A DNA stretch of 64,000 nt, from positions 45,780 to 109,779 of the forward strand of contig OMZY01000009.1 in NCBI GenBank assembly GCA_900315675.1, given 5' to 3'. Shown piece by piece: positions 1 through 64,000 of the stretch (position 1 is its first letter; the number at the start of each line of letters is the position of its first letter). The notes beneath the pieces were generated by a model that had not been told where the DNA came from, made no database searches, and was given only the letters and a program-made list of their open reading frames with translations. Made by a program: the position numbers and the translations under genes. Source of the stretch: an uncultured Eubacteriales bacterium. Lineage in GTDB: Bacteria; Bacillota; Clostridia; Christensenellales; Aristaeellaceae.

Positions 1-3000
1 CGGCGTCATTCCGTCCGGCGTCACGCCGTTTCTGCCCCATGATTCCAGGAAGCGGGAACCGACAAAGGTTGCGCCGCTGCCGCTGACGCCGCTGACAAAG
101 TCTACCCATCGTGCTTCCACAAAAATGGGATACAGGTCGATGCTTTCCCCTTCCGCCATTCCTTCCGCGGTGAAATAAACTCCGTCCCTGCCGGTATCCT
201 TCAGTTCCGCGCCGGTATAGTCCACCGTGGGAATCTGTATCCAGTCCGGATTTGCTTCCGTCCCGGCGTTATATTCCCATCCGATAAAAATCAGGTGAAC
301 CGCGTCCGTACTGCTGGACCGGATATCGCTGATCCGTACGTCAACTCCCGGTGCGCTGCCTTCCGCAATCAGTTTCCGGGTCATCAGGTTGCTGGCTCCG
401 GAAACGCCTGCGTCCCGGGCATAGAGCATAAAGTTGATGAAGTTGTATTTGTCATAAACCGGGGCCAGGAACACATGTACGCTGCCGTCCCTGTCTACCG
501 CACCCGCGCCGGAAACGCCGTGCAGGCTCCAGTGCACCGTATCGCCGACGCTGACGTTGTGCTCCTCGATGCTGATAGGCGTCTCAAAGGCAATGGCGTC
601 CGGATTGGCCGGCCAGCTGTAATACAGTTTTGAATCCGCTGTCCCGATTCCGTGCTCATCCGTTGTTCCGTTGATGACGAACGGATCCACCACATACCAG
701 CCGTAGAAATGCTTGTCCTCCACGTTTCCCGGATCCGTAATCAGTTCCAGCGTCTCTCCGTCTTTCAGGATCTGCGTGGTCTGGTTCTGCCCGTCCTTGT
801 TCCTGAAGGGATAGGGTGCGCTCGCATAGTAAACGCGGTTCCCGCTGGTCAGCGCGTTGTCGTCCCGGGAGATAAAGTGGAATTCCACCCGGGGATTGGC
901 CACCGTACCGTCCTCATGGACAACCACCACATAAACGGAGAAACCGGCTGCCTCAAAGACAATCCTGCCTTCCTCCACGGTAATGTTTTCGATTTTTTCT
1001 TCCGTTCCGTCATCCCGGATGTGCCACAGCTCGGTTTCCCGGTCCGGGGTAATCCGGCTGTCGGTGATTTCCACGCGGATGGGTTTCTCCTCATCTGGCT
1101 GATATTTCCCGTTTTCGTCCGTAATACTGATGTCAAACGCGGCCAGCGTGACCCATTCCGCCGGCTTTTCCGTTTGTGGCGCCGCCTTCCGTGCCTTCAG
1201 CAGGTTCCTCTGCGGAAACCGCGGGAACACATATCCGGCAAAACGTTCCGTCACGTCCTCTGCCGTAGCCTCCGCGGCCTTGGGTACCAGGCCGTTCAGC
1301 GTAATCGTCTGTTCTTCGGCTTTTCCCTCCGGGTTCACGGTCAGCGTCCGACGGCGCAATCCAGTATCCCGGATCAGAGCGATCTGTCCCGCGTCCAGCT
1401 TCTCAATCCGGCCTTCTTCGGTCAGTTCCTCCATCATCACGTCCGCCTGACCGTCCTTCACCCGGTAAAGGGCCACGCCTTCCGTCGGATCCAGTTCCGC
1501 GTCTTTCTTCAGTTCCGCCCGGATCCAGAGGGGATCCCGCCTTTCCGCGGTTTCAGCCGTCTCTTCCTGGCTGCCGACGGCAAAAGCGCCGAGCACTTCC
1601 AGGCCCTCCGCAACTTCCGGATCCGCCGTCTGCGTCAGGTTTATCTGCGCGCCGGAAGCGTAGCCCAGCACTTCCACCCGGGCCAGTTCAGTCTCCCCGG
1701 CTGTCAGGGACGTCAGCGCGTTGCCGATGCCGAATACGCCCGGGACATATGTCCCGAAGCAGATCGTTCCATCCGTCCGGCTGCTGTCCAGCAGAACAGC
1801 CTCCGCGCCGTCAAAACGCACTGCCTGCAGGAACTCTGCGCCCTCCAAGGCGTCCGGCAGCCGCACAAAAACGTTTACCGGTGTATTCAGCTTCAGCTCC
1901 TCCCCGTTCAGGGTCAGCGTGAGCTCAATATATTTTGTATATCTCAGACAGGATTCATCTTCACACTTCAGCGCTTTCGCCAGCCCGTTCCGACAGGCTT
2001 CCCCGGCCTCGGCGGAAAGTTCCCTCACATGCAGTTTCGCATCCGGGGGAACGCCCGCGTCAGACTGGAAACTGATCCATGCTTCCGTTTCCGGTTCTGC
2101 CGCGTCCAGTCTCACTTCCGCGGGTTCTTCCGGCTCCGTTTCAGTCTTTTCCTCAGCGGTTTCTCCGGATTCTTTTCCGGTTTCTTCGTCAGATTGTTCT
2201 TCCGGTACTTCCTCTCCGGACTCTTCTTTCGTTTCGTCGGAAATCTCTTCCGGGACTTCTTCTCCCGTCTGTTCTTCTGTTTCTTCTCCGGTATTGTCTT
2301 CCGGTTCCGTCACGGTTTCTCCGCCCGGCTCTGTGCCTGGCTCTTCCTCCGGTTCTCCCGCCGGCATGCCGGTTTCCTCCCCGGGTTCCTCTTCTGTTTC
2401 CTCTTCCAGAACCTCTTCCCCGGCAGTTTTCTCCGGTTCCGTCACGGTTTCTCCGTCCGGCTCTGTGCCCGGCTCTTCCTCCGGTTCTCCCGCCGGCATG
2501 CCGGTTTCCTCCCCGGGTTCCTCTTCTGTTTCCTCTTCCAGAACCTCTTCCCCGGCAGTTTCCTCCGGTTCCGTCACGGTTTCTCCGTCCGGCTCTGTGC
2601 CCGGCTCTTCCTCCGGTTCTCCCGCCGGCATGCCGGTTTCCTCCCCGGATTCCTCTTCTGTGTTCTCTTCCGGAACCTCTTCCCCGGCAGGATTCTCAGG
2701 CTGTTCATCCGGATCTTCGCCGGTTTCTTCCTTCAGCTTTTCTTCAGGCGCTTCCGCGGTGCCTTCTGTATTCTCCGCTTTCCTCTCGCGCGCCAGGATA
2801 CTCTTTTTCACAATTCGAAGGGTGAATTCTGTGGATTCCGCGCCGGTAATCCTGACCAGATAAGTATGATCCTTTTCGGTCTTGTATTCCGCCGCGGTCC
2901 ACACGTTTCTTCCGTCTTCATCCGTCCCGTCCCGGACAAAAGGAACTGTAATCCCTGTTTCTTCAGCGGTCACTTCAGCCTCAAGCTGTTTGCCGGAAGA

Positions 3001-3354
3001 CAGGATCAGATACGCCGTCTGAGTCTCCGCAGGCGTAAAGCGGATCAGGTATTCCTTTTTTTCAAGCTTTCCGTTGATTGTCAGGTCATTTCCGGTCTTC
3101 AGATCCCTGTTCACCCTCGGTTTTTCCGTAACAGGTTCCTCCGTCGCGGCATCCGGCTCCGTGTTTCCTGTTTTTTCAGCCACAGGCTCGCCGGTATTGT
3201 CTGTTCCGGGTTCCTGCGTTATTTCAGTCTGGGCAGGCTGCAGGTCTGTCGGCGTAGCCGGAGCGGAATCAGACAGCACGGAATAAGGCATGCTCGTCAG
3301 CAGCATACAGAAAACGCACAGCCACGCAATATATCTGCACGTTCTCTTTTTCAT
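1..3354 (-). CDS. Large secreted surface protein, 5' part (C-terminus beyond the window edge)
   Basis: The minus strand is open from an ATG at 3354 to base 1, giving 1118 residues without a stop, so the gene is partial only because the window ends. A GGAGG stands upstream of the ATG. Residues 1-29 form a Sec signal peptide (Lys/Arg start, hydrophobic core, exit near SVLSD). A short Ser/Thr/Pro region follows, then an acidic Glu/Pro/Gly/Thr-rich stretch (about residues 190-410) that contains three 44-residue tandem repeats. The remainder looks like beta-rich extracellular modules; one segment with LELITDPGN and GWYVVDP resembles the GWY-type repeats of Gram-positive adhesins. I infer a wall- or envelope-anchored adhesin-like protein. 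The anchor itself would lie outside the window, and no enzymatic motif is visible. Confidence 0.75.
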   Translation of the reverse strand, partial: MKKRTCRYIAWLCVFCMLLTSMPYSVLSDSAPATPTDLQPAQTEITQEPGTDNTGEPVAEKTGNTEPDAATEEPVTEKPRVNRDLKTGNDLTINGKLEKKEYLIRFTPAETQTAYLILSSGKQLEAEVTAEETGITVPFVRDGTDEDGRNVWTAAEYKTEKDHTYLVRITGAESTEFTLRIVKKSILARERKAENTEGTAEAPEEKLKEETGEDPDEQPENPAGEEVPEENTEEESGEETGMPAGEPEEEPGTEPDGETVTEPEETAGEEVLEEETEEEPGEETGMPAGEPEEEPGTEPDGETVTEPEKTAGEEVLEEETEEEPGEETGMPAGEPEEEPGTEPGGETVTEPEDNTGEETEEQTGEEVPEEISDETKEESGEEVPEEQSDEETGKESGETAEEKTETEPEEPAEVRLDAAEPETEAWISFQSDAGVPPDAKLHVRELSAEAGEACRNGLAKALKCEDESCLRYTKYIELTLTLNGEELKLNTPVNVFVRLPDALEGAEFLQAVRFDGAEAVLLDSSRTDGTICFGTYVPGVFGIGNALTSLTAGETELARVEVLGYASGAQINLTQTADPEVAEGLEVLGAFAVGSQEETAETAERRDPLWIRAELKKDAELDPTEGVALYRVKDGQADVMMEELTEEGRIEKLDAGQIALIRDTGLRRRTLTVNPEGKAEEQTITLNGLVPKAAEATAEDVTERFAGYVFPRFPQRNLLKARKAAPQTEKPAEWVTLAAFDISITDENGKYQPDEEKPIRVEITDSRITPDRETELWHIRDDGTEEKIENITVEEGRIVFEAAGFSVYVVVVHEDGTVANPRVEFHFISRDDNALTSGNRVYYASAPYPFRNKDGQNQTTQILKDGETLELITDPGNVEDKHFYGWYVVDPFVINGTTDEHGIGTADSKLYYSWPANPDAIAFETPISIEEHNVSVGDTVHWSLHGVSGAGAVDRDGSVHVFLAPVYDKYNFINFMLYARDAGVSGASNLMTRKLIAEGSAPGVDVRISDIRSSSTDAVHLIFIGWEYNAGTEANPDWIQIPTVDYTGAELKDTGRDGVYFTAEGMAEGESIDLYPIFVEARWVDFVSGVSGSGATFVGSRFLESWGRNGVTPDGMTP
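2303..2698 (-). repeat. Three tandem 132-bp repeats inside the surface-protein gene
   Basis: Three near-identical copies (2303-2434, 2435-2566, 2567-2698) each encode 44 residues rich in Glu, Pro, Gly and Thr, including the string GMPAGEPEEEPGTEP. The period is a multiple of three, so copy-number change by slippage or recombination keeps the frame. The high DNA identity of the copies suggests recent duplication. Confidence 0.9.
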
Positions 3355-3666
3355 TCCCGGCGTCGCCTCCGTCAACGATTATCTGGTAAATATTACCTGG
3401 TAAATATCGCCTAGCAAATACTGTCTCTTTTTGTGATTATATCACAATTTTGTTACACATTTCCATACTTAATATGGCGTGTAACTTTATTGTATTGTCC
3501 GAAACGTGCATTTTTCGACTCCTCTTGTACCTCCAAACGCAAGGAATATCAAAGTTCCTGGCTTTTTCTTCTCTTTATGTTTTTTATGTCAGAAATTGAC
3601 ATTTTTTCTTTTTCAATACAAAACCCCGGACCTTACGGTCCGGGGTTGTCTGTTTATTCCTGGAAA
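3355..3666. other. Intergenic region between the surface protein and glyS (312 bp)
   Basis: It holds the glyS terminator at its right end and, on the minus strand, a TATAAT at 3436-3441 about 80 bases upstream of the surface-protein ATG, with no convincing -35 box. The rest is AT-rich and shows no open frame or RNA gene that I recognise. Confidence 0.5.
3622..3647 (-). terminator. Intrinsic terminator after glyS
   Basis: An 11-bp stem (AACCCCGGACC paired with GGTCCGGGGTT) with a 4-base loop lies 20 bases past the glyS stop and is followed on the minus strand by TTTTG. Confidence 0.85.
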
Positions 3667-5046
3667 TCAGAATCTCATTCTGTCTTCAATGTACTTGCGG
3701 ATCTCGCTGATCGGGACGCGCTCCTGGGTCATGGTATCCCGGTCGCGTATGGTCACGGTCTGCGTCTCTTCGGTTTCGAAGTCCACGCAGATACTGAAGG
3801 GCGTACCGATTTCATCCTGGCGGCGGTAACGCTTGCCGATGGAGCCGGTCTCATCGTATTCCACCGGGAAGTATTTGCACAGCTCCGCGTGAATTTCGCT
3901 GGCCAGTCCGCCCAGTTTGTTCTTCTGCAGCGGCAGCACCGCGGCCTTGTAGGGAGCCAGGGCGGGATGCAGGTGCAGCACTGTACGCACGTCGCCGCCT
4001 TCCAGCTCTTCCTCTTCGTAGGCATTGCACAGGAAAGCCAGAACCATGCGGTCTACGCCCAGGGAAGGCTCAATGCAGTACGGAACGTACTTTTCGTTGG
4101 TCACCGGATCCAGGTACTCCATGCTCTTGCCGGAGTGCTCCTGGTGCCGGGTCAGGTCATAGTCGGTCCGGTCCGCCACGCCCCAGAGTTCGCCCCAGCC
4201 GAAGGGGAACAGGAACTCAAAGTCGGTGGTCGCCTTGGAATAGAAGGCCAGCTTCTCCGGCTCGTGGTCACGCAGCCGCAGGCTTTCTTCCTTGATGCCC
4301 AGGCTCAGCAGCCAGTCACGGCAGAAGCCGCGCCAGTAGTTGAACCACTCCAGGTCCTCGCCGGGCTTGCAGAAAAACTCCAGTTCCATCTGCTCAAATT
4401 CCCGCACGCGGAAGATGAAGTTACCGGGAGTAATCTCGTTCCGGAAGGATTTACCGATCTGGGCAATACCCGCCGGCAGCTTTTTCCGGGTGGTACGCAT
4501 GGCGTTCTGGAAGTTGACGAAGATACCCTGGGCCGTTTCCGGACGCAGGTAGATCTCGTTGGCGCTGTCCTCGTTCACGCCCGCGAAGGTCTTGAACATC
4601 AGGTTGAACTGGCGGATGCCGGTGAAATCCTTCTTGCCGCATACGGGGCAGACGATGTCATGCTCGGCAATGAACTGCTCCAGTTCGGCGTTGGTCCAGC
4701 CGTCGCCGGTTTCCTCACCCTTGGTGAAGTCCTCAATCAGCTTGTCCGCGCGGAAGCGGGCCTTACAGGCTTTGCAATCCATCAGCGGGTCGTTGAAACC
4801 GCCCACATGGCCGCTGGCCACCCAGACTTCCCGGTTCATCAGGATTGCGCAGTCCAGACCGGTGTTATACTTGCTTTCCTGCACAAACTTCTGCCACCAG
4901 GCCTTTTTAACATTGTTCTTGAATTCCACACCCAGGGGGCCGTAGTCCCAGGTGTTCGCCAGGCCGCCGTAAATCTCGGAGCCCGCAAAAATGAAGCCGC
5001 GGTTCTTACACAGTGCCACCAGCTTATCCATTGTCAGTTCGCCCAT
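3667..5046 (-). CDS. glyS: Glycyl-tRNA synthetase, dimeric (alpha2) type
   Basis: The 459-residue protein charges tRNA-Gly in the cytoplasm. It is the single-chain alpha2 class II enzyme, not the bacterial alpha2-beta2 form. Visible landmarks are the N-terminal [14 protein letters not shown], two cysteine pairs (CKACKARF and CPVCGKKD) in an insertion, class II motif 2 (FRNEI...[11 protein letters not shown]), motif 3 ([14 protein letters not shown]) and a C-terminal anticodon-binding domain starting near [11 protein letters not shown]. The length fits the family. The start has a GGAGGATT upstream. No T-box motif is evident in the short leader. The downstream hairpin suggests that it ends its transcript. 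Confidence 0.96.
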
Positions 5047-5070
5047 AGTAATCCTCCTTCGGAGTCTTCA

Positions 5071-5106
5071 TTAATTCAGAATTCACAATTCAGAATTCAT
5101 AATTAT
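5071..5106. repeat. Heptamer array upstream of glyS
   Basis: Successive AATTCAG/AATTCAC/AATTCAT units fill the glyS leader, beginning about 25 bases before the start codon. Confidence 0.8.
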
Positions 5107-5200
5107 ATAGTGTTTATTCCCTTAGCGGGCTTTCGTGAAAGTTCCCGGAAAAGCACTTCTGTTTCCCTTTCACATCCCTGCACAGAAGCTGCCAGCATTC

Positions 5201-5236
5201 AATAATTATGAATTATGAATTCTTAATTATGCATTA
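5201..5236. repeat. Heptamer array at the ftsY 3' end
   Basis: AATTATG units abut the ftsY stop codon. With the array at 5071 it brackets the glyS-ftsY gap. Confidence 0.8.
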
Positions 5237-6151
5237 TCAAAACAGTGCTTCCACAAATTCCTTCGCGTTGAAGGGCTGCAGGTCGTCGATTCCTTCACCC
5301 ACGCCGATGTACCACACCGGCACTTCCAGCTCCTGCCGGATCGCCAGCGCAATACCGCCCTTGGCGGTCCCGTCCAGCTTCGACAGGATGATGCCGCCGA
5401 TCTCGGCGACCTCCTTGAAGGCCCGGGCCTGCATCAGGCCGTTCTGGCCCGTGGTGGCGTCCAGCACCAGGATGCAGCGGGTATCCGCTTCCGGATACTC
5501 CCGGTCGATCACCCGGCGCATCTTGCTCAGCTCGTCCATCAGGTTCTTCTTGTTATGCAGCCGTCCGGCGGTATCCACGATCAGCAGGTCCACGCCCTGG
5601 GCCTTGGCCGACTGGATGGCGTCAAACACCACCGCTGCCGGATCCGCGCCTTCCGCGTGCTTGATGATCGGAACCCTTGCCCGTTCAGCCCACACGGTCA
5701 GCTGCTCTGCCGCCGCCGCGCGGAAGGTATCTCCCGCGCACAGCATGACCTTCCGGCCGATAGCCTGGAAGCGCAGTGCCAGCTTGCCGATGGTTGTGGT
5801 TTTGCCCACGCCGTTCACGCCGACCAGCAGCATCACCATCGGCCACTTCAGCGGCGGCCGCGGGATATCCATCTGTTCCACCATGATCTGCTTGAGCATC
5901 TCCCGGGCTTCAGCGGCGTCCTTGACCTTGCCGGCCTTCACACGGTTCTTCAGTTCATCCACGATCGTCTCGGTGGCTTTCAGGCCGCAGTCGGCCATGA
6001 GCAGGATATCCTCCAGCTCTTCGTAGAAGTCATCGTCGATCTTCCGGTTCTCCCTGACCATGTCGTCGACTTTTTCGGTCATGTTTCCCCGGGTTTTGCT
6101 CAGTCCTTCCCGCAGTCTCGCGAAAAAGCCCTTTTTCTTCTCTTCGCTCAT
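5237..6151 (-). CDS. ftsY: Signal recognition particle receptor FtsY
   Basis: This is a 304-residue SRP-family GTPase that docks ribosome-SRP complexes at the membrane for co-translational insertion. It has a short basic N-terminus (KKKGFFARLREGLSKTR) without the long acidic A domain of E. coli, then the helical N domain. The G domain carries P-loop GVNGVGKTTTIGKL (about residue 112), DTAGRLHNKK (about 193) and the specificity element SKLDGTAKGG (about 258). The usual partner gene ffh is not in this window. It lies between serS and glyS on the same strand, separated from both by repeat-filled gaps. Confidence 0.97.
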   Translation of the reverse strand: MSEEKKKGFFARLREGLSKTRGNMTEKVDDMVRENRKIDDDFYEELEDILLMADCGLKATETIVDELKNRVKAGKVKDAAEAREMLKQIMVEQMDIPRPPLKWPMVMLLVGVNGVGKTTTIGKLALRFQAIGRKVMLCAGDTFRAAAAEQLTVWAERARVPIIKHAEGADPAAVVFDAIQSAKAQGVDLLIVDTAGRLHNKKNLMDELSKMRRVIDREYPEADTRCILVLDATTGQNGLMQARAFKEVAEIGGIILSKLDGTAKGGIALAIRQELEVPVWYIGVGEGIDDLQPFNAKEFVEALF

Positions 6152-6192
6152 ATGAACCTCGAAACAAATCGTTCAAAATCCATATCTCCTAA

Positions 6193-6229
6193 CTCATAAT
6201 TATGAATTATGAATTATGAATTATGAATT
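6193..6229. repeat. Heptamer array between serS and ftsY
   Basis: Four consecutive near-perfect AATTATG units end one base before the serS stop codon. Confidence 0.85.
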
Positions 6230-6230
6230 T

Positions 6231-7511
6231 TTACCCAATGTGATCCTTCCCGCCCATGTACATCCGCAGCGCTTCCGGAATCGCCACTGTGCCGTCCGCA
6301 CGGAGGTTGTTCTCCAGGAAGGCAATCAGCATCCGGGGCGGCGCCACGCAGGTGTTGTTCAGGGTGTGGGCCAGGTACTTGCTGCCGTCCGCTCCCTTTA
6401 CGCGGATCTGCAGGCGGCGGGCCTGGGCGTCTCCCAGGTTGGAGCAGGAACCGACCTCAAAGTACTTCTTCTGCCGGGGAGACCAGGCTTCCACGTCCAG
6501 GCTCTTCACCTTCAGGTCCGCCAGGTCGCCACTGCAGCATTCCAGTGTACGTACCGGAATATCCAGCGTGCGGAAGAAGTCCACCGTGTTCTGCCACAGC
6601 CGGTCAAACCACATGGGGCTGTCCTCGGGCTTGCAGATAACGATCATTTCCTGCTTTTCGAACTGGTGAATGCGGTACACGCCCCGCTCCTCGATGCCAT
6701 GGGCGCCCACTTCCTTGCGGAAGCAGGGGCTGTAGCTGGTCAGGGTCTGGGGCAGCTGGCTTTCATCCAGGATCGTGTCAATGAACTTACCAATCATGGA
6801 GTGCTCGGAGGTGCCGATCAGGTACAGATCCTCGCCCTCGATCTTGTACATCATGTTTTCCATCTCGGCAAAGCTCATGACGCCGGTCACCACGTTACCG
6901 TGGATCATGAAAGGCGGCACCACATAGGTGAAGCCCCGGTCAATCATGAAATCACGGGCATAGCTCAGAATCGCGCTGTGCAGCCGGGCAATGTCTCCCA
7001 TCAGGTAATAGAAGCCGTTGCCGCTGGTCTTGCGGGCCGCGTCCAGGTCAATGCCGGACAGCCGCTCCATGATATCCACGTGGTAGGGAACCTCCCATTC
7101 CGGCACCACGGGCTCACCGTAGCGCTGGATTTCCACGTTCTCACTGTCATCCTTGCCGATCGGTACGCTGTCATCGATGATGTTGGGAATCACCAGCATC
7201 CGTTTGCGGATCTCGGCCTTCAGTTCTTCTTCCTTCACTTCCAGCGCGGCAAGCTCTTCGGCCATGGCGTTCACTTCCGCCTTGACCTTCTCGGCTTCTT
7301 CCTTCAGGCCCTTGCCCAGCAGGCCGCCGATCTCCTTGGACATGGTCTTGCGCTTGTTGCGCAGGTTGTCGCCCTGCTGGATCGCTTCCCGGTATTCCTT
7401 GTCCATGCGGATCACTTCATCCACCATGGGCAGCTTCTCATCCTGGAACTTTTTCCGGATGTTCTCCCGAACCTTCTCGGGATCATTTCTGAGCAGATTA
7501 ATGTCTAACAT
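6231..7511 (-). CDS. serS: Seryl-tRNA synthetase
   Basis: The 426-residue class II synthetase activates serine and charges tRNA-Ser (and tRNA-Sec if present). The N-terminal third is the long helical hairpin arm that grips the tRNA variable arm (about residues 30-100, rich in Lys/Glu heptads). The catalytic domain shows the motif 2 region CFRKEVGAHG...GVYRIHQFEKQEM and the serine-site string CSGDLADLKVKSLDVEAWSP. Motif 3 lies near the C-terminus (THTLN-like AHTLNNTCVAPPRMLIAFLEN). Full length and intact, with a normal start at MLDINLLRND. Confidence 0.97.
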   Translation of the reverse strand: MLDINLLRNDPEKVRENIRKKFQDEKLPMVDEVIRMDKEYREAIQQGDNLRNKRKTMSKEIGGLLGKGLKEEAEKVKAEVNAMAEELAALEVKEEELKAEIRKRMLVIPNIIDDSVPIGKDDSENVEIQRYGEPVVPEWEVPYHVDIMERLSGIDLDAARKTSGNGFYYLMGDIARLHSAILSYARDFMIDRGFTYVVPPFMIHGNVVTGVMSFAEMENMMYKIEGEDLYLIGTSEHSMIGKFIDTILDESQLPQTLTSYSPCFRKEVGAHGIEERGVYRIHQFEKQEMIVICKPEDSPMWFDRLWQNTVDFFRTLDIPVRTLECCSGDLADLKVKSLDVEAWSPRQKKYFEVGSCSNLGDAQARRLQIRVKGADGSKYLAHTLNNTCVAPPRMLIAFLENNLRADGTVAIPEALRMYMGGKDHIG

Positions 7512-7549
7512 TGCTTAATCCCCCAAATAATAAAGTGTCTTTTCCGCAA

Positions 7550-8467
7550 TTACTTCTTGTTGGTAATAACCACGTGACGGTTGGGTTCCTCACCCTCGGA
7601 ATGGGTGGTCACGCCCTCCGTCTGCTGCAGCGCGTAGTGGATAATCCGGCGTTCATAGGGATTCATGGGTTCCAGGCTGACCTTCCGGCCGGTGCGCAGC
7701 GCGCGGTTCGCCATCCGGTTCGCCAGGCGGATCAGGGTGTCTTCCCGCTTCGCGCGGTAGTTTTCGGTGTCCAGGGTCACCCGGGTATAGCCTTCGCGGC
7801 CCCGGTTCACCTTCAGGCTGGTCAGGTACTGCACGGCGTCCAGGGTCTCGCCCCGGCGGCCGATCAGAATGCCCAGCGTATCGCCGTTGATATAGCCGTA
7901 TACATTGCCTTCGGCGTCGGTACCCATGTCAATGGTCACGTCCACGCCCATCAGCTTCGTCAGCTCGGCCAGGAAGGAACGGGCGATACCGGCGGGGGAA
8001 TCCTCGGTCAGCTCTTCCGCGGCGATCATCGTCACTTCCGGCTTTTCCATCGGACGGACTTCCGCTTTCACGGTAGGTTTTTCCTGCTTCGCAGGCGCTT
8101 CTTCCTGTTCCTTCTTTGCAGCAGGTTCCGGCTTCTTCTCAGTCTTTTTCTTTTCAGGAGCGGGCTTCTTCTCTTCCGCCTTCTTTTCGGCGGGTTTCTT
8201 TTCCGCTTTCTTCTCCGGCTTCTTTTCAGGCTCTTTCTTCGCCTGTGCGGGCTTTTTATCCTCCAGCAGGTCGGCCAGCGGATCCTCTTCGGCATCCTTC
8301 AGCGTCAGGCGCACCTTTACCGGACGGGAACCGAACAGACCGAACAGGCCTTTGCTGCCTTCTTCCACAACCTGTACGTCAACGTCAGCGATGGAAACAC
8401 CAAGTTCCTGAAGCCCCTGTTCAATAGCTTCACTTTCTGTTCTGGCAGAAAATTCATACTGTTTCAT
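7550..8467 (-). CDS. jag: Jag/KhpB RNA-binding protein (SpoIIIJ-associated)
   Basis: 305 residues. Residues 1-52 are the Jag N-terminal domain (YEFSARTESEAIEQGLQELG). A charged low-complexity linker of Lys, Glu, Pro and Ala (about 70-135) follows, then a KH domain with the GxxG loop GRRGE (GILIGRRGETLDAVQYL) and a C-terminal R3H domain. KhpB-type proteins bind RNA and in Gram-positive bacteria influence cell elongation and division. The start codon overlaps the end of yidC by four bases, the standard yidC-jag coupling. The linker is longer than in many homologues and is probably disordered. Confidence 0.95.
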   Translation of the reverse strand: MKQYEFSARTESEAIEQGLQELGVSIADVDVQVVEEGSKGLFGLFGSRPVKVRLTLKDAEEDPLADLLEDKKPAQAKKEPEKKPEKKAEKKPAEKKAEEKKPAPEKKKTEKKPEPAAKKEQEEAPAKQEKPTVKAEVRPMEKPEVTMIAAEELTEDSPAGIARSFLAELTKLMGVDVTIDMGTDAEGNVYGYINGDTLGILIGRRGETLDAVQYLTSLKVNRGREGYTRVTLDTENYRAKREDTLIRLANRMANRALRTGRKVSLEPMNPYERRIIHYALQQTEGVTTHSEGEEPNRHVVITNKK

Positions 8468-9468
8468 TTCACAGATCCTTCCCCGGCCACGTTTCCGGCC
8501 GTCTTTTCTTTGTTGTCAAGAATCTTGTTGATCAGCAGGGTCTGGCAGGAGCTTACCAGGTTACCGGCCACCCAGTACAGGGCAAATGCGGAGGAGTAGC
8601 TCAGACAGATCACCATGGAGAAGATCGGGAAGAACCACTGCATGAACTTGCCGGTTCCCGCGCCGGATCCCTGCGCGGCGGGCTGCTGCTGGTTCGTTCC
8701 CATGAGCTTGGTCATCGCGATCTGGCTTACAGCGGACAGGATCGGCAGGATCAGCAGACCGTTGTACTGGTTCACCAGTGAGAACTGGGTAATCAGCAGA
8801 TTGAAGGTCCAGCCGGGCTTGATGGCCACGGCTTCCACATAGGCGGGATTCTGCTTCACCGCCTCAAAGATGCTCTGCAGTGTTTCTGCCAGCACCTTGT
8901 TATCAAAGCTCGCAGTGGTCAGGCCCAGTTCTTTGATCAGCACAGGCAGGTTGCTCTGATCCAGTCCGTTAAACCAGCTCAGCCACTGGTCCGCGGGGAT
9001 CTGGCGCAGCATGTTCAGGTCCGGCAGGGCTGTTGTAAACAGGCTGTCCGGCATCCACAGGTTCTTGATCCACAGCCAGCGCTCCAGCGTGGGCATTTCG
9101 TTGTTCAGGATCTGGGTCAGCTGCATCAGCAGTTCCTTGTTGGCCACCATACGCATGGCGGCGAACACCGCGATGATGACCGGCCAGGTCAGCAGCAGCG
9201 GCAGGCAGCTGGACAGGGGATTGATATGCTCTTTTTTGTAGAGTTCCGCCAGCTTGGCGTTCAGTTTTTCCTTGTCGTTGGCGTACTTTTTCTGCAGGGC
9301 CATCTGCTGGGGCTGCAGCTTCTGGGTCTTCCGCATGCTCACGCGGCTCTTGATGTCAAAAGGCGTCAGCACCAGACGGACCAGGATGGTGAACACCACC
9401 ATGGACCAGCCCCAGCTACCGACCCAGCTCTGGATCCAGGCCAGGATACTAAAAAGAAAGTCATTCAT
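8464..9468 (-). CDS. yidC: Membrane protein insertase YidC/Oxa1 family
   Basis: 334 residues with five predicted membrane segments and no large extracytoplasmic domain, as in Gram-positive YidC1/SpoIIIJ proteins. The first hydrophobic segment is WGWSMVVFTILVRLVLTPF. It is followed by the conserved cytoplasmic Lys/Gln-rich hairpin (MRKTQKLQPQQMALQKKY) and the INPLSSCLPLLLTWPVI segment. The arginine of the hydrophilic groove corresponds to TILVRLVLTPF. There is no clear lipobox cysteine at the N-terminus. It inserts small membrane proteins alone or with SecYEG. It sits between yidD (6-base gap) and jag (4-base overlap). Confidence 0.95.
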   Translation of the reverse strand: MNDFLFSILAWIQSWVGSWGWSMVVFTILVRLVLTPFDIKSRVSMRKTQKLQPQQMALQKKYANDKEKLNAKLAELYKKEHINPLSSCLPLLLTWPVIIAVFAAMRMVANKELLMQLTQILNNEMPTLERWLWIKNLWMPDSLFTTALPDLNMLRQIPADQWLSWFNGLDQSNLPVLIKELGLTTASFDNKVLAETLQSIFEAVKQNPAYVEAVAIKPGWTFNLLITQFSLVNQYNGLLILPILSAVSQIAMTKLMGTNQQQPAAQGSGAGTGKFMQWFFPIFSMVICLSYSSAFALYWVAGNLVSSCQTLLINKILDNKEKTAGNVAGEGSVK

Positions 9469-9474
9469 TCCGGG

Positions 9475-9717
9475 TTATTCCCTCCTTAATGTTGTGCAGG
9501 GATCATCCGGTACGGGATCATAGCCGCCCTTGCTGAAGGGGTTGCATCGCAGCAGGCGCCACAATGCCATACGTCCGCCCTTCCATGCGCCGTATCGTTC
9601 TATAGCCGTCACGGCATACTCGGAGCAGGTGGGGATATAGCGGCAGCTCGGCTTCCGCTTGCGATGGCTTATTTCCCGTCTGTAGAAACGGATCAGGAAC
9701 AGCAGAAAACGCTTCAT
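9475..9717 (-). CDS. yidD: Membrane protein insertion efficiency factor YidD
   Basis: An 80-residue protein beginning [18 protein letters not shown] take the ATG at 9717 because it overlaps the rnpA stop as ATGA and gives the family length. It contains the family core [19 protein letters not shown] and [14 protein letters not shown] with the conserved cysteines. YidD is a small amphipathic membrane-associated protein that assists YidC-dependent insertion. The order rpmH-rnpA-yidD-yidC-jag is the conserved one. A longer frame extends upstream to 9888 but runs entirely through rnpA. Confidence 0.95.
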
Positions 9718-10076
9718 TCTGCGCGGTTCCCTTCTTCTTCTGAAGAACGCTTCAGCAGTGCGTTCTGCTTTTTCAGCAGATAACGCACATCCTTCTTCAG
9801 ATCCTCGAAGGCGGCTTCTGCAGCTGAAGGCCTGGCGACAATCACGTACAGACCGGTTTTCACATCCCCCAGATAGGGCCGGAAGCATTCCCGCAGGCGC
9901 CGTTTGATCTTGTTGCGGGTCACGGCATTGCCTGTTTTCTTGCTGACGGAAAAACCGATCTTCAGCTCCCTGCCCGGGGCAAGAAGCATGACCAGATTAC
10001 GGCATCCAACAGAATGTCCCCTGTGATAGACATACTGGAACGCCTTATTCTTCTTCAGCCGATAACGTCTTTCCAT
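9714..10076 (-). CDS. rnpA: Ribonuclease P protein component
   Basis: 120 residues, the small basic protein subunit of RNase P that helps the catalytic RNA remove 5' leaders from pre-tRNA. The start [20 protein letters not shown] and the signature arginine-rich helix [14 protein letters not shown] are clear. It lies directly after rpmH, separated by a hairpin that may tune the ratio of ribosomal protein to RNase P subunit, and its stop overlaps the start of yidD. Confidence 0.96.
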
Positions 10077-10141
10077 TCTCTTCCTTCCGCTCTGCGCGGA
10101 GAATCCCTTTGCGCTGTTTCAACAGCGTCTTTTATGAGGAA

Positions 10142-10170
10142 AGGCCCGCCCATCTTTCACGGGCGGGCCT
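10142..10170 (-). terminator. GC-rich hairpin between rpmH and rnpA (partial terminator or attenuator)
   Basis: A perfect 10-bp stem (AGGCCCGCCC with GGGCGGGCCT) and 9-base loop. On the minus strand it is followed by TTTCCTC, a weak U-tract, so partial read-through into rnpA is more likely than full termination. Confidence 0.55.
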
Positions 10171-10208
10171 CATCCACAGTCATACTGAAGCAGGCTTTGC
10201 GGCGGTGA

Positions 10209-10343
10209 TTACACCGTCAGCTCCTTGCGGCCGCGGCGACGGCGGGCAGCCAGAACACGACGGCCGTTCTTGGTCGCCATCCGGGCACGGAAGCCATGCA
10301 CCTTGCTGCGCTGGCGCTTCTTGGGCTGATAAGTACGGAACAT
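10209..10343 (-). CDS. rpmH: 50S ribosomal protein L34
   Basis: A 44-residue Arg/Lys-rich protein, [18 protein letters not shown] at the N-terminus and [10 protein letters not shown] at the C-terminus, matching bacterial L34 over its whole length. The start has GTGAGGAGTGTTGACC upstream. It is the first gene of the rpmH-rnpA-yidD-yidC-jag block and is driven by the sigma-A-type promoter at 10446-10475. Confidence 0.95.
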
Positions 10344-10445
10344 GGTCAACACTCCTCACAGATCTTAATCGTTTTGCGGATCCGGGAGAAGACCCGGTCC
10401 CGAGAACATCATACAATGCATGTCCACATTGCGGACAGCCTAATA

Positions 10446-10475
10446 AATATATCAGAATGATCAAACGCTTGTCAA
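10446..10475 (-). promoter_or_regulatory. Sigma-A-type promoter for rpmH
   Basis: On the minus strand TTGACA (10470-10475) and TATATT (10446-10451) are separated by 18 bases, about 100 bases upstream of the rpmH start. Confidence 0.75.
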
Positions 10476-10621
10476 GTCTTTTTTGGAATACCGACAGCCA
10501 TGCAGCCTTTATTTTTCACCGCCTGCGCCCTGTACACAACATCCTGTGGTTCATACAAAACCCATACGCAAAACGTCTGGCAGACAGCAGGCACAATTGC
10601 ACATTCTGAATTATGAAATAT

Positions 10622-10652
10622 GAAAAAGAAAGCTTCCTTTCGGAAGCTTTCT
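10622..10652 (-). terminator. Intrinsic terminator after metK
   Basis: An 11-bp stem (AGAAAGCTTCC with GGAAGCTTTCT) with a 4-base loop lies 34 bases past the metK stop, and the minus-strand 3' side begins TTTTTCAT. Confidence 0.8.
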
Positions 10653-10659
10653 CTCCGCC

Positions 10660-10690
10660 ATTTTTCATTTTTCATTCTTCATTTTTCATT
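10660..10690. repeat. CATTTTT heptamer array at the metK stop
   Basis: Four units of CATTTTT/CATTCTT overlap the metK termination codon. This is a different heptamer from the AATT-type arrays but has the same period. Confidence 0.6.
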
Positions 10691-11858
10691 GCAGAAAAGC
10701 TTTCAGCTTTTCTGCATAGTCTTCCTTCTCCCACGGCAGATCCACGTCTGTCCGGCCGAAGTGACCGTAGGCAGCCGTCTGCCGGTAGATGGGGCGGCGC
10801 AGGTTCAGCCGTTCAATGATGGCGGAAGGACGGAAGTCAAACAACTTCGTCACAATCTCCGCCAGTTTGTCATCCGGCATCACGCCCGTTCCGAAGGTAT
10901 CCACCAGCACGCTGACCGGCTCGGCCACACCGATGGCGTAAGCCAGCTGGATCTGGCAGCGCTCCGCCAGTCCGGCGGCCACCACGTTCTTTGCCGCATG
11001 ACGGGCGGCATAGGCGGCGCTCCGGTCCACCTTGGTCGGGTCCTTGCCGGAGAAACATCCGCCGCCGTGAGGCGCGGATCCGCCGTAGGTATCCACGATG
11101 ATCTTCCGTCCGGTCAGTCCGGTATCTCCGGTCGGTCCGCCGATCACGAAGCGGCCGGTGGGATTGATCAGGATCCGGGTTTTGTCCGTCAGCAGTTCCT
11201 TGGGAATAATGGGCAGGATCACCTGTTCCTTGATTGCCTTCCTCAGCTCATCCATATCCACGTCAGCGGAATGCTGGGCGGAAACCACCACGGTATCCAC
11301 CGCCACGGGCTTATCGTTTTCGTATTCCACTGTCACCTGGGTCTTTCCGTCCGGATAGAGGAAAGGCAGCGTGCCGTCCTTGCGCACCTGCGTCAGGCGA
11401 AGCGCCATCCGGTGGCTCAAGGCAATGGCCAGGGGCATTCTTTCGGGCGTCTCGGTGCAGGCGTAGCCGAACATCATGCCCTGGTCGCCGGCGCCGATAT
11501 CCGCTTCCTTGCCGCCGTCCCGGGTTTCCAGGGCGTCATTCACGCCCATGGCGATATCCGGGCTCTGCTCGTGAATGGCGGTCATCACGGCGCAGGTATT
11601 GCCATTGAAGGATTTTTCCGGTGCGTCGTAACCGATCTCGGTCACAACCTTCCGGACAATAGCGTTGATATCCACATAGGAAGTAGTGGTGATTTCACCC
11701 ATAACGGTGATGATTCCCGTGGTCGCGAAGGTTTCGCAGGCCACGCGGGCTTTGGGATCATTTTCCAGGATGGCGTCCAGCACCGCGTCGGAAACCTGAT
11801 CGCACAGTTTGTCGGGATGTCCTTCAGTAACAGATTCGGAAGTAAACAGTCTGCGCAT
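10686..11858 (-). CDS. metK: S-adenosylmethionine synthetase
   Basis: 390 residues. It makes SAM from methionine and ATP. The start [17 protein letters not shown] is preceded by AGGAG at good spacing; a longer frame continues upstream only because the riboswitch leader happens to be open. Motifs include [25 protein letters not shown] (ATP loop), the [17 protein letters not shown] region and DTYGG. Expression is controlled by a SAM-I riboswitch followed by a terminator, giving feedback by the product. It occupies the position next to rpmH where dnaA often lies. Confidence 0.98.
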
Positions 11859-11979
11859 CTTTTTTCTCCTTTTCTTGTTGTCATCCGGTGCGGGGCTTTG
11901 ATGATCGCCGTATTCCGCAACCTTCGCCCCAATGGCAGTCACCGGGGCTTCTTCTGTTCTTGCGACGGTCCAGCCGGAT

Positions 11980-12014
11980 AAAAAAACCGCCTGGCTTGCA
12001 CACAAACCAGGCGG
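11980..12014 (-). terminator. Riboswitch-controlled terminator upstream of metK
   Basis: An 8-bp GC stem (CCGCCTGG with CCAGGCGG) is followed on the minus strand by seven T residues. It lies 21 bases after the SAM aptamer and 120 bases before the metK start, as expected for an OFF switch. Confidence 0.9.
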
Positions 12015-12035
12015 GATTCGATCTTGTTGACCGTC

Positions 12036-12146
12036 CTTATCTGTCAGCGCCTCCCATTGGGGTGTGCACGCTGCGGGATTTGGCACCTTGCTTTTTGCCG
12101 GTTGCCGTGACGTCATCGGGCCCGTCCCTCAGTCACTCGTGATAAG
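12036..12146 (-). promoter_or_regulatory. SAM-I (S-box) riboswitch aptamer
   Basis: The minus strand shows the S-box landmarks in order: the P1 strand CTTATC, GAGTGACTGAGGGA, GGGCCC, the conserved CGGCAACC, then AAGGTGCCAAATCC, and the closing AGATAAG that pairs back to the start. This class binds S-adenosylmethionine and, when bound, frees the downstream terminator. Its place before metK gives product feedback. Confidence 0.95.
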
Positions 12147-12164
12147 GTATTCAGTTGCGGAAAT

Positions 12165-12193
12165 ATTATATCTGTCTGCCGTATCCTTGTCAA
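12165..12193 (-). promoter_or_regulatory. Consensus promoter of the metK riboswitch transcript
   Basis: TTGACA (12188-12193) and TATAAT (12165-12170) on the minus strand with exact 17-base spacing; transcription would start a few bases before the aptamer. Confidence 0.9.
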
Positions 12194-12213
12194 TGCTCAA
12201 AATAGCAATAAAA

Positions 12214-12240
12214 AGAAAAGTCCGAAATACGGACTTTTCT
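12214..12240 (-). terminator. Intrinsic terminator after pduL
   Basis: An 11-bp stem (AGAAAAGTCCG with CGGACTTTTCT) and 5-base loop, followed on the minus strand by TTTTATT. Confidence 0.85.
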
Positions 12241-12278
12241 TTATAAAGCAACTATCATTATGCATTATGCATTGTGCA

Positions 12279-12851
12279 TTATTTAATCATTTCTCCCATG
12301 GTGCCGTTCACAGCGCAGGCAGCGTTGCTCTCGTCGGTGTCAATATGCATCGCCAGGGCGAACTTCTCGCTCACGCGGACCACAACATCACCGAAGACCA
12401 GGGCACGGCCGTTGGTATCCACTTTCACGGAAACAACGTCCTTGTCCTTCACGCCGAATTCAGCGGCGTCAGCGGGGGTCATATGAATGTGGCGCTTGGC
12501 GGCGATCACGCCTTCAGACACTTCCACTTCACCCGCGGGGCCAACCAGCTTGCAGGAGCCGGAACCGGCAATGTCGCCGGACTCACGCACAGGAGCGGTC
12601 ACGCCGATGGAACGGGCGTCAGTCAGGGAAAGCTCCACCTGGGTGGCGGGACGGACAGGCCCAAGGATGCGAACCCGCTTCAGGGTGTTCTTGGGGCCGA
12701 CGATGTCCACCTGCTCTTCGCTGGCGAACTGTCCGGGCTGGCTCAGCCAGCTCTTCACGGTCAGCTCATGGCCGGCGCCGAACAGCGTCTCCAGGTCTTC
12801 CTTGGTCACATGTACATGGCGGGCAGAAGTTTCAACCAGAATCTTGTTCAT
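12279..12851 (-). CDS. pduL: PduL-type phosphate acyltransferase
   Basis: 190 residues. PduL interconverts acyl-CoA and acyl phosphate and is unrelated to Pta. Both metal-binding His patches are present: ETSARHVHVT near residue 10 and AAKRHIHMTPADAAEFGV near residue 119. The family repeats its barrel twice, and both halves (LTVKSWLSQPGQFASEEQVD and the KDKDVVSVKVDT region) are visible. There are no microcompartment shell genes nearby and no encapsulation-type N-terminal extension, so it probably serves as the housekeeping phosphotransacetylase for acetate and ATP formation; that role is inferred. It is a single-gene transcript. Confidence 0.93.
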   Translation of the reverse strand: MNKILVETSARHVHVTKEDLETLFGAGHELTVKSWLSQPGQFASEEQVDIVGPKNTLKRVRILGPVRPATQVELSLTDARSIGVTAPVRESGDIAGSGSCKLVGPAGEVEVSEGVIAAKRHIHMTPADAAEFGVKDKDVVSVKVDTNGRALVFGDVVVRVSEKFALAMHIDTDESNAACAVNGTMGEMIK

Positions 12852-12928
12852 GGAAATTCTCTCTCTTTCTGTTATTGTCGCGGCCTCCGTCGTCCGCTGA
12901 TTTGCATCCGACTTCTGACCAATCAGGA

Positions 12929-12975
12929 ATTATAGCACGGAGGCACGATATGCGCCAGTGCATATGTGCCTCCGT
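12929..12975 (-). promoter_or_regulatory. Long inverted repeat abutting an extended -10 box upstream of pduL
   Basis: Outer arms 12937-12946 and 12966-12975 (ACGGAGGCAC with GTGCCTCCGT) continue, after a one-base bulge, into an inner stem ATATGC/GCATAT. On the minus strand the repeat is followed at once by TGCTATAAT (TATAAT at 12929-12934), an extended -10 for pduL. It could be an mscL terminator with a poor U-tract, an operator for pduL, or both. Confidence 0.45.
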
Positions 12976-13002
12976 TTATTTTATGCGTCTTGCATTGTTT
13001 GA

Positions 13003-13398
13003 TTAGTCTTTCAGTTCGCTGGTGCAGTGCGGGCAGCGGGTAGCCTTGATGCTGATCTCGCTCTGGCAGAAGGGGCACACCTTGGTGGTGGGCTCGGCAG
13101 GAGCTTCTTCCTTCTTCTTCAGGTTCTTGGCCTTGTTGGCAGCCTTCACGATCAGGAAGAGCACCAGCGCGGTCAGAAGGAATTCAACAACCACAGCCGC
13201 AAAGGTTATCAGGGATCCGGTGAATCCGGTTCCGCCGTTTTCCATCTTGGGCAGACTCTCGAGGATGGGGTTCAGGAAGATTTCCACCACAGAGGTGACA
13301 ACCTTGTTGAACGCAGCGCCCAGAACGACGGCAACGGCCAGATCCAGTACGTTACCCTTCATTGCGAAGTCTTTGAACTCTTTCAGAAGCTTTTTCAT
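13003..13398 (-). CDS. mscL: Large-conductance mechanosensitive channel MscL with C-terminal zinc ribbon
   Basis: 131 residues. The N-terminus MKKLLKEFKDFAMKGNVLDLAVAV and the gating helix VVLGAAFNKVVTSVV are typical of MscL, as is the second membrane helix (LITFAAVVVEFLLTALVLFLIVKA). Such channels release solutes during osmotic downshock. The usual cytoplasmic helix is replaced or followed by a charged linker (KKKEEAPAEPTTK) and a zinc ribbon with two CPxC knuckles (VCPFCQSEI and RCPHCTSEL). The ribbon is intact, ends the protein, and is probably cytoplasmic. A 14-bp palindrome (CAATATTAATATTG, 13413-13426) sits just before the ribosome binding site. Confidence 0.93.
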   Translation of the reverse strand: MKKLLKEFKDFAMKGNVLDLAVAVVLGAAFNKVVTSVVEIFLNPILESLPKMENGGTGFTGSLITFAAVVVEFLLTALVLFLIVKAANKAKNLKKKEEAPAEPTTKVCPFCQSEISIKATRCPHCTSELKD

Positions 13399-13458
13399 AT
13401 AAACAAACCTCCCAATATTAATATTGTTTCAATAATCAATGGTTTGGACGTTCCGGCA

Positions 13459-14190
13459 TTATTTCTTGCTGCCGAAAATGCCGCCGATCGCCTTGCCCAG
13501 ATTCTTGATCAGGCCGTTCACGATCGTACGGGTCGCGGAGCTGATCGCGGTATTCTTCACGCGGCCGGCAACGGAGTCATTCCGGCGGGCACGCTCAGCC
13601 GCTTCTTCACGCAGCTGGTCATTGCGGGCACGGCGTTCAGCCGCTTCCTGTTCACGGGCTTTCCTCTCCGCTTCCTTGGCGGCAGCGGCGGCAGCCTTCT
13701 GCTGGGCTTCCAGAGCCTTGGGATCCACGGCCACGGGAGCGGGTACATAGTTGCCGGTCGCGGGATCAAGCACCATGTCCACCATCTGCTGCACATACTG
13801 ACCGGTCGTCTGGTCGAGCACCATCACGGGCATCTTCTGAGCCTGGGGCTGCACCTGAATGGTGGGAACAGCCTGCTGCACGGCCTGAACAACGGGCTGT
13901 GCTGCCTGCTGGACAGCCTGTACCACGGGTTGCGCGGCCTGCTGTACGGCCTGCACCACAGGCTGTGCTGCCTGCTGCACCGCTTCAGCCACGGTACCCT
14001 GCTGAACGGCTTCCACAACGGGAGCAGCCGCCTGCTGCACCGCTTCCACTACGGGGGTGGCAGCCTGCTGCACCGCTTCCACAACAGGAGCGGCAGCTTC
14101 CTTCACAGCTTCAGCCACAGGAGCCATGCCTTCGACTTCTTTTTCAACATACTGACCGGTGGTAGGATCGAATACTTTGAATGTTGCCAT
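13459..14190 (-). CDS. Ala/Val/Gln-repeat protein paired with the HerA-like ATPase
   Basis: 243 residues; I take the ATG at 14190 (MATFKVFDPTTGQYVEKEV) after an AGAGAAG. Residues 20-110 are an 11-residue period around PVVQAVQQAAQ, probably a long amphipathic helix. The motif DPxTGxYV occurs three times (FKVFDPTTGQYV, MVLDQTTGQYV, MVLDPATGNYV). A charged Ala/Glu/Arg coiled coil (about 155-200) follows, then a C-terminal tail SATRTIVNGLIKNLGKAIGGIFGSKK. That tail resembles the end of full-length DUF853 proteins such as E. coli YjgR, while the neighbouring ATPase lacks it. I infer that it works with the ATPase; its function is otherwise unknown. Confidence 0.7.
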   Translation of the reverse strand: MATFKVFDPTTGQYVEKEVEGMAPVAEAVKEAAAPVVEAVQQAATPVVEAVQQAAAPVVEAVQQGTVAEAVQQAAQPVVQAVQQAAQPVVQAVQQAAQPVVQAVQQAVPTIQVQPQAQKMPVMVLDQTTGQYVQQMVDMVLDPATGNYVPAPVAVDPKALEAQQKAAAAAAKEAERKAREQEAAERRARNDQLREEAAERARRNDSVAGRVKNTAISSATRTIVNGLIKNLGKAIGGIFGSKK

Positions 14191-14275
14191 CTTCTCTCTG
14201 CGGCGCTCTCCTCCCTGCGCCGTTCCGGGGTCGTTGAGTAAACAGTGACAATGGAGATCAGCTCCCTGCCGCACC

Positions 14276-15649
14276 TCAGAAATAGTACCACTGGCCGTTT
14301 ATCAGCTTAAACCGCTGTGGATCCATTTCCTGTACCTGTGGTACCGGCGGTGCAGACGGTGTCGGCTGTTCCTGAGTTCCGGGATCTTCAGCAGGCTCTG
14401 CATCATCATACTTGTCCTTCATGGGACTGGCGTCGATGACCATCCTGCGGATTTCCTGGCTGATCGCACCCATATAGCTCTGCGGGGGAAGAATGGTGGC
14501 CCGCTCCACCACGCTCGGAGCTCCGTGCTCATCCAGGAAGGAAACCAGCGCCTCACCTGTCTTCAGGGTGGTAATGGCTTCTTCTGTATCAAAGGACGGA
14601 TTCGTCCGGAACGTCTGTGCTGCCACCTTGACCGCCTTCTGGTCAAGCGGGGTATAGGCCCTCAACGCGTGCTGGATCCGGTTGCCCAGCTGGCCGAGGA
14701 TCGTCATGGGAATGTCCGCCGGGCTCTGAGTAATGAAATACACGCCCACGCCCTTGGAGCGGACCAGCCGGACCACCTGCTCGATTTTATCCATCAGGGA
14801 TCGGCTGCAGTTATTGAACAGCAGGTGCGCCTCGTCGAAGAAGAACACAACTTTCGGCTTCTCCGCGTCTCCGCGCTCCGGCAAAAGGTCATAAAGCTTT
14901 GTCAGCATCCACAGCAGGAAGGTGGAATACATCGTGGGATTATTGAACAGCCGGTCTGCGCACAGGATGTTGATCTTGCCCCTGTTGCTGGCCGGGTCCA
15001 CCTGGATCCAGTCATTGATATCAATGGCCGGTTCCCGGAAGAACACGTTGCCTCCCTGGTCCTCCAGCACGCCTACTGCCCGCTGGATAGCGCCCACGCT
15101 GGCCGCGGACACATTACCGTATTCCAGGGTATATTCCTTCGCGTTTTCGCCCACATGGATCAGCAGGTTCTTCAGGTCCTGCAGGTGTTCCAGGGGCAGA
15201 TCCTCCCGGGCCGCCACCCGGAACGCGATGTTCATCACGCCGCTCTGGGTCTCGTTCAGGTTCAGCATCCGGCTCATCAGCAGCGGACCCATGTCCTGTA
15301 CTGTTGCCCGGATCGGAATGCCCTGTTCTCCGTATACGTCCCAGTATTCTGTCGGATAGGAAGTGTATTTGAATGCGCCTGCCGGAACGCCGCACTTTCC
15401 CAGCCGCTTTTCAATCGCTTCTGTCGGGGTTCCGTCCATGACCATGCCGCTCAGGTCGCTCTTGATATCGCTCAGGAACACCGGAACGCCAAGATCGGAA
15501 AAGCCTTCCGCCAGCACCTTCAGGGATACGGTCTTGCCGGTACCTGTCGCGCCGGCAATCAGGCCGTGGCGGTTTGCCATGGAGGGCAGCAGATACACTG
15601 GGGTGCCGTTTTCACAGGACCCGATCCAGATCTTGCCATCATAAAGCAC
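14276..15649 (-). CDS. HerA-like ATPase, DUF853/YjgR family
   Basis: 457 residues. A RecA-fold ATPase of the HerA/FtsK superfamily: Walker A GATGTGKT near residue 34, Walker B VVFFFDEAHLLF near residue 268, a sensor-like FITQSP, and ALRAYTPLDQKAVKVAA characteristic of the DUF853 group. No helicase activity is established for this branch. The C-terminus ends in a Pro/Gln-rich linker and FKLINGQWYYF, not the Gly/Arg/Leu tail of longer homologues; a similar tail is found at the end of the next gene, 85 bases downstream. The start is MLYDGKIWIGSCENG. Confidence 0.88.
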   Translation of the reverse strand: MLYDGKIWIGSCENGTPVYLLPSMANRHGLIAGATGTGKTVSLKVLAEGFSDLGVPVFLSDIKSDLSGMVMDGTPTEAIEKRLGKCGVPAGAFKYTSYPTEYWDVYGEQGIPIRATVQDMGPLLMSRMLNLNETQSGVMNIAFRVAAREDLPLEHLQDLKNLLIHVGENAKEYTLEYGNVSAASVGAIQRAVGVLEDQGGNVFFREPAIDINDWIQVDPASNRGKINILCADRLFNNPTMYSTFLLWMLTKLYDLLPERGDAEKPKVVFFFDEAHLLFNNCSRSLMDKIEQVVRLVRSKGVGVYFITQSPADIPMTILGQLGNRIQHALRAYTPLDQKAVKVAAQTFRTNPSFDTEEAITTLKTGEALVSFLDEHGAPSVVERATILPPQSYMGAISQEIRRMVIDASPMKDKYDDAEPAEDPGTQEQPTPSAPPVPQVQEMDPQRFKLINGQWYYF

Positions 15650-15809
15650 CTGTATCCCTCCCCATATCTGATTATTGTCTTCTGTTGATATATTTTACAC
15701 AGTTTCCCCTTTACCGTCAAGATTTTCAAGGGCTTTCGATTGTTTTTCTACACTTTTTGCAAGCTGAATTAGCCCCTCTGGAAAATGCCATATTTTTATG
15801 ATTAACGAA

Positions 15810-15862
15810 AAAAGGAACTGCCTCAGAATAGTCTGATAAAACTACAAGAGACAGTTCCTTTT
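15810..15862 (-). terminator. Terminator-like hairpin after the RNase PH-RdgB gene
   Basis: AAAAGGAACTG at 15810-15820 pairs with CAGTTCCTTTT at 15852-15862 across a 31-base loop that has its own small inverted repeat. On the minus strand a T-run ends the hairpin, 13 bases past the stop. Confidence 0.7.
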
Positions 15863-15874
15863 GAAATCAGGAAT

Positions 15875-17197
15875 TTATTCTTTGGTCAGCAGCTGGGACA
15901 TGATGCTGCGCATCATCTCTGCCGCGCGGGAGCGGTGGCTGATCTGGTTCTTTTCCTCCGCGTTCATTTCCGCGTAGGTTTTGTTCATGGGCTCGTAGAG
16001 GAACAGGGGATCATAGCCGAAGCCGCCGGTGCCCCTGCGCTCCGTGAGGATGGTACCGGGGCAGCTGCCCTCGGCAATGATGGTCTCCTTGCCCGGAATC
16101 TTCAGGGCCAGTGCGCACTTGAAGGCGGCGGAGCGGTCCTCCTTGCCTTCCATCCGGCTCAGCAATAGATCGTTGTTCGCTTCGTCATCTCCGTGTTCTC
16201 CGGCATACCGTGCGGAATAGACGCCCGGCTCGCCATCCAGCGCGTCCACTTCCAGGCCGCTGTCATCCCCGATTGCAGGCAGGCCGGTCGCTTCGCACAC
16301 GGCTTCCGCCTTGATGGCGGCATTTCCGGCAAAGGTACTCGCGTTCTCCTCAATCGGCCCGAAGAAACCGACAGAAGTCATCGGCGCCAGGGTGTAGAAG
16401 TCCTTGAACATCTCCTGCAGTTCCCGCAGCTTGTGCTCATTGCCCGTAGCCACCAGCAGCAGCGGCTTGGGAGCAATATAGGCAGCCCGGTCCCCGAGGG
16501 CTTCCCGCTGGGCGTCCATCAGTTCGCGGATACCCTTGGCACCGTATTCCATGATGGTATCCAGCTCTTTCTTGGAGAAAGCCCGGCCTTCACCGGTGCC
16601 CTGCAGTTCAATGAACTCGCCCTTCTCATTCATGACAAAGTTCATATCCACCTGGGCGTGGCTGTCTTCCTGATAGCACAGGTCCAGGCAGGGTTCGTCG
16701 TTAATCACGCCCGCGCTGATGGCCGCCACCTGATGAATGATGGGGCTGATGGGAAGCTTCTTCTCCTTGACCAGCCGCGCCGCCGCGCAGGTCAGTGCCA
16801 CCATGGCGCCGGTGATGGACGCCGTACGGGTGCCGCCATCCGCTTCCAGCACGTCGCAGTCCAGAGTGATCGTCCGCTCACCCAGGGCCTTCAGGTCCAC
16901 AGCCTGGCGGAGTGCCCGGCCGATCAGCCGCTGGATTTCCACGCTCCGGCCGTCCTTTTTGATGCCGTCCCGCTTTTTCCGTTCCGTAGTGGATGCCGGC
17001 AGCATGGCATACTCGGCTGTCACCCAGCCCTGGCCTTTTCCCTTCAGGAAGGGAGGTACCGCTTCCTCCACGCTGGCGGTGCAGATCACCCGGGTATTGC
17101 CCGTAGCAATCAGGCAGCTGCCGTAAGCCGTGCGTACAAAATCTGTTTCAATGCTGACCGGCCGCTTCTCGTCCGGTGCTCTTCCGTCAAGTCTCAT
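15875..17197 (-). CDS. Fusion of RNase PH and XTP/dITP pyrophosphatase (RdgB/HAM1)
   Basis: 440 residues, two complete enzymes in one chain. Residues 1-240 are RNase PH (MRLDGRAPDEKRPVSIET, GRSVEIQRLIGRALR, DCDVLEADGGTRTASITGA), which trims tRNA 3' ends phosphorolytically. From about residue 246 comes the inosine-triphosphate pyrophosphatase LLVATGNEHKLRELQEMF, then GDDSGLEVDALDGEPGVYSARYAG and GFGYDPLF, which removes non-canonical purine nucleotides. No stop or frameshift separates them. rph and rdgB are neighbours in many bacteria, so a fusion is plausible and appears intact here. It is followed by a hairpin terminator. Confidence 0.95.
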   Translation of the reverse strand: MRLDGRAPDEKRPVSIETDFVRTAYGSCLIATGNTRVICTASVEEAVPPFLKGKGQGWVTAEYAMLPASTTERKKRDGIKKDGRSVEIQRLIGRALRQAVDLKALGERTITLDCDVLEADGGTRTASITGAMVALTCAAARLVKEKKLPISPIIHQVAAISAGVINDEPCLDLCYQEDSHAQVDMNFVMNEKGEFIELQGTGEGRAFSKKELDTIMEYGAKGIRELMDAQREALGDRAAYIAPKPLLLVATGNEHKLRELQEMFKDFYTLAPMTSVGFFGPIEENASTFAGNAAIKAEAVCEATGLPAIGDDSGLEVDALDGEPGVYSARYAGEHGDDEANNDLLLSRMEGKEDRSAAFKCALALKIPGKETIIAEGSCPGTILTERRGTGGFGYDPLFLYEPMNKTYAEMNAEEKNQISHRSRAAEMMRSIMSQLLTKE

Positions 17198-17240
17198 ATA
17201 ATCCTCCGGGTCTTCTCTTTATTCATGATTCAGAATAGTA

Positions 17241-17840
17241 TTATGCCTGTTCGCTTTTCCTGTTCCGGATGGTTTTAATCGCGCCGGCGGCATAGACCGC
17301 CATGGCGATGATCGCGAGGGCCACCGTCAGCCACAGCAGCAGGATATCCGGCGTCATGCCCCACAGCATAACGTTTCCTTCCACAAAGGCCTTATGGAAG
17401 AAGGACAGCACCAGCGAAGCAATGAAGCCCACCTGCGCCGCCTTGCCGAAATAGTTACTGTAGACGACCACGCCCTTGCTCAGCATGAACACGCCGCCCA
17501 GAACCATCATCAGCTCCTTGGCCGCCACAATGATCACCGCGATCAGCGGCAGCGGGCCCCAGAATGTCTGGCAGATCATGGCGCTGAGCACCATCAGCTT
17601 ATCTGCCAGCGGGTCAAACAGTTTGCCGAAGTCCGTAATCTGGTTCAGTTTCCTGGCCAGATACCCGTCCAGCATGTCTGTCAGGCTCGCCGCGCAGAAC
17701 ACGCACAAAGATGCCCACTTGATCTCCTGCTCATGGAAAAACAGCACCACAAACACCGGGATCAGCAGCATCCGGATAATTGTCAGGACATTGGGGATTG
17801 TCCAGACGTTGGAAAACAGCTTGCGAATTTTCTCTTTCAA
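17241..17840 (-). CDS. pgsA: CDP-diacylglycerol-glycerol-3-phosphate 3-phosphatidyltransferase
   Basis: 199 residues with four or five membrane helices. It catalyses the committed step to phosphatidylglycerol. The CDP-alcohol phosphatidyltransferase motif D-x2-D-G-x2-A-R-x8-G-x3-D-x3-D is complete (DMLDGYLARKLNQITDFGKL then FDPLAD). It begins with a basic amphipathic segment followed by TIPNVLTIIRMLLIPVFVVLF. The C-terminus ends in basic residues (KTIRNRKSEQA). Upstream lies the structured region at the end of glpK, so pgsA probably has its own start signals. Confidence 0.94.
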   Translation of the reverse strand: MKEKIRKLFSNVWTIPNVLTIIRMLLIPVFVVLFFHEQEIKWASLCVFCAASLTDMLDGYLARKLNQITDFGKLFDPLADKLMVLSAMICQTFWGPLPLIAVIIVAAKELMMVLGGVFMLSKGVVVYSNYFGKAAQVGFIASLVLSFFHKAFVEGNVMLWGMTPDILLLWLTVALAIIAMAVYAAGAIKTIRNRKSEQA

Positions 17841-17887
17841 AAAGAGGACCTTCCTTCAAAACACTATATTATTCATTATTTATTTTT

Positions 17888-18005
17888 TTGCGGTCGTCAG
17901 TCTTTCGTTCCGCAAGCTCAATGGTCGCGACTCCACACAGTGGAGCTCGCTCCCTTTCGCTTGACCTCAGAACCAATGAGATTCCCTCCACTGGAGGTCA
18001 TTGGT
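17888..18005 (-). repeat. Multi-hairpin element, copy A, at the glpK 3' end
   Basis: Read on the minus strand from inside the last glpK codons: hairpin 1 (18005-17972; arms ACCAATGA and TCATTGGT enclosing CCTCCAGTGGAGG), a spacer containing TCAAGCGAAA, hairpin 2 (17950-17926; GCGA and CTCCAC pairing with GTGGAG and TCGC), and hairpin 3 (17915-17888; TTGCGG with CCGCAA). The glpK stop codon lies in the first arm. The lysC 3' flank has a related copy in the same sense orientation, with paired substitutions in the stems. Confidence 0.7.
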
Positions 18006-19491
18006 CCTTCGCCCAACCCAATGAACGTTCGACGGCACTGTGCCATCCTTTGAGGTTCAGCAGCCTTGTGGCGTCATCCATCCGGGGCGTGAACTCCAGA
18101 TCCTTCTGCCAGATTTTTGTGGTTTCCTCCAGACTGCTGTAAATGCCCGCGCCGAGTCCGGCCAGCAGGGCCGCGCCCAGGGCGGTGGTTTCCAGCACTC
18201 TCGGCCGGATCACGGGAATGCCCGTGATATCCGCCTGGAACTGCATCAGGAAGCTGTTTGCGCTGGCGCCGCCGTCCACCTGCAGGCTTTCCGGCCGGCT
18301 GCCGCAGTCCGCGATCATCGCGTCCATCAGGTCTGCGCTCTGGTAGGCAATCGCTTCCAGGGCCGCCCGGACAATATGCGCCCGGCCGGTACCGCGCGTC
18401 ATACCGATCAGCGTTCCCCGGCTGTACATGTCCCACCAGGGCGCGCCCAGGCCGGTAAACGCCGGCACCAGGTACACGCCGCCGGTACTCTGGATCGACT
18501 GGGCAATGCCCTCCGACTCCGCGGCATTCTCAATAATCTTCAGTTCATCCCGGAGCCACTGGATCGTAGCCCCGCCCATGAACACGCTGCCTTCCAGCGC
18601 ATAGGTTGGTTTTCCGTTAATGCGCCAGGCCATGGTGGTCAGCAGCCCGTGCCCGCTCATCACCGGTTTATCGCCGGTGTTCATCAGCATGAAGCAGCCA
18701 GTACCGTAGGTGTTCTTGATGTCTCCGGTCTTCAGGCACGCCTGTCCGAAAAGGCTCGCGTGCTGGTCGCCCGCCATGGCGGTCACCGGAATGGCCCGGC
18801 CCAGGATTGCCGGATCCAGCATGCCGATCGGTCCGGCCGTATCCACCACCCGGGGCAGGCAGGCCTTCGGGATATCCAGCAGCTTCAGCAGGTCCTCGTC
18901 CCAGTCCTGGGTATGCAGGTTAAACAGCATGGTCCGGCCCGCATTGGTCGCGTCCGTCACATGCGGCCGGCCTTCCAGCAGGTTCCAGCACAGGAAGCTG
19001 TCCACTGTGCCGAAGCACAGCTCTCCCTTTTCTGCCCGGTCCCGCAGGTTGTAATAATCCAGCAGCCATTTCAGCTTAGTGCCGGAAAAATAGGCGTCCG
19101 GCACCAGGCCCGTTTTCTCGCGGATCATATCCCCGCAGCCGTCCGCTACCAGCCGGTCCACAATCTGACTGGTTCGCCGGCACTGCCATACAATGGCGTT
19201 GCCCACGCATTCGCCCGTGTTCCGGTCCCAGAGGAAAGTAGTTTCCCGCTGGTTGGTAATGCCGATGGCAGCGATTTCCGCCGCGTTCACGCCGCTCAGG
19301 CGCACAGCCTCCCGCAGGGCCGTGATCTGGCTGTTCAGGATATCTTTCGGGTCATGCTCCACCCAGCCCGGTTTCGGATAATGCTGGGGGAATTCTTTGT
19401 TGAAGGCCGCAATAATCTCCCCGTCTTCGGTGAAGATTACCGCCCGGGAGCTGGTTGTTCCCTGATCAAGCGCCGCCAGAATCTTCTTCAT
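17998..19491 (-). CDS. glpK: Glycerol kinase
   Basis: 497 residues. It phosphorylates glycerol to glycerol-3-phosphate. I choose the ATG at 19491 (MKKILAALDQGTTSSRAVIF) with GAGGAGG upstream; the frame extends further only by overlapping the next gene. FGGY-family landmarks are GTTSSRAVIF (ATP site), AMAGDQHASLFGQ, YGTGCFMLMNTGD and VYLVPAFTGLGAPWWD. Glycerol facilitator, glpD and glpP genes are absent nearby, so it is a stand-alone copy placed beside pgsA, whose substrate is its product. Its start lies 26 bases inside the upstream gene, which implies translational coupling. Confidence 0.97.
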   Translation of the reverse strand: MKKILAALDQGTTSSRAVIFTEDGEIIAAFNKEFPQHYPKPGWVEHDPKDILNSQITALREAVRLSGVNAAEIAAIGITNQRETTFLWDRNTGECVGNAIVWQCRRTSQIVDRLVADGCGDMIREKTGLVPDAYFSGTKLKWLLDYYNLRDRAEKGELCFGTVDSFLCWNLLEGRPHVTDATNAGRTMLFNLHTQDWDEDLLKLLDIPKACLPRVVDTAGPIGMLDPAILGRAIPVTAMAGDQHASLFGQACLKTGDIKNTYGTGCFMLMNTGDKPVMSGHGLLTTMAWRINGKPTYALEGSVFMGGATIQWLRDELKIIENAAESEGIAQSIQSTGGVYLVPAFTGLGAPWWDMYSRGTLIGMTRGTGRAHIVRAALEAIAYQSADLMDAMIADCGSRPESLQVDGGASANSFLMQFQADITGIPVIRPRVLETTALGAALLAGLGAGIYSSLEETTKIWQKDLEFTPRMDDATRLLNLKGWHSAVERSLGWAKDQ

Positions 19492-22400
19492 CGCCAACCT
19501 CCTCGTTCTGCTGCTCCTGCTGCGCATACTCGAGTTCGATGCCGTAAACAAAGGATGTATTTTTGCCCGTCGTGCCAATCACGACCATATTGCCGTAAGC
19601 CGCGGGGGAAGCTTCAATCTCCCCTTCCACTTTCATGGTGCTCACAGCGTTCCCCGTCAGGCCTTCCACCAGATGAATGGTTCCGTTCTGTTCGCACTGG
19701 ACAATCCAGCCGTTTCCGGCTTCGTCATACACCGCGATGGGGGAAGATTCACTCCGGCTGGAAAGGCCGTAGGACCAGACGATCCTGCCGCTTTCCTTTT
19801 CCAGCGCGATCAGGGCAGCCATCGTCTCGCCGGAAAGGCCCAGCTGCTGTCTGCCCTCGTCTGAAAGGCCGGTCACCGTGAAGTAAACCAGGCTGTCCAG
19901 TCCGTGCTGTCCGATAACAGGAGACGCCTTGGCGCCGACATCGTCCTTGTCTTTCTTTCCCTTGTACACGCCGACGCTGGTTTTCCAGATTTCGCGTCCG
20001 CTCATGGCGTCATACCGCCGGATCTGGATATCGCTGTCACCCTTTTTCCGGTTGTTCAGCATATTGGCCGTATACAGGTTCAGTTCCCGATTGTCTGCCG
20101 GCGTCTTGGCCTTGGGATCGTCTTCGTCTCCCTCTTCCGCAGGTTCCGGTGCCTCCTGATCATTTTCCTTTTTCCGCAGATCCAGGGCAACCGCAGCCAT
20201 GACCGAGTCACCCGTGTTCACAGCCCAGACAGGCTTCAGGACGTTCGTGTCAATGCACATCAGAACGCCGCCCATGTTTGCCATATAGACATACCTGTCA
20301 TACGCGGCGGGAGAGGATTCAATGGCCAGCAGCGCTGTGTTCTTCTGTCCCTTCACCTTGTAGTTCATCGCGGTGGTGGAGGGGTCTATCGTCAGCACCT
20401 GCGCATTGTAATCAAAGCTGGAGTTCAGCGATTCCAGATACAGCATGCCGTTCGAACCGGCGGCAATCAGCGTATCGCTGGTCCTGTCAATCAGGGCGGA
20501 TGTTTCAAAGCTGCCCACGTCGTTCAGCGGACGGTGGTACTTCCCGTCCAGGCCGTCAATCAGTTTCAGTTCCTTCAGGGTATAAAGGTTATACTGCCGC
20601 AGGCCGATCTTGCCCGTTTTCACCTTCATCTTCCGGGCAAACTGGCCCACGCTCATGAACGGAGACCCGTTGGTATGCAGCGACGGTGTTCCGCGCATGG
20701 GATACCCCAGTTTGATACTGTTCCGGGTAGCTTCTCCGTCCTTAAGATCTATGAAGCGGACATTGCCGTCCATACCGGCAATGATCACTTCCTTCAGGGA
20801 GTAGGTATCCGTTTTCTTCTCGTACAGATTGCTGCCCTCACGGACCTGCTTGCTCCAGTGGGCAATCAACGGCTGACCCGTCCAACCGTATCCGTAATAG
20901 GTCGTGTTGGTTCCGCGGGTGCTTCCGCTTTGCTCATCCCACACCTGTTTCATGCCAATCGGTTCCGCGCTCAGCGTGCCGACTGCCGCATTCCGGCGGA
21001 AGTTGTCACCGCGGAAAGCCAGAAGGCCCATTCGCGGGTCTTTCGCGTATTCGTCAGCTTCCGGCATATGGATCAGTTCCTTTGCCGGTCTGCTGTAGTT
21101 CTTCACCTTCTTGGTGGCGCTTGTATAAACTGTTGTGCTGGAAATCAGTCCCGGATCCGCCTCCGGTACCGCTTCCGCTGTCATCGGCGGTTGTTCCGTC
21201 GGCGCAGGCGTAGGCGGCGCGACCGTAGGCGTGGGAACAGGCGTGCGCAGTTCTCCGGCAGGCAGTTCAGCGTCCGTTTCCTCTTCGGAGTTTTCTTCGC
21301 CGTCCGGTTCTTCTCCGGATTCCCCGTCCATGCTTTCCGCCTGGTGATCCTCTCCGGCTTCGTCTTCCCCGTCCGGATTCTGTGTTTCTTCCGGAGCCGC
21401 CTCAGAATCCTGTGTTTCTTCCTCTCCGCCTTCCGCGGCAGCCGCTTTCTTCGCTGCTTCGGCGTCCTCGTCGTAATAATCGTCGTCTTCCGCATCCGCG
21501 GACGTTACGGGTTCCGGGGTTGCCTCCGGATTCGGGGTCAGTATATCCGTCAGGCTCTGCACGTTCACTTCGGCCTTGTAATCAGTGTTGTACCACTGTT
21601 CTTCCCCGGCACGCCTGACCTGCAGGACCACGGTTCCTGTATAGCCGGTTTCCACGTGCATCTTCATGGTCCACATCCGGCTGCCGTCTGTGTTGATCAC
21701 ATCCCAGGCTTCCGTGTCCAGGTCCTCGTTGTTTTCCCCTCTCAGGCGGATTCCGTCCACATCTCTTTCGGTATCAACCTGGAAGGCCAGATCCACCGGC
21801 GGAATCTGTTTTTCCAGTTCCGGCGGAACAAACCTGAGCACCCGCGGTGCCTGCCGGTTTGTTATGTTATTCGGGTTTGAGCTGTTCCGGGCAATCATGA
21901 TGCCCATGATAACGATGCCCGCTACAATCAGCAGGGCGACCACGATCCTCAGCAGCTTGTGTTCCGGACGGTCCGGGCCGGCAGTTCCCCGGGCGGGTTC
22001 CGTACGGAAGGGCTGGCTGCGTTTTTCCAGATACGCCTTTGCGTCACGGGAATAGATCTGTTCCTGTTCCCAGGCTGCTTCACGGGCAGTCTCCCGGACC
22101 GGAACCTGCTGCGTCATTCCGTCGCTCATCCGTCCCGGGGCATAGCCCACCCGCACCCGTGACGTTTTGTCCGGAGCACGACCGGCCGCGGGGCGCTGCG
22201 CTTCATTCCGTATATTCCGTTCATCCCGGACATCCCTTCTGGGACGAACCGGTACCGGTTTCTGTTCCTGTACAGAGGGCCTGCGGTATCCGTTCTGCGG
22301 ACGGGTTCCGGGGCGTCTGGCCTCCGGTCTGACTGTTCCGTAGGGGGCGGCACTCATGCGGCGTGCCTCCGGAGGCACACGGCTGTCCGCGCCCTGCACC

Positions 22401-22867
22401 GCTGCAGGAGTTTCCTCCGCGGTTTCCGGCTCCGCAGACGCTTCCGGCTTTTCCGGTGTTTTGTCTTCAGCGGACGCGTCCGGTTTTTCCGGCAGTTCAG
22501 GTGTTTCAGCAGCTTCCATATTTTCCTGCAGCACCGTTTCTGCGGGAGAAGCCTTCTCTTCTTCCGCTTCAGGCGCCGGACTTTCCGGTTCTTCAGTCCC
22601 GTCCGTTTCCTTCTCTGCCAGCAAGGCGTCCCAGTCCACAAGCGCGGGGCCTTCAGGGCTTTCCGTCGTTTCGTTTACAGAAGCTGTTCCCCGTGTTTCC
22701 CTTCGGGGTTCATCGTCCAGAAGCCAGCGTTCCAGGCCGTCCGCTGTTTCAGATACGGCCGTTTCCTCCGGCTCCACCGGCATACCCATGTCCGGCTTCC
22801 GGCGGTTCCTGCGCTGCACATTCATTCCGGTATATGTATTCTGATCTTTTCGATTCCATCTGTCCAA
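19466..22867 (-). CDS. Membrane-anchored protein with long acidic cytoplasmic region and extracellular PQQ-like beta-propeller
   Basis: About 1133 residues from a TTG at 22867 (GGAG 11 bases upstream); the ATG at 22825 is an alternative that removes 14 residues. Residues 1-300 are low-complexity Glu/Pro/Ala then Arg/Pro-rich and probably disordered. One membrane helix follows (LLRIVVALLIVAGIVIMGIMIA, about 305-327). Outside the membrane there is a small beta domain (PPVDLAFQVDTERDVDGIRL), an acidic linker with PTPTP, then from about residue 600 a PQQ-type beta-propeller with blades such as SGREIWKTSVG and SGRIVWSYG. No enzymatic residues are recognised; it may be a cell-envelope scaffold. It has its own promoter at 22910. 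Confidence 0.8.
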   Translation of the reverse strand: MDRWNRKDQNTYTGMNVQRRNRRKPDMGMPVEPEETAVSETADGLERWLLDDEPRRETRGTASVNETTESPEGPALVDWDALLAEKETDGTEEPESPAPEAEEEKASPAETVLQENMEAAETPELPEKPDASAEDKTPEKPEASAEPETAEETPAAVQGADSRVPPEARRMSAAPYGTVRPEARRPGTRPQNGYRRPSVQEQKPVPVRPRRDVRDERNIRNEAQRPAAGRAPDKTSRVRVGYAPGRMSDGMTQQVPVRETAREAAWEQEQIYSRDAKAYLEKRSQPFRTEPARGTAGPDRPEHKLLRIVVALLIVAGIVIMGIMIARNSSNPNNITNRQAPRVLRFVPPELEKQIPPVDLAFQVDTERDVDGIRLRGENNEDLDTEAWDVINTDGSRMWTMKMHVETGYTGTVVLQVRRAGEEQWYNTDYKAEVNVQSLTDILTPNPEATPEPVTSADAEDDDYYDEDAEAAKKAAAAEGGEEETQDSEAAPEETQNPDGEDEAGEDHQAESMDGESGEEPDGEENSEEETDAELPAGELRTPVPTPTVAPPTPAPTEQPPMTAEAVPEADPGLISSTTVYTSATKKVKNYSRPAKELIHMPEADEYAKDPRMGLLAFRGDNFRRNAAVGTLSAEPIGMKQVWDEQSGSTRGTNTTYYGYGWTGQPLIAHWSKQVREGSNLYEKKTDTYSLKEVIIAGMDGNVRFIDLKDGEATRNSIKLGYPMRGTPSLHTNGSPFMSVGQFARKMKVKTGKIGLRQYNLYTLKELKLIDGLDGKYHRPLNDVGSFETSALIDRTSDTLIAAGSNGMLYLESLNSSFDYNAQVLTIDPSTTAMNYKVKGQKNTALLAIESSPAAYDRYVYMANMGGVLMCIDTNVLKPVWAVNTGDSVMAAVALDLRKKENDQEAPEPAEEGDEDDPKAKTPADNRELNLYTANMLNNRKKGDSDIQIRRYDAMSGREIWKTSVGVYKGKKDKDDVGAKASPVIGQHGLDSLVYFTVTGLSDEGRQQLGLSGETMAALIALEKESGRIVWSYGLSSRSESSPIAVYDEAGNGWIVQCEQNGTIHLVEGLTGNAVSTMKVEGEIEASPAAYGNMVVIGTTGKNTSFVYGIELEYAQQEQQNEEVGDEEDSGGA

Positions 22868-22909
22868 CTCTTCGTCTTCTCCTTTTCTGCAAAGTTTCCG
22901 ACAGCGTAT

Positions 22910-22938
22910 ATTATATCTGAAAGCGTTTTTGTTCACAA
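22910..22938 (-). promoter_or_regulatory. Promoter of the beta-propeller gene
   Basis: On the minus strand TTGTGA (22933-22938) and TATAAT (22910-22915) lie 17 bases apart, about 40 bases upstream of the TTG start. Confidence 0.75.
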
Positions 22939-23080
22939 GTCCCGGGACCGTTGCCTTTTCTTCCCCGCCCTTATATAATACGGATACGGACGGTTTTCCA
23001 TTGCATATCACTGCGATTTGTTCCGTTCATCAAACAGGTACCGAATCCATAACCCGTAAAGCGGCAAACCGACGCATGAA

Positions 23081-23106
23081 TCATTATGAATTGTGAATTA
23101 TGAATT
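23081..23106. repeat. Heptamer array that supplies the start of the radical SAM gene
   Basis: Units ATTATGA, ATTGTGA, ATTATGA run directly into the coding sequence. The ATG of the last unit is the start codon and the following AAT is residue 2. Confidence 0.75.
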
Positions 23107-23972
23107 GCTCTCTCTGTCCCCGTCACTGCGGCGCTGACCGCTCTGTCCGTCCCGGCTTCTGCGGCCTGGGCGAGGAGATGCTCATCGCCCGCATTGCGCC
23201 CCATCTGTGGGAGGAACCTCCCATCTCAGGCAGCCACGGAACCGGCGCTGTCTTTTTTTCGGGCTGCACGCTGCGCTGCGTCTATTGCCAGAACGGAGAT
23301 ATTTCCCATCGGAATGAGGGCCGTCTCTTCACCCCGCAGGAGCTTTCCGACGCGCTGAAGCGCCTGACAGACCTGGGCGTACACACCCTGTCCTTCATTA
23401 CAGGCACTCCCTTTGTGCCCCGCATCCTGGAGGCGCTGGAGCTGTGGCGTCCGCCCCTTCCCCTGGTCTGGAACACTTCCGGATATGAAACCGTGGATAC
23501 CCTGCGCCGCCTGGAAGGCGTCATTGATATCTATCTTCCGGACCTGAAGCACTTCTCTGTACGGGCCGGCCGTCTGTGCGCCGCGGCACCCGACTACTTT
23601 GACGTTGCCTCCGCCGCGCTGAAGGAAATGTGCCGCCAGACAGGCACTCCGGTTTATGATGAGAACGGCATCATGCAGAAAGGCACCCTGGTTCGGCACC
23701 TGATCCTGCCCGGCTTCACTTCGGAAAGCCTGCGCCTGCTCACCTGGGTCCGTGATGAGCTTCCCGCCGGCACACCCGTCAGCCTCATGCGCCAGTACAT
23801 TCCCTGCAACGGTGTTTCCGTGCCGGGTCTGGACCGCCGTATCACGGAGAAGGAATACTGCCGGGTCCGTGACCATATGCTGGCGCTGGACCTCCCCGGC
23901 TTCCTGCAGGAACCGGATTCAGCCGACCGGGACTTTATTCCGCTGTTCAACAAAGATGAGAGCTTTGTTTAA
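23100..23972 (+). CDS. Radical SAM protein, PFL-activase-like (COG1313 type)
   Basis: 290 residues, the only plus-strand gene in the first 31 kb. The N-terminus has a cysteine-rich knot (CSLCPRHCG with GFCGLGEE) typical of the PflA-like COG1313 group. The radical SAM cluster motif is CTLRCVYC (C-x3-C-x2-C) near residue 56, followed by the usual QNGDISH. LPDLKHF and ILPGFTSES are further family segments. The true substrate of this branch is not established, so a named glycyl-radical partner would be a guess; none is adjacent. An in-frame TGA three codons upstream fixes the start. Confidence 0.88.
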   Translation: MNCSLCPRHCGADRSVRPGFCGLGEEMLIARIAPHLWEEPPISGSHGTGAVFFSGCTLRCVYCQNGDISHRNEGRLFTPQELSDALKRLTDLGVHTLSFITGTPFVPRILEALELWRPPLPLVWNTSGYETVDTLRRLEGVIDIYLPDLKHFSVRAGRLCAAAPDYFDVASAALKEMCRQTGTPVYDENGIMQKGTLVRHLILPGFTSESLRLLTWVRDELPAGTPVSLMRQYIPCNGVSVPGLDRRITEKEYCRVRDHMLALDLPGFLQEPDSADRDFIPLFNKDESFV

Positions 23973-24068
23973 TTCATAATTCAAGGCAATATGAATCCTC
24001 CTGTCCGGTTGTTGAGCCTGCCGGAAGAAGGATTGTCTGTATTATCAGGATAAGGGCTGCAGTAAATC

Positions 24069-24100
24069 ATTCTGAATTCTGAATTCTGAATTCTGAATTT
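24069..24100. repeat. Heptamer array downstream of the radical SAM gene
   Basis: Four perfect consecutive ATTCTGA units, the cleanest array in the window, between two convergent genes. Confidence 0.9.
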
Positions 24101-24117
24101 GCCAAAGGTGGCCGCAT

Positions 24118-24150
24118 AAAAAAAGGATCGGATAACTCCGATCCTGATTT
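24118..24150. terminator. Bidirectional terminator between convergent genes
   Basis: A 9-bp stem (AGGATCGGA with TCCGATCCT, 24124-24145) with loop TAAC is flanked by an A-run on the left and a T-run on the right, so it can serve both the radical SAM gene and the E2-like gene. Confidence 0.88.
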
Positions 24151-25041
24151 TTATGCTTTTGCCACCTTTGGCACATGGTATTCCACCTTCTGGTCAAACC
24201 TGACCGATTCCGGCGGAGTCTCCAGCAGTGCCGGATTATCCATATACTTGGTCATGGAGGCAAAGAAAGCGGCATAATGGGCGCCGGAGCACATCCGCTC
24301 ATCCGCGGTCATGCCCAGCGGCAGCCAGCGCTTCATGCGGCTCTTGCCTTCGCTGTCGGCAATTGCTTCCTTCAGGATGTTTCCCATGCCGATAAACATG
24401 CTCACGTTCCCGAAGTTGTAAATGTGATGCCATACATGGTTCAGGCCGATGGACGCGTTGTTGGTGATGAACAGGCCGCTGTAAAAGGGCAGTTCCCGGA
24501 TCAGGAAGCCCGGCGCGAGGCCGTAGCGGTCCAGCAGTCGATACAGGCCCACAATACCCGTGGCCAGTCCCGGAATCTTCAGCAGGGCGCCTGCCAGTTT
24601 GGTCAGGAAGGCGTCATCCTCCTCCTGCCGGATTTTTTCCTGTGCGGCGACCATCCTGTCCCGGACATCAAAAATGGTATCCGTCAGGTCAAACTCAATC
24701 CGCGCTGTAACCTCGTTGCTCTCATTGTTCTGGGGATCCTTGAGGACCACGTAGGAAATGGAGCAGTTGTTCCGGGCGTAATACTGCTTGTTGAAAATAT
24801 ACCGGTTCAGTTCCGGAAGCTGGCTGACCGAACGCACATAAGCCGCGGCTATGATCTGCATGAAGGTGATTCTCTCACCCTGCCGGTTCTTTTCCGCGAT
24901 ATAGCGGGCAGCTTTTTCATAGTCCATCTTGTGTTCCAGAAACACCTGCGCGTCACAGCGCATGGGCATCAGATAAGGTGTAATCTGGACAATCGGGTCT
25001 ACGTCCCTCAGACGTCTGCCATCCGGTCTGCGTCCAAACAT
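24151..25041 (-). CDS. 2-oxoacid dehydrogenase E2-like protein without the catalytic histidine
   Basis: 296 residues with the chloramphenicol-acetyltransferase/E2 fold and no lipoyl or subunit-binding domain. YLMPMRCDAQVFLEHKMDYEKA matches the start of the E2 core, and ASIGLNHVWHHIYNFGNVSMFIGMG the channel region. At the place of the family signature DHRxxDG the sequence reads DERMCSGAHYAAFF, so the catalytic His is Glu and the Asp is Ser. No E1 or E3 genes are adjacent. It is therefore unlikely to be a dehydrogenase subunit; it may be a structural or altered acyltransferase. It lies upstream of the terminator at 24118. Confidence 0.8.
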   Translation of the reverse strand: MFGRRPDGRRLRDVDPIVQITPYLMPMRCDAQVFLEHKMDYEKAARYIAEKNRQGERITFMQIIAAAYVRSVSQLPELNRYIFNKQYYARNNCSISYVVLKDPQNNESNEVTARIEFDLTDTIFDVRDRMVAAQEKIRQEEDDAFLTKLAGALLKIPGLATGIVGLYRLLDRYGLAPGFLIRELPFYSGLFITNNASIGLNHVWHHIYNFGNVSMFIGMGNILKEAIADSEGKSRMKRWLPLGMTADERMCSGAHYAAFFASMTKYMDNPALLETPPESVRFDQKVEYHVPKVAKA

Positions 25042-25062
25042 GCTCCGGCCCTCCCTATATCA

Positions 25063-25533
25063 TCAAAACAGGCCCGTGGCCTTTTCCAGAGCTTCCTGCT
25101 GCGCGTGAAGCAGTTCCTCAAACTGCCGCTTGTATTCCGCTGCGGTCTCCTTCAGCGCGTTAACCTCTTTTTCCAGGACTTCCCGTTCCTCAGCCAGGCC
25201 GTTCAGCCGTTCGTTCGCTTCGGTCTCAGCCTTCAGGCGGATCGCCTCGGCGTCCTCCCGGGCTTTGCGGATGGTCTCTTCCTTCACGGTCGCCGCCATC
25301 TCCAGGATTTCCCGGAACTTGTTTTCATCCTCCCGGCTCACAGACGACTCTGCCGCGGGCGCGGACGGGCGCACCATGGTTGTCTTCTGGCGCATATCCT
25401 GGATATCATTGTTCAGCCGGTCCAGTTCCTCGCAGATCAGGTCCAGGAAGGTGTCCACCTCTTCCTGATTGTATCCTCTGTTTGCGATCGTAAACTCTTT
25501 TTCCGCAATAACTTCTGAAGTGATTCTTTCCAT
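25063..25533 (-). CDS. DivIVA-domain protein
   Basis: 156 residues from the ATG at 25533 (MERITSEVIAEKEFTIANRG) with GGGAGGAGGG upstream. The N-terminal DivIVA signature EFTIANRGYNQEEVDTFLDLICEELDRL is followed by a hinge and a long coiled coil (about 70-150) rich in Glu, Arg and Lys heptads. Such proteins recognise negative membrane curvature and recruit division or growth factors. The order yggS-sepF-divIVA matches the ylm region of Gram-positive bacteria, although ylmG and ylmH are missing between them. A TTG 27 bases upstream is a poor alternative. Confidence 0.9.
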   Translation of the reverse strand: MERITSEVIAEKEFTIANRGYNQEEVDTFLDLICEELDRLNNDIQDMRQKTTMVRPSAPAAESSVSREDENKFREILEMAATVKEETIRKAREDAEAIRLKAETEANERLNGLAEEREVLEKEVNALKETAAEYKRQFEELLHAQQEALEKATGLF

Positions 25534-25588
25534 GTCCGTCCCTCCTCCCGGTACTTTCAATTCTTAATTATTCATTGTTAATTGTTAA

Positions 25589-25621
25589 TGGCTATTGATC
25601 CGTTTTTCGGATCAATAGCCA
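25589..25621 (-). terminator. Hairpin overlapping the sepF stop codon
   Basis: Perfect 14-bp arms (TGGCTATTGATCCG with CGGATCAATAGCCA) around TTTTT. It covers the last sepF codons. The minus-strand 3' side has no U-tract, so it may protect or attenuate the message more than terminate it. Confidence 0.5.
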
Positions 25622-26580
25622 TATCCCCCGAAGCTGCCGTACGCGCCGGCCGCCACCGGCATGGTGCCGGTATAGGGGTTATAGCCCTGAAGCTCACCGT
25701 TTCTCGCCGCGTTCCATTCTGCCGCGTTGGCGCTTGTTCTGCGCTCACGCCGGCCCGGATACGTCGGTTCCTGTGCCGCGGGCATCGGAGGAGCCATCAT
25801 TTCCGGCGGACGTACCATCTCGCTGGCGCTGTTCTGCTCCGGCAGGATCTTGACGCCTTCCGGGGCAATCACGACAATCCTTGCTCCCTGCAACAGCCTG
25901 ACTGAACATCCCAGGGTGAAAGCCGCGCCGGCCAGCATATCCTGGCACCGCATGCTCTCGCTCTCATTGGCGATTGCGTCCAGCATCACAATCAGGGTCT
26001 CCCCGTCCTTCATGCACTCAATCGCTTCATAGCAGCTCTTCAGACCGGTCAGGGTAATGATGTGCTCCACGTGCACCTGTCCGCGCTCCATCCGCGGTTC
26101 AACACCCGGCATATAGGAAATATTGTTCCGCTGGGCCTGGGTAAAACCCGTCTGCCCGCTGAAGCTGCCCTTGCCCACATAGTCCTGCTGCGCCGCGGAA
26201 TCCTGCTGCGGGAAATAACCGGTTCCCTGGGGCTGGCCGTACGCCGTCTGTCCGAAGGCGGTCTGTCCGTAGGCGGTCTGATTATACGCTGTCTGGCCGT
26301 AAGCGGTCTGATCAAAAGCAGTCTGGCCGTAAGCCGTTTGTCCGAAGGCGGTCTGCTCATATCCTCCGTAATTGACCGGGGGATTCATTCCCGTGAAGCC
26401 GGTATGTACAAAGCGGGGATCCTGTCCCTGCATCGGCTGCATCTCAATGTTCTGAGTTTCCGCGGTCTTCTTCCGCAGCGGACGGTAATGGCTTGTCCCT
26501 CCGTCCGGCCGGCGCGTGATATCCGCCGACACGCGGGAAAAAACCCCTTCAATGCTCTTCATCAGATCCTTCAATGCCAT
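25612..26580 (-). CDS. sepF: SepF-like cell division protein with Gln-Thr-Ala-Tyr repeats
   Basis: 322 residues, about twice the usual SepF length. The N-terminus (MALKDLMKSIEGVFSRV) could form the membrane-binding amphipathic helix. Residues 75-115 hold eight copies of a five-residue unit, QTAYG/QTAFG. The SepF core lies at about 168-260 (VHVEHIITLTGLKSCYEAIECMKDG, NESESMRCQDMLAGAAFTLGCSVRLL, VVIAPEGVKI), which polymerises and tethers FtsZ. A Met/Pro/Tyr/Gly-rich tail follows. Position between yggS and divIVA supports the call. Confidence 0.9.
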   Translation of the reverse strand: MALKDLMKSIEGVFSRVSADITRRPDGGTSHYRPLRKKTAETQNIEMQPMQGQDPRFVHTGFTGMNPPVNYGGYEQTAFGQTAYGQTAFDQTAYGQTAYNQTAYGQTAFGQTAYGQPQGTGYFPQQDSAAQQDYVGKGSFSGQTGFTQAQRNNISYMPGVEPRMERGQVHVEHIITLTGLKSCYEAIECMKDGETLIVMLDAIANESESMRCQDMLAGAAFTLGCSVRLLQGARIVVIAPEGVKILPEQNSASEMVRPPEMMAPPMPAAQEPTYPGRRERRTSANAAEWNAARNGELQGYNPYTGTMPVAAGAYGSFGGYGY

Positions 26581-26604
26581 AAGTGTTTCCTCTCCTCTTT
26601 CCCG

Positions 26605-27291
26605 TCATCCGCGGGGTCCGAAAATTGCGCTTCCCACCCGGACCATTGTCGCTCCGTGAGCCGCTGCCAGCGTGTAGTCGCCGGACATGCCCATGCTCAG
26701 TTCCTCCATCGCGATCCCGGTCAGGTTTTTATCCCGGATCCGGTCAAAAAGTCCGCGCGTCCGTGCAAATAATCCGTCCAGGTAGTCCCGGTCCTCTGTC
26801 AGCGGCATCACCGCCATCAGGCCCCGGACCTCTATGCCTTCCAGGGGCGCGATCTGTTTCAGGAACGTTTCCGTTTCATCAAACGGCACGCCGCCCTTCT
26901 GTTCCTCTCCCGCAGGGCTGATTTCCACCAGCACCGGCATACGCCTTCCGGCAGCCAGCGCCCGGTTATGAATTTCCCTGGCCAGCGGTTCGCTGTCCAC
27001 GGACTGGATCATACAGACTTCTCCGGCAATCTGCTTCACCTTGTTCCTCTGAAGCCGGCCGATCAGGTGAATCTGAAAGCGCTCCTTCAGCTCCGGCAGC
27101 TTGGTCAGGAGCTCCTGCACCCTGTTCTCACCGATATCCGTAATACCCATGTCCGCCAGCGGCAGAATCTCTTCTGCGCTGTGGGTTTTTGTCACGGCAA
27201 TCAGTTTCGGCACGGGATAGCGTCCCGCCGCAGCTTCCTCCAGCTCCTGACGGATCCGCGCCACCCTGTTTTCCATTTCTTCCCGGGTCAT
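26605..27291 (-). CDS. YggS family pyridoxal phosphate homeostasis protein
   Basis: 228 residues. An alanine-racemase-fold, PLP-binding protein without known enzymatic activity that buffers the cofactor. The PLP lysine lies in LIAVTKTHSAEEI near residue 33, and the family strings IGENRVQELLTK, FQIHLIGRLQRNKVKQI and MGMSGDYTLAAAHGATMVRVGSAIFG are complete. It heads the yggS-sepF-divIVA division region (ylmE in Bacillus). The start ATG directly follows the upstream HlyD-like gene. Confidence 0.95.
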   Translation of the reverse strand: MTREEMENRVARIRQELEEAAAGRYPVPKLIAVTKTHSAEEILPLADMGITDIGENRVQELLTKLPELKERFQIHLIGRLQRNKVKQIAGEVCMIQSVDSEPLAREIHNRALAAGRRMPVLVEISPAGEEQKGGVPFDETETFLKQIAPLEGIEVRGLMAVMPLTEDRDYLDGLFARTRGLFDRIRDKNLTGIAMEELSMGMSGDYTLAAAHGATMVRVGSAIFGPRG

Positions 27292-27311
27292 GGCGTCTGT
27301 TTCCTCCCTGC

Positions 27312-28547
27312 TCAGAACAGCTTTACGGTCTGTCCTTCATAAAGCGTGCCCTGCTGGATCGGGGAGATATAAACCATTCCGTCCCGTTCATCCACAATGT
27401 TTACAGGAATAAAGAACGGATATTCCCCGTCTATCACCACAACGCCGGGCATATTGTCCTGCGTGTAAATGGCCTTTGTCGGTACGGTCAGGCTGGTCAC
27501 GTTGTCGCCTAGCACGCCCGAACAGGTCCGGATATACAGCACCGGCTGCACGTTGGACTGCACATCCAGCCGAACCTCCAGCTCGCCGCCGGTCCGGGTA
27601 AAGCTGATGACCCGCGCCTGCACCATGGTGTCCTTGAAGTTTTCCAGCTTCAGTTCATAAACCGCGCCTTCCACCGGATTCCAGTTGCTGTCTTTGATCA
27701 GCATCAGCACAATCCAGTGTCCGTCACGGACCAGTCGGTAAATCACGGCTTTGCCCTTTGAGCCCATATTCGCGGACGGGGGCTTCTGGCCGTTGATCAT
27801 GGCACGGACCTGGCTCGGGGTATACTTGTCGTAGTTGTCGATCGTCAGGTCATATTCATATCCGTCGGAATAGAAGCTGACCAGGCCCTCCTTTGGAGCA
27901 GTCTTTTTTTGTGTCCAGCTGGAGATCTTCTGAAGCTGGCCCTGCTCGTCATCATACAGGCGGGTCATCCGCTGGTCTTCGCTGTATTTTTCCCTCAGCC
28001 TGTTCTGGCGCGCGTTGATCGCCTCAGCCAGCATCGCTTCCTGGTTGTTCATGTTGCCCCGGGCGCCGCCGATCAGTTCCCGGACCTCCCGCGCGCGGTT
28101 CATCACATCCGATTCCAGTTTTTCCATGCTGGAGTCCGTATTGATCTCTGCCTTCAGGAGCTTTACCTGATAATCCTTGATCTGGTCGCGGAAATCCTGC
28201 AGCGTTTCCAGTTCCTGTGTCCGGAAACCGTTGTTATAGACCTTGCAGACATCATCGCCGATGGAGACGTATGTTCCTTCCTCGGCCAGGTACTCGACGT
28301 TTGATACGCCTTCCTCGTCAAAGGGAGTCTCATCCCGCACAATCAGGCAGTCCCCGGTATAGCGGGCACCGATCACGCCCGCAGTAATCTGGGCATAGGG
28401 GGCGGTTTCGGGCGCCAGCGAGGTGACCAGATACCATATGACAAAAGCCAGTGCCAGCACGATCAGCATGATCTGCGGCACGCTCATGCGCTTCTTTTCC
28501 TCCCGCACCGGCATCTGTACCGGCTGCGGAGGCTGCATATCGTACAC
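27312..28547 (-). CDS. HlyD-like membrane protein upstream of yggS-sepF
   Basis: 411 residues from a GTG at 28547, with GGGGGA nine bases upstream. A GTG three codons earlier is too close to the ribosome binding site. One N-terminal membrane helix (VPQIMLIVLALAFVIWYLV) precedes a biotinyl-lipoyl-like barrel split by a coiled-coil hairpin (about 100-195) and C-terminal beta domains (TSLTVPTKAIYTQDNMPGVVVI), the adaptor-protein layout. No transporter is adjacent. Proteins of this type are found next to yggS and sepF in Clostridia, which suggests a role at the division site, but this is inference. Confidence 0.8.
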   Translation of the reverse strand: MYDMQPPQPVQMPVREEKKRMSVPQIMLIVLALAFVIWYLVTSLAPETAPYAQITAGVIGARYTGDCLIVRDETPFDEEGVSNVEYLAEEGTYVSIGDDVCKVYNNGFRTQELETLQDFRDQIKDYQVKLLKAEINTDSSMEKLESDVMNRAREVRELIGGARGNMNNQEAMLAEAINARQNRLREKYSEDQRMTRLYDDEQGQLQKISSWTQKKTAPKEGLVSFYSDGYEYDLTIDNYDKYTPSQVRAMINGQKPPSANMGSKGKAVIYRLVRDGHWIVLMLIKDSNWNPVEGAVYELKLENFKDTMVQARVISFTRTGGELEVRLDVQSNVQPVLYIRTCSGVLGDNVTSLTVPTKAIYTQDNMPGVVVIDGEYPFFIPVNIVDERDGMVYISPIQQGTLYEGQTVKLF

Positions 28548-28578
28548 CTGCGTCACTCCCCCTTTCTCAGATCTTGAT

Positions 28579-28608
28579 ATTATATCATGCGTATTTATTC
28601 TTTGGCAA
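28579..28608 (-). promoter_or_regulatory. Promoter of the HlyD-yggS-sepF-divIVA group
   Basis: On the minus strand TTGCCA (28603-28608) and TATAAT (28579-28584) are 18 bases apart, 32 bases before the GTG start. Confidence 0.75.
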
Positions 28609-28617
28609 ATCAGCGGC

Positions 28618-29433
28618 TTATTTCAGCCACTCCGCCGGTCTGACAACGGCCGCAGCCGGTTCCCCGTCCGTCACTTCCAGCGTCATCAGGGATTTTTCCC
28701 CGGTAATCCGCTTCTTTTCCGGTGACGCGGTCGCCATCACGAAAGCCATGCCGACCACCTTCACGTTGAATTCCCGCATCAGTTCCACCATTCCGCCTGC
28801 GGTGCCGCCTCCCTTGAGGAAGTCGTCCACAATCAGCGCCCGCTGGTTTTCCTTCACCGCCCGGCGGCTCAGGCTCATCGTCTCAATGCTTCCGCTGCCG
28901 GAAACATAGTTGATATTCACCGCGGAACCCTCATAAACCCGGGAGGAATGCCGCGCAATCACCAGCGGCACACCCAGTGCATTCGCTGTCGCGAAAGCCA
29001 CGGGAATGCCCTTGGTTTCCATTGTCAGCACAAAATCAGGCTCTGTATCATAGTATTCCGTCGCGAGAATCTCGCCCATCCGGTTCACAATCTCCGGCGT
29101 GGACAGAATATCACTGTAATAGAGAAATCCCCCGGGCAGCACCCGTTCCGTGCCGCTGAGATCCGCGCACAGCTTTTCGATGGTGGCCCGTGCCTTTTCC
29201 CGGCTGACCTTCGGGCGGTACCGCACGCCGCCGGCCGCTCCCGTCACCGTATCCACTTCTCCCAGATCAAACGTCTTTGTCACCTGCTGAAGCAGGTCAA
29301 CATCCTCGCTCATCGTGGATTTCGCGGATCCGAACAGCTCGCAGAAGCTGTTCAGCGTAAAGATCCTGTTGGGGGTTCCCGACAGCAGTTTCATCATTGC
29401 GGTCATGCGTTCGTTCCGGCGGATTCTGTCCAT
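28618..29433 (-). CDS. purR: Purine operon repressor PurR (Bacillus type)
   Basis: 271 residues; the start MDRIRRNERMTAMMK is chosen because GGAG lies eight bases before it. The N-terminal winged helix (residues 1-75, with FTLNSFCELFGSAKSTMSEDVDLL) is fused to a phosphoribosyltransferase-fold sensor carrying the PRPP loop ALIVDDFLKGGGTAGGM. In Bacillus PurR represses purine synthesis genes and PRPP relieves repression. An extended -10 (TGCTATAAT, hexamer at 29493-29498) lies about 60 bases upstream. No purine operon is in the window. Confidence 0.94.
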   Translation of the reverse strand: MDRIRRNERMTAMMKLLSGTPNRIFTLNSFCELFGSAKSTMSEDVDLLQQVTKTFDLGEVDTVTGAAGGVRYRPKVSREKARATIEKLCADLSGTERVLPGGFLYYSDILSTPEIVNRMGEILATEYYDTEPDFVLTMETKGIPVAFATANALGVPLVIARHSSRVYEGSAVNINYVSGSGSIETMSLSRRAVKENQRALIVDDFLKGGGTAGGMVELMREFNVKVVGMAFVMATASPEKKRITGEKSLMTLEVTDGEPAAAVVRPAEWLK

Positions 29434-29555
29434 TTTTCCTTCTCCAATTCTGCTTCCGTAGCATCCTCTGGTAAAACATTTCACAACACTTTATTATAGC
29501 ACAATTTCCGAATGATTTAAAGGTAATTATGCCTGATTGTTCGGAAAATAAAGAA

Positions 29556-29577
29556 AAGACCGGCTTTCACCGGTCTT
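29556..29577 (-). terminator. Intrinsic terminator after the HPr-like gene
   Basis: An 8-bp stem (AAGACCGG with CCGGTCTT), loop of six, followed on the minus strand by TTTCTTTATTTT. Confidence 0.8.
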
Positions 29578-29593
29578 CATTCCTTTGCCTGTT

Positions 29594-29830
29594 TTATTCT
29601 TCCTTAATCAGGAACGGGCTGATCTCTTCCAGCAGGTCGCTGCAGTCATCACTGTAGATCTCCAGGGTGATCGGCTTTGACAGATCCAGGGAGAAGATTC
29701 CCAGGATTGACTTGGCGTCCACCACATGGCGCCCTGCACGCAGATCCATCTCATAGGGGTAGCGCGCAACGATGTTGACGAAATTGTTTACATTCTCAAC
29801 CAGGCTCAGTCTGATCATAGCGGACTTCAC
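29594..29830 (-). CDS. HPr-like protein lacking the phospho-histidine motif
   Basis: 78 residues from a GTG at 29830 with AAGGAGG eight bases upstream. The second half follows HPr (VVDAKSILGIFSLDLSKPITLEIYSDD compared with the HPr region around Ser46). The N-terminal segment reads VNNFVNIVARYPYEMDL, where HPr has the HARPA site, so the His that carries PTS phosphate is absent. The Ser46-equivalent in AKSILG is kept. It may be a regulatory HPr relative and not a sugar phosphocarrier. It is followed by a strong terminator and appears to be monocistronic. Confidence 0.8.
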   Translation of the reverse strand: MKSAMIRLSLVENVNNFVNIVARYPYEMDLRAGRHVVDAKSILGIFSLDLSKPITLEIYSDDCSDLLEEISPFLIKEE

Positions 29831-29946
29831 GGCAAAGCACCTCCTTCATATTCGTCACCGGGATTGCCCGGCGCGGGTTCCTATCATACAGCATTTCGGT
29901 ATCGGTTTCAATTTCCTGTCCGGCCGTTTACGGACCGGATTGTCCA

Positions 29947-31149
29947 TCAATCCGCGTACTGAACCGAATCCTTGTCCCGGATCCGGAGCATCAGGGTGTT
30001 CTCCTCCTGATCCCATTCAGCCTCGCCTCTCAGGGCTTCGGCCAGGAACTTCGCGTCGATGAAATGACCTTCGGACGCAAAGTCAAAGTCTTCTTCCGTC
30101 ACAGGAATCTGCATCCCGTTCAGCGTCGCGGTAATCCCCTGTTTTTCATCATACAGAACCAGGGTGTATCCGGCGGCTTCCAGTACAACCGTTCCCACGC
30201 CGTCGTCCGTCAGTTTCCAGCCTTCCACGCACTTGCACAGATCATCCAGGCTGATCCGGATCTTGTCCTGGTTCCAGATCAGTCTCGGCCTGGCCGTCAC
30301 CGGAACGCCGTCTTCCATGGCAATGAATTCCAGGGGACCGTCCGCCTCATTCAGGGCGACCATTGCGCCGAACGCGTCGAATTCCTCCGCGTCCAGATCC
30401 ACTTCTTCAACCTCTTCCTGAAGTTCTGCCTCAGGCTGTTTTGCCTCGGCTTCCGTCTTTTCCGGCGCCGCTTCGGTCGCTTCTGCCGCCGGGGCTTCGG
30501 TCACAGGAACTTCCGTAGCCGGGGTTTCCGTTACGGGTGCTTCCATTACCGGAACAGCTGTTTCGGGAGCCTGCGTCTCAGGGACTTCGCTGGTCTCCGA
30601 TTCTCCGGCGTCCGCCGGAGCCGGGGTGGCGATGGGAGCCGGCGTGGCTTCCGCGGGTGCGGGAGTTTCTTCCGTCTTGTCCGGGCTGTCCAGCATTTCC
30701 GGATTCTCAAACAGGTTGGTCTGTGTAGCCCGGCCGGCAATGCCGTCCGCCCTCAGGCCGTTATATTGCTGGAATTTCTTGACTGCGTTATAAGTCTGCC
30801 GTCCATAGGCGCCATCTGCGCTTCCTTCCGGCAGGTAGCCTTTTTCAATCAGCTTTTCCTGCAGTTTCTTGACTTCCTTGCCCTTTGTACCCATCGTCAG
30901 GTTATGATAACCCTTGACATTCGGGGTGATTGTCGGCACGGGTGCCGGGGTAAGCTGCGCCGTAGGCTTCGCGGTATTTTTCACCGTCGCGGAATCCGCG
31001 GCGGAATCCTGAACCTGATTGTCCACCGTTTCCACAATTGCGTTCGGGGCAGGCGTGGGAACGGGCGTTTCCTTCGGAGCAGTCGTACTGTTCACTGCCA
31101 GCGTCATCGTCGCCGACATGTAGATCAGCAGGGTTCTCATCAAATCCAT
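29947..31149 (-). CDS. Secreted peptidoglycan-binding protein with stalk-like C-terminal domain
   Basis: 400 residues from the ATG at 31149 (GGGGAG eight bases upstream). The N-terminus MDLMRTLLIYMSATMTLAV acts as signal or anchor. A Thr/Pro linker leads to one PG_binding_1 domain (about 85-150: MGTKGKEVKKLQEKLIEKGYL, YGRQTYNAVKKFQQYNGL). A Pro/Ala/Glu/Thr linker of about 110 residues follows, then a C-terminal module with paired beta units (RPRLIWNQDKIRISLDDLC, GHFIDAKFLAEALRG) like the copper-amine-oxidase N domain that decorates Gram-positive surface proteins. The role is probably wall attachment of the C-terminal domain. Confidence 0.85.
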   Translation of the reverse strand: MDLMRTLLIYMSATMTLAVNSTTAPKETPVPTPAPNAIVETVDNQVQDSAADSATVKNTAKPTAQLTPAPVPTITPNVKGYHNLTMGTKGKEVKKLQEKLIEKGYLPEGSADGAYGRQTYNAVKKFQQYNGLRADGIAGRATQTNLFENPEMLDSPDKTEETPAPAEATPAPIATPAPADAGESETSEVPETQAPETAVPVMEAPVTETPATEVPVTEAPAAEATEAAPEKTEAEAKQPEAELQEEVEEVDLDAEEFDAFGAMVALNEADGPLEFIAMEDGVPVTARPRLIWNQDKIRISLDDLCKCVEGWKLTDDGVGTVVLEAAGYTLVLYDEKQGITATLNGMQIPVTEEDFDFASEGHFIDAKFLAEALRGEAEWDQEENTLMLRIRDKDSVQYAD

Positions 31150-31250
31150 ATACGCCACTCCCCATTTCCAAGAATTGGACCATTCTTCAGATTATTATAT
31201 CAAACCCCGACTCTGATGACAACACCAGTTTTGTATGGTAAAATCTACTG

Positions 31251-31286
31251 TAATTCATAATTCATAATTCACAATTCAGAATTATG
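31251..31286. repeat. Heptamer array in the divergent gap before recD2
   Basis: AATTCAT, AATTCAC and AATTCAG units lie between the divergent peptidoglycan-binding gene and recD2; the rest of this 280-base gap shows no gene. Confidence 0.8.
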
Positions 31287-31429
31287 GAGTCTTTTTCCCC
31301 GATACATTCCCGTATGAATCAGCGAAAAAGAACCCGTCCGGTTCCAAAGATGTCATATAGCATGGCGTACAGGATATTCTTTTCGCACAAAGCACCGGAC
31401 AATTGTTAATTGTTATACTGGGGTGACAT

Positions 31430-33661
31430 ATGGAGCAGCTAGAAGCAACCATCCAGGGCACTGTTTTCCGGAACGAGGAAAACGGCTGGACCGTTCTGAC
31501 CGTGCGTTCCGGCCGGTCGGAGGTGACCGTGGTCGGTTCCCTGCCGGAACTGAGTCCCGGCGAACAGGCTGTTTTTTCAGGCGACTGGACGGATCACCGC
31601 ACCTACGGCCGTCAGTTTCACTGCGTCTCCTGTGAACTGAAAACCCCCACCACCCTTCTGGGAATTGAGCGTTTCCTCGGCAGCGGCCTGATCCACGGCG
31701 TGGGTCCGTCCACCGCCACGCTCATCGTCTCCGCCTTCGGGGAGGATACCCTTACCGTACTTTCCGAGCATCCGGAGCGTCTCAGTGAGGTCCGGGGCAT
31801 CGGCAAAAAGCGGGCTGAGATGATCGCTGAAAGCTTCCGGGAGCAGCAGAGCACCCGGCGCGCCATGGTCTTTCTCCAGTCCTATGGCATTTCCCCCGCC
31901 CTGGCTATCCGGATCAGCCGGCATTACGGCGACCGCACCCCGGAAATCGTCCGGGAAAACCCTTACCGCCTGTGCGATGACCTGGAAGGCGTCGGTTTCA
32001 AAACTGCGGATCGCATCGGTCTGTCCCTGGGCATCCCGCCCGACAGCGAAAACCGCGTAAAATCCGCCATGTCCTATATCCTGCGGGATGCCGCCGCGTC
32101 TTCAGGCCATGTTTACCTGCCGGAAACAGAGCTCTGCTCCGCTTCCGCCGCGCTGCTCAATGTGCCGCTGCCCCTCTGTCAGCAGGCGCTGCGCGGCATG
32201 CTGGTTTCCGGTGTCCTGCATTCCGAGTCTGATGAAAACGAAGACCGCCGGGTCTACCTGCCTTACTACCGGTATGCGGAGCAGGAGGTGGCTCTCATGA
32301 TCCGCCGCCTGATGACCGCCATCGCCCCGTATAAGTATGCCGGTGTTTCCCGGGCCATCTCTTCTTTTGAAAAGCAACGGAAAATCACCTTCTCCCCCAC
32401 CCAGCGCCAGGCTATTGCCGGCGCGCTGGAAAACGGAGTTTTTGTCATCACCGGCGGTCCCGGCACCGGCAAGACCACCATCATCAACTGCATCCTGGAA
32501 CTGCTTTCCAAGGATAACGAAACCGTCCTGTGCGCCCCCACCGGTCGCGCCGCCAAACGCATGAGCGAGGCCACCGGCGCCGAGGCGAAAACCATCCACC
32601 GCCTGCTGGAATACAGCGGTGAGGAAGGCACCTTCACCCGTACGGATGACAATCCGCTGGAGGCGGACTGCGTCATCGCGGACGAAACCTCCATGATCGA
32701 CCTGGTCCTGATGCGTGCCCTGCTCAAGGCCATCCGTCCCGGCACCCGCCTGATTCTCGTCGGCGACGCGGATCAGCTTCCCAGCGTCGGCGCCGGCAAC
32801 GTGCTCGGGGATATCCTGGACAGCGGCGAAGTGCCCTGCGTCCGGCTCACGGAGATTTACCGCCAGAGCGGGGAAAGCCAGATCGTCGTGAACGCCCACC
32901 TGATCAACAGCGGCCAGATGCCTGTGCTCAACGGCAAAGGCACGGATTTCTTCTTCGAGCGCAAAACCGCCCTGACCGACGCGGCCCAGAGCATCACCGC
33001 CCTGGTCACCTCCCGGCTTCCTGGATATCTGCATTATCCGGAAAAGGAACGTCTTGCTCTTTCCGTCCGGAACATCCAGGTGCTGGCGCCCTCCCGCAAG
33101 GGGGAATGCGGGGTCAACAGCCTCAATCTCCGCCTGCAGGAGATGCTCAACCCGCCCGCTCCCGAAAAGCCCCAGCTGCAATGGGGAGAAATCATCTTCC
33201 GTCTGGGTGACAAGGTCATCCAGACCCGGAATGACTACCGTCTTCCCTGGCGACGCGAAACCGCCGTGGGGATCGAGGACGGCGCCGGCGTCTTCAACGG
33301 CGATATCGGCTTCATCACCGGCGTGGATTCCGAAAACCATATGCTGACCGTCCGCTTTGATGAAGAACGGGAAGCCACCTATGAATCCGGCGACCTGGAG
33401 GATCTGGAACCTGCCTACTGCCTGAGCGTGCACAAATCCCAGGGCAGTGAGTTCCCGGTCGTTGTCATGCCCGTGACGCCCGGGCCGCCCATGCTTCTCA
33501 CCCGCAATCTGCTTTATACCGCTCTCACGCGGGCCCGAAGCCTTGTGGTGCTGGTCGGTACCGAGGCGGTCATCCGCCGCATGGTGGAAAACGACCATGT
33601 GATCCGCCGCTACACCACCCTGGCCCGCCGGCTGATCGAAACCCGGGAGCTGGTGCAATGA
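31430..33661 (+). CDS. recD2: RecD2-type ATP-dependent DNA helicase
   Basis: 743 residues, a 5'-3' SF1B helicase of the RecD2/TraA group found without RecBC. The N-terminus has the OB-like region (LEATIQGTVFRNEENGWTVL), helix-hairpin-helix motifs (HGVGPSTATLIV, EVRGIGKKRAEMIAES) and the helicase core: Walker A ITGGPGTGKTTII near residue 342, Walker B CVIADETSMIDL near 421, GDADQLPSVGAGNVL, and motif VI (LLYTALTRARSLVVLVG). SH3-like insert VIQTRNDY. It is implicated in repair and replication-fork maintenance. It overlaps comF by four bases. Confidence 0.96.
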   Translation: MEQLEATIQGTVFRNEENGWTVLTVRSGRSEVTVVGSLPELSPGEQAVFSGDWTDHRTYGRQFHCVSCELKTPTTLLGIERFLGSGLIHGVGPSTATLIVSAFGEDTLTVLSEHPERLSEVRGIGKKRAEMIAESFREQQSTRRAMVFLQSYGISPALAIRISRHYGDRTPEIVRENPYRLCDDLEGVGFKTADRIGLSLGIPPDSENRVKSAMSYILRDAAASSGHVYLPETELCSASAALLNVPLPLCQQALRGMLVSGVLHSESDENEDRRVYLPYYRYAEQEVALMIRRLMTAIAPYKYAGVSRAISSFEKQRKITFSPTQRQAIAGALENGVFVITGGPGTGKTTIINCILELLSKDNETVLCAPTGRAAKRMSEATGAEAKTIHRLLEYSGEEGTFTRTDDNPLEADCVIADETSMIDLVLMRALLKAIRPGTRLILVGDADQLPSVGAGNVLGDILDSGEVPCVRLTEIYRQSGESQIVVNAHLINSGQMPVLNGKGTDFFFERKTALTDAAQSITALVTSRLPGYLHYPEKERLALSVRNIQVLAPSRKGECGVNSLNLRLQEMLNPPAPEKPQLQWGEIIFRLGDKVIQTRNDYRLPWRRETAVGIEDGAGVFNGDIGFITGVDSENHMLTVRFDEEREATYESGDLEDLEPAYCLSVHKSQGSEFPVVVMPVTPGPPMLLTRNLLYTALTRARSLVVLVGTEAVIRRMVENDHVIRRYTTLARRLIETRELVQ

Positions 33662-34362
33662 GTTCCCGTTCCTTTGAAAAATGGCTCTTCGGTAAATGGG
33701 GGCCGCTGGAAAAGTCGATTCTCTCCTGGGGCAAAGATGTTGTCTGGCCCGAGGACGCGTTCTGCTGTGCCTGCGGCCGGATTTCAGACCGGGACGGCCT
33801 GTGCGCCGCCTGCCGGGAATCTCTGGAACATGACGGTTTCTTTTTTGCCTGGGAACGTTCTGATCCCGTACCGGATCTTCCCGTCTGGTCTCTCCGTCCC
33901 CATGGCGGCGTACCCCGGGAGCTGGTCATCCGGCTCAAATACGGGGCGGAAGCCCGGGCCGCCCGGATTCTTGCGGGCCTGCTTCTTCCTCTGCCGGAAG
34001 ACGTGTCTTTTCCGCCGGATACCGTTGTCACCTGGGTGACCATGCCCGAATCCCGCCGCCGGGAACGGGCGGTGGATCATGGCCGCCTGCTGGCGGAAGC
34101 CTTTGCGGAAAAGCTGTCCCTGCCCTGCCGGCAGCTGCTGCTCCGGCGGGACCGGCGGGAAAAACGCCAGGTAGGACTGGGCGAGAAGGAACGCGCCGCC
34201 AATCTGGCGGGCGCTTTCCGTCCAAAGGAGAAGATTACTTTTCCCGTGCTCATCGTGGACGACGTGCGTACCACCGGCACCACCCTCTGCCGCTGCGCGG
34301 AAGCCCTGCGTTCCGGCGGGGCGGATTATATTGCCGGTCTAACCGTCACCGCCCGAAAATGA
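33658..34362 (+). CDS. ComF family phosphoribosyltransferase-like protein
   Basis: 234 residues. A zinc-finger-like start (CCACGRISDRDGLCAACRESL) precedes a type I phosphoribosyltransferase fold with the PRPP loop VLIVDDVRTTGTTLCRCAEAL near residue 196 and the family string RRERAVDHGRLLAEAFAE...RDRREKRQVGLGEKERAANLAGAF. ComF proteins serve DNA uptake in competent bacteria but occur widely in others and have no known reaction. The ATG overlaps the recD2 stop (ATGA), so the two are translationally coupled. Confidence 0.92.
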   Translation: MSSRSFEKWLFGKWGPLEKSILSWGKDVVWPEDAFCCACGRISDRDGLCAACRESLEHDGFFFAWERSDPVPDLPVWSLRPHGGVPRELVIRLKYGAEARAARILAGLLLPLPEDVSFPPDTVVTWVTMPESRRRERAVDHGRLLAEAFAEKLSLPCRQLLLRRDRREKRQVGLGEKERAANLAGAFRPKEKITFPVLIVDDVRTTGTTLCRCAEALRSGGADYIAGLTVTARK

Positions 34363-34392
34363 TTGACATATAAGCCCTTTGGGCGGTATTAT
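34363..34392 (+). promoter_or_regulatory. Promoter of lysC
   Basis: TTGACA at 34363-34368 and TATTAT at 34387-34392 with 18-base spacing, starting one base after the comF stop. No lysine-riboswitch landmarks are seen in the 115-base leader. Confidence 0.8.
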
Positions 34393-34456
34393 ATACGTTG
34401 GTCTGTTGCGATCAGGCGAACGTTTTTTCGTTGTTCGCATCTCTTCGCCGCAGCCA

Positions 34457-34491
34457 ATAATTATGAATTCCGAATTCTGAATTCTGAATTC
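34457..34491. repeat. Heptamer array in the lysC leader
   Basis: AATTATG then AATTCCG and AATTCTG units end five bases before the lysC ribosome binding site (GGAGG). Confidence 0.85.
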
Positions 34492-34507
34492 CTTTGGAGG
34501 TTGCCCT

Positions 34508-35830
34508 GTGCTTGAATGTATTGTGACAAAATTCGGCGGCAGCTCGCTGGCCAATGATGAACAGTTCCGCAAGGTTCGCAGCATTCTGGAGCTGGAACCC
34601 ACCCGTCGCTACCTGGTCCCCAGCGCTCCCGGCAAACGCTTCAAGGAAGACGATAAGGTCACTGACCTGCTGTATCAGTGCTATGACCTTGCTTCTGAAG
34701 GCAAGTCCATCGCGGAGCCTTTCTCCCGTATCCGGGATCGGTATCTGTCCATCGCCCGCGCTCTGCACCTGAAGGTGGATATCTCCGCGAAGCTGGACGA
34801 AGTCGAGCAGGGCATCACCGAAGGCAAAGGCAAGGACTGGTGCGCCAGCCGCGGCGAATATCTCTGCGGCATCCTCATGGCCGACTATCTGGGATGGCGT
34901 TTCGTCGATCCCATTGACGGCATTTTCTTCAATGATAACGGCACCCTGAACGATGACAAGACCCAGGAAAAGCTCTCTGCCCTCCTGAAGGACGGCGAGC
35001 CTGCCGTTGTGCCCGGTTTCTACGGCTCCAGGGAGAATGGTGAAGTCTGCACCTTCTCCCGCAGCGGCAGTGACATCACCGGCGCCCTGGTTGCCCGTGC
35101 GGTCAATGCTGATGTGTATGAAAACTGGACCGACGTGTCCGGTTTCCTGATGGCGGATCCCCGGATCATCGAGAACCCGGCAGAAATTTCCTCCATCACC
35201 TATAAGGAGCTCCGGGAACTGAGCCATATGGGCGCCTCCGTCCTGCATGAAGACGCCATGTTCCCGGTGCACAAGGCCGGCATCCCCACCAATATCCGCA
35301 ATACCAACAAGCCCTACCATCCCGGCACCATGATCAGCAAGAACGCTCCCAACGAGATTTCCGTTCCCACCATTACCGGTATTGCCGGCCACAAGGGATA
35401 CAGCGTTATCTCCATTGAAAAGAGCATGATGAACAGCGAAGTCGGTTTCGGCCGTAAGGTCCTGCAGGTGCTTGAAAACTACGGCGTATCCTTTGAACAT
35501 ATGCCCACCGGCATTGACAGCATGTGCGTCGTGGTGAACAGCGCCACCCTGGAGCCCCACCGCGCTGAGATTATCAAGGAAATCGAAAATCTGGTTGACG
35601 GCAGCGGCAGCGTCTCTGTCAGCGACAACATGTCCATCATCGCCACCGTCGGCCGCGGCATGGTGCACAACTGCGGCACCGCCGCCCGTCTCTTCTCCGC
35701 CATGAGCCGCGCCCGCATCAACGTGCGGATGATCGACCAGGGTTCCAGCGAGCTGAGCATTATCGTCGGCGTCAACGACAGCGATTTCGAAGCCACCATC
35801 CACGCGATCTATCACGAGTTCGTAGGATGA
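34508..35830 (+). CDS. lysC: Aspartate kinase
   Basis: 440 residues from a GTG with TTTGGAGG upstream. It catalyses the first step of the aspartate family pathway. The kinase domain begins IVTKFGGSSLANDEQ and contains FSRSGSDITGALVARAV and ENWTDVSGFLMADPRII. Two ACT domains make up the C-terminal third (GYSVISIEKSMMNSEVGFGR and MSIIATVGRGMVHNCGTAARLFSAM), so allosteric control by an end product is expected. It is the monofunctional class, closer to clostridial enzymes that lack a homoserine dehydrogenase fusion. It is followed by a multi-hairpin element and a terminator. Confidence 0.97.
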   Translation: MLECIVTKFGGSSLANDEQFRKVRSILELEPTRRYLVPSAPGKRFKEDDKVTDLLYQCYDLASEGKSIAEPFSRIRDRYLSIARALHLKVDISAKLDEVEQGITEGKGKDWCASRGEYLCGILMADYLGWRFVDPIDGIFFNDNGTLNDDKTQEKLSALLKDGEPAVVPGFYGSRENGEVCTFSRSGSDITGALVARAVNADVYENWTDVSGFLMADPRIIENPAEISSITYKELRELSHMGASVLHEDAMFPVHKAGIPTNIRNTNKPYHPGTMISKNAPNEISVPTITGIAGHKGYSVISIEKSMMNSEVGFGRKVLQVLENYGVSFEHMPTGIDSMCVVVNSATLEPHRAEIIKEIENLVDGSGSVSVSDNMSIIATVGRGMVHNCGTAARLFSAMSRARINVRMIDQGSSELSIIVGVNDSDFEATIHAIYHEFVG

Positions 35831-35957
35831 ACATTCGATGACCTTCAGTGAAGGAAATTTCATCGAATGTGAATTCAACCGAAACAAGGCGATCTCCACA
35901 GTGTGGAGTCGCGCCGATTTACTGATCTGTCCAAATCTATGATTTGGGTAACAGATC
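35831..35957 (+). repeat. Multi-hairpin element, copy B, after lysC
   Basis: It begins on the base after the lysC stop. Hairpin 1 (35831-35870): ACATTCGATGA and TCATCGAATGT enclosing CCTTCAGTGAAGG. A spacer with TCAACCGAAA leads to hairpin 2 (35889-35912): GCGA, CTCCAC, GTGGAG, TCGC. Hairpin 3 (35924-35957): GATCTGT plus CCAAATC paired with GATTTGG plus ACAGATC. Hairpins 1 and 2 match the copy at the glpK end, with compensating base changes; hairpin 3 shares only position. Confidence 0.7.
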
Positions 35958-35997
35958 GTATGCAGCGCTGAGGTTGCGGACTGAGTTCAGTTACAGC

Positions 35998-36037
35998 AAG
36001 CCTGCGGAGGTATACAGCTCCCGCAGGCTTTTCTTTT
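35998..36037 (+). terminator. Intrinsic terminator of the lysC transcript
   Basis: A 10-bp stem (AAGCCTGCGG with CCGCAGGCTT) with a 13-base loop, followed by TTCTTTTT. Confidence 0.85.
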
Positions 36038-36047
36038 TCCTCGCTTC

Positions 36048-36077
36048 TTGCCGAAAAAACCTTAAATGTTATATAAT
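36048..36077 (+). promoter_or_regulatory. Promoter of the RmlD-like gene
   Basis: TTGCCG (36048-36053) and TATAAT (36072-36077) with 18-base spacing; the leader is about 125 bases. Confidence 0.7.
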
Positions 36078-36156
36078 TACAGCAACCCGTTACCATGAAT
36101 TTGTCATCCCGAGTGACTATGTGGTAAACTCAATACAATAAAGTAAATCAATCCTG

Positions 36157-36191
36157 TAATTCTGAATTCATAATTCTGAATTCCGAATTGA
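36157..36191. repeat. Heptamer array in the leader of the RmlD-like gene
   Basis: AATTCTG, AATTCAT, AATTCTG, AATTCCG units end about 20 bases before the start codon. Confidence 0.8.
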
Positions 36192-36208
36192 ATATGGGGG
36201 TGCCTGGA

Positions 36209-37060
36209 ATGAAAGTGCTCGTAACCGGATACGCAGGCCAGCTGGGCTGGGATACCGTGCGTCAATTGGAAGCCCGGGGCATTGAATGCCGCGGTGTGGA
36301 CATGCAGGACTTTGACCTGACCGACGGTCAGGCTGTCAAGGAGTATGTGCAGCGTTATCAGCCGACTGCCATCGTGCACTGCGCGGCCTATACCGGTGTG
36401 GACAAAGCGGAATCCCAGCCGGAAATCTGCGCCGCTGTGAATGGTATGGGTACCGTCAATATCGTCCGTGCCGCGCTCAGCGTCGGTGCCAAGCTGCTTT
36501 TCATTTCAACGGACTATGTCTTCCCGGGCACCGGAAATCAGCCCTTCAAGGTTGACGATCCCTACGGTCCCCTGAATGTCTATGGCATGAGCAAGGTCCA
36601 GGGTGAGGACGCCGTCCGTTCCCTGATGACCCGCTATTTTATCCTGCGCACCAGCTGGGTTTACGGCAAAAACGGCCGCAACTTCGTCCGCACCATGCTG
36701 CATCTGGGCCGGGAGAAGAAAGAGATCCGCGTCGTCAATGACCAGATCGGTTCCCCGACCTATTCCCGGGATCTGGCCCGCGTCATCTGCGATGTCCTGC
36801 CGACCGAGAAATACGGTATCTATCATGTCCGCAACGAGGGTTATCTGTCCTGGTATGAATTTGCGAAGATGATCATGGAAAAGACCGGCCTCAACTGTAG
36901 AGTCATTCCGGTTCCCTCCTCCGAGTATCCCACTCCCGCCAAGCGGCCCCTGAACTCCCGCCTGGACGGTTCCAAGCTTGCGGAATCCGGCTTTACGCCC
37001 ATGCCCACCGTTGAGAACGCCCTGGATCGGTACCTGGATGAAATCCGGGACGAGATCTAA
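36209..37060 (+). CDS. dTDP-4-dehydrorhamnose reductase (RmlD/RfbD) family protein
   Basis: 283 residues from the ATG at 36209 (MKVLVTGYAGQLG), preceded by GGGGGTG. A short-chain dehydrogenase/reductase of the extended type: NAD(P)-binding GYAGQLG, TDYVFPGTGNQPF, catalytic YGMSKVQGE (Tyr-x3-Lys), and RTSWVYGKNGRNFVRTML and QIGSPTYSRDLA that mark the RmlD branch. It would make dTDP-L-rhamnose, but rmlABC are not adjacent, so a different sugar nucleotide cannot be excluded. It has its own promoter and terminator. Confidence 0.9.
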   Translation: MKVLVTGYAGQLGWDTVRQLEARGIECRGVDMQDFDLTDGQAVKEYVQRYQPTAIVHCAAYTGVDKAESQPEICAAVNGMGTVNIVRAALSVGAKLLFISTDYVFPGTGNQPFKVDDPYGPLNVYGMSKVQGEDAVRSLMTRYFILRTSWVYGKNGRNFVRTMLHLGREKKEIRVVNDQIGSPTYSRDLARVICDVLPTEKYGIYHVRNEGYLSWYEFAKMIMEKTGLNCRVIPVPSSEYPTPAKRPLNSRLDGSKLAESGFTPMPTVENALDRYLDEIRDEI

Positions 37061-37062
37061 GC

Positions 37063-37095
37063 AATTCAGAATTTAGAATTCAGAATTCAGAATTA
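37063..37095. repeat. Heptamer array after the RmlD-like gene
   Basis: AATTCAG and AATTTAG units begin two bases after the stop codon and end just before the terminator. Confidence 0.85.
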
Positions 37096-37102
37096 AATGT
37101 TT

Positions 37103-37136
37103 ACAGCACTTTGGAAAATCCAAAGTGCTGTTTTTT
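37103..37136 (+). terminator. Strong intrinsic terminator after the RmlD-like gene
   Basis: A 13-bp perfect stem (ACAGCACTTTGGA with TCCAAAGTGCTGT), 3-base loop and T6. Confidence 0.95.
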
Positions 37137-37231
37137 ATAATTGCCCGCATCATGGCGCCATGTTATCGGCTGAAAAAGCGCGAAACGGGGACAGAGCCCC
37201 TTGGAGAATAATCGCAACGTAAAAGTTCCCG

Positions 37232-38170
37232 TTATAATTCTGAATTCTGAATTCTTAATTCTGAATTATCCTCTATTCCATTCTTCCGCAGGCCTTCTTT
37301 AAAGTCTTCCGGCAGCGGAGCCTGGAAGGACATTTCCTCTTTGGTCCGGGGATGACGAAACTTCAGGCTGTAGGCATGGAGCATCAGGCAGGGAACCTTC
37401 ACGCCTTTTTCAAAACCGTACAGCTCGTCCCCGCAGACGGGGTGCTGGATACTCCGCAGGTGTACCCGGATCTGGTGTGTCCGTCCGGTCAGGATGTGAA
37501 CATCCAGCAGGGTACATGCCTGTCCCTCCGCCAGCACTTTCCAGCGGGTCAGCGCCGGACGTCCGTCCGGATCCACCGCCATTTTCTTCCGGTCTTTTTT
37601 GCTGCGGTCTATGGGCGCATTGATTTCGCCTTCCTGCTCTTTGAACCGACCCTCCGCCAGCGCCCGGTAATGCTTTTCGATTTCCCGATCCTTCAGCATC
37701 CGGCTGAGCTCTTCCTGGGTTTCGTCGTTCTTCGCTACCAGCATCAGGCCGCTGGTTTCCTTGTCCAGCCGGTGTACGATCCCGGGGCGCAGTTCGCCGC
37801 CGATGCCGCCCAGGGAATCCAGTCTGGCCAGCAGCGCGTTCACCAATGTGCCGTCCGGATGTCCCGCCGCGGGATGCACCACCATGCCCCGGGGCTTGAT
37901 CACCACAGCCAGGTCTTCATCCTCATACAGGATTTCCAGCGGAATATCCTCCGCCTTCGGCACAGCTTCCTTCGGAGCGGGCACTGTCAGGATGATTTCC
38001 TGCCCTGCCGGCAGCTTGGTGCCGGCCTTCGTGCAGGCTTTCCCTCCGGAAACACACAGGCCGTCCTCCATCAGCGAAGCCACCCGGCTCCGGCTCAGTC
38101 CGGTCTCTTCACTCAGCAGCACATCCAGCCGCCGCCCGTCGGACAAAACTTTATATTCTGTATCGGTCAT
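37232..38170 (-). CDS. RluA/RluD family 23S rRNA pseudouridine synthase
   Basis: 312 residues. An S4 domain (about 12-75: RRLDVLLSEETGLSRSRVASLMEDGLCVSG) precedes the catalytic domain with the signature PGIVHRLDKETSGLMLVAKN near residue 131 (catalytic Asp in HRLDKET) and LTGRTHQIRVHL. It sits directly after lspA, the common lspA-rluD pair. The last 12 residues (DNSELRIQNSEL) are not conserved family sequence: they are the translation of a heptamer array that runs across the stop codon, so the tail is probably acquired. Confidence 0.95.
   Translation of the reverse strand: MTDTEYKVLSDGRRLDVLLSEETGLSRSRVASLMEDGLCVSGGKACTKAGTKLPAGQEIILTVPAPKEAVPKAEDIPLEILYEDEDLAVVIKPRGMVVHPAAGHPDGTLVNALLARLDSLGGIGGELRPGIVHRLDKETSGLMLVAKNDETQEELSRMLKDREIEKHYRALAEGRFKEQEGEINAPIDRSKKDRKKMAVDPDGRPALTRWKVLAEGQACTLLDVHILTGRTHQIRVHLRSIQHPVCGDELYGFEKGVKVPCLMLHAYSLKFRHPRTKEEMSFQAPLPEDFKEGLRKNGIEDNSELRIQNSEL
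37234..37269. repeat. Heptamer array translated as the C-terminal tail of the RluD-like protein
   Basis: Five AATTCTG/AATTCTT units overlap the end of the gene and encode NSELRIQNSEL in the gene's frame. Confidence 0.9.
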
Positions 38171-38209
38171 AGCAGCACCTTTCTGTCCAGAAGTTCACAG
38201 CAAACATCA

Positions 38210-38674
38210 TTATGAATTGATGCTTTGCCAGTCTTGTGGACGGCAAAGCAAACTCACCATCACCAGTATGCAGCCCACCGTCAGGCAGCTGTCCGCAATA
38301 TTGAATACCGGGAAACTGACAAACAGGGTTTCAATCATGTCCGGTACAAAGCCCCGGATCAGCCGGTCCGGCATATTTCCCAGCGCGCCGCCTGCCATCA
38401 GGGCAAGGCCAGTCAGCGGAAACGGAGCAATACTCTTTTTCCGCAGCCAGAGAAAGCCTCCCACAACCACCGCCAGTCCCAGGATTCCCGTCAGCCGGGG
38501 CATTCCGCTCAGCAGCGAAAACGCAATGCCGGTATTCTCCATATACCGCAGGCCTATCACGCCCGAGATCAGCGCCAGCCCCTGCGCCGGCAGTCCCGGC
38601 GCCAGCTCTTTGGTAATCCGGTCCAGGATCAGCACAAGTATGATAACGCTCCAGAAGACCTTTCCTTTTCGCAT
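38210..38674 (-). CDS. lspA: Signal peptidase II (prolipoprotein)
   Basis: 154 residues from the ATG at 38674. Four membrane helices and the two catalytic-aspartate motifs are visible: GGALGNMPDRLIRGFVPD and FPVFNIADSCLTVG. LspA cleaves the signal peptide of diacylated prolipoproteins, and this window encodes at least two lipobox proteins. The N-terminus MRKGKVFWSVIILVLILDRITK is typical. It follows mfd and precedes the pseudouridine synthase, on the same strand. Confidence 0.94.
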   Translation of the reverse strand: MRKGKVFWSVIILVLILDRITKELAPGLPAQGLALISGVIGLRYMENTGIAFSLLSGMPRLTGILGLAVVVGGFLWLRKKSIAPFPLTGLALMAGGALGNMPDRLIRGFVPDMIETLFVSFPVFNIADSCLTVGCILVMVSLLCRPQDWQSINS

Positions 38675-38687
38675 AGGCACATCACCA

Positions 38688-41600
38688 TTAATTCTGAATT
38701 GAACTCTCTTCCAGTTCTTTAATCCTGGCAACCAGCTTCTTTGTCACCTTCAGCGCTTCCTGCAGCAGCTCCTGCTCCTGCAGATTCGTCACCTTCAGGA
38801 TCATCCTGGCCGGTGCCCTGGCGGACAGGATCAGCCGTCCGTCGGTCTCGGAAATTGCCTGGAGCAGGCACGCCGGATCCGGCACATACCGCTCATCCAC
38901 TTTCATGATCAGGCCTTCCTTGCCGCGGGTCACCTGGCTGACGCCCAGCCGGTTGCACAGCGCCCGCAGCTGGCTGACATCAAGCAGCGTTTCCGCGGCC
39001 TGCGGCAGGTCGCCGTAGCGGTCGATCAGTTCGTCCGTCACGTCCGCGCGGTCTTCGTCCGTCACCACGGAAGCGATCCGCTTGTACATTTCCATCCGCT
39101 GCTTTTCTTCCGCCACATAGTCGGAAGGCAGGAAGGCGTCCACCCGCAGATCCACCCGGGTTTCCAGCTCCCGTGCGGTCTGCCGTCCCTGGACCTCGTT
39201 CAGGGTTTCCTCCATCAGCTTGCAGTACATGTCATAGCCAACCGTGGCCAGATGCCCGTGCTGTTCCGGTCCGAGGATATTGCCCGCACCGCGGATTTCC
39301 AGGTCCCGCATGGCAATACGGAATCCGGCGCCGAACTCCGTAAACTCCCGGATGGCTGTCAGCCGCTGCTGCGCCGTTTCCGTCAGCATATGGTCCGCCC
39401 GCACCGTGAAATAGGCATAGGCCTGCCGGTTGCTTCGGCCCACCCGGCCCCGCAGCTGGTACAGCTGGCTCAGGCCGAACCGTTCCGCGTCATAGACAAT
39501 CAGGGTATTCGCGTTGGGAACATCCAGGCCGTTTTCAATGATGGTGGTACACAGCAGCACGTCATAGTTGCCGTTATAGAAGTCCATCATCACGTCTTCC
39601 AGCTGATGTTCCTTCATCTGCCCGTGGGCAACGCCCACCCGGGCTTCCGGCACCAGCGCCCGCAGCCGCTCATAGAAGCTGCCGATGCTCCGCACCCGAT
39701 TGTACAGGAAGTAGACCTGCCCTCCCCTGCCCAGTTCCCGCAGAACCGCGTCCCGGATCAGGGCGTCGGAGTATTCCGTTACCACAGTCTGCACCGGAAT
39801 CCGTTCCTCCGGCGGGGTTTCCAGCACGCTCATGTCCCGGATGCCCGTCATGGACATATGCAGGGTCCGCGGAATCGGGGTCGCGCTCAGGGTCAGCACG
39901 TCCACCTGCCGCTTCATGTTTTTGATAACTTCCTTGTGGGCTACGCCGAAGCGCTGCTCTTCGTCCACAATGAGCAGGCCCAGGTCCTTGAACTTCACGT
40001 CCTTGCCCAGCAGCTTGTGCGTACCGACAATCAGATCAATGTCTCCCGCCGCCAGCTTGGCCAGCACGTCCTTCTGCTCTGCCGGGGTCCGGAACCGGCT
40101 CAGGAAATCCACCCTCGCGCCGGTATGCCGGAACCGCTTTACAATCGTGTTGTAATGCTGCTGCACCAGGATCGTGGTGGGCGCCAGCAGCGCTACCTGT
40201 TTGTTGTCCGCAATGGCTTTGAAAGCAGCCCGCAGGCTGACCTCCGTCTTGCCGTATCCCACGTCGCCGCACAGCAGCCGGTCCATGTTCCGGTCGCTTT
40301 CCATATCTTCCCGGATCTCCTGCACGCTCTGTGCCTGGTCCGGCGTCAGCTCCCACGGGAACTCATCCTCAAACTCCCTTTGCCAGGCGGTATCCGGTCC
40401 GAAAGCATGACCGGTATTCTGCGACCGTTCCGCGTACAGCGCCTTCAGGTCGAAGGCCAGGGCTTTCAGGCCTTCCTTGACCTTGCCCTTCTGCCTTGCC
40501 CATTCCCCGCCGCCCAGGCGGTTCAGCTTTGGCGCCTGGTTCGGGTTGCCGATATACCGCTGTACCCGTTCCAGCTGTTCCACCGGCACATACAGTTTAT
40601 CGTTCCCGCCGTAATGGATCAGCAGATAGTCGTGCCAGCTTCCCTCGCTCTGGATCCGGGTGATACCCTGGTAGATACCCACACCGTGATCCTCATGGAC
40701 CACATAGTCGCCCACTTTCAGATCCGTGAAGGTGGAAATCCGCTCGCCGGAGCGTTTCCGGCTCTTGCTCCGCCGGTAGCCCTCGCCCCAGATGTCCGCG
40801 TCGGAAACCACCGCCGTTCCGGGAATACCTTCGCCGCCGCGGATAATGAAGCCCCCGCTGAGCGTAATCGGCAGGACCACCGCTTCGCCCGGTTTGGCCG
40901 CGCTGATCTCTTCCCGGAATTCTGTTTTTTCGTCCAGCTCCTTCAGGCTTTCCTCCAGCCGTTTTCCGCGGCTGCTTCCGCCTGAAAGCAGGTATATCCG
41001 GTATCCGTGCTCCCGCCACAGGGCAATATCGTTCTTCAGCGCGCGCATCTGCCCGCCGTAGCCCTGGATGCCGGTAGCCTCCACTGTCACCGTATTGTCC
41101 GGCCTGATCCCGCCCAGCCCGAGCAGGATTTCCGTCAGCAATCCGCGGGGATAGGGTTTCAGCTCCTTCAGCACCGTATCCCAGTCCTTCAGTAGCTTTT
41201 CCTGTCCGGTAACCGCTTCCCTGCGGGTAATGGCGCTCTGCAGATCCTCGGAAAAGCCCTGGATCCGTTCCTCAATCCGGTTCCGCAGCCGGTCCGGCTC
41301 AACCAGCAGTACCAGGTCCGGCTTAAACCAGTCCAGTACTGACGCCGTCTGATCCGTCAGCACAGGAAGCCATGCGCGTATCCGCCGGAAGGGCAACCCC
41401 TGCTCCAGCGTCTCCGCGTCCTGCCGCAGGCGTTCCATCCGCCGGTCCGCCTCCAGCTCCTTCTGCTCCTGATACTGCTTTTCCCGGATCTTCGGTGCTA
41501 CCGCTTTATCAAAAATCTCCGCGTCGTCCTCATCATCCGGCAGGGGCGGCAGGTCATCAAACAGCAGTTCCTTCCCGATATCCGTATCCGGCTGAATATC

Positions 41601-42323
41601 AATGGCTTCCCGCATCCGGCGGGCCGCTTCCGGGTATTCCTCCTCCGCCAGCAGCACTTCGCACGCGGGCGTCAGCACGGCCTCCGGAACATCCCCCAGG
41701 CTTCGCTGGCTGATGCAGTCAAACTCCCGGATACCGTCCACCTCATCGTCAAAAAACTCAATACGCAGTCCCTGGGCCAGGGCCGGCGGGTATACGTCCA
41801 GAATAGATCCGCGCTGCGCGAACTGACCTTTGCCTTCCACCATGCCTACCCGGTCATAGCCCATCCGGCTCAGCCGCCGGGCCAGATCCGCCGGCGGGAA
41901 CACGTCCCCCGGCTTCAGCTTCAGGCTCAGTGCCCGGAAAGGTTCCGGCCGGCCCATCTGCTGTGCCAGAGCCTCCGCTCCGGCGCACAGGATCCGTACC
42001 TTCCCTTCCGCCACCGCCGCCAGAGCCTCCAGCCTGCGCCAGTTGCTTTCCAGGCTTCCCGCGGCACGGGTCAGGTCAATTTCCCCTCCGGGCAGGCAGC
42101 AGCCTTCCCCGGTCAGCTGGCGCACGTCATCCGCCGCCCGGGCGGCTTTCAGGTCATTGTCCGCCACCAGCAGGGTTTTCTTCCCTTTTTCCGCCGCAAC
42201 GCAGGCAATCACCGCTGCCAGCGTCTGGTTCACCCCGGCGACCGCCGTAGCCTTTCCCGGCGCTGTTTCCAGAAAAGCCTCCAAACCCGGTATCGTGATT
42301 GAAGAAACAAAACTCGATGCCAT
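38688..42323 (-). CDS. mfd: Transcription-repair coupling factor
   Basis: 1211 residues. Mfd releases stalled RNA polymerase and recruits UvrA. The UvrB-like N-terminal module (about 1-300), the RNAP-interaction domain ([17 protein letters not shown], about 530-600) and the SF2 translocase are all present: Walker [18 protein letters not shown] near residue 685, DEEQRFGV (DEEQ box) near 787, [10 protein letters not shown], and [16 protein letters not shown]. The TRCF C-terminal domain ends the protein. The last residues, ESSIQN, come from an AATTCTG-type unit at the stop codon. It lies downstream of pth, the usual pth-mfd pairing. Confidence 0.97.
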
Positions 42324-42352
42324 ATACTTTCCCTTATCGTTTTACGTCCGTC

Positions 42353-42375
42353 TAATAATTCTGAATTCTGAATTA
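42353..42375. repeat. Heptamer array between pth and mfd
   Basis: Three AATTCTG/AATTATC units end at the pth stop codon. Confidence 0.75.
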
Positions 42376-42951
42376 TCCTTTGTTTCCCATCTGCATCGCT
42401 TTCTCTATGCCTTCCGCAGCCCAGACGCGCGCACATTCCGCCGCATGGTCAAAGGCCTTTTCCATGACTTCCTTATCCTCCGGACTCCAGTGCCCCAGTA
42501 CCCATGCTGCCAGGTCCTGTCCGGCCGGCCGGTCGCCCGTACCGACCCGAATCCGCGGGAAATCCGTCTTCCCCAGGCAGGACGCGATGCTCCGCATTCC
42601 GTTGTGCGTCCCGGCGCCGCCGCTTTTGCGCATACGAACTTTTCCGGGCGGCAGGTCGATATCGTCATAGATCACCAGCAGATTCTCCTGCGGCACCTTG
42701 AACCGGTTCAGCAGCCGCTTCACGCATTCACCGCTCCGGTTCATAAAGGTCAGGGGCTCGCACAGCACGATCTTCCGCTCCCCGTCCGTCACTTCCGCGA
42801 TCATATCCTGCACAAACAGTTTCTTGCGCAGCTTCACGCCGTAGTATTCCTCCAGCCGGCTCATTACCTCAAACCCCGCGTTGTGACGGGTATGAGCATA
42901 TTTTTCTCCCGGGTTTCCCAGGCCGACAATCAACAGTATTTCCTTTGCCAT
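42373..42951 (-). CDS. pth: Peptidyl-tRNA hydrolase
   Basis: 192 residues from the ATG at 42951 (MAKEILLIVGLGNPG) with GGAGAA upstream; an ATG 36 bases earlier lacks a binding site. It recycles tRNA from peptidyl-tRNA released by drop-off. Active-site residues lie in GLGNPGEKYAHTRHNAGF (His and Asn) and in PLTFMNRSGECV; VIYDDIDLPPGKVRMR and SGGAGTHNGMRSI complete the family pattern. Confidence 0.96.
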   Translation of the reverse strand: MAKEILLIVGLGNPGEKYAHTRHNAGFEVMSRLEEYYGVKLRKKLFVQDMIAEVTDGERKIVLCEPLTFMNRSGECVKRLLNRFKVPQENLLVIYDDIDLPPGKVRMRKSGGAGTHNGMRSIASCLGKTDFPRIRVGTGDRPAGQDLAAWVLGHWSPEDKEVMEKAFDHAAECARVWAAEGIEKAMQMGNKG

Positions 42952-43247
42952 AACGGTCTTCTCCAAACGTTCAGGATGTTGTTTCATTCACAATGAATGG
43001 TGATTTCTCCAAAAGGGATTGGCGAAGTGAGAGATTCCCTCCCCTTCGCTGGTTCCTATCATGTCATCTTTCCCTTTTTCTGTCAAGAACACCCCGCAAT
43101 TCTTTGCTTTGAACGGCCGGCCATATCCGTCATCGGGAACAGCAATGATTCCGAATGAATATAAACATAGCCAATACTTTCCTTTTAAACAGATTGGTGT
43201 TATCCTTTTGTATTATCTTACAGATACTTCGGAAGGAGGGGTTCGCC
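42952..43247. other. Divergent region between pth and asnA (296 bp)
   Basis: It contains CATTCACAATGAATG (an imperfect palindrome near 42986), a hairpin-like segment around 43020-43050 with GAGATTCCCTCC, a 12-base string also present in the multi-hairpin element at glpK, and a TATTAT about 30 bases before the asnA start. I recognise no RNA family or gene. Confidence 0.4.
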
Positions 43248-44252
43248 ATGAACCTCATTATCCCCAAGGACTATAACCCGGTTCTGGATCTGCGCGATAC
43301 AGAGATCGCCATTAAGCTCGTCAAGGACTTTTTCGAACAGGAACTGGCCAAGGCCCTGAATCTTACCCGTGTTTCCGCGCCCATCATGGTCACGCCGGAA
43401 AGCGGTCTGAATGATAACCTGAACGGTGTGGAACGCCCCGTCTCCTTCGATGTGCTGGAAACCGGCGCGACCGTGGAAATTGTTCACTCCCTGGCCAAGT
43501 GGAAGCGCCAGGCCCTGAAAACCTACGGTTTCTCCGTGGGAGAAGGCCTTTATACGGATATGAACGCCATCCGCCGGGATGAGGAAACCGACAATATCCA
43601 TTCCATCTTTGTGGACCAGTGGGACTGGGAGCGCATCATGGCGCCTTCCGAGCGGAATGAGCAGTTCCTGCGGGACATCGTCAACCGCATCTACCTGACC
43701 CTCCGCAAGACTGAAGGCTTTGTCTGCGCCCACTATCCCCATATCAAGCCCGAACTGCCGGACGCCATCACCTTCGTTACCACCCAGCAGCTGGAGGATG
43801 AATATCCGGACAAAACCCCGAAAGAACGCGAATACATCGCCGCAAAGAAATACGGCGCCGTATTCCTCATGCAGGTAGGCGGCGCCCTCCGCAGCGGCAA
43901 GCCCCATGACGGCCGCGCCCCGGACTATGATGACTGGAGCCTGAACGGAGACATCCTGCTTTACGATCCCCTGCTGGACATTTCCCTGGAGGTTTCCTCC
44001 ATGGGCATCCGTGTGGATCCCGATACGCTCCGGAAACAGCTGAAGATCCGCGGCTGTGAGGAACGGGCGGAACTGCCTTTCCAGAAGGCGCTGCTGGCGG
44101 GCGAGCTGCCCCAGACCATCGGCGGCGGTATCGGCCAGAGCCGTATGTGCGTTTACTTCCTCCGGAAAGCCCATGTGGGCGAAGTCCAGGCCAGCATGTG
44201 GCCGGAAGAGGTTGTCAAAGCCTGCCGTAATGCCAATATTCCGCTGCTGTAA
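43248..44252 (+). CDS. asnA: Aspartate-ammonia ligase (asparagine synthetase A)
   Basis: 334 residues. It makes asparagine from aspartate, ammonia and ATP with a class II tRNA-synthetase-like fold. I choose the ATG at 43248 (MNLIIPKDYNPVLDLRDTEIA) because GGAAGGAGGGG precedes it. Family segments include APIMVTPESGLNDNLNGVERPVSFD, YTDMNAIRRDEE, HSIFVDQWDWE and the motif 3-like GGIGQSRMCVYFLRKAHVGEVQ. It is a single gene with a downstream terminator. Confidence 0.97.
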   Translation: MNLIIPKDYNPVLDLRDTEIAIKLVKDFFEQELAKALNLTRVSAPIMVTPESGLNDNLNGVERPVSFDVLETGATVEIVHSLAKWKRQALKTYGFSVGEGLYTDMNAIRRDEETDNIHSIFVDQWDWERIMAPSERNEQFLRDIVNRIYLTLRKTEGFVCAHYPHIKPELPDAITFVTTQQLEDEYPDKTPKEREYIAAKKYGAVFLMQVGGALRSGKPHDGRAPDYDDWSLNGDILLYDPLLDISLEVSSMGIRVDPDTLRKQLKIRGCEERAELPFQKALLAGELPQTIGGGIGQSRMCVYFLRKAHVGEVQASMWPEEVVKACRNANIPLL

Positions 44253-44291
44253 TGCCTGCGGCATTGCATCAGCTCTTCACCCCGTCATTTT

Positions 44292-44321
44292 TTGACAACT
44301 GCAGCCAATTCAGTTTATCAT
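44292..44321 (+). promoter_or_regulatory. Candidate promoter of the L,D-transpeptidase gene
   Basis: TTGACA (44292-44297) and TATCAT (44316-44321) with 18-base spacing. The asnA terminator overlaps its expected start site. Confidence 0.6.
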
Positions 44322-44322
44322 T

Positions 44323-44350
44323 ACATAGGGATAACCTCCCTATGTTTTCT
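44323..44350 (+). terminator. Intrinsic terminator after asnA
   Basis: ACATAGGGA paired with TCCCTATGT around a 5-base loop, followed by TTTCTTAAT. Confidence 0.75.
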
Positions 44351-44381
44351 TAATCCTTCAAGACCATAACGCTGATGATGA

Positions 44382-45584
44382 ATGATGAATAATAAACTGA
44401 AAAAACCCCTTTCCCTTTTCCTGGTGCTCCTGCTCCTTCCGTGCTTTGCCTTTGCGGAGGAATGGGAGGAAGAATGGGAAGAGGCCGAGGAATGGGAAGA
44501 AGTTCCCGAAGAACGGGATACCCTTCTTGCCACCGATGTCTTCTACCATACGCCCAATGAACGCAGCGCCGTCAAATGCGACCACGATCCCTGCTTCTGG
44601 AACATGGAAATGGGGCATATGGATGAGGCCGCCATCTGGAAGGTGCTCACCCAGCCGGTGACCGTCCTGACAGGCAAGCAGCGGGAACAGGTGCGTATCC
44701 TCGCCGAACCGAATGAAAAATGCACCGACTATGTCGGCGTCGTAACCTGCTCCAGCCAGGGCGTCCACGTGCTGCGCCAGGAAGGAGACTGGACCCTGAT
44801 CGAAGCCTATTCCTCCTCCGAGGAAGGCTCTGCCGTCAAAGTCTTTGCCGAGCAGTTCCAGGGCTGGGTCAAAACCAGCCGTCTGAAAGAGGAACAGGTT
44901 GACCAGACCTACGGCCTGGTCATCGATAAGCTCCAGCAGCGCCTGTATGTTTTTAAAGAGGGAAAGCTCTTCAGCACCCTGCTGTGCTCCACCGGCTTTG
45001 CCAAAAACAAAGCCAACCTCTTCCATGAAACTCCCGCCGGGGAATTCCTCATGGTCAGCTGGGTCGGCGGTTTCCAGGCCGAAACCCTCTGGTGCGCCTA
45101 CGGCATGCGCATCAACAGCGGTATCCTGATCCATGAGGTTCCCAGCCGTCAGGAAACCAACAAGGCCGGCGAAACCTACACATCCTATGCCCGCTGCGAA
45201 CGCTACCTCGGGGAAAAGGCCAGCCACGGCTGCATCCGGGTTCAGCGCCAGCTGACGCCCGAAGGCGTCAACGCCAAATGGCTCTGGGATCATCTTTCCC
45301 GCAAGCCCTACACCAAGGTGATTATCTGGGACGATCTGGACCGGGAGCTCGGCTACCCGTCAGATGACCTGCCCCTGTACTATAACCCCAAGGGCGGAAC
45401 CAATTATCATTCTCAGGCTGCCTGCACCATGGTCAAGGACAAGTATGAACCCATGACCGCCTTTACCTACGGCGAGCTGGACACGAAACCCTACAACAAG
45501 CTGACCCCCTGTCCGGGCTGCGCCCCCATGCCCCGGAAGGAAAAAATCGACGAACTTAACGCCAAAAGCCGAAAAAGCCAATAA
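44382..45584 (+). CDS. Secreted L,D-transpeptidase (YkuD domain) with acidic Trp-Glu leader
   Basis: 400 residues. A signal peptide (MMNNKLKKPLSLFLVLLLLPCFAFA) is followed by a striking acidic tract of Glu with regularly placed Trp, EEWEEEWEEAEEWEEVPEE. An SH3-like segment (about 95-165) precedes the YkuD domain, which has the catalytic motif SHGCIRV near residue 285 and IHEVPSRQ. Such enzymes make 3-3 peptidoglycan crosslinks or attach proteins to the wall. The C-terminus (about 330-400) is an extra module with paired cysteines (ACTMV, TPCPGCAPM) that could bind metal. The Shine-Dalgarno site is weak. Confidence 0.9.
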   Translation: MMNNKLKKPLSLFLVLLLLPCFAFAEEWEEEWEEAEEWEEVPEERDTLLATDVFYHTPNERSAVKCDHDPCFWNMEMGHMDEAAIWKVLTQPVTVLTGKQREQVRILAEPNEKCTDYVGVVTCSSQGVHVLRQEGDWTLIEAYSSSEEGSAVKVFAEQFQGWVKTSRLKEEQVDQTYGLVIDKLQQRLYVFKEGKLFSTLLCSTGFAKNKANLFHETPAGEFLMVSWVGGFQAETLWCAYGMRINSGILIHEVPSRQETNKAGETYTSYARCERYLGEKASHGCIRVQRQLTPEGVNAKWLWDHLSRKPYTKVIIWDDLDRELGYPSDDLPLYYNPKGGTNYHSQAACTMVKDKYEPMTAFTYGELDTKPYNKLTPCPGCAPMPRKEKIDELNAKSRKSQ

Positions 45585-45596
45585 CATACTGAATAG

Positions 45597-45633
45597 AAAG
45601 GAGCCGCAGGCTTATGCCTGCGGCTCCTTTACT
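45597..45633. terminator. Strong bidirectional terminator between convergent genes
   Basis: A 15-bp perfect stem (AAAGGAGCCGCAGGC with GCCTGCGGCTCCTTT) and loop TTAT, with A and T runs on the two sides. Confidence 0.93.
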
Positions 45634-45674
45634 ATATGGCATTCTTCATTCTTCATTACACAGAAGATGAAATC

Positions 45675-47903
45675 TTATTTCATCTTCTGTGTCGCCGCCC
45701 ATCCCGCATCGATGGTTTCCTGATGCTTCGTGGCATACGGTCCGATGGAGGTCACCTGTTCCTGCGTTCTCGGGAAATGCAGGCAGGAGTGTCCGTTGAA
45801 GTTGTTGTCCCTCACATGCTGCACTTCGTGCGGCATGGAGTGGGTGGATCCGATATAGATGCTGCCGTCTGAGAAAATAACCCAGACAGCCCGCGGGTTC
45901 CAGGTATTGCCGCCGAAGACCTTTTCCATCCGGGCTGTATCGTTGGCCGTAACCGGCTCATAGTCCGCGTGCGCGCCCAGGGAGAAAATGTGTACCTGCC
46001 AGCTGATGCCTGTGCCGATATCATACACCGTCGCGTAGGGATAACTCCGCGCCACGGACTTCACCTTTTCGTACCAGTTCGCGTACTGCACCCTGGCCGC
46101 GCTGGGCGTCACGGTGGTCTTCTGGGAGGTGTTGGCTGCGGTATTGCTGCTGGCTGCATTCTTATTGGCGGCCACTGCGTTCAGGCTGCTCAGGGTCTGA
46201 GAACCCGCCACGCCGTCGGCGGTCAGTTTGCTGGCCTTCTGGTAAGCCTTGACGGCAGCCGCGGTCTTGTTGCCGAACACACCGTCCGCGCTTCCCTTCA
46301 GGTAGCCCAGCTCAATCAGCTTCTGCTGCAGGGTCTGAACGTCCGTTCCGGTGGAGCCCACCTTCAGCGTTCCGCTGGTGGCCGGAGCTGCTGTTGCAGT
46401 AGCTGCCTGCTGCGGAGCGGCGGTGGTTTTCACGTTGGCCGCTTTGGCGTTCCCGCCGTAAAGCACCCGCTGCGTCTGTTCGCCGGCCGCACCGTCAGCG
46501 GTCAGGCCGTTTGCCTTCTGGAATGCCCGCACGGCTTCCACAGTCTTCGTGCCGTAGTTTCCGTCCGCTTTTCCGGACAGGTATCCCAGCTGAATCAGGG
46601 CTTCCTGCAGCTGAGCCACGTCTGTACCGGTATCATCCTTGCGCATCGTGGGCCAGCTGACAGACGCGGCCGGTGCCGCGGTCACTTCCGGCGCGGGCGT
46701 CGGAATCTCAGTAGGCTGCGGTGTCGGCGTTGTTCCCTTTTTCAGGGCGTTGTCGCTGAACAGTGCCGCGTAGGTTGCCTGTCCGGCCACGCCGTCATCG
46801 TTCAGGCCGTGCGCTTTCTGGAATGCTTTCAGGGCGTTCACGGTGCCTTTGCCCATTTTTCCGTCGACAGAGCTCTTGTAATAGCCCAGTTCCTTCAGCC
46901 GCTTCTGCACCAGCTTCACGTCGTCGCCCTTATCCCCGTTTCTCAGGGAAACCGCGGGAACCGGAACAGTAGGCGTCGGGCTGGGGGTAATCACAACCGT
47001 AGGGGTAGCGGTGTCCTTTGCGCCCAGGGCGGTGCCGGACATGATCAGCTGCCGGGTTGTCGCGTCGGCTGTGCCGTTGGAGGTCAGGCCGTTCTTTTTC
47101 TGGAAGGAGCGTACCGCTCCGATCGTATCGGTATCATATGTGCCGGAGGGCGTCCCCTTCAGATAGCCCAGCTCAATCAGCTTCTGCTGCAGTTCCGTTA
47201 CGGCCGCGCCTTTGTTTCCTTTTTTCATGGATACTTCCGCCACAGGGCTCAGGGTACGGATGCTGGTTTTTGTGCCCGCGGAGTTCTTCGGCTGGCCGGA
47301 ATACAGGAATGCCTGGATATTCGCGTCCATAATGCCGGTGGCCGGATAATCATTCTTCTGCTGGAAGGCAATAACTGCTTTTTCGGTGCTCGCGCCGAAC
47401 TTTCCGTCCGCCTGGCCGTTCAGGAATCCCAGTTCAATCAGCGCTTCCTGCAGGGACGTTACCTCCCGGCCCTCCGCACCCTTCTGCAGGATATTGTATC
47501 CGCCGGCGTCCTCTTCCGGACTCAGCGTCACAACCGGGGTAGGAGTAGGAGTCGGTTTGACCTTCTTGACTTCCTTGAGCACAATGTAATCCGTCTTCAC
47601 ATAGCCGGAGTACTTCTTGTACTGAACCTCAGCCCAGGAACCTTTCACAGCGTTCACCGTGATCTCCGCGTCTGCCGGAATTTTCTTCAGCAGCGTGCTC
47701 CGGGTGGAGCGGCTTGCCCGCAGATTCACCTTCACCTTCGTCTTCGTGGTATAGGGATAGCTGCTGACGGTTTCCAGCGTTTCCTCCGCTGCCTGTTCTG
47801 ACCCTGTAGCGGTAAAACCCGTCACGGGAACAGCGCAGACAAGCAGCGTCAGCGCGGCAACAATCGCCATCAGCGTACGAAGGCGGATCTTCAGCTGAGA
47901 CAT
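45675..47903 (-). CDS. Secreted SH3b/five-fold PG-binding protein with uncharacterised C-terminal domain
   Basis: 742 residues. A signal peptide (about 1-32) is followed by a bacterial SH3 domain (52-110: KTKVKVNLRASRSTRSTLLKKI), then five PG_binding_1 domains separated by Thr/Pro linkers. Each has the core L-Q-x-x-L-x-E-L-G-Y-L and V-x-A-F-Q-x-x-N-G-L. The last 150 residues form a distinct domain: WYEKVKSVARSYPYATVYDIGTG, WQVHIFSLGAHADYEPV, VWVIFSDGSIYIGSTHSMPHEV and NNFNGHSCLHFPRT. Its conserved His and Cys suggest a catalytic or metal site, but I do not recognise the family by name. Promoter at 47965. Confidence 0.85.
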   Translation of the reverse strand: MSQLKIRLRTLMAIVAALTLLVCAVPVTGFTATGSEQAAEETLETVSSYPYTTKTKVKVNLRASRSTRSTLLKKIPADAEITVNAVKGSWAEVQYKKYSGYVKTDYIVLKEVKKVKPTPTPTPVVTLSPEEDAGGYNILQKGAEGREVTSLQEALIELGFLNGQADGKFGASTEKAVIAFQQKNDYPATGIMDANIQAFLYSGQPKNSAGTKTSIRTLSPVAEVSMKKGNKGAAVTELQQKLIELGYLKGTPSGTYDTDTIGAVRSFQKKNGLTSNGTADATTRQLIMSGTALGAKDTATPTVVITPSPTPTVPVPAVSLRNGDKGDDVKLVQKRLKELGYYKSSVDGKMGKGTVNALKAFQKAHGLNDDGVAGQATYAALFSDNALKKGTTPTPQPTEIPTPAPEVTAAPAASVSWPTMRKDDTGTDVAQLQEALIQLGYLSGKADGNYGTKTVEAVRAFQKANGLTADGAAGEQTQRVLYGGNAKAANVKTTAAPQQAATATAAPATSGTLKVGSTGTDVQTLQQKLIELGYLKGSADGVFGNKTAAAVKAYQKASKLTADGVAGSQTLSSLNAVAANKNAASSNTAANTSQKTTVTPSAARVQYANWYEKVKSVARSYPYATVYDIGTGISWQVHIFSLGAHADYEPVTANDTARMEKVFGGNTWNPRAVWVIFSDGSIYIGSTHSMPHEVQHVRDNNFNGHSCLHFPRTQEQVTSIGPYATKHQETIDAGWAATQKMK

Positions 47904-47964
47904 TCAATAACCTCCTACGGGCAGGAAAAACAGAAGCTTCCCGCCCACATTCGTATACACTGTA

Positions 47965-47993
47965 ATTCTATCTCACGCGTTACATAATGTCAA
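47965..47993 (-). promoter_or_regulatory. Promoter of the five-fold PG-binding protein
   Basis: TTGACA (47988-47993) and TAGAAT (47965-47970) on the minus strand with 17-base spacing, about 60 bases before the start. Confidence 0.8.
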
Positions 47994-48077
47994 CGATATA
48001 TTCATCTTTCTGTAATATTTATTCACAATTGCAAAGAAGGCGTCTACACAGATCTCCATTCCTGCCCGGAAAGCAGC

Positions 48078-48130
48078 AAGGGGAGAGCAAATGCTCTCCC
48101 CTTGTCATCCCGAGCGAAGCCGAGGGATCC
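48078..48130. repeat. Hairpin joined to a GTCATCCCGAG-type repeat
   Basis: An 11-bp perfect stem (AAGGGGAGAGC with GCTCTCCCCTT, 48078-48103) is followed at once by GTCATCCCGAGCGAAGCCGA and GGGATCC. Strings like this recur between genes in many unrelated bacteria. A shorter piece occurs at 36104. Confidence 0.6.
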
Positions 48131-48197
48131 CTTGCTATATCGCCTGAAGGAACCTGCCCGCCGCGTCGGTATTTGCATGTACCGTAACTTTTCATTC

Positions 48198-48467
48198 TCA
48201 ATTGTCCTGATGTGCCTGCCATTGCGCAGGCACATCAGGACACCTTTGCCATTTTCTTGCCGCCCGGATCTCCACATAGCAGCCGCACTGTCCGCAGGTT
48301 CCGCGCTGCAGGTGTTCGCATTCCCGGCACCGGGAAAGACGAAAAGCGTACTCCTTTTCAGGGGTACGCTCTTCCTCCGGGATCAGTTCAATCCTCTCCC
48401 GGATTATTTCAGCCAGTTCTGCCTCATCCGGCATTTCGCCAATCAGGCATCTGCAGGGTCTGATCAC
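48198..48467 (-). CDS. DUF6171 family small cysteine-rich protein
   Basis: 89 residues from a GTG whose last bases form the stop of the GH51 gene (GTGA overlap). The C-terminal half has the family pattern C-x2-C-x4-L-x3-C-x2-C-G-C-Y-V-E-x-R-A-A followed by a CP pair ([20 protein letters not shown], then [13 protein letters not shown]). These cysteines probably bind zinc; the role of the family is unknown. A 16-bp inverted repeat (48204-48241) overlaps its last codons. Coupling to an arabinofuranosidase gene is unusual and may be incidental. Confidence 0.8.
48204..48241. repeat. 16-bp inverted repeat across the DUF6171 3' end
   Basis: GTCCTGATGTGCCTGC (48204-48219) pairs perfectly with GCAGGCACATCAGGAC (48226-48241). 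There is no U-tract on either side, so it is a weak terminator candidate; mRNA protection is possible. Confidence 0.6.
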
Positions 48468-49927
48468 AGTCTGATCTCCGCCACGGCGCAGGCCGGCATC
48501 CGGATAACCAGGTTTCCGTCCTTCACTTCGAAATCCGTGAAGGCCTTTACGGCCACGGCTTCTTTGCCAAAATCGTTGTATGCGTCCATCTTTCCGGCCA
48601 GGATCCGTCCTTCCGCGCCGCGGATGGCTTCGCCCTTCAGGCTCACGGTAATTTCCTGCGCCTTTTCCGGCTCCAGGTTCGTCACCGTCAGCGTGATCCG
48701 TCCGTCCTTTTCGGAGGCGGACGCCGTCACAGACGCAATGGGATACTTTTCGGTGCCGGACTGCTCCGCTTCCACATAGCAGTCCAGTTCCTTCGCGTCC
48801 ATGTGCTCCTTGTACAAGTCAAACACATGATACGTGGGCGTCAGCACCATCTGATCCCCTTCGGTCAGGATAATCGCCTGCAGCACGTTCACCGTCTGGG
48901 CGATATTGGCCATGTGCACCCGGTCGCAGCGCTTGTTGAAGATATCCAGCGATACCGCCGCCACCATGGCGTCCCGCATCGTGTTCTGCTGATACAGGAA
49001 TCCCGGATTTGTATCCGGCTCCACCTGGAACCAGGTTCCCCACTCGTCAATAATCAGGCCGATCCGCTTTTCCGGATCATACCGGTCCATAATGGCCGCG
49101 TGCAGGCCGATCTTCCGGTCGATGTCCGCCGCGCAGTACAGGGTTTCCCAGTAATCATCCTCAGTAAAGACCGTCGCCCGGTTCTTGGTATTCCATCCGC
49201 CGGGAATGGTATAGCTGTGCATGCTCAGGCCGTCCATCATGCCGGCCGCATTCTTCATCAGCACCTCGGTCCAGTTCACATCCGCGTCGGACGGGCCGCA
49301 GGCAATCTTGTACAGCTTGTGGTCGCCGTACTGCCTGCAGTAGGTCTGGAAACGGCGGTATTCATCGGTATAGTATTCCGGACGCATATTGCCGCCGCAG
49401 CCCCAGCTTTCATTGCCGACGCCCCAGTAGCGTACGCCCCAGGCCTCCTTCTGCCCGTTCTTCCAGCGTTCCTGCACCACCGTGCTGTCACCGTCAGAGT
49501 TCAGGTATTCCACCCATTCGCTCATTTCCTTCACCGTGCCGCTGCCCACGTTCCCCGTGATATAGGGATCGCAGCCAACCTGCCGGCAAAGCTCCAGGAA
49601 CTCATGCGTGCCGAAGCTGTTATCCTCCACCACGCCGCCCCAGTGGGTATTGACCATGCGTTTCCGGTCCTTCTGTTCCCCGATGCCGTCCCGCCAGTGG
49701 TATTCATCGGCAAAGCAGCCGCCGGGCCAGCGCAGAACCGGCATTTTCAGGTTCTTCATGGCTTCCACCACGTCTTTACGCATGCCGTTTACATTCGGAA
49801 TGGGACTGTCCTTGCCCACAAAGATGCCGCCGTAAATGCAGCGGCCCAGATGTTCGGCAAAAGAACCGTAGATATACCGTGAAATGGTTCCCTTCGACCG
49901 GTTCCGGTCCAGACTGATCTTTGCCAT
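48464..49927 (-). CDS. GH51 alpha-L-arabinofuranosidase
   Basis: 487 residues without a signal peptide, so cytoplasmic, acting on imported arabino-oligosaccharides. The GH51 (alpha/beta)8 barrel shows [18 protein letters not shown], the acid/base Glu in [13 protein letters not shown] near residue 173, and the nucleophile in [19 protein letters not shown] near residue 294. A C-terminal beta-sandwich follows ([16 protein letters not shown]). The start [21 protein letters not shown] is clear. No sugar transporter is adjacent. The AraR-like regulator at 59.3 kb may be related, but the distance makes this only a suggestion. Confidence 0.95.
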
Positions 49928-49950
49928 TAACCAATTACCTCCGGTAATTT

Positions 49951-49985
49951 TAATTCAGAATTATGAATTCAGAATTCAGAATTAT
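49951..49985. repeat. Heptamer array in the GH51 leader
   Basis: AATTCAG, AATTATG, AATTCAG, AATTCAG, AATTATC units occupy the gap just upstream of the ribosome binding site. Confidence 0.85.
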
Positions 49986-50077
49986 CAGATACTTATTCCC
50001 TTGCAGTGAATCATTGCAAAAGAAGCAATAATCCCTGTATGTTGATTTTTTTCATGCGGCTAAACATGCGGCAGGCA

Positions 50078-50111
50078 TTAATTCTGAATTCTGAATTCTG
50101 AATTCTGAATT
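50078..50111. repeat. Heptamer array translated as the end of RNase III
   Basis: Five AATTCTG units span the stop codon and encode IQNSEFRIQN in frame. Confidence 0.9.
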
Positions 50112-50752
50112 TGCTGCAGCGCAGCAAGCGCCGCCGCCTGTTCCGCCTGTTTCTTGGTTTTGCCTTCACCCTCGGCCAGCGCCTTTCCGTACCGGTAAAC
50201 CGTGGCACGGAACACCGGTGCGTGGGGCGGACCGCTCTGTCCGGTGATTTCGTAGGTCGGAGCGTCTCCTCCATCCTTCTGCAGGATCTCCTGCAGGGCA
50301 CCTTTGGCGTCCTGCAGCGGGCGGGAAACTTCGCCTTCCTCCGGCCAGCAGCGTTCCACAACGCTGCGGGCGGCTTCCATGCCGCCGTCCAGATAAACAG
50401 CGGCCAGCACCGCTTCCATCGTGTCGCACAGCACGCTCGGCTTTTCCCGGCCGCCGGTCAGCTCCTCGCCCCGGTCCATGATCAGCGCCTCGCCCAGTCC
50501 CAGCTTTTTGGCAATGGGACTCAGCGCGGCTTCACAGACCAAAAGCGCCCTCCTGTGGGTCAGGGCGCCTTCCCGTTCGTCCGGATGTGCCTGATAAAGC
50601 GCGTCGCTCATCAGATACTGGAGTACCGCGTCTCCAAGGAATTCCAGCCGCTGGTTATCGTTTTTTCCCATGGACGGGTGCGTCAAAGCGCGGCGAAGCA
50701 AAGCTTCGTCGCGGAATTTGTACCCCAGGGCTTCCATTACCTGATCAAGCAT
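50078..50752 (-). CDS. rnc: Ribonuclease III
   Basis: 224 residues. It cuts double-stranded RNA, including the rRNA precursor. The catalytic signature NQRLEFLGDAVLQYLMSDAL lies near residue 33 and the second acidic pair in DTMEAVLAAVYLDGG near 110. The dsRNA-binding domain covers about 145-215 (GALQEILQKDGGDAPTYEITG and GKTKKQAEQAAALAAL). The normal protein should end soon after ALAALQQ; the final IQNSEFRIQN is encoded by the heptamer array. Gene order plsX-acpP-rnc is the conserved fatty-acid cluster arrangement. Confidence 0.96.
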   Translation of the reverse strand: MLDQVMEALGYKFRDEALLRRALTHPSMGKNDNQRLEFLGDAVLQYLMSDALYQAHPDEREGALTHRRALLVCEAALSPIAKKLGLGEALIMDRGEELTGGREKPSVLCDTMEAVLAAVYLDGGMEAARSVVERCWPEEGEVSRPLQDAKGALQEILQKDGGDAPTYEITGQSGPPHAPVFRATVYRYGKALAEGEGKTKKQAEQAAALAALQQIQNSEFRIQN

Positions 50753-50765
50753 AGCCGTGCTGTTC

Positions 50766-50996
50766 TCAGCCCTTCACCTTTGCGATATACTCGGCCACGT
50801 CGCCGACGGTCTTCAGCTTCATGATCTGATCGTCTTCCACCGTGATGCCGAAACGGTCTTCCATGTCCATGATCATAACCATGATGTTCGCGCTGTCAGC
50901 CTTCAGGTCTTCCATCAGCCGGCTTTCGGGTTTGATTTCAGAAGCGTCCACCTTCAGCTGTTCAGCAATCATGTCTCTTACGGTTTCAAAATCCAT
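50766..50996 (-). CDS. acpP: Acyl carrier protein
   Basis: 76 acidic residues. The phosphopantetheine serine lies in LKADSANIMVMIMDMEDRFG; the canonical DSL is DSA here, but Asp-Ser and the following helix are kept. The start MDFETVRDMIAEQL has GGAGG upstream. It carries growing acyl chains in fatty-acid synthesis and feeds PlsX. It lies between plsX and rnc. Confidence 0.93.
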   Translation of the reverse strand: MDFETVRDMIAEQLKVDASEIKPESRLMEDLKADSANIMVMIMDMEDRFGITVEDDQIMKLKTVGDVAEYIAKVKG

Positions 50997-51060
50997 TGTC
51001 AGATCCTCCTTTGATTCTTCTTCTCCATTATATACACCGGATTACCCGGTAATATACGGT

Positions 51061-52089
51061 TTATTGTTCACTGGAAGACGCTTCGCTGTCCGCGGCGAGC
51101 ATCTTCTTCACGCCTTCCGCGATAATCTGCACCACATTGCCGTCAATCATCTTGACGCACTGGCCGATGGCGCTGCAGAACGCGTACGCGTTGCTGGATC
51201 CGTGCGCCTTGATCACGGCGCCCTGTACGCCCAGCAGCGGCGCGCCGCCGATTTCATCGGAGCTCATCGTCTTCTTGACCCGCTTAAAGGCAGGCTTCGC
51301 GATCAGTCCGGCGATCTTGCCGCGGGTATCCGCCATCAGCTCCTGCTTGATGGTTCCCATCAGCGCGCTGGCCAGACCTTCGGTGTATTTCAGGATCAGG
51401 TTGCCGCCGAAGCCGTCCGTCACGCACACGTCCGCCTGGTTCAGCGGAATATCCCGGGCTTCCACGTTGCCAATGAAGTTGTAGGGAGCCTTTTCCATCA
51501 GCGGATAGGTCTCCTTCACCAGCGCATTGCCCTTCTCAGCCTCCGCGCCGATGTTTACCAGGCCGATCCGGGGATTCTCCATTCCCATCACGCCCCGCAT
51601 GTACGCGTCGCCCATGATGCCGAACTGCACCAGGTATTCCGGCTTGCAGTCCACGTTCGCGCCGCAGTCAATCAGCAGGAAATGGCCTCTGCCGTTGGGA
51701 ATCAGCGGAGCCAGGGCAGGCCGCTCAATGCCGGGAATCCGGCCCAGGCGGAACATACCGCCGGCCAGCGTCGCTCCCGTGGAGCCGGCGGATACAAAGC
51801 CGTCCGCTTCGCCGTTGCGCACTTTCAGCATTCCCTGCACGGTGGCGCTGTTGATCTTTTTGCGCACACCCATTACCGGACTCTCATGGTTCGTGATCAC
51901 TTCCGGCTCCTCTTCCAGGATCAGCCGGTCCTTCACATCCTCATAGTCTCCCAGGAAAGGCTTCACCTCGTCCAGCCGGCCCGCCAGGATGATTGTCAGA
52001 TGCGGGTACTGCCGCAGTGCCTTCAGTGCGCCTTTGACCGGTGCTTCCGGTGCCAGGTCTCCGCCCATCGCGTCAACGTAGATCGTCAT
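51061..52089 (-). CDS. plsX: Phosphate acyltransferase PlsX
   Basis: 342 residues. It converts acyl-ACP to acyl-phosphate for phospholipid synthesis. The start MTIYVDAMGGDLAPEAPVKGA and the segments NHESPVMGVRKKINSA, FVSAGSTGATLAGGMFRLG, LIDCGANVDCKPEYLVQFG and VCVTDGFGGNLILKYTEGLA match the family throughout. It is peripheral on the membrane in other bacteria. The gene sits 64 bases before acpP on the same strand. No FapR operator is evident in the 29-base gap upstream. Confidence 0.97.
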   Translation of the reverse strand: MTIYVDAMGGDLAPEAPVKGALKALRQYPHLTIILAGRLDEVKPFLGDYEDVKDRLILEEEPEVITNHESPVMGVRKKINSATVQGMLKVRNGEADGFVSAGSTGATLAGGMFRLGRIPGIERPALAPLIPNGRGHFLLIDCGANVDCKPEYLVQFGIMGDAYMRGVMGMENPRIGLVNIGAEAEKGNALVKETYPLMEKAPYNFIGNVEARDIPLNQADVCVTDGFGGNLILKYTEGLASALMGTIKQELMADTRGKIAGLIAKPAFKRVKKTMSSDEIGGAPLLGVQGAVIKAHGSSNAYAFCSAIGQCVKMIDGNVVQIIAEGVKKMLAADSEASSSEQ

Positions 52090-52118
52090 GAGAACAACCT
52101 CCGAATTATGATATTCTT

Positions 52119-53312
52119 TTACCGTTCAGGCAGCGTCAGGGAATACATGGTTTCCCCTGAAGCCAGCAGCATCCTGCCGTCATCCGTAATTCCGTAGAAC
52201 GCGGTGATTTTCACCCCGTCCGGCGCGGGAATCTGATATCCGAAGAATTTCTGGCTGGACATATCCGCCCGGTAAATATAATCCTCGGAAATCGCGTAAA
52301 TGTTTCCATTGTGGATACTCGCGCCCACGCAGGTGGTCGGCAGCGTATACCGTTTGTCATTCATGCCTTCCAGCACCCGCAATTCGGAAATCAGCTGCGC
52401 GCTGGAGGTCTGGCTTGTCGGGGCCAGCAGCAGCTTGGCCCGTCCCCGGTCCGGTATGTCCGCGTCAATCAGCTTCCAGCCGTAGACCAGCATCGTGCTG
52501 TTCGATTCCTGCGTACCCTTGTAGTCATAGGTATATACCTGCTGGGTGGTAAACACCCTCAGGCGGGCATTCTCATAGATGACCTTGTAGGTCAGCGCTT
52601 CTCCCAGGGAGACCGTATGGTAATTCATCTTACCGACCTGGAAGGTGTTCATGATGGTGTTGGGCGCGGTGCCGAATACGTCCAGCGCCAGCGTCCACAG
52701 GTATTCGCCCTGTTCACCGTAAAACCCGGCGTCCAGGAGCATCAGGCCGCTGTAGGCTTCCTGTTCCTGGTCCACCTGCGCGCCCTTCAGATCCTTTACA
52801 ATGAGCTTCGGCTCCGTATCCTCCTGGCCCACAACAACCGCGGCATACCGTTCTCCCACCCGGACGAACTGCACCTTGGCCTCCATGCTTTCGTTGTAGG
52901 TCGCGTTGCCGTTTCGGTCCACCAGGAACAGCTGGGTTCCGGACCAGAGCGCCATATGCGTCGGTCCCACGGAAAACTTCACATCGTTCCCGGCCGGAAA
53001 ACTCCAGCGGATCGTTCCGGAGGAGGACAGGTGGTGAATGGACGCGCCGTCATAGTAGAGCAGGCCGTCCCGAAAGGGCGTCACATTCTGGTTTGCGTAG
53101 CAGGGCAGCTTGGACATGCTGATTTCTTTCCCTTTGCCATACCGGCCCAGGAAATGAATTCCCAGCACGATCGCCAGCGCAACACTCACCAGAATGATCC
53201 AGCTGCGGATCTGCCGCTTCCGGATCTCCTCCTGGCTTTCCCGGGTTTCGGCGGCGTTCCTGCCGCGCGTCCGGAACAGCTGGTCGTTTATGTTCTGGTT
53301 ACCCCTAGCCAT
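52119..53312 (-). CDS. DUF5711-like membrane-anchored beta-propeller protein
   Basis: 397 residues. A basic, Gln/Asn/Arg-rich cytoplasmic tail (1-34) precedes a single membrane helix (SWIILVSVALAIVLGIHFLG). The extracellular part is made of repeated beta strands with WD/propeller-like turns (YYDGASIHHLSSSGTIRWSF, LFLVDRNGNATYNESM, IYAISEDYIYRADM). The layout resembles the DUF5711 group of Bacillota, whose function is unknown. It may be transcribed with plsX, 29 bases downstream. Confidence 0.75.
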   Translation of the reverse strand: MARGNQNINDQLFRTRGRNAAETRESQEEIRKRQIRSWIILVSVALAIVLGIHFLGRYGKGKEISMSKLPCYANQNVTPFRDGLLYYDGASIHHLSSSGTIRWSFPAGNDVKFSVGPTHMALWSGTQLFLVDRNGNATYNESMEAKVQFVRVGERYAAVVVGQEDTEPKLIVKDLKGAQVDQEQEAYSGLMLLDAGFYGEQGEYLWTLALDVFGTAPNTIMNTFQVGKMNYHTVSLGEALTYKVIYENARLRVFTTQQVYTYDYKGTQESNSTMLVYGWKLIDADIPDRGRAKLLLAPTSQTSSAQLISELRVLEGMNDKRYTLPTTCVGASIHNGNIYAISEDYIYRADMSSQKFFGYQIPAPDGVKITAFYGITDDGRMLLASGETMYSLTLPER

Positions 53313-53332
53313 GCATTCTCCTTTGGAGAATG

Positions 53333-53364
53333 CAATTCAGAATTCAGAATTCAGAATTCTGAAT
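53333..53364. repeat. Heptamer array upstream of the DUF5711-like gene
   Basis: Four AATTCAG units and one AATTCTG unit lie about 20 bases before the start codon. Confidence 0.85.
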
Positions 53365-53470
53365 GATATTTACCTGATTCCGTCAGTCGCTAAACCGGAA
53401 TAATCATTCTTCATCCTGCTTATCCTGAAATCTATCTGAATTTCTGCGCATTCTCCGTTCGTTCAAACTA

Positions 53471-53505
53471 ATAATTCTGAATTCATAATTCTTAATTCTG
53501 AATTC
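53471..53505. repeat. Heptamer array at the mrp stop codon
   Basis: AATTCTG, AATTCAT, AATTCTT, AATTCTG units; the last supplies the final mrp codons (RIQN and stop). Confidence 0.85.
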
Positions 53506-54334
53506 GCTTTGGGCAGTTTTCCACTGCGCTGATCACCGGCTCCATCCAGTCCTCGTTGAACAGTTCGATCACGCCGGTATCGCATTCCTTTGCCAGTGCC
53601 GGATCAATGGGGAGCTGTGCCAGCAGCGGGATACCTTCTTCCAGGGCCACCTTCGCGGTCTGGCTTTCCCCGAAGGGATAGATCTTCTTTCCGCAGTCCG
53701 GGCAGCCGATCCAGCTCATGTTCTCCACCAGGCCCAGCACCGGAATGTTCATCATCTTCGCCATCTTGGCGGCTTTTTCAACGATCATTCCGACCAGTTC
53801 CTGCGGGCTGGTCACAATAATGATACCGTCCACCGGCAGGCTCTGGAACACGGTCAGCGGCACATCTCCGGTTCCCGGAGGCATATCCACAAACATGTAG
53901 TCCACATCGCCCCAGAGGACGTCCGTCCAGAACTGCTTCACCGTTCCCGCGATCAGCGCGCCGCGCCAGATCACCGGATCCGTATCGTTTTCCAGCAGCA
54001 GGTTCACACTCATCAGCTTGACGCCCGTGCGGCTTTCCACCGGCAGGATGCCGTCGTCCGTGCCCATGGCTTTCTCATGGACTCCGAAAATCTTCGGAAT
54101 GGACGGGCCGGTAATATCGGCGTCCAGCACCGCGGTACTGTGGCCGTTGCGCCTGGTCAGCACCGCCAGCAGGCTGGTTACCAGGCTTTTGCCCACGCCG
54201 CCCTTGCCGCTGACAACGGCAATCACTTTCTTTACGTTACTGAATGCGTTCTGTGCTTCCAGCAGGCTCTCCGGCTTGTTGCGGGACGCGCAGTCGGCGC
54301 CGCAGCTGGAACAGTCGTGCGTACATTCAGACAT
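53492..54334 (-). CDS. Mrp/NBP35-type P-loop ATPase, iron-sulfur carrier
   Basis: 280 residues. An N-terminal cysteine cluster (CTHDCSSCGADCASR) like that of NBP35 precedes the deviant Walker A VVSGKGGVGKSLVTSLLA near residue 41. VDMPPGTGDVPLTV and GLVENMSWIGCPDCGKKIYPFG (CxxC, cluster-binding at the dimer interface) complete the family. It would carry and transfer Fe-S clusters in the cytoplasm. The terminal RIQN is array-derived. Confidence 0.94.
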   Translation of the reverse strand: MSECTHDCSSCGADCASRNKPESLLEAQNAFSNVKKVIAVVSGKGGVGKSLVTSLLAVLTRRNGHSTAVLDADITGPSIPKIFGVHEKAMGTDDGILPVESRTGVKLMSVNLLLENDTDPVIWRGALIAGTVKQFWTDVLWGDVDYMFVDMPPGTGDVPLTVFQSLPVDGIIIVTSPQELVGMIVEKAAKMAKMMNIPVLGLVENMSWIGCPDCGKKIYPFGESQTAKVALEEGIPLLAQLPIDPALAKECDTGVIELFNEDWMEPVISAVENCPKRIQN

Positions 54335-54448
54335 GACATTTCACCTCGGTCTTCATTCTGCGTATAGGGATTCAACCGATATATTATGCATGATAAACTA
54401 TAAATTGTCCATGACTCATCCGGTAAAAAACACATCATAACCATCCGG

Positions 54449-55633
54449 TTATTCTTCTTCCGGGTCTGCTTCCTCCAGCATAGGCATGGTCGGATCATCC
54501 AGTTTCATCACCATGCCGCCCTCCACCATCGGAGCGGAAAAATCCGGCTTCATCGAGACAACCTGGAGCAGCAGCCGGCCGTCCTCCCCGAACTGTTCAG
54601 GGGTCCTGGGAATACTCCGTTCATATTCCCCGGCACCGACCATGCCCCAGTTCAGGCCCACATGGCCGCGGTCACGCTTTGTTGCCGCGTGTTCAAAATC
54701 CCATTCCCCATTATGGCTGGGGATCAGGTGGTACATCAGCCGGACTGAATCCTCCGTCCGGAAATGCCACACCAGTTTTCTTGTTCCGTCTTCCTTTTCC
54801 TGAAGCAGGGGATCAAAGCACAGACCCCGCAGTCTGTTCCGCGGCTTCCGGTTTTCCGGCAGCCGGAACAGGGAAACAACTCCGTTTTCCGGCCAGCAGT
54901 ACACGGTGCTGGCCCCGTGAATTCTCCGCAGTCTTACGGTCAGCTCTTCCAGGCTCACCTTTCCGTCCCCGTTCGGATCAATCTGGTCCGGATCGCTCGA
55001 ACGCAGGGCGCTGTCCATTGCCGATGTAAAATATCCTGTTCCTGTATAGGTGTCTTCCTCCGCGCTCCAAAACCAGCTGTCCTCCAGCGCACCGCTGGAG
55101 GTCAGCACCTGGCACGTACCGTCGGCGAACCAGTTCACGCCGTTTCCGCCGCCGCAACCGATCATCGCGCCGGAGTGGCAGGCGTCCAGGATCAGGGTTT
55201 TTTCACCCGGCACGTTGTCCAGGATCTGCTTCAGCTTTTCCGGCTTGAGGTATTCCTCACTCTCTCCGTCGGAAAGCAGCAGCACCATCTCTTCTTCCTC
55301 GCGAAGCAGACCGTGGGTGCTCAGGTAAATCAGCGCCCTGTCCGCGTCGTTCGCGTCCCGGAAGACATCCTCCACCAGCTTTTCAAAGCCTTCGACCGTC
55401 CCGGGCCCGTTCACATACCGCTGTATCCTGATTTCGCCGGGAAGGAAGTCCGTCAGCAGCGCCTCCATCGTTTCCACGTTGTTGGCGCCTGCGGGCTCGG
55501 TATCCGGCATGGATACAAACTGGTCGCACCCGATCAGCAGGCATCTGGTTATGCCGTCTCCCCCGGCGTCCCTGATCGCTCCCAGCGGAAGCAGGAACAG
55601 GCAGAGGAGAAAGCAGAGCAGTTTCTTCCTCAT
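54449..55633 (-). CDS. Secreted caspase-like (peptidase C14) protein with an EF-hand-type loop
   Basis: 394 residues. A signal peptide (MRKKLLCFLLCLFLLPLGAIRD) leads into a caspase-hemoglobinase fold: LLIGCDQF at strand 1, the catalytic His in RALIYLSTHGLL (about residue 106) and the catalytic Cys in KTLILDACHSGAM (about 152). The chain then has DPNGDGKVSLEE, whose positions 1, 3, 5, 9 and 12 (D, N, D, S, E) fit a calcium-binding EF-hand loop. The C-terminal 130 residues are a separate beta-rich region ending in an acidic tail. It lies directly downstream of a peptidoglycan-binding lipoprotein gene; substrates are unknown. Confidence 0.85.
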   Translation of the reverse strand: MRKKLLCFLLCLFLLPLGAIRDAGGDGITRCLLIGCDQFVSMPDTEPAGANNVETMEALLTDFLPGEIRIQRYVNGPGTVEGFEKLVEDVFRDANDADRALIYLSTHGLLREEEEMVLLLSDGESEEYLKPEKLKQILDNVPGEKTLILDACHSGAMIGCGGGNGVNWFADGTCQVLTSSGALEDSWFWSAEEDTYTGTGYFTSAMDSALRSSDPDQIDPNGDGKVSLEELTVRLRRIHGASTVYCWPENGVVSLFRLPENRKPRNRLRGLCFDPLLQEKEDGTRKLVWHFRTEDSVRLMYHLIPSHNGEWDFEHAATKRDRGHVGLNWGMVGAGEYERSIPRTPEQFGEDGRLLLQVVSMKPDFSAPMVEGGMVMKLDDPTMPMLEEADPEEE

Positions 55634-55721
55634 CTTTCCATCTCAACATATCCGGATTCAGGATGAACAATGCCTCCTGAATTCTGATTATTTTGTGTGT
55701 CGGATATTCTTCTGCCGGGGA

Positions 55722-57695
55722 TCAGTATCCGAACAACACCTGCAGCGTGTTCTGGCCGCATTTTCCGTCCGGCGTCAGCCCGTGAGCGCTCTGGAACGCC
55801 TTAACCGCCGCAACGGTCGCGTCGTCATAAACGCCCGTCATCTGATCCAGGTATCCGTAGTCGATCAGGCAGCCCTGCACATCCTGTACCAGCATGCCTG
55901 TATCTCCGTACTGCACCGTATCATAGTTCGGATCCGCGGCTGTTGCCGGAATCGCGTCGGAGGAATACAGCTTGCTCAGCGTCTTGCTGCCCGCCACGCC
56001 GTCCACCGGCGTTATTTTATTCTGGATCTGGAAGGCGCGCACCGCGTCCGCGGTGGTCTGCCCGTATTTGCCGTCAATCGCTCCGTCATAATAGTCCAGC
56101 TCATACAGCGTATACTGCATGTTTTTCACAGCGGAGCTTTCCTCTCCCTGCCGCATGGAGCCGTAGGTAATATTCGATTTACTGCCATACAGCACCCGCT
56201 GCGTGGCGGGACCGGCCTTGCCGTCCGCCTTCAGGTTGTTCCGCTGCTGGAAGGCGATTACCGCGGCCTTGGTGCCGTCGCCGTAATTACCGTCCACGCT
56301 GCCGGTATAGTATCCCAGGTCCTTCAGCCGCTTCTGCAGCGTTCTGACCTGTTCTCCGGAGCTTCCGTCCTCCAGGGTGATATACCCGGTGGAGGAGATC
56401 CCGGAGGTGTCCCGTCCGGAGGTATGTCCGTCATCGCTGCTCAGGTTGATCTGGGTTCCGGATGACTTCTTCGCCGTGCCGCTGTACAGCTTGTTCAGCG
56501 TCGCGGTTCCGGCCTTGCCGTCCGCGGTCAGGTTGTTGTTTTTCTGGAAAGCGATCACCGCCGCCTCCGTGGCTACGCCGAATTTGCCGTCCACGCTGCC
56601 GCTGAGGTAGTTCAGATCCTTCAGCTTCTGCTGCATCCTCTTCACTTCGTTGCCTTCGCTGCCAAGTTCAAGCGTCTCCCGCTTGCTGGCAATCGGGTTC
56701 GATCCCCGCGGCGCGCTGGAAGAATACAGTTTTTTCAGTGTGTCCGGGCCGGCCTTGCCGTCCACCCACAGCTTTGCTTTCTTCTGGAAGGCGCTGACTG
56801 CGGCTTCCGTTGTTTCGTCATATCTGCCCGTGACCGATCCTTCCAGCCAGCCCAGCTCAATCAGGCGGCGCTGCAGCGTCTCCACCTTCTTGCCCTTGGT
56901 GTTCAGTTCCAGATACACATCCTTGGACAGGTCAGGGGTTGCTGTCGGTCTCGGGGTATTGGTAACCTTCGGGTTGTTTTTGGCGGTTGCCTTCGGCGCA
57001 GCGGTGGCATTGGCCTGTTTGGCGCTCACCGCGCTGGTTCCGTTCATCTTCGCCAGGGTCTTCTCTCCGACCTTGCCGTCCGCGGTCAGGCCGTTGGCCT
57101 TCTGGAACGCCTTCACGGCTTCCTCCGTGGCCGGGCCGAAATCACCGTCGGCCGATCCCTTGTAGAAGCCCAGCTCCTTCAGCCGTTTCTGTACTGCGCG
57201 CACAGCGTCGCTTCCTGTGAATCCGCGCTGCAGGCTCTTGGGGGTAGGCGTGGGCGTCACCGGCGCCACGGTGGGCGTCGGAGTGACCGGGATCGCGGTA
57301 ATGGTTCCCGCTGTGGGCACAGTTCCGTCCGGCGCCGCGGTAATCAGCTGAATCATACCGGAAGGGAACGGTGTGGGCGTGGAAGGCGCTGAGGGTGTGT
57401 CCGTGGGCGCCTGGCCCCAGTTGCCCCATCCGTTGTCGGAGCCCGAAGGCTGCGTCGGCTGTTCGGTCTGCTGGCCGATGTTGATTCCGGCGATGGTGTT
57501 CTGCACATCCACCGGCTTCGTATCCGGCGTAATCTGTATCGTCGGCGACGGCGCAACAGTATTGAAAAACGGTGTCGCAGTCGTTCCGTTCTGTCCGCCG
57601 TTATTGACTTCGTCCGGCGGCTGATAGCAGCCCGTCAGCAGCAGGCATAATGCCAGTACTCCCGCCAGGCCGATAATCTTTGCGTTTCTTTTCAT
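55722..57695 (-). CDS. Lipoprotein with six PG_binding_1 domains
   Basis: 657 residues from the ATG at 57695, with AGGAGG about ten bases upstream (a GTG 12 bases earlier overlaps the binding site). Lipoprotein signal MKRNAKIIGLAGVLALCLLLTGC, with the lipobox Cys near residue 23. A 130-residue Thr/Pro/Gly linker follows, then six PG_binding_1 repeats (for example VRAVQKRLKELGFYKGSADG and VKAFQKANGLTADGKVG) to the C-terminus. There is no catalytic domain, so it probably tethers the membrane surface to the wall. It precedes the caspase-like gene. Confidence 0.9.
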   Translation of the reverse strand: MKRNAKIIGLAGVLALCLLLTGCYQPPDEVNNGGQNGTTATPFFNTVAPSPTIQITPDTKPVDVQNTIAGINIGQQTEQPTQPSGSDNGWGNWGQAPTDTPSAPSTPTPFPSGMIQLITAAPDGTVPTAGTITAIPVTPTPTVAPVTPTPTPKSLQRGFTGSDAVRAVQKRLKELGFYKGSADGDFGPATEEAVKAFQKANGLTADGKVGEKTLAKMNGTSAVSAKQANATAAPKATAKNNPKVTNTPRPTATPDLSKDVYLELNTKGKKVETLQRRLIELGWLEGSVTGRYDETTEAAVSAFQKKAKLWVDGKAGPDTLKKLYSSSAPRGSNPIASKRETLELGSEGNEVKRMQQKLKDLNYLSGSVDGKFGVATEAAVIAFQKNNNLTADGKAGTATLNKLYSGTAKKSSGTQINLSSDDGHTSGRDTSGISSTGYITLEDGSSGEQVRTLQKRLKDLGYYTGSVDGNYGDGTKAAVIAFQQRNNLKADGKAGPATQRVLYGSKSNITYGSMRQGEESSAVKNMQYTLYELDYYDGAIDGKYGQTTADAVRAFQIQNKITPVDGVAGSKTLSKLYSSDAIPATAADPNYDTVQYGDTGMLVQDVQGCLIDYGYLDQMTGVYDDATVAAVKAFQSAHGLTPDGKCGQNTLQVLFGY

Positions 57696-57734
57696 TACCC
57701 TGCACACCTCCTGCGGATGGCAATTTTATTTCAT

Positions 57735-57759
57735 CATTCACAATTCATAATTCATAATG
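57735..57759. repeat. Heptamer array upstream of the PG-binding lipoprotein
   Basis: AATTCAC, AATTCAT and AATTCAT units between the barnase gene and the lipoprotein gene. Confidence 0.7.
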
Positions 57760-57818
57760 ATTTCCGGGGTTTATCTGCATTTCGCATGATCGTCCCTGTT
57801 CCCGGCTGCAGCTATTCA

Positions 57819-58340
57819 TTATTTCTTTGTCGGAAACAACTCAATGAATGTATTATAGTGATCTCCGGTATACCACACGTGGCCGTCTGTGGAATAGATA
57901 ATCCGGTAGGCGTTTCTGTCTCCGCCCCGGTAGAAGCAATCCGCTTCGTAATACTTCCGGCCTTTCACCACCGGCAGTTTCTGCTCGTAGTTTCCGAAGT
58001 AGTCCCCGCCAATGCTCTTTCCCGGCGCCACATCACTGATGGTATTCTTATACTTGTCCCAGCCAAGCGCCTGGGCCTGTTTTTTCGTAATAAAGTTATC
58101 CGGCAGTTCTCCGTGCTCAAAGAAATAATCCGCAATTCGCTGCGCTTCCTCCAGCGGGCCGGGGGTCGCGGTGGGTTCCGGAACCGCCGTAGGCGTTTCC
58201 TGTGCAGCGGTCACCTGCGGTGCCGCGGTGTTCTTCTTCCGCTTCGCCGACTCCAGCGCATTCGCCGTACAGCTGCTCAGCAGCAGCATCGCTGCCAGCA
58301 GTAAAGCGAACAGTCTAACAAGCTTGTTTGGACATTTCAT
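57819..58340 (-). CDS. Barnase-type extracellular ribonuclease, lipoprotein
   Basis: 173 residues. A lipoprotein signal (LFALLLAAMLLLSSC, Cys near 24) and a Thr/Pro/Ala linker precede a complete barnase domain (about 70-173): GELPDNFITKKQAQALGW, DVAPGKSIGGDYFGNYEQKL and YEADCFY. The catalytic residues corresponding to barnase Lys27, Glu73, Arg83, Arg87 and His102 are all present with identical spacing between them (E-x9-R, R-x3-R, R-x14-H). It should be an active guanyl-preferring RNase at the cell surface. No barstar inhibitor gene is in the window. Confidence 0.92.
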   Translation of the reverse strand: MKCPNKLVRLFALLLAAMLLLSSCTANALESAKRKKNTAAPQVTAAQETPTAVPEPTATPGPLEEAQRIADYFFEHGELPDNFITKKQAQALGWDKYKNTISDVAPGKSIGGDYFGNYEQKLPVVKGRKYYEADCFYRGGDRNAYRIIYSTDGHVWYTGDHYNTFIELFPTKK

Positions 58341-58353
58341 TGCCGGGCCTCCT

Positions 58354-58388
58354 AAATTCAGAATTCAGAATTCAGAATTCAGAATTAA
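58354..58388. repeat. Heptamer array between the four-helix-bundle remnant and the barnase gene
   Basis: Five AATTCAG units end two bases before the natural stop position of the frameshifted gene. Confidence 0.9.
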
Positions 58389-58390
58389 TA

Positions 58391-58749
58391 CTACTGCTTA
58401 TTCTCCTTCGAGCTTTTAACAATCGATACGATTAGCCGAATAATCTCTTCACAATCAGCAATCAGACTGTCTGCTGCCTTACCGGAATATAATCCGTATC
58501 TTTTAAGAGTTCCAGCCAATACTGTGTTTCATCCGCTTCCTTGAGGGCAATCTGCAACTTTGCCTGAAAGTCTGCTGTGCTTTGCGCTCTTAAGCTTTCC
58601 CTGATATTGGCCCCTATACTTGTCCCGCTTCTTATCACTTGCTTTGAAAGAATAAACTCTTTCTTTTCCGTTGTCAGATGCTGATACAGCCGAATAATCC
58701 TGATCGCAAAAGCTTTGCTTTTCTGCACAATCGGGTTGTTGTCCTTCAT
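58391..58749 (-). pseudogene. Four-helix-bundle protein (23S rRNA intervening-sequence family), frameshifted near its 3' end
   Basis: From the ATG at 58749 (GGAGG five bases upstream) the frame encodes MKDNNPIVQKSKAFAIRIIR and VIRSGTSIGANIRES, the S23/four-helix-bundle signature, then LKEADETQYWLELLKDTDY. It then shifts and stops at 58462 after 95 residues. In the neighbouring frame, starting at GGT 58483-58481, the sequence continues KAADSLIADCEEIIRLIVSI and VKSSKENKQ to a TAG at 58391. That is the fourth helix of the family, so a one-base deletion (or two-base insertion) near 58484 has truncated it. Confidence 0.85.
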
Positions 58750-58766
58750 CAGTGCCTCCGTAACCA

Positions 58767-58797
58767 TTAATTCTGAATTCTGAATTCTGAATTATTT
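58767..58797. repeat. Heptamer array at the rlmH stop
   Basis: Three AATTCTG units then AATTATT, touching the rlmH stop codon region. Confidence 0.8.
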
Positions 58798-59274
58798 ATG
58801 GTATCTTTCCCCAGCGCAAATTTTTTCTGCTCTATACAGTTGTTCCAGCAGCATAACCCTTGCCAGCCGGTGCGGAAAAGTCATCGGGCTCATGGACATT
58901 TCCTCGTCCGCCCGGGCCAGGACATTTTTCCCCAGCCCCAGGCTTCCGCCGATCACAAACACAAGACTGCTGACCCCGCCGGTCTTCAGCTCCGCCAGGT
59001 GCTTTGCCAGGTCCTCGGATGACCGCAGTTTTCCGCCGATGGTCAGTGCGATCACCCGGTCTCCCGGCCGGATTTTTGCCAGAAGGGCTTCCCCTTCCTT
59101 TGTCTTCAGCTGTTCCTCCAGCGCCGCGGAAGATCCGGAAGCAGGCTCCGGCAGATCCGGAACCTCGCATTCCTCATACTTCCCGTACCGGCTCAGCCGC
59201 TTCAGGTATTCATCCGCCATCAGCCGGTACGGTTTATCCTTCATCTTCCCCACGCAGAGGATCTGCGTGCTCAC
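58792..59274 (-). CDS. rlmH: 23S rRNA (pseudouridine1915-N3)-methyltransferase RlmH
   Basis: 160 residues from a GTG that overlaps the stop of the upstream regulator gene (GTGA). This SPOUT-class enzyme methylates position 1915 in helix 69. The SAM knot is visible: LVFVIGGSLGLGKNVLARAD and the C-terminal SMSPMTFPHRLARVMLLEQL with YRAEKICAG and a closing YHK. The N-terminus IQ-type start (STQILCVGKMKDKPYRLMADEY) is normal, and the length equals that of E. coli RlmH within a few residues. Confidence 0.96.
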   Translation of the reverse strand: MSTQILCVGKMKDKPYRLMADEYLKRLSRYGKYEECEVPDLPEPASGSSAALEEQLKTKEGEALLAKIRPGDRVIALTIGGKLRSSEDLAKHLAELKTGGVSSLVFVIGGSLGLGKNVLARADEEMSMSPMTFPHRLARVMLLEQLYRAEKICAGERYHK

Positions 59275-60365
59275 AGCCGTTCCACCCGGGGCAGGCTGTC
59301 CCGCTCGATCAGGGTCCAGGCCATGTTCACGCTGCGTTCCCGCTCGCCGTCGATCATCCGCAGCAGCTTTTCCGCCGCCAGGGCACCAAAGGCCTCCTTC
59401 GGATGGCCGAGGGTGGTCAGCTTCGGCGTGATCATCTCCGCGTAAGCGGTATTGTCAAAGCCGATGAAGCCCATTTCTTCCGGCAGCTTCATACCTTCCT
59501 GGATCAGCCGGTTCATCAGGCTGACGGCAAACGAATCGTTATAGCAGGTCATGCAGTCCATCTCATGGTTCTTCAGCCGCTCAATGAACTTGGAGCCTTC
59601 CTCGTTAATCTGCCAGGACATCCGCTCGTTCGTGGTGAAGAGCAGCAGCCGTTCATCGGGAATGATGACGCCTTCGCTCTGCATTTCGTCCAGGAAGCCC
59701 CGCAGCCGTTCCTTGCCCTGGATGTCGTCCACCTTGAACATGCCGCCCGGCCTGCGGTACCCACGGCTCAGCACTTCCCGCGCAGCGGTACGTCCTCCGC
59801 CGTAGTCGTCCATCACCACATGGGGCACATTCGTCATGCCGGGATAATAGGCATTCATGAACAGCACCGGAATATTCCGTTCCGCCAGACGGCGGTACAG
59901 GTCCTCGTTCTCCGTCTCCCGGGCGGTCTGCACGCCTTCCACAATCAGGCCGTCCACCTGGCCGTCCAGCATGCGTTCCAGAATGCTCCGTTCCGTCTTG
60001 CTGTCGTTATAGGTGGCGCTCAGGTTCATCACCACGCCGTTTTCGCTCAGCACGGATTCAATTCCCGAAACAATGGACGGGAAAATATAGTCTGTAATGT
60101 AGGAGGTAATCACGCCTACATGAACGGTGCCCTGCATCCTGCGGCGGGGTCCATGGCGCACATAGGTACCGCTGCCGCGACGCCGGTCCACCAGCCCGTC
60201 CTCCTCCAGCAGTGCAATTGCCTGACGAATCGTCTGGCGGGATACATTAAAACGGAAGCGCAGCTCCTCCTCTGTCATCAGAGTCTGTCCGTCACGAAAA
60301 ACGCCTTCCGCAATCTCTTTGCGCAGCACGTCCGCAACCTGCAGATATTTGGGCTGATCCGCCAC
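59271..60365 (-). CDS. GntR/LacI hybrid transcriptional regulator (AraR-like)
   Basis: 364 residues from a GTG at 60365, with GGAAAGG nine bases upstream; a GTG at 60374 is possible but too close to that site. An N-terminal GntR-type winged helix (QPKYLQVADVLRKEIAEG, FNVSRQTIRQAIALLEEDGL, GSGTYV) is joined to a LacI/periplasmic-binding-type ligand domain (VHVGVITSYITDYIFPSIVSGIE, DGLIVEG, MGFIGFDNTAYAEMI). This is the architecture of AraR, the arabinose repressor of Bacillus. The window's GH51 gene makes arabinose a plausible ligand, though its own neighbour is rlmH. Confidence 0.9.
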   Translation of the reverse strand: MADQPKYLQVADVLRKEIAEGVFRDGQTLMTEEELRFRFNVSRQTIRQAIALLEEDGLVDRRRGSGTYVRHGPRRRMQGTVHVGVITSYITDYIFPSIVSGIESVLSENGVVMNLSATYNDSKTERSILERMLDGQVDGLIVEGVQTARETENEDLYRRLAERNIPVLFMNAYYPGMTNVPHVVMDDYGGGRTAAREVLSRGYRRPGGMFKVDDIQGKERLRGFLDEMQSEGVIIPDERLLLFTTNERMSWQINEEGSKFIERLKNHEMDCMTCYNDSFAVSLMNRLIQEGMKLPEEMGFIGFDNTAYAEMITPKLTTLGHPKEAFGALAAEKLLRMIDGERERSVNMAWTLIERDSLPRVERL

Positions 60366-60480
60366 ACTAAACACATCCTTTCCATTATGTTGTCCCTATA
60401 TTACCAGACAAATGTGAAATATTCAATACATTTTCGTAAAAAGGTACGGACATGTTCGAACAAACCCTTTCCAGGGCTTG

Positions 60481-60510
60481 TTGCCATCCCGCGAAGGGAT
60501 AAAGTATAAT
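60481..60510 (+). promoter_or_regulatory. Promoter of the flippase-glycosyltransferase operon
   Basis: TTGCCA (60481-60486) and TATAAT (60505-60510) with 18-base spacing, 41 bases before the start; AGGATCTGATCCT just after the -10 is an inverted repeat at the start site. Confidence 0.8.
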
Positions 60511-60551
60511 AGGATCTGATCCTGTATCAGACAGAAAAGGAGCTGCTGCGG

Positions 60552-62921
60552 ATGAGCCGTCATTCTTCCCGCTTTTCCCTGACCGCTTCCGGAAACATCC
60601 GGCGGTCCTCCTTTGTGTGGAATCTGCTTTCCGCGGCCATCAACTCTTTTCAGACTATGCTGCTGGCTGTTTTCCTCACCCGGCTGGGGACGGACGCGGA
60701 CAGCGCTTCCTTTTATATGGCCTTCGCCGTGGGCAACCTGCTGTACAACATCGGGAAATACGGCGTCCGTCAGTTCCAGGTGACCGACAGCCGGGAACAG
60801 TATTCCTTCCGGGATTATGCTTCCGCCCGTCTGGTTTCCATGGCGCTCATGGCGGCGGGGATTATCCTGTATATTCTCTTCGGTTTCCTTTTCAGGGGCT
60901 ACACGGTTTCCAAAGCGGCTGTCATTGTCCTCATCTGCCTGTATAAAGGCATTGAGGCGGCGGAGGATGTGTTCCACGGCCGCATGCAGCAGCTGGGCCG
61001 GCTGGACGTGGCAGGCCGGATCCTCTTCATCCGGATCCTGTCCTTTATCCTGTGCTTTGCCGCGGTCTTTGTCCTGACCCGGAATATCGTCCTGACGGCC
61101 GCCGCGGCTACGGCGCTGGCCGGCGTCCTCGCCGTTGTGCTCAACCGTTCCGTCTGGGATACTTTCCGTGACCAATCGGTTTCCCCGTCCAAAACAAAGC
61201 AGCTCCTGAAGGCCTGCGCGCCCCTGTGCCTGAGCATGCTCCTGAACATGTACCTGGGCAACGCGCCGAAGTACATTATTGACGGCCGGGTTTCCGAAGC
61301 GCTCCAGACGCAGTTCAATACCATTTATATGCCCGTTTTCGTCATGGTGCTGCTGGGCATGTTCATTTACCAGCCGGAGCTGAAGTCCATCGGTGAGGCA
61401 CGGAAAGACCGCCGGTTTGACGCGCTCCGGAAAAAAGCCCTGAAGCTTTCTGCCCTGACCCTCGGTGCCACCGTGCTGGCCATGGCGGCAGCGTTCCTGC
61501 TCGGCATTCCTGTTCTGGAATTCATTTATAAAATCCCCCTGGCCGGTCTGAAACCGCAGCTGGTTTTGTTCATCCTCTGCGGCGGCATGATTGCCCTGAC
61601 CAATCTCTACGGCATGATCCTGATCGCTTTCCGCCGTCAGGGAACACTGACCGCGGTATATGCCCTGTCTTCGCTGATCCTGTTCCTCTTCGGCCCGGGG
61701 GTACTGGCCTCCGCCGGACTGCCCGGCCTGGTATACCTGTTTACCGCCGTGCTGGCGGCGCACACCCTCGCCCTCGCGGGCTTTGTCTTCCGCACGCTGA
61801 AACAGGCCGAACGGAAATATGACCATATCTGCATCAACGGCTATTTCACCTCGGAGCCCATCAACGGCGTTCCCCGCTACGCCGCGGAAATCATCCGCCG
61901 GCTGGACGCCTTCCTGCCCTCCGGACTCGCGGAGCTTGTCGTACCGCGGAACGCCCGGAATATCCCGCCCCTGAAAAACATTCATGTCACCACCTGGGAG
62001 GAGCGGGGAAGCCGGAAGGAAAAGGAAGGTCCTCTCTGGGGCACGCTGGTTTACGGCCCCTATGTCCGGAAAAAGAAAGCCCTCAACGTCAACCTCACCA
62101 ACCGGGGCGAGTGGGTGCAGGGATCCCTGACCTGCCTGCATGACACCATTTCCCTGCGCCGGGACCAGTATGCTTTCGACCTGCCCCCGGAATACCTGAA
62201 AAAGGTCCGCCGCACCTGGCTGCTCAACCGCTGGTGGTTCCTTTTCAAAATCTTCGTCAAGCGCCATACCGCGGATACCGTCGTTACCCTTACAGAGGCT
62301 TCCAAAAAGGAGCTCACAGAAACCCAGGGGATTGAGGCGGATAGGATCCGCATCATCGGCTGCGGCTGGGAACATCTTCTTGCCCAGCAGGAGGAGGACG
62401 AACATCTGGATCCCCGGCTCACAGACGGTGGCTATTATTTCTTCATCGGCAATCTCTATCCCCATAAGAACCTGAAGTGGATCCTGGACGAAGCCGCCGC
62501 CAATCCGGACAGCGTCTTTGCCATTGCCGGCAAGATGCCCTTTGATATCGCGGCGGATCTGGGGATCTGCCTGCCCAACGTTCTCTTCCTCGGCTATATT
62601 TCAGACGCCTATATGAAGTGGCTCATGGGCCATGCCAAGGCCCTGCTCTTCCCCTCCCGGGCGGAAGGTTTCGGCATTCCGCCGCTGGAGGCGCTGGCCC
62701 TCGGCCGTCCCGCTGTTGTTTCGGACATTCCCGTCCTTCGGGAAATCTACGGCGATACCGTCCACTATATTGATCCGGATCAGGGCACAGAGAACCTGGA
62801 CGCGCTTCTGGAAGAGGAGACAGCGGATCCGGCGCCCGTGCTTGAAAAATACTCCTGGGACCGGGCGGCCGATAAATGGCTGGCCCTCATCCGGGAACAT
62901 CTGGCGGAGGGAATACTATGA
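60552..62921 (+). CDS. Fusion of a polysaccharide flippase (Wzx-like) and a GT4 glycosyltransferase
   Basis: 789 residues. Residues 1-420 have about twelve membrane segments in the MATE/MOP pattern of O-antigen and teichoic-type flippases (FVWNLLSAAINSFQTMLLAV, ACAPLCLSMLLNMYLGNAPKY). From about residue 425 a soluble GT-B domain begins (DHICINGYFTSEPINGVPRYAAEI) and includes YYFFIGNLYPHKNLKWILDE and the nucleotide-sugar motif RAEGFGIPPLEALALGRPAV. No stop or frameshift divides the two, and the second gene follows by ATGA overlap. I infer coupled sugar addition and export of a lipid-linked glycan. Confidence 0.9.
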   Translation: MSRHSSRFSLTASGNIRRSSFVWNLLSAAINSFQTMLLAVFLTRLGTDADSASFYMAFAVGNLLYNIGKYGVRQFQVTDSREQYSFRDYASARLVSMALMAAGIILYILFGFLFRGYTVSKAAVIVLICLYKGIEAAEDVFHGRMQQLGRLDVAGRILFIRILSFILCFAAVFVLTRNIVLTAAAATALAGVLAVVLNRSVWDTFRDQSVSPSKTKQLLKACAPLCLSMLLNMYLGNAPKYIIDGRVSEALQTQFNTIYMPVFVMVLLGMFIYQPELKSIGEARKDRRFDALRKKALKLSALTLGATVLAMAAAFLLGIPVLEFIYKIPLAGLKPQLVLFILCGGMIALTNLYGMILIAFRRQGTLTAVYALSSLILFLFGPGVLASAGLPGLVYLFTAVLAAHTLALAGFVFRTLKQAERKYDHICINGYFTSEPINGVPRYAAEIIRRLDAFLPSGLAELVVPRNARNIPPLKNIHVTTWEERGSRKEKEGPLWGTLVYGPYVRKKKALNVNLTNRGEWVQGSLTCLHDTISLRRDQYAFDLPPEYLKKVRRTWLLNRWWFLFKIFVKRHTADTVVTLTEASKKELTETQGIEADRIRIIGCGWEHLLAQQEEDEHLDPRLTDGGYYFFIGNLYPHKNLKWILDEAAANPDSVFAIAGKMPFDIAADLGICLPNVLFLGYISDAYMKWLMGHAKALLFPSRAEGFGIPPLEALALGRPAVVSDIPVLREIYGDTVHYIDPDQGTENLDALLEEETADPAPVLEKYSWDRAADKWLALIREHLAEGIL

Positions 62922-63901
62922 GTCGTGAAAACCTGGCGCAGTCTGTCGCCGGTCAGAAAGTACTCTTCATCTCCACCAAGAACCTGGATTACCTGCGGAA
63001 CACGCAGGAAATCGCCCTTCTGCGGGAGCATGCCGCGCAGGTCACCGTCATCGCCTCTCCGGATCACAGCTATCCGAAGCGCCTCCTGAAGGTGTACCTT
63101 TCCCTGCTGAAAACCCGCATGAAGGATTATGACCTGTCCTTCGTCGGCTTCGCGCCCCAGCTGGTGCTGCCCTTTTTCCGCCGTCTGCGGAAAAAGCCGG
63201 TCATTGAGGATTTCTTCATTTCCCTTTACGACACCCTGGTTCAGGACCGGAAAAAGTTCCGTTCCGGAAGCCTGCCGGCAAAGCTCCTGAAAAAACTGGA
63301 TCAAAGAACCCTGTCTCTCGGAGACAGGGTTATCACGGACACCAAAGCCCATGCGGATTATTTTGTCCGGGACCTGGGCTGTGATCCGGGAAAAACAGAG
63401 GTACTCTATCTGGAGGCGGACAGGGAAATCTACCACCCTATGCCGGCAAAGAAGAAAGCCGGTTCTCCTTTCCACGTGCTCTATTTCGGCAGCATCCTGC
63501 CCCTGCAGGGCGTGGATGTGGTACTGGAAGCCGTCCGTCTTTTCCGGGACGATCCCTCCTTCACCTTTGAGCTCATCGGCCCCCTGAAGAACGGCACCGC
63601 CCCGGAGCAGGACAACCTGACCTGTATTCCCTGGCTGTCCCAGCAGGATCTGGCGGAGCATATCGCCGCCGCGGACCTTTGCCTGGCCGGCCACTTCTCC
63701 GCCTCCATTGACAAGGCAAGGCGCACCATCCCCGGCAAAGCCTATATTTACCGGGCCATGGAAAAGCCCATGATCCTTGGGGATACCCCCGCCAATCATG
63801 AGCTCTTTACCGAAGACAAGCAGACCTTTTTCACTCCAACCGGAGACGCGGTATCCCTCGCCGCCGCAATCCGGCGGGCGAGGGATACAATTCAGAATTA
63901 A
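62918..63901 (+). CDS. Glycosyltransferase (GT-B fold, GT4-like)
   Basis: 327 residues from the ATG at 62918, which overlaps the preceding stop (ATGA) and has GGAGGG upstream. N-terminal half: SVAGQKVLFISTKNLDYLRN and YDLSFVGFAPQLVLPFF. C-terminal nucleotide-sugar half: FHVLYFGSILPLQGVDVVLE, and IPGKAYIYRAMEKPMILGDT in place of the usual E-x7-E loop. The protein ends DTIQN followed by TAA, supplied by a heptamer unit at 63888-63901. It probably acts with the upstream fusion on the same glycan. Confidence 0.87.
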   Translation: MSRENLAQSVAGQKVLFISTKNLDYLRNTQEIALLREHAAQVTVIASPDHSYPKRLLKVYLSLLKTRMKDYDLSFVGFAPQLVLPFFRRLRKKPVIEDFFISLYDTLVQDRKKFRSGSLPAKLLKKLDQRTLSLGDRVITDTKAHADYFVRDLGCDPGKTEVLYLEADREIYHPMPAKKKAGSPFHVLYFGSILPLQGVDVVLEAVRLFRDDPSFTFELIGPLKNGTAPEQDNLTCIPWLSQQDLAEHIAAADLCLAGHFSASIDKARRTIPGKAYIYRAMEKPMILGDTPANHELFTEDKQTFFTPTGDAVSLAAAIRRARDTIQN

Positions 63902-63909
63902 GAATTCAA
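63888..63909. repeat. Heptamer array at the glycosyltransferase stop
   Basis: AATTCAG, AATTAAG, AATTCAA: the first unit encodes the last codons and the second contains the stop. The remaining 90 bases to the window end show no feature. Confidence 0.75.
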
Positions 63910-64000
63910 ACTTCCCACACCGAAAATAACTGTTGAACCTTGAAAAACCTATAAAAGCCAAGAGAAAGATACGTCAAGCAGCCTTTAGCCGCAATGCGTG

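Follow-up and report, generated by a model that had tools for sequence, protein, structure and literature searches.

The window, that is the whole stretch of 64,000 nt analysed, hosts two copies of a hairpin-rich repeat, located at the 3' ends of a glpK-type and a lysC-type gene. The repeat, called here AB element, is about 103 nt long and consists, read in the gene direction, of hairpin A followed by a second domain, core B. In the list of features R1 denotes a covariance model built from 13 aligned copies, which match it by construction.

17998..19485, minus strand: glpK-type FGGY carbohydrate kinase, host gene (Pfam FGGY_N, FGGY_C; 5' boundary approximate)
17908..18010, minus strand: AB element at the glpK 3' end (R1 full length, 114 bits, E 9.5e-25, a score partly circular because the glpK locus is among the 13 R1 build sequences)
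17969..18008, minus strand: hairpin A, glpK (fold; the 5' arm contains the final glpK codons and the TGA, 17998-18000)
17910..17964, minus strand: core B, glpK, TCAAGCGAAAGGGAG / hairpin / CGACCATTGAGCTTGCGG (R2 62.5 bits, E 2.6e-14; this copy is one of the 36 sequences behind R2)
17890..17907, minus strand: tail after the glpK copy (CGAAAGACTGACGACCGC), probable remnant of a second tandem copy
34508..35830, plus strand: lysC-type aspartate kinase, host gene (Pfam AA_kinase, ACT_9; ends FVG* at GGA TGA)
35831..35870, plus strand: hairpin A, lysC (fold; begins right after the lysC stop, 35828-35830)
35875..35979, plus strand: core B, lysC, split by a D insert (R2 21.6 bits, E 0.0014 across the insert)
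35920..35968, plus strand: 49-nt D-type hairpin element (TGTCCAAATC...GATTTGGGTAACA) inside the lysC core B (missing in the orthologous locus L366 of G001)

The initial annotation had described related hairpins in sense orientation at the ends of glpK and lysC. The hairpins are real, and belong to the same two-hairpin unit; the gene names are right as well, as FGGY kinase domains and amino-acid kinase plus ACT domains were found in the two products. A pattern search of the window placed the ATGACCTCCAGTGGAGG core at 17985-18001 (minus strand) and the ATGACCTTCAGTGAAGG core at 35838-35854 (plus strand). Allowing up to two mismatches, no further match was found in the window (shuffles gave a mean of 0.07, and two matches were reached by 1 shuffle in 100). 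Both copies fold as hairpins (z = -5.68 at glpK and -5.38 at lysC), and none of 200 shuffles was equally stable. The glpK translation ends GWAKDQ*, its stop codon lying within the 5' arm of hairpin A. The lysC copy, also an R1 build sequence, is matched by R1 at 35829-35926 (90.7 bits). The outer stem of core B is CAAGC/GCTTG at glpK and CAACC/GGTTG in most copies, and encloses what had been annotated as hairpin 2. A third hairpin had been reported at both loci. It is present at lysC, where it corresponds to the 49-nt D insert in the second domain (the D pattern is exact at 35928-35948, and the orthologous copy in G001 is uninterrupted), but is not one feature common to the two loci. The tail at 17890-17907 is probably left over from the 5' end of another tandem copy, the rest of which was deleted, and is similar to short tails seen after glpK in G001, G051 and G022.

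On inspection, no T-run follows immediately hairpin A or core B at either locus, so that neither hairpin qualifies as an intrinsic terminator. Rfam release 15 gave over the window a sole match at the gathering threshold or at E<1, an ordinary SAM riboswitch (RF00162, 12034-12148, minus strand, 79.8 bits). The nine element loci compared to Rfam yielded one tRNA and one below-threshold match, both off the element, in agreement with the earlier view that this is no named RNA family. No name for the repeat was found in the literature searched.

Architecture and distribution of the AB element

Hairpin A has variable arms and a fixed core, GAC-nnnn-AGT-nnnn-GAAATTTC. Core B is made of TCAACCGAAA..AG, an apical hairpin, and CG.C.ATTGAGGTTGCGG, and its internal loop (CGAAA..AG / CG..ATTGA) is conserved despite different apical hairpins. 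The loops at the tip of hairpin A occur in one orientation (AGT 55, GGT 10, TGT 6), and inverted forms are missing among the 12 commonest loops. Tandem copies with a period of 102-105 nt were found in G023, G019 and G007. Core B occurs in variants of 54 nt and of 55 nt, which are out of frame with each other; a common reading frame is thus lacking, and a protein-coding repeat was dismissed on reading. Similarly, none of 245 pairs of core B 5' and 3' ends in the fetched loci (overlaps counted repeatedly; maximal spacing 167 nt) encloses a gene. As no Y1 transposase gene of its own lies between the ends in those pairs, an IS200/IS605-type element was rejected.

BLAST of the glpK copy against its own genome returned 23 matches, 15 of which at E<1e-9, query and lysC included. 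In the same 3.6-Mb genome R1 identified 54 matches at E<=1, and 30 at E<1e-4 (two pairs overlapping); at E<=0.01 there are 46 matches in G002 and 35 in G022, both near-complete. These numbers may be low, because only the best candidates were scored in each genome (the best 150 of 1076 in the window's genome, the best 97 per genome in the search of 41 genomes described next). Among 41 genomes, R1 matches occur in all 25 of the genus, the window's genome included, and in none of the 16 from other families of the order. The covariance-model search proposed in the initial annotation thus revealed many further copies, both in the genome and in its relatives. Chance resemblance is ruled out by shuffles, BLAST copies, R1 matches and covariation.

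A pattern scan of named genomes gave at least 113 stretches. The 80 listed come almost entirely from MAGs that bear the title Clostridia, Clostridiales or Eubacteriales, and the sample names of many refer to ruminants or deer; they include four from Candidatus Limiplasma and one chance-like match in Alcanivorax. Core B extends beyond the A+B unit, and may leave the genus, since in the Limiplasma stretches, where enough sequence was shown, it lies behind a different upstream module. A search for core B in the wider class, carried out with stricter filters on a draw that listed no other member of the genus, hit 1 of 391 genomes, the window's own. R1 was run on the 80 listed stretches and on 7 viral ones, and 31 of the 87, mostly good matches, were taken into alignment A3. 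Among the genera sampled with the full A+B model, the repeat is spread within a single group of Clostridia from animal guts.

The CAGTG-type tip or core B also occurs in at least two other hairpin modules, which nest with AB elements. The module GCCCGGAAAA...CAGTG...GAACGGGC was observed at L010, L016, L089 and L113, and a GAGCGAAGGAAGCGG-like hairpin associated with core B at L007, L003 and L244.

An origin from phages or plasmids was discarded, no match being found in either annotated collection. One exact pattern retrieved seven stretches from IMG/VR: L294 carries AB elements, L295 an apparent related core B module, and the other five were read as chance matches in unrelated sequence. The two AB elements of L294, a contig filed as viral, are at 121-222 and 2164-2262; the contig may be a host stretch or a prophage.

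Insertion sites, mobility and candidate enzymes

AB elements are inserted beside G-runs (TTTGGG^, CAGTGGG^). Of 109 usable copies, 103 show pairing between an internal base and the base preceding the modelled unit, against a mean of 56 and a maximum of 74 in shuffles; counted by distinct combinations, the figure is 77 of 83. One base further out, pairing is seen in only 36 of 109. In tandem units, flank bases can belong to the element. The unit is mostly preceded by the tetranucleotides GGGC, GGAT or GGGA, and GTAG does not occur there in any of the 109 rows, out of 117, that were usable. On reading, (GG)NNGAA... at one end and ...TTGCGG at the other are not inverted repeats of each other. MITEs were excluded on the same ground, as terminal inverted repeats are lacking, and the junctions at L022 and L032 share at most GG, with no target-site duplication.

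Gene ends are one of several kinds of site, others being the inside of other repeats and the regions behind tRNA genes. In a set of 125 distinct copies, 24 are at sense gene ends (within -25 to +16 of the element start), 7 at antisense ends (at the other side of the element) and 3 in both (two-sided binomial p = 0.003); the ORF filter is crude, and a few in either class may not be genes. The stop codon is found at the same offset, +2, in half of the 24 sense copies, mostly as GGA TGA (10 directly, L106 and L257 by a longer ORF), and in four glpK copies at +10.

The flanks of 12 copies of the window's genome were joined, and for 9 of these 25 orthologous loci were retrieved in G001, G022 and G051; among the remaining three, L002 and L011 matched repeats, and L030 gave no row. 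A full element is present at the matching place in 6 of the 25 loci, a partial one in another. For eight of the nine copies a full-length R1 match is missing at the site in one sister genome or more, and for the ninth one sister has only a partial match; the orthologues of L033 and L026 have flanks too diverged to count as clean empty sites. Clean cases are those of L022, L032, L012 and lysC. The AB element of L022 sits inside a D element (TTTGGG^TAACGG) in the window's genome, G022 has D alone, and G051 neither. The L032 and L012 copies are found only in the window's genome, and are missing in all three sisters. At lysC the element is intact in G001, absent from an empty site in G022, and reduced to a 5' remnant in G051. 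Compared with uninterrupted copies, L008 and L009 contain D-type inserts within the tip of hairpin A, and L104 and L025 are AB elements lodged within another hairpin element.

Presence or absence at orthologous loci and nested insertion imply that the AB unit is mobile. A palindromic mobile element targeting gene ends had been one of the two readings first offered, and is supported: copies are dispersed, orthologous sites may be empty, insertions are nested, and sense orientation prevails at gene ends. The best explanation as a whole, to which we assign a probability of about 70%, is that a non-autonomous mobile DNA repeat, about 103 bp long, is represented by the copies at glpK and lysC. The element would move through a hairpin of single-stranded DNA, on which an enzyme supplied in trans would act. 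At protein genes, sense copies giving a stop codon at the natural end would be tolerated, which would produce the 3'-end pattern. Copies transcribed at gene ends may affect mRNA processing.

At sites lacking a full copy (the glpK ends L150, L151 and L152, and the lysC end L370), a short tail corresponding to the 5' arm of hairpin A runs up to GAC, GACC or GACCGCC. Where these tails stop suggests that deletions may start near the hairpin tip.

A dedicated mobilising enzyme was not found among the Y1_Tnp loci of the genus. RAYT-like genes (Y1_Tnp 42.8-62.5 bits, 249-341 aa) reside in 16 of the 25 genomes of the genus, and that type is absent from the 16 others (E<=1e-6); one of the proteins matches NCBIfam REP_Tyr_transpos at 73.8 bits, below the cut-off of 80. 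AB elements could accordingly be REP/REPIN elements moved by these transposases, and insertion without long duplication beside a short G-run would suit HUH chemistry. Yet, R1 gave no match at E<=10, in flanks of up to 1.5 kb, in any of the 30 Y1 loci retrieved (from 41 matches; 27 in the genus, 23 of RAYT type). Of six RAYT-type loci inspected for repeats, four have the gene enclosed by inverted repeats proper to it. These results do not support RAYT as a dedicated partner. Moreover, nine of the 25 genomes, several of them incomplete, have no RAYT-type match, and all nine host AB elements; the elements also lack a GTAG tag. We consider mobilization by RAYTs unlikely, though deserving attention. 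The inverted repeats (such as AGTTGACAGAGGGACGGGG...) that flank the RAYT-like genes at L337 (1462-2217 plus flanks), L336, L340 and L357 form a separate repeat family.

Host-matching arms and paired changes

The strangest trait of AB is seen at several glpK loci, where a hairpin is partly made of the host gene. A search of 41 genomes gave a glpK match in 38, and the gene end was read in 30 of these; five of the 30 (the window's genome, G016, G055, G023 and G007) carry the A+B unit. In all but the first, the 3' end of the gene itself makes up the 5' arm of hairpin A, to which the 3' arm is complementary along 11 to 14 bp. G023 (AQA*) and G007 (AEA*) have perfect 14-bp arms, the 5' arm comprising the gene end and two more bases; the match is 13/14 in G055 (AEH*, one mismatch) and 11 bp in G016 (KD*). 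G016 ends in the residues AKD* and G055 in AEH*, as do relatives without the element; the ends of G023 and G007 fit this pattern, without an exact element-free counterpart. The arm of the window's own glpK copy resembles a generic element arm. G001, G051 and G022 have at the glpK end the short tail similar to the 5' arm, and nothing more: such tails are probably remnants, but could also be the target before insertion. G008, G047 and G049 carry other hairpin modules at this place.

Copies linked to tRNA genes, several of which are mutually orthologous, behave similarly. When the left arms of 11 such copies were compared with the reverse-complemented 3' halves of tRNAs, 10 of them (from one tRNA-Met, two tRNA-Ala, one tRNA-Val and one tRNA-Pro locus) were closest to the tRNA lying next upstream, with scores of 19-26 against 9-17.5 for the best other isotype in the set; the eleventh, L064, has no clear preference (13 against 12.5). 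At L034, L028, L110, L029, L093 and L084 the order is tRNA gene, inverted copy of its 3' half, AB element, and often a sense copy of the T-arm. In some sister genomes another hairpin module replaces AB at the tRNA-Met, Ala, Val and Pro sites.

Arms matching the host may derive from templating at insertion, or from later mending. The former possibility leads to a model in which snap-back copying (template switching) often creates hairpin A afresh at the site, one arm being the host end and the other its copy, so that covariation would be the outcome of templating, not of function. The four glpK copies and the ten tRNA-linked copies fit such a process, L064 not clearly. In addition, generic arms (GAACCTCTGACG) recur at unrelated sites, therefore many arms are inherited, and the inverted tip loops are missing among the commonest ones. 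In the closest pairs of copies (two differences at most) one-sided stem changes outnumber two-sided ones 7 to 1, and the two are equal at 3 and 4 differences. One-sided changes come first, hence stems are mended stepwise, which does not favour snap-back copying, and is also predicted by RNA selection. Frequent renewal of hairpin A by template switching is on balance improbable, if a serious candidate. Unlikely, too, is the larger proposal that AB is a mobile hairpin fitting itself to its site, in which the stem is built at a gene or tRNA end by reverse-copying the last bases of the host, and covariation is written by DNA synthesis, not by RNA selection.

Paired change with kept structure, pointed out in the initial annotation, is well documented. 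RNAalifold on the 13 aligned copies gave 31 pairs, 20 of which with two-sided changes. Over 99 distinct rows, pairing is kept in 97.7% of 3029 cells, and two-sided changes involve 27 of the 31 pairs and all four helices. The covariation score is 0.517, far above that of shuffled alignments (0.172) and of alignments with partners slid (0.05-0.08); the counts are not independent events, because rows were fitted to the model when aligned, and many of them are akin to each other.

A stem selected as RNA should accept G·U far better than A·C, a DNA palindrome should be indifferent. In 119 distinct rows (the 99 of alignment A2 and 20 further ones of A3, with 69 gapped cells set aside) the stems include, against 3507 Watson-Crick cells, 34 G·U, 25 A·C and 54 other mismatches, about 19 of the latter stemming from one pair that differs by subfamily. 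The tRNA stems of the same loci (23 distinct tRNAs) have 13 G·U, 2 A·C and 1 other against 260 Watson-Crick cells. The two spectra differ for G·U versus all other non-standard cells (p = 1.3e-4) and for G·U versus A·C (p = 0.04), figures to be weighed considering that the control is made of 23 tRNAs, that cells are non-independent, and that the model had been used to fit the alignment of the elements. As a control the SAM riboswitch was discarded, being too invariant (4 G·U and 1 A·C of 783 cells). The lack of a tRNA-like G·U bias points to DNA hairpins, and we lean, not firmly, to the view that AB stems are DNA hairpins rather than selected RNA.

An RNA under selection, the other reading first offered, is not established: covariation is real, but the mismatch spectrum is DNA-like. 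According to this hypothesis, AB would be a structured RNA acting in 3' UTRs or between cistrons as an mRNA stabiliser, a processing site or a protein-binding site, and copies would have spread by duplication. Two-sided changes in all helices, the conserved internal loop of core B, the sense bias at gene ends and the precedence of one-sided changes all agree with it, and it would explain the single orientation of the tip loops as well. It must be reconciled, on the other hand, with G·U accounting for 34 of 3541 standard cells and being nearly equalled by A·C, as opposed to 13 to 2 in tRNA, with 101 of the 125 copies not being at sense gene ends as scored, and with the sister genomes that lack a full-length match at eight of nine loci. 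We deem it quite unlikely. In the preferred reading of AB as a mobile DNA repeat, stems would stay complementary mainly at the DNA level, through hairpin recognition or the repair of mismatched palindromes, and the strong covariation of AB may be written at that level.

Paired changes which keep stems are a standard sign of a functional RNA, and AB elements show them, yet behave as mobile DNA. If the self-fitting hairpin is true, screens that apply covariation to intergenic repeats must include a null model at the level of DNA. The AB element also offers a case in which insertion flush with a stop codon and nesting of hairpin in hairpin can be traced across closely related genomes.

Relation to known repeats

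AB is of an ordinary kind, a small mobile palindromic repeat, in an unusual form, being modular, nested and stop-codon-flush. The closest known kinds are BOX and REP repeats. As described in PMC3049150, BOX elements are, like AB, modular interspersed repeats of similar size with predicted stem-loops and variable modules, a likeness of architecture. In both cases the repeat can supply the stop codon at gene 3' ends; in Streptococcus pneumoniae, BOX elements encode it in 36 of 58 overlapping CDSs (PMC3049150). Unlike BOX as there described, AB has a fixed CAGTG-type tip and a TCAACCGAAA/ATTGAGGTTGCGG core, belongs to another bacterial class, and is inserted beside G-runs and inside other hairpin elements.

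REP and REPIN sequences, as presented in PMC8266576, PMC3116915 and PMC3733652, are dispersed palindromic repeats, often clustered, and Y1 transposases occur in the genus hosting AB. REPs are palindromes of 20-50 nt that follow a conserved tetranucleotide, usually GTAG, whereas AB is a two-domain unit of about 103 nt lacking GTAG. REPs flank the RAYT gene, whereas AB is absent beside the 23 RAYT-type loci examined. REPs are further characterised by being bound and cut, as single-stranded DNA, by TnpA-REP. At four of six loci inspected, the RAYT gene of the genus is set between inverted repeats, as are the TIR-flanked genes described in PMC3733652. The CGTC-tagged REPs of the same report are palindromic and without a dedicated transposase, as AB appears to be, and are recorded there in Proteobacteria, Chlorobi, Bacteroidetes, Spirochaetes and Thermotogae. 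They are short and have CGTC at one end (PMC3733652), whereas AB has CGTC inside hairpin A.

A likeness of a different sort is to template switching at quasipalindromes, which perfects imperfect inverted repeats, and is a DNA-level source of paired change (PMC7202029, PMC8604942). It is a mutation process, whereas AB is an element, and the spacer inversions named in PMC8604942 are not seen among the commonest tips of hairpin A.
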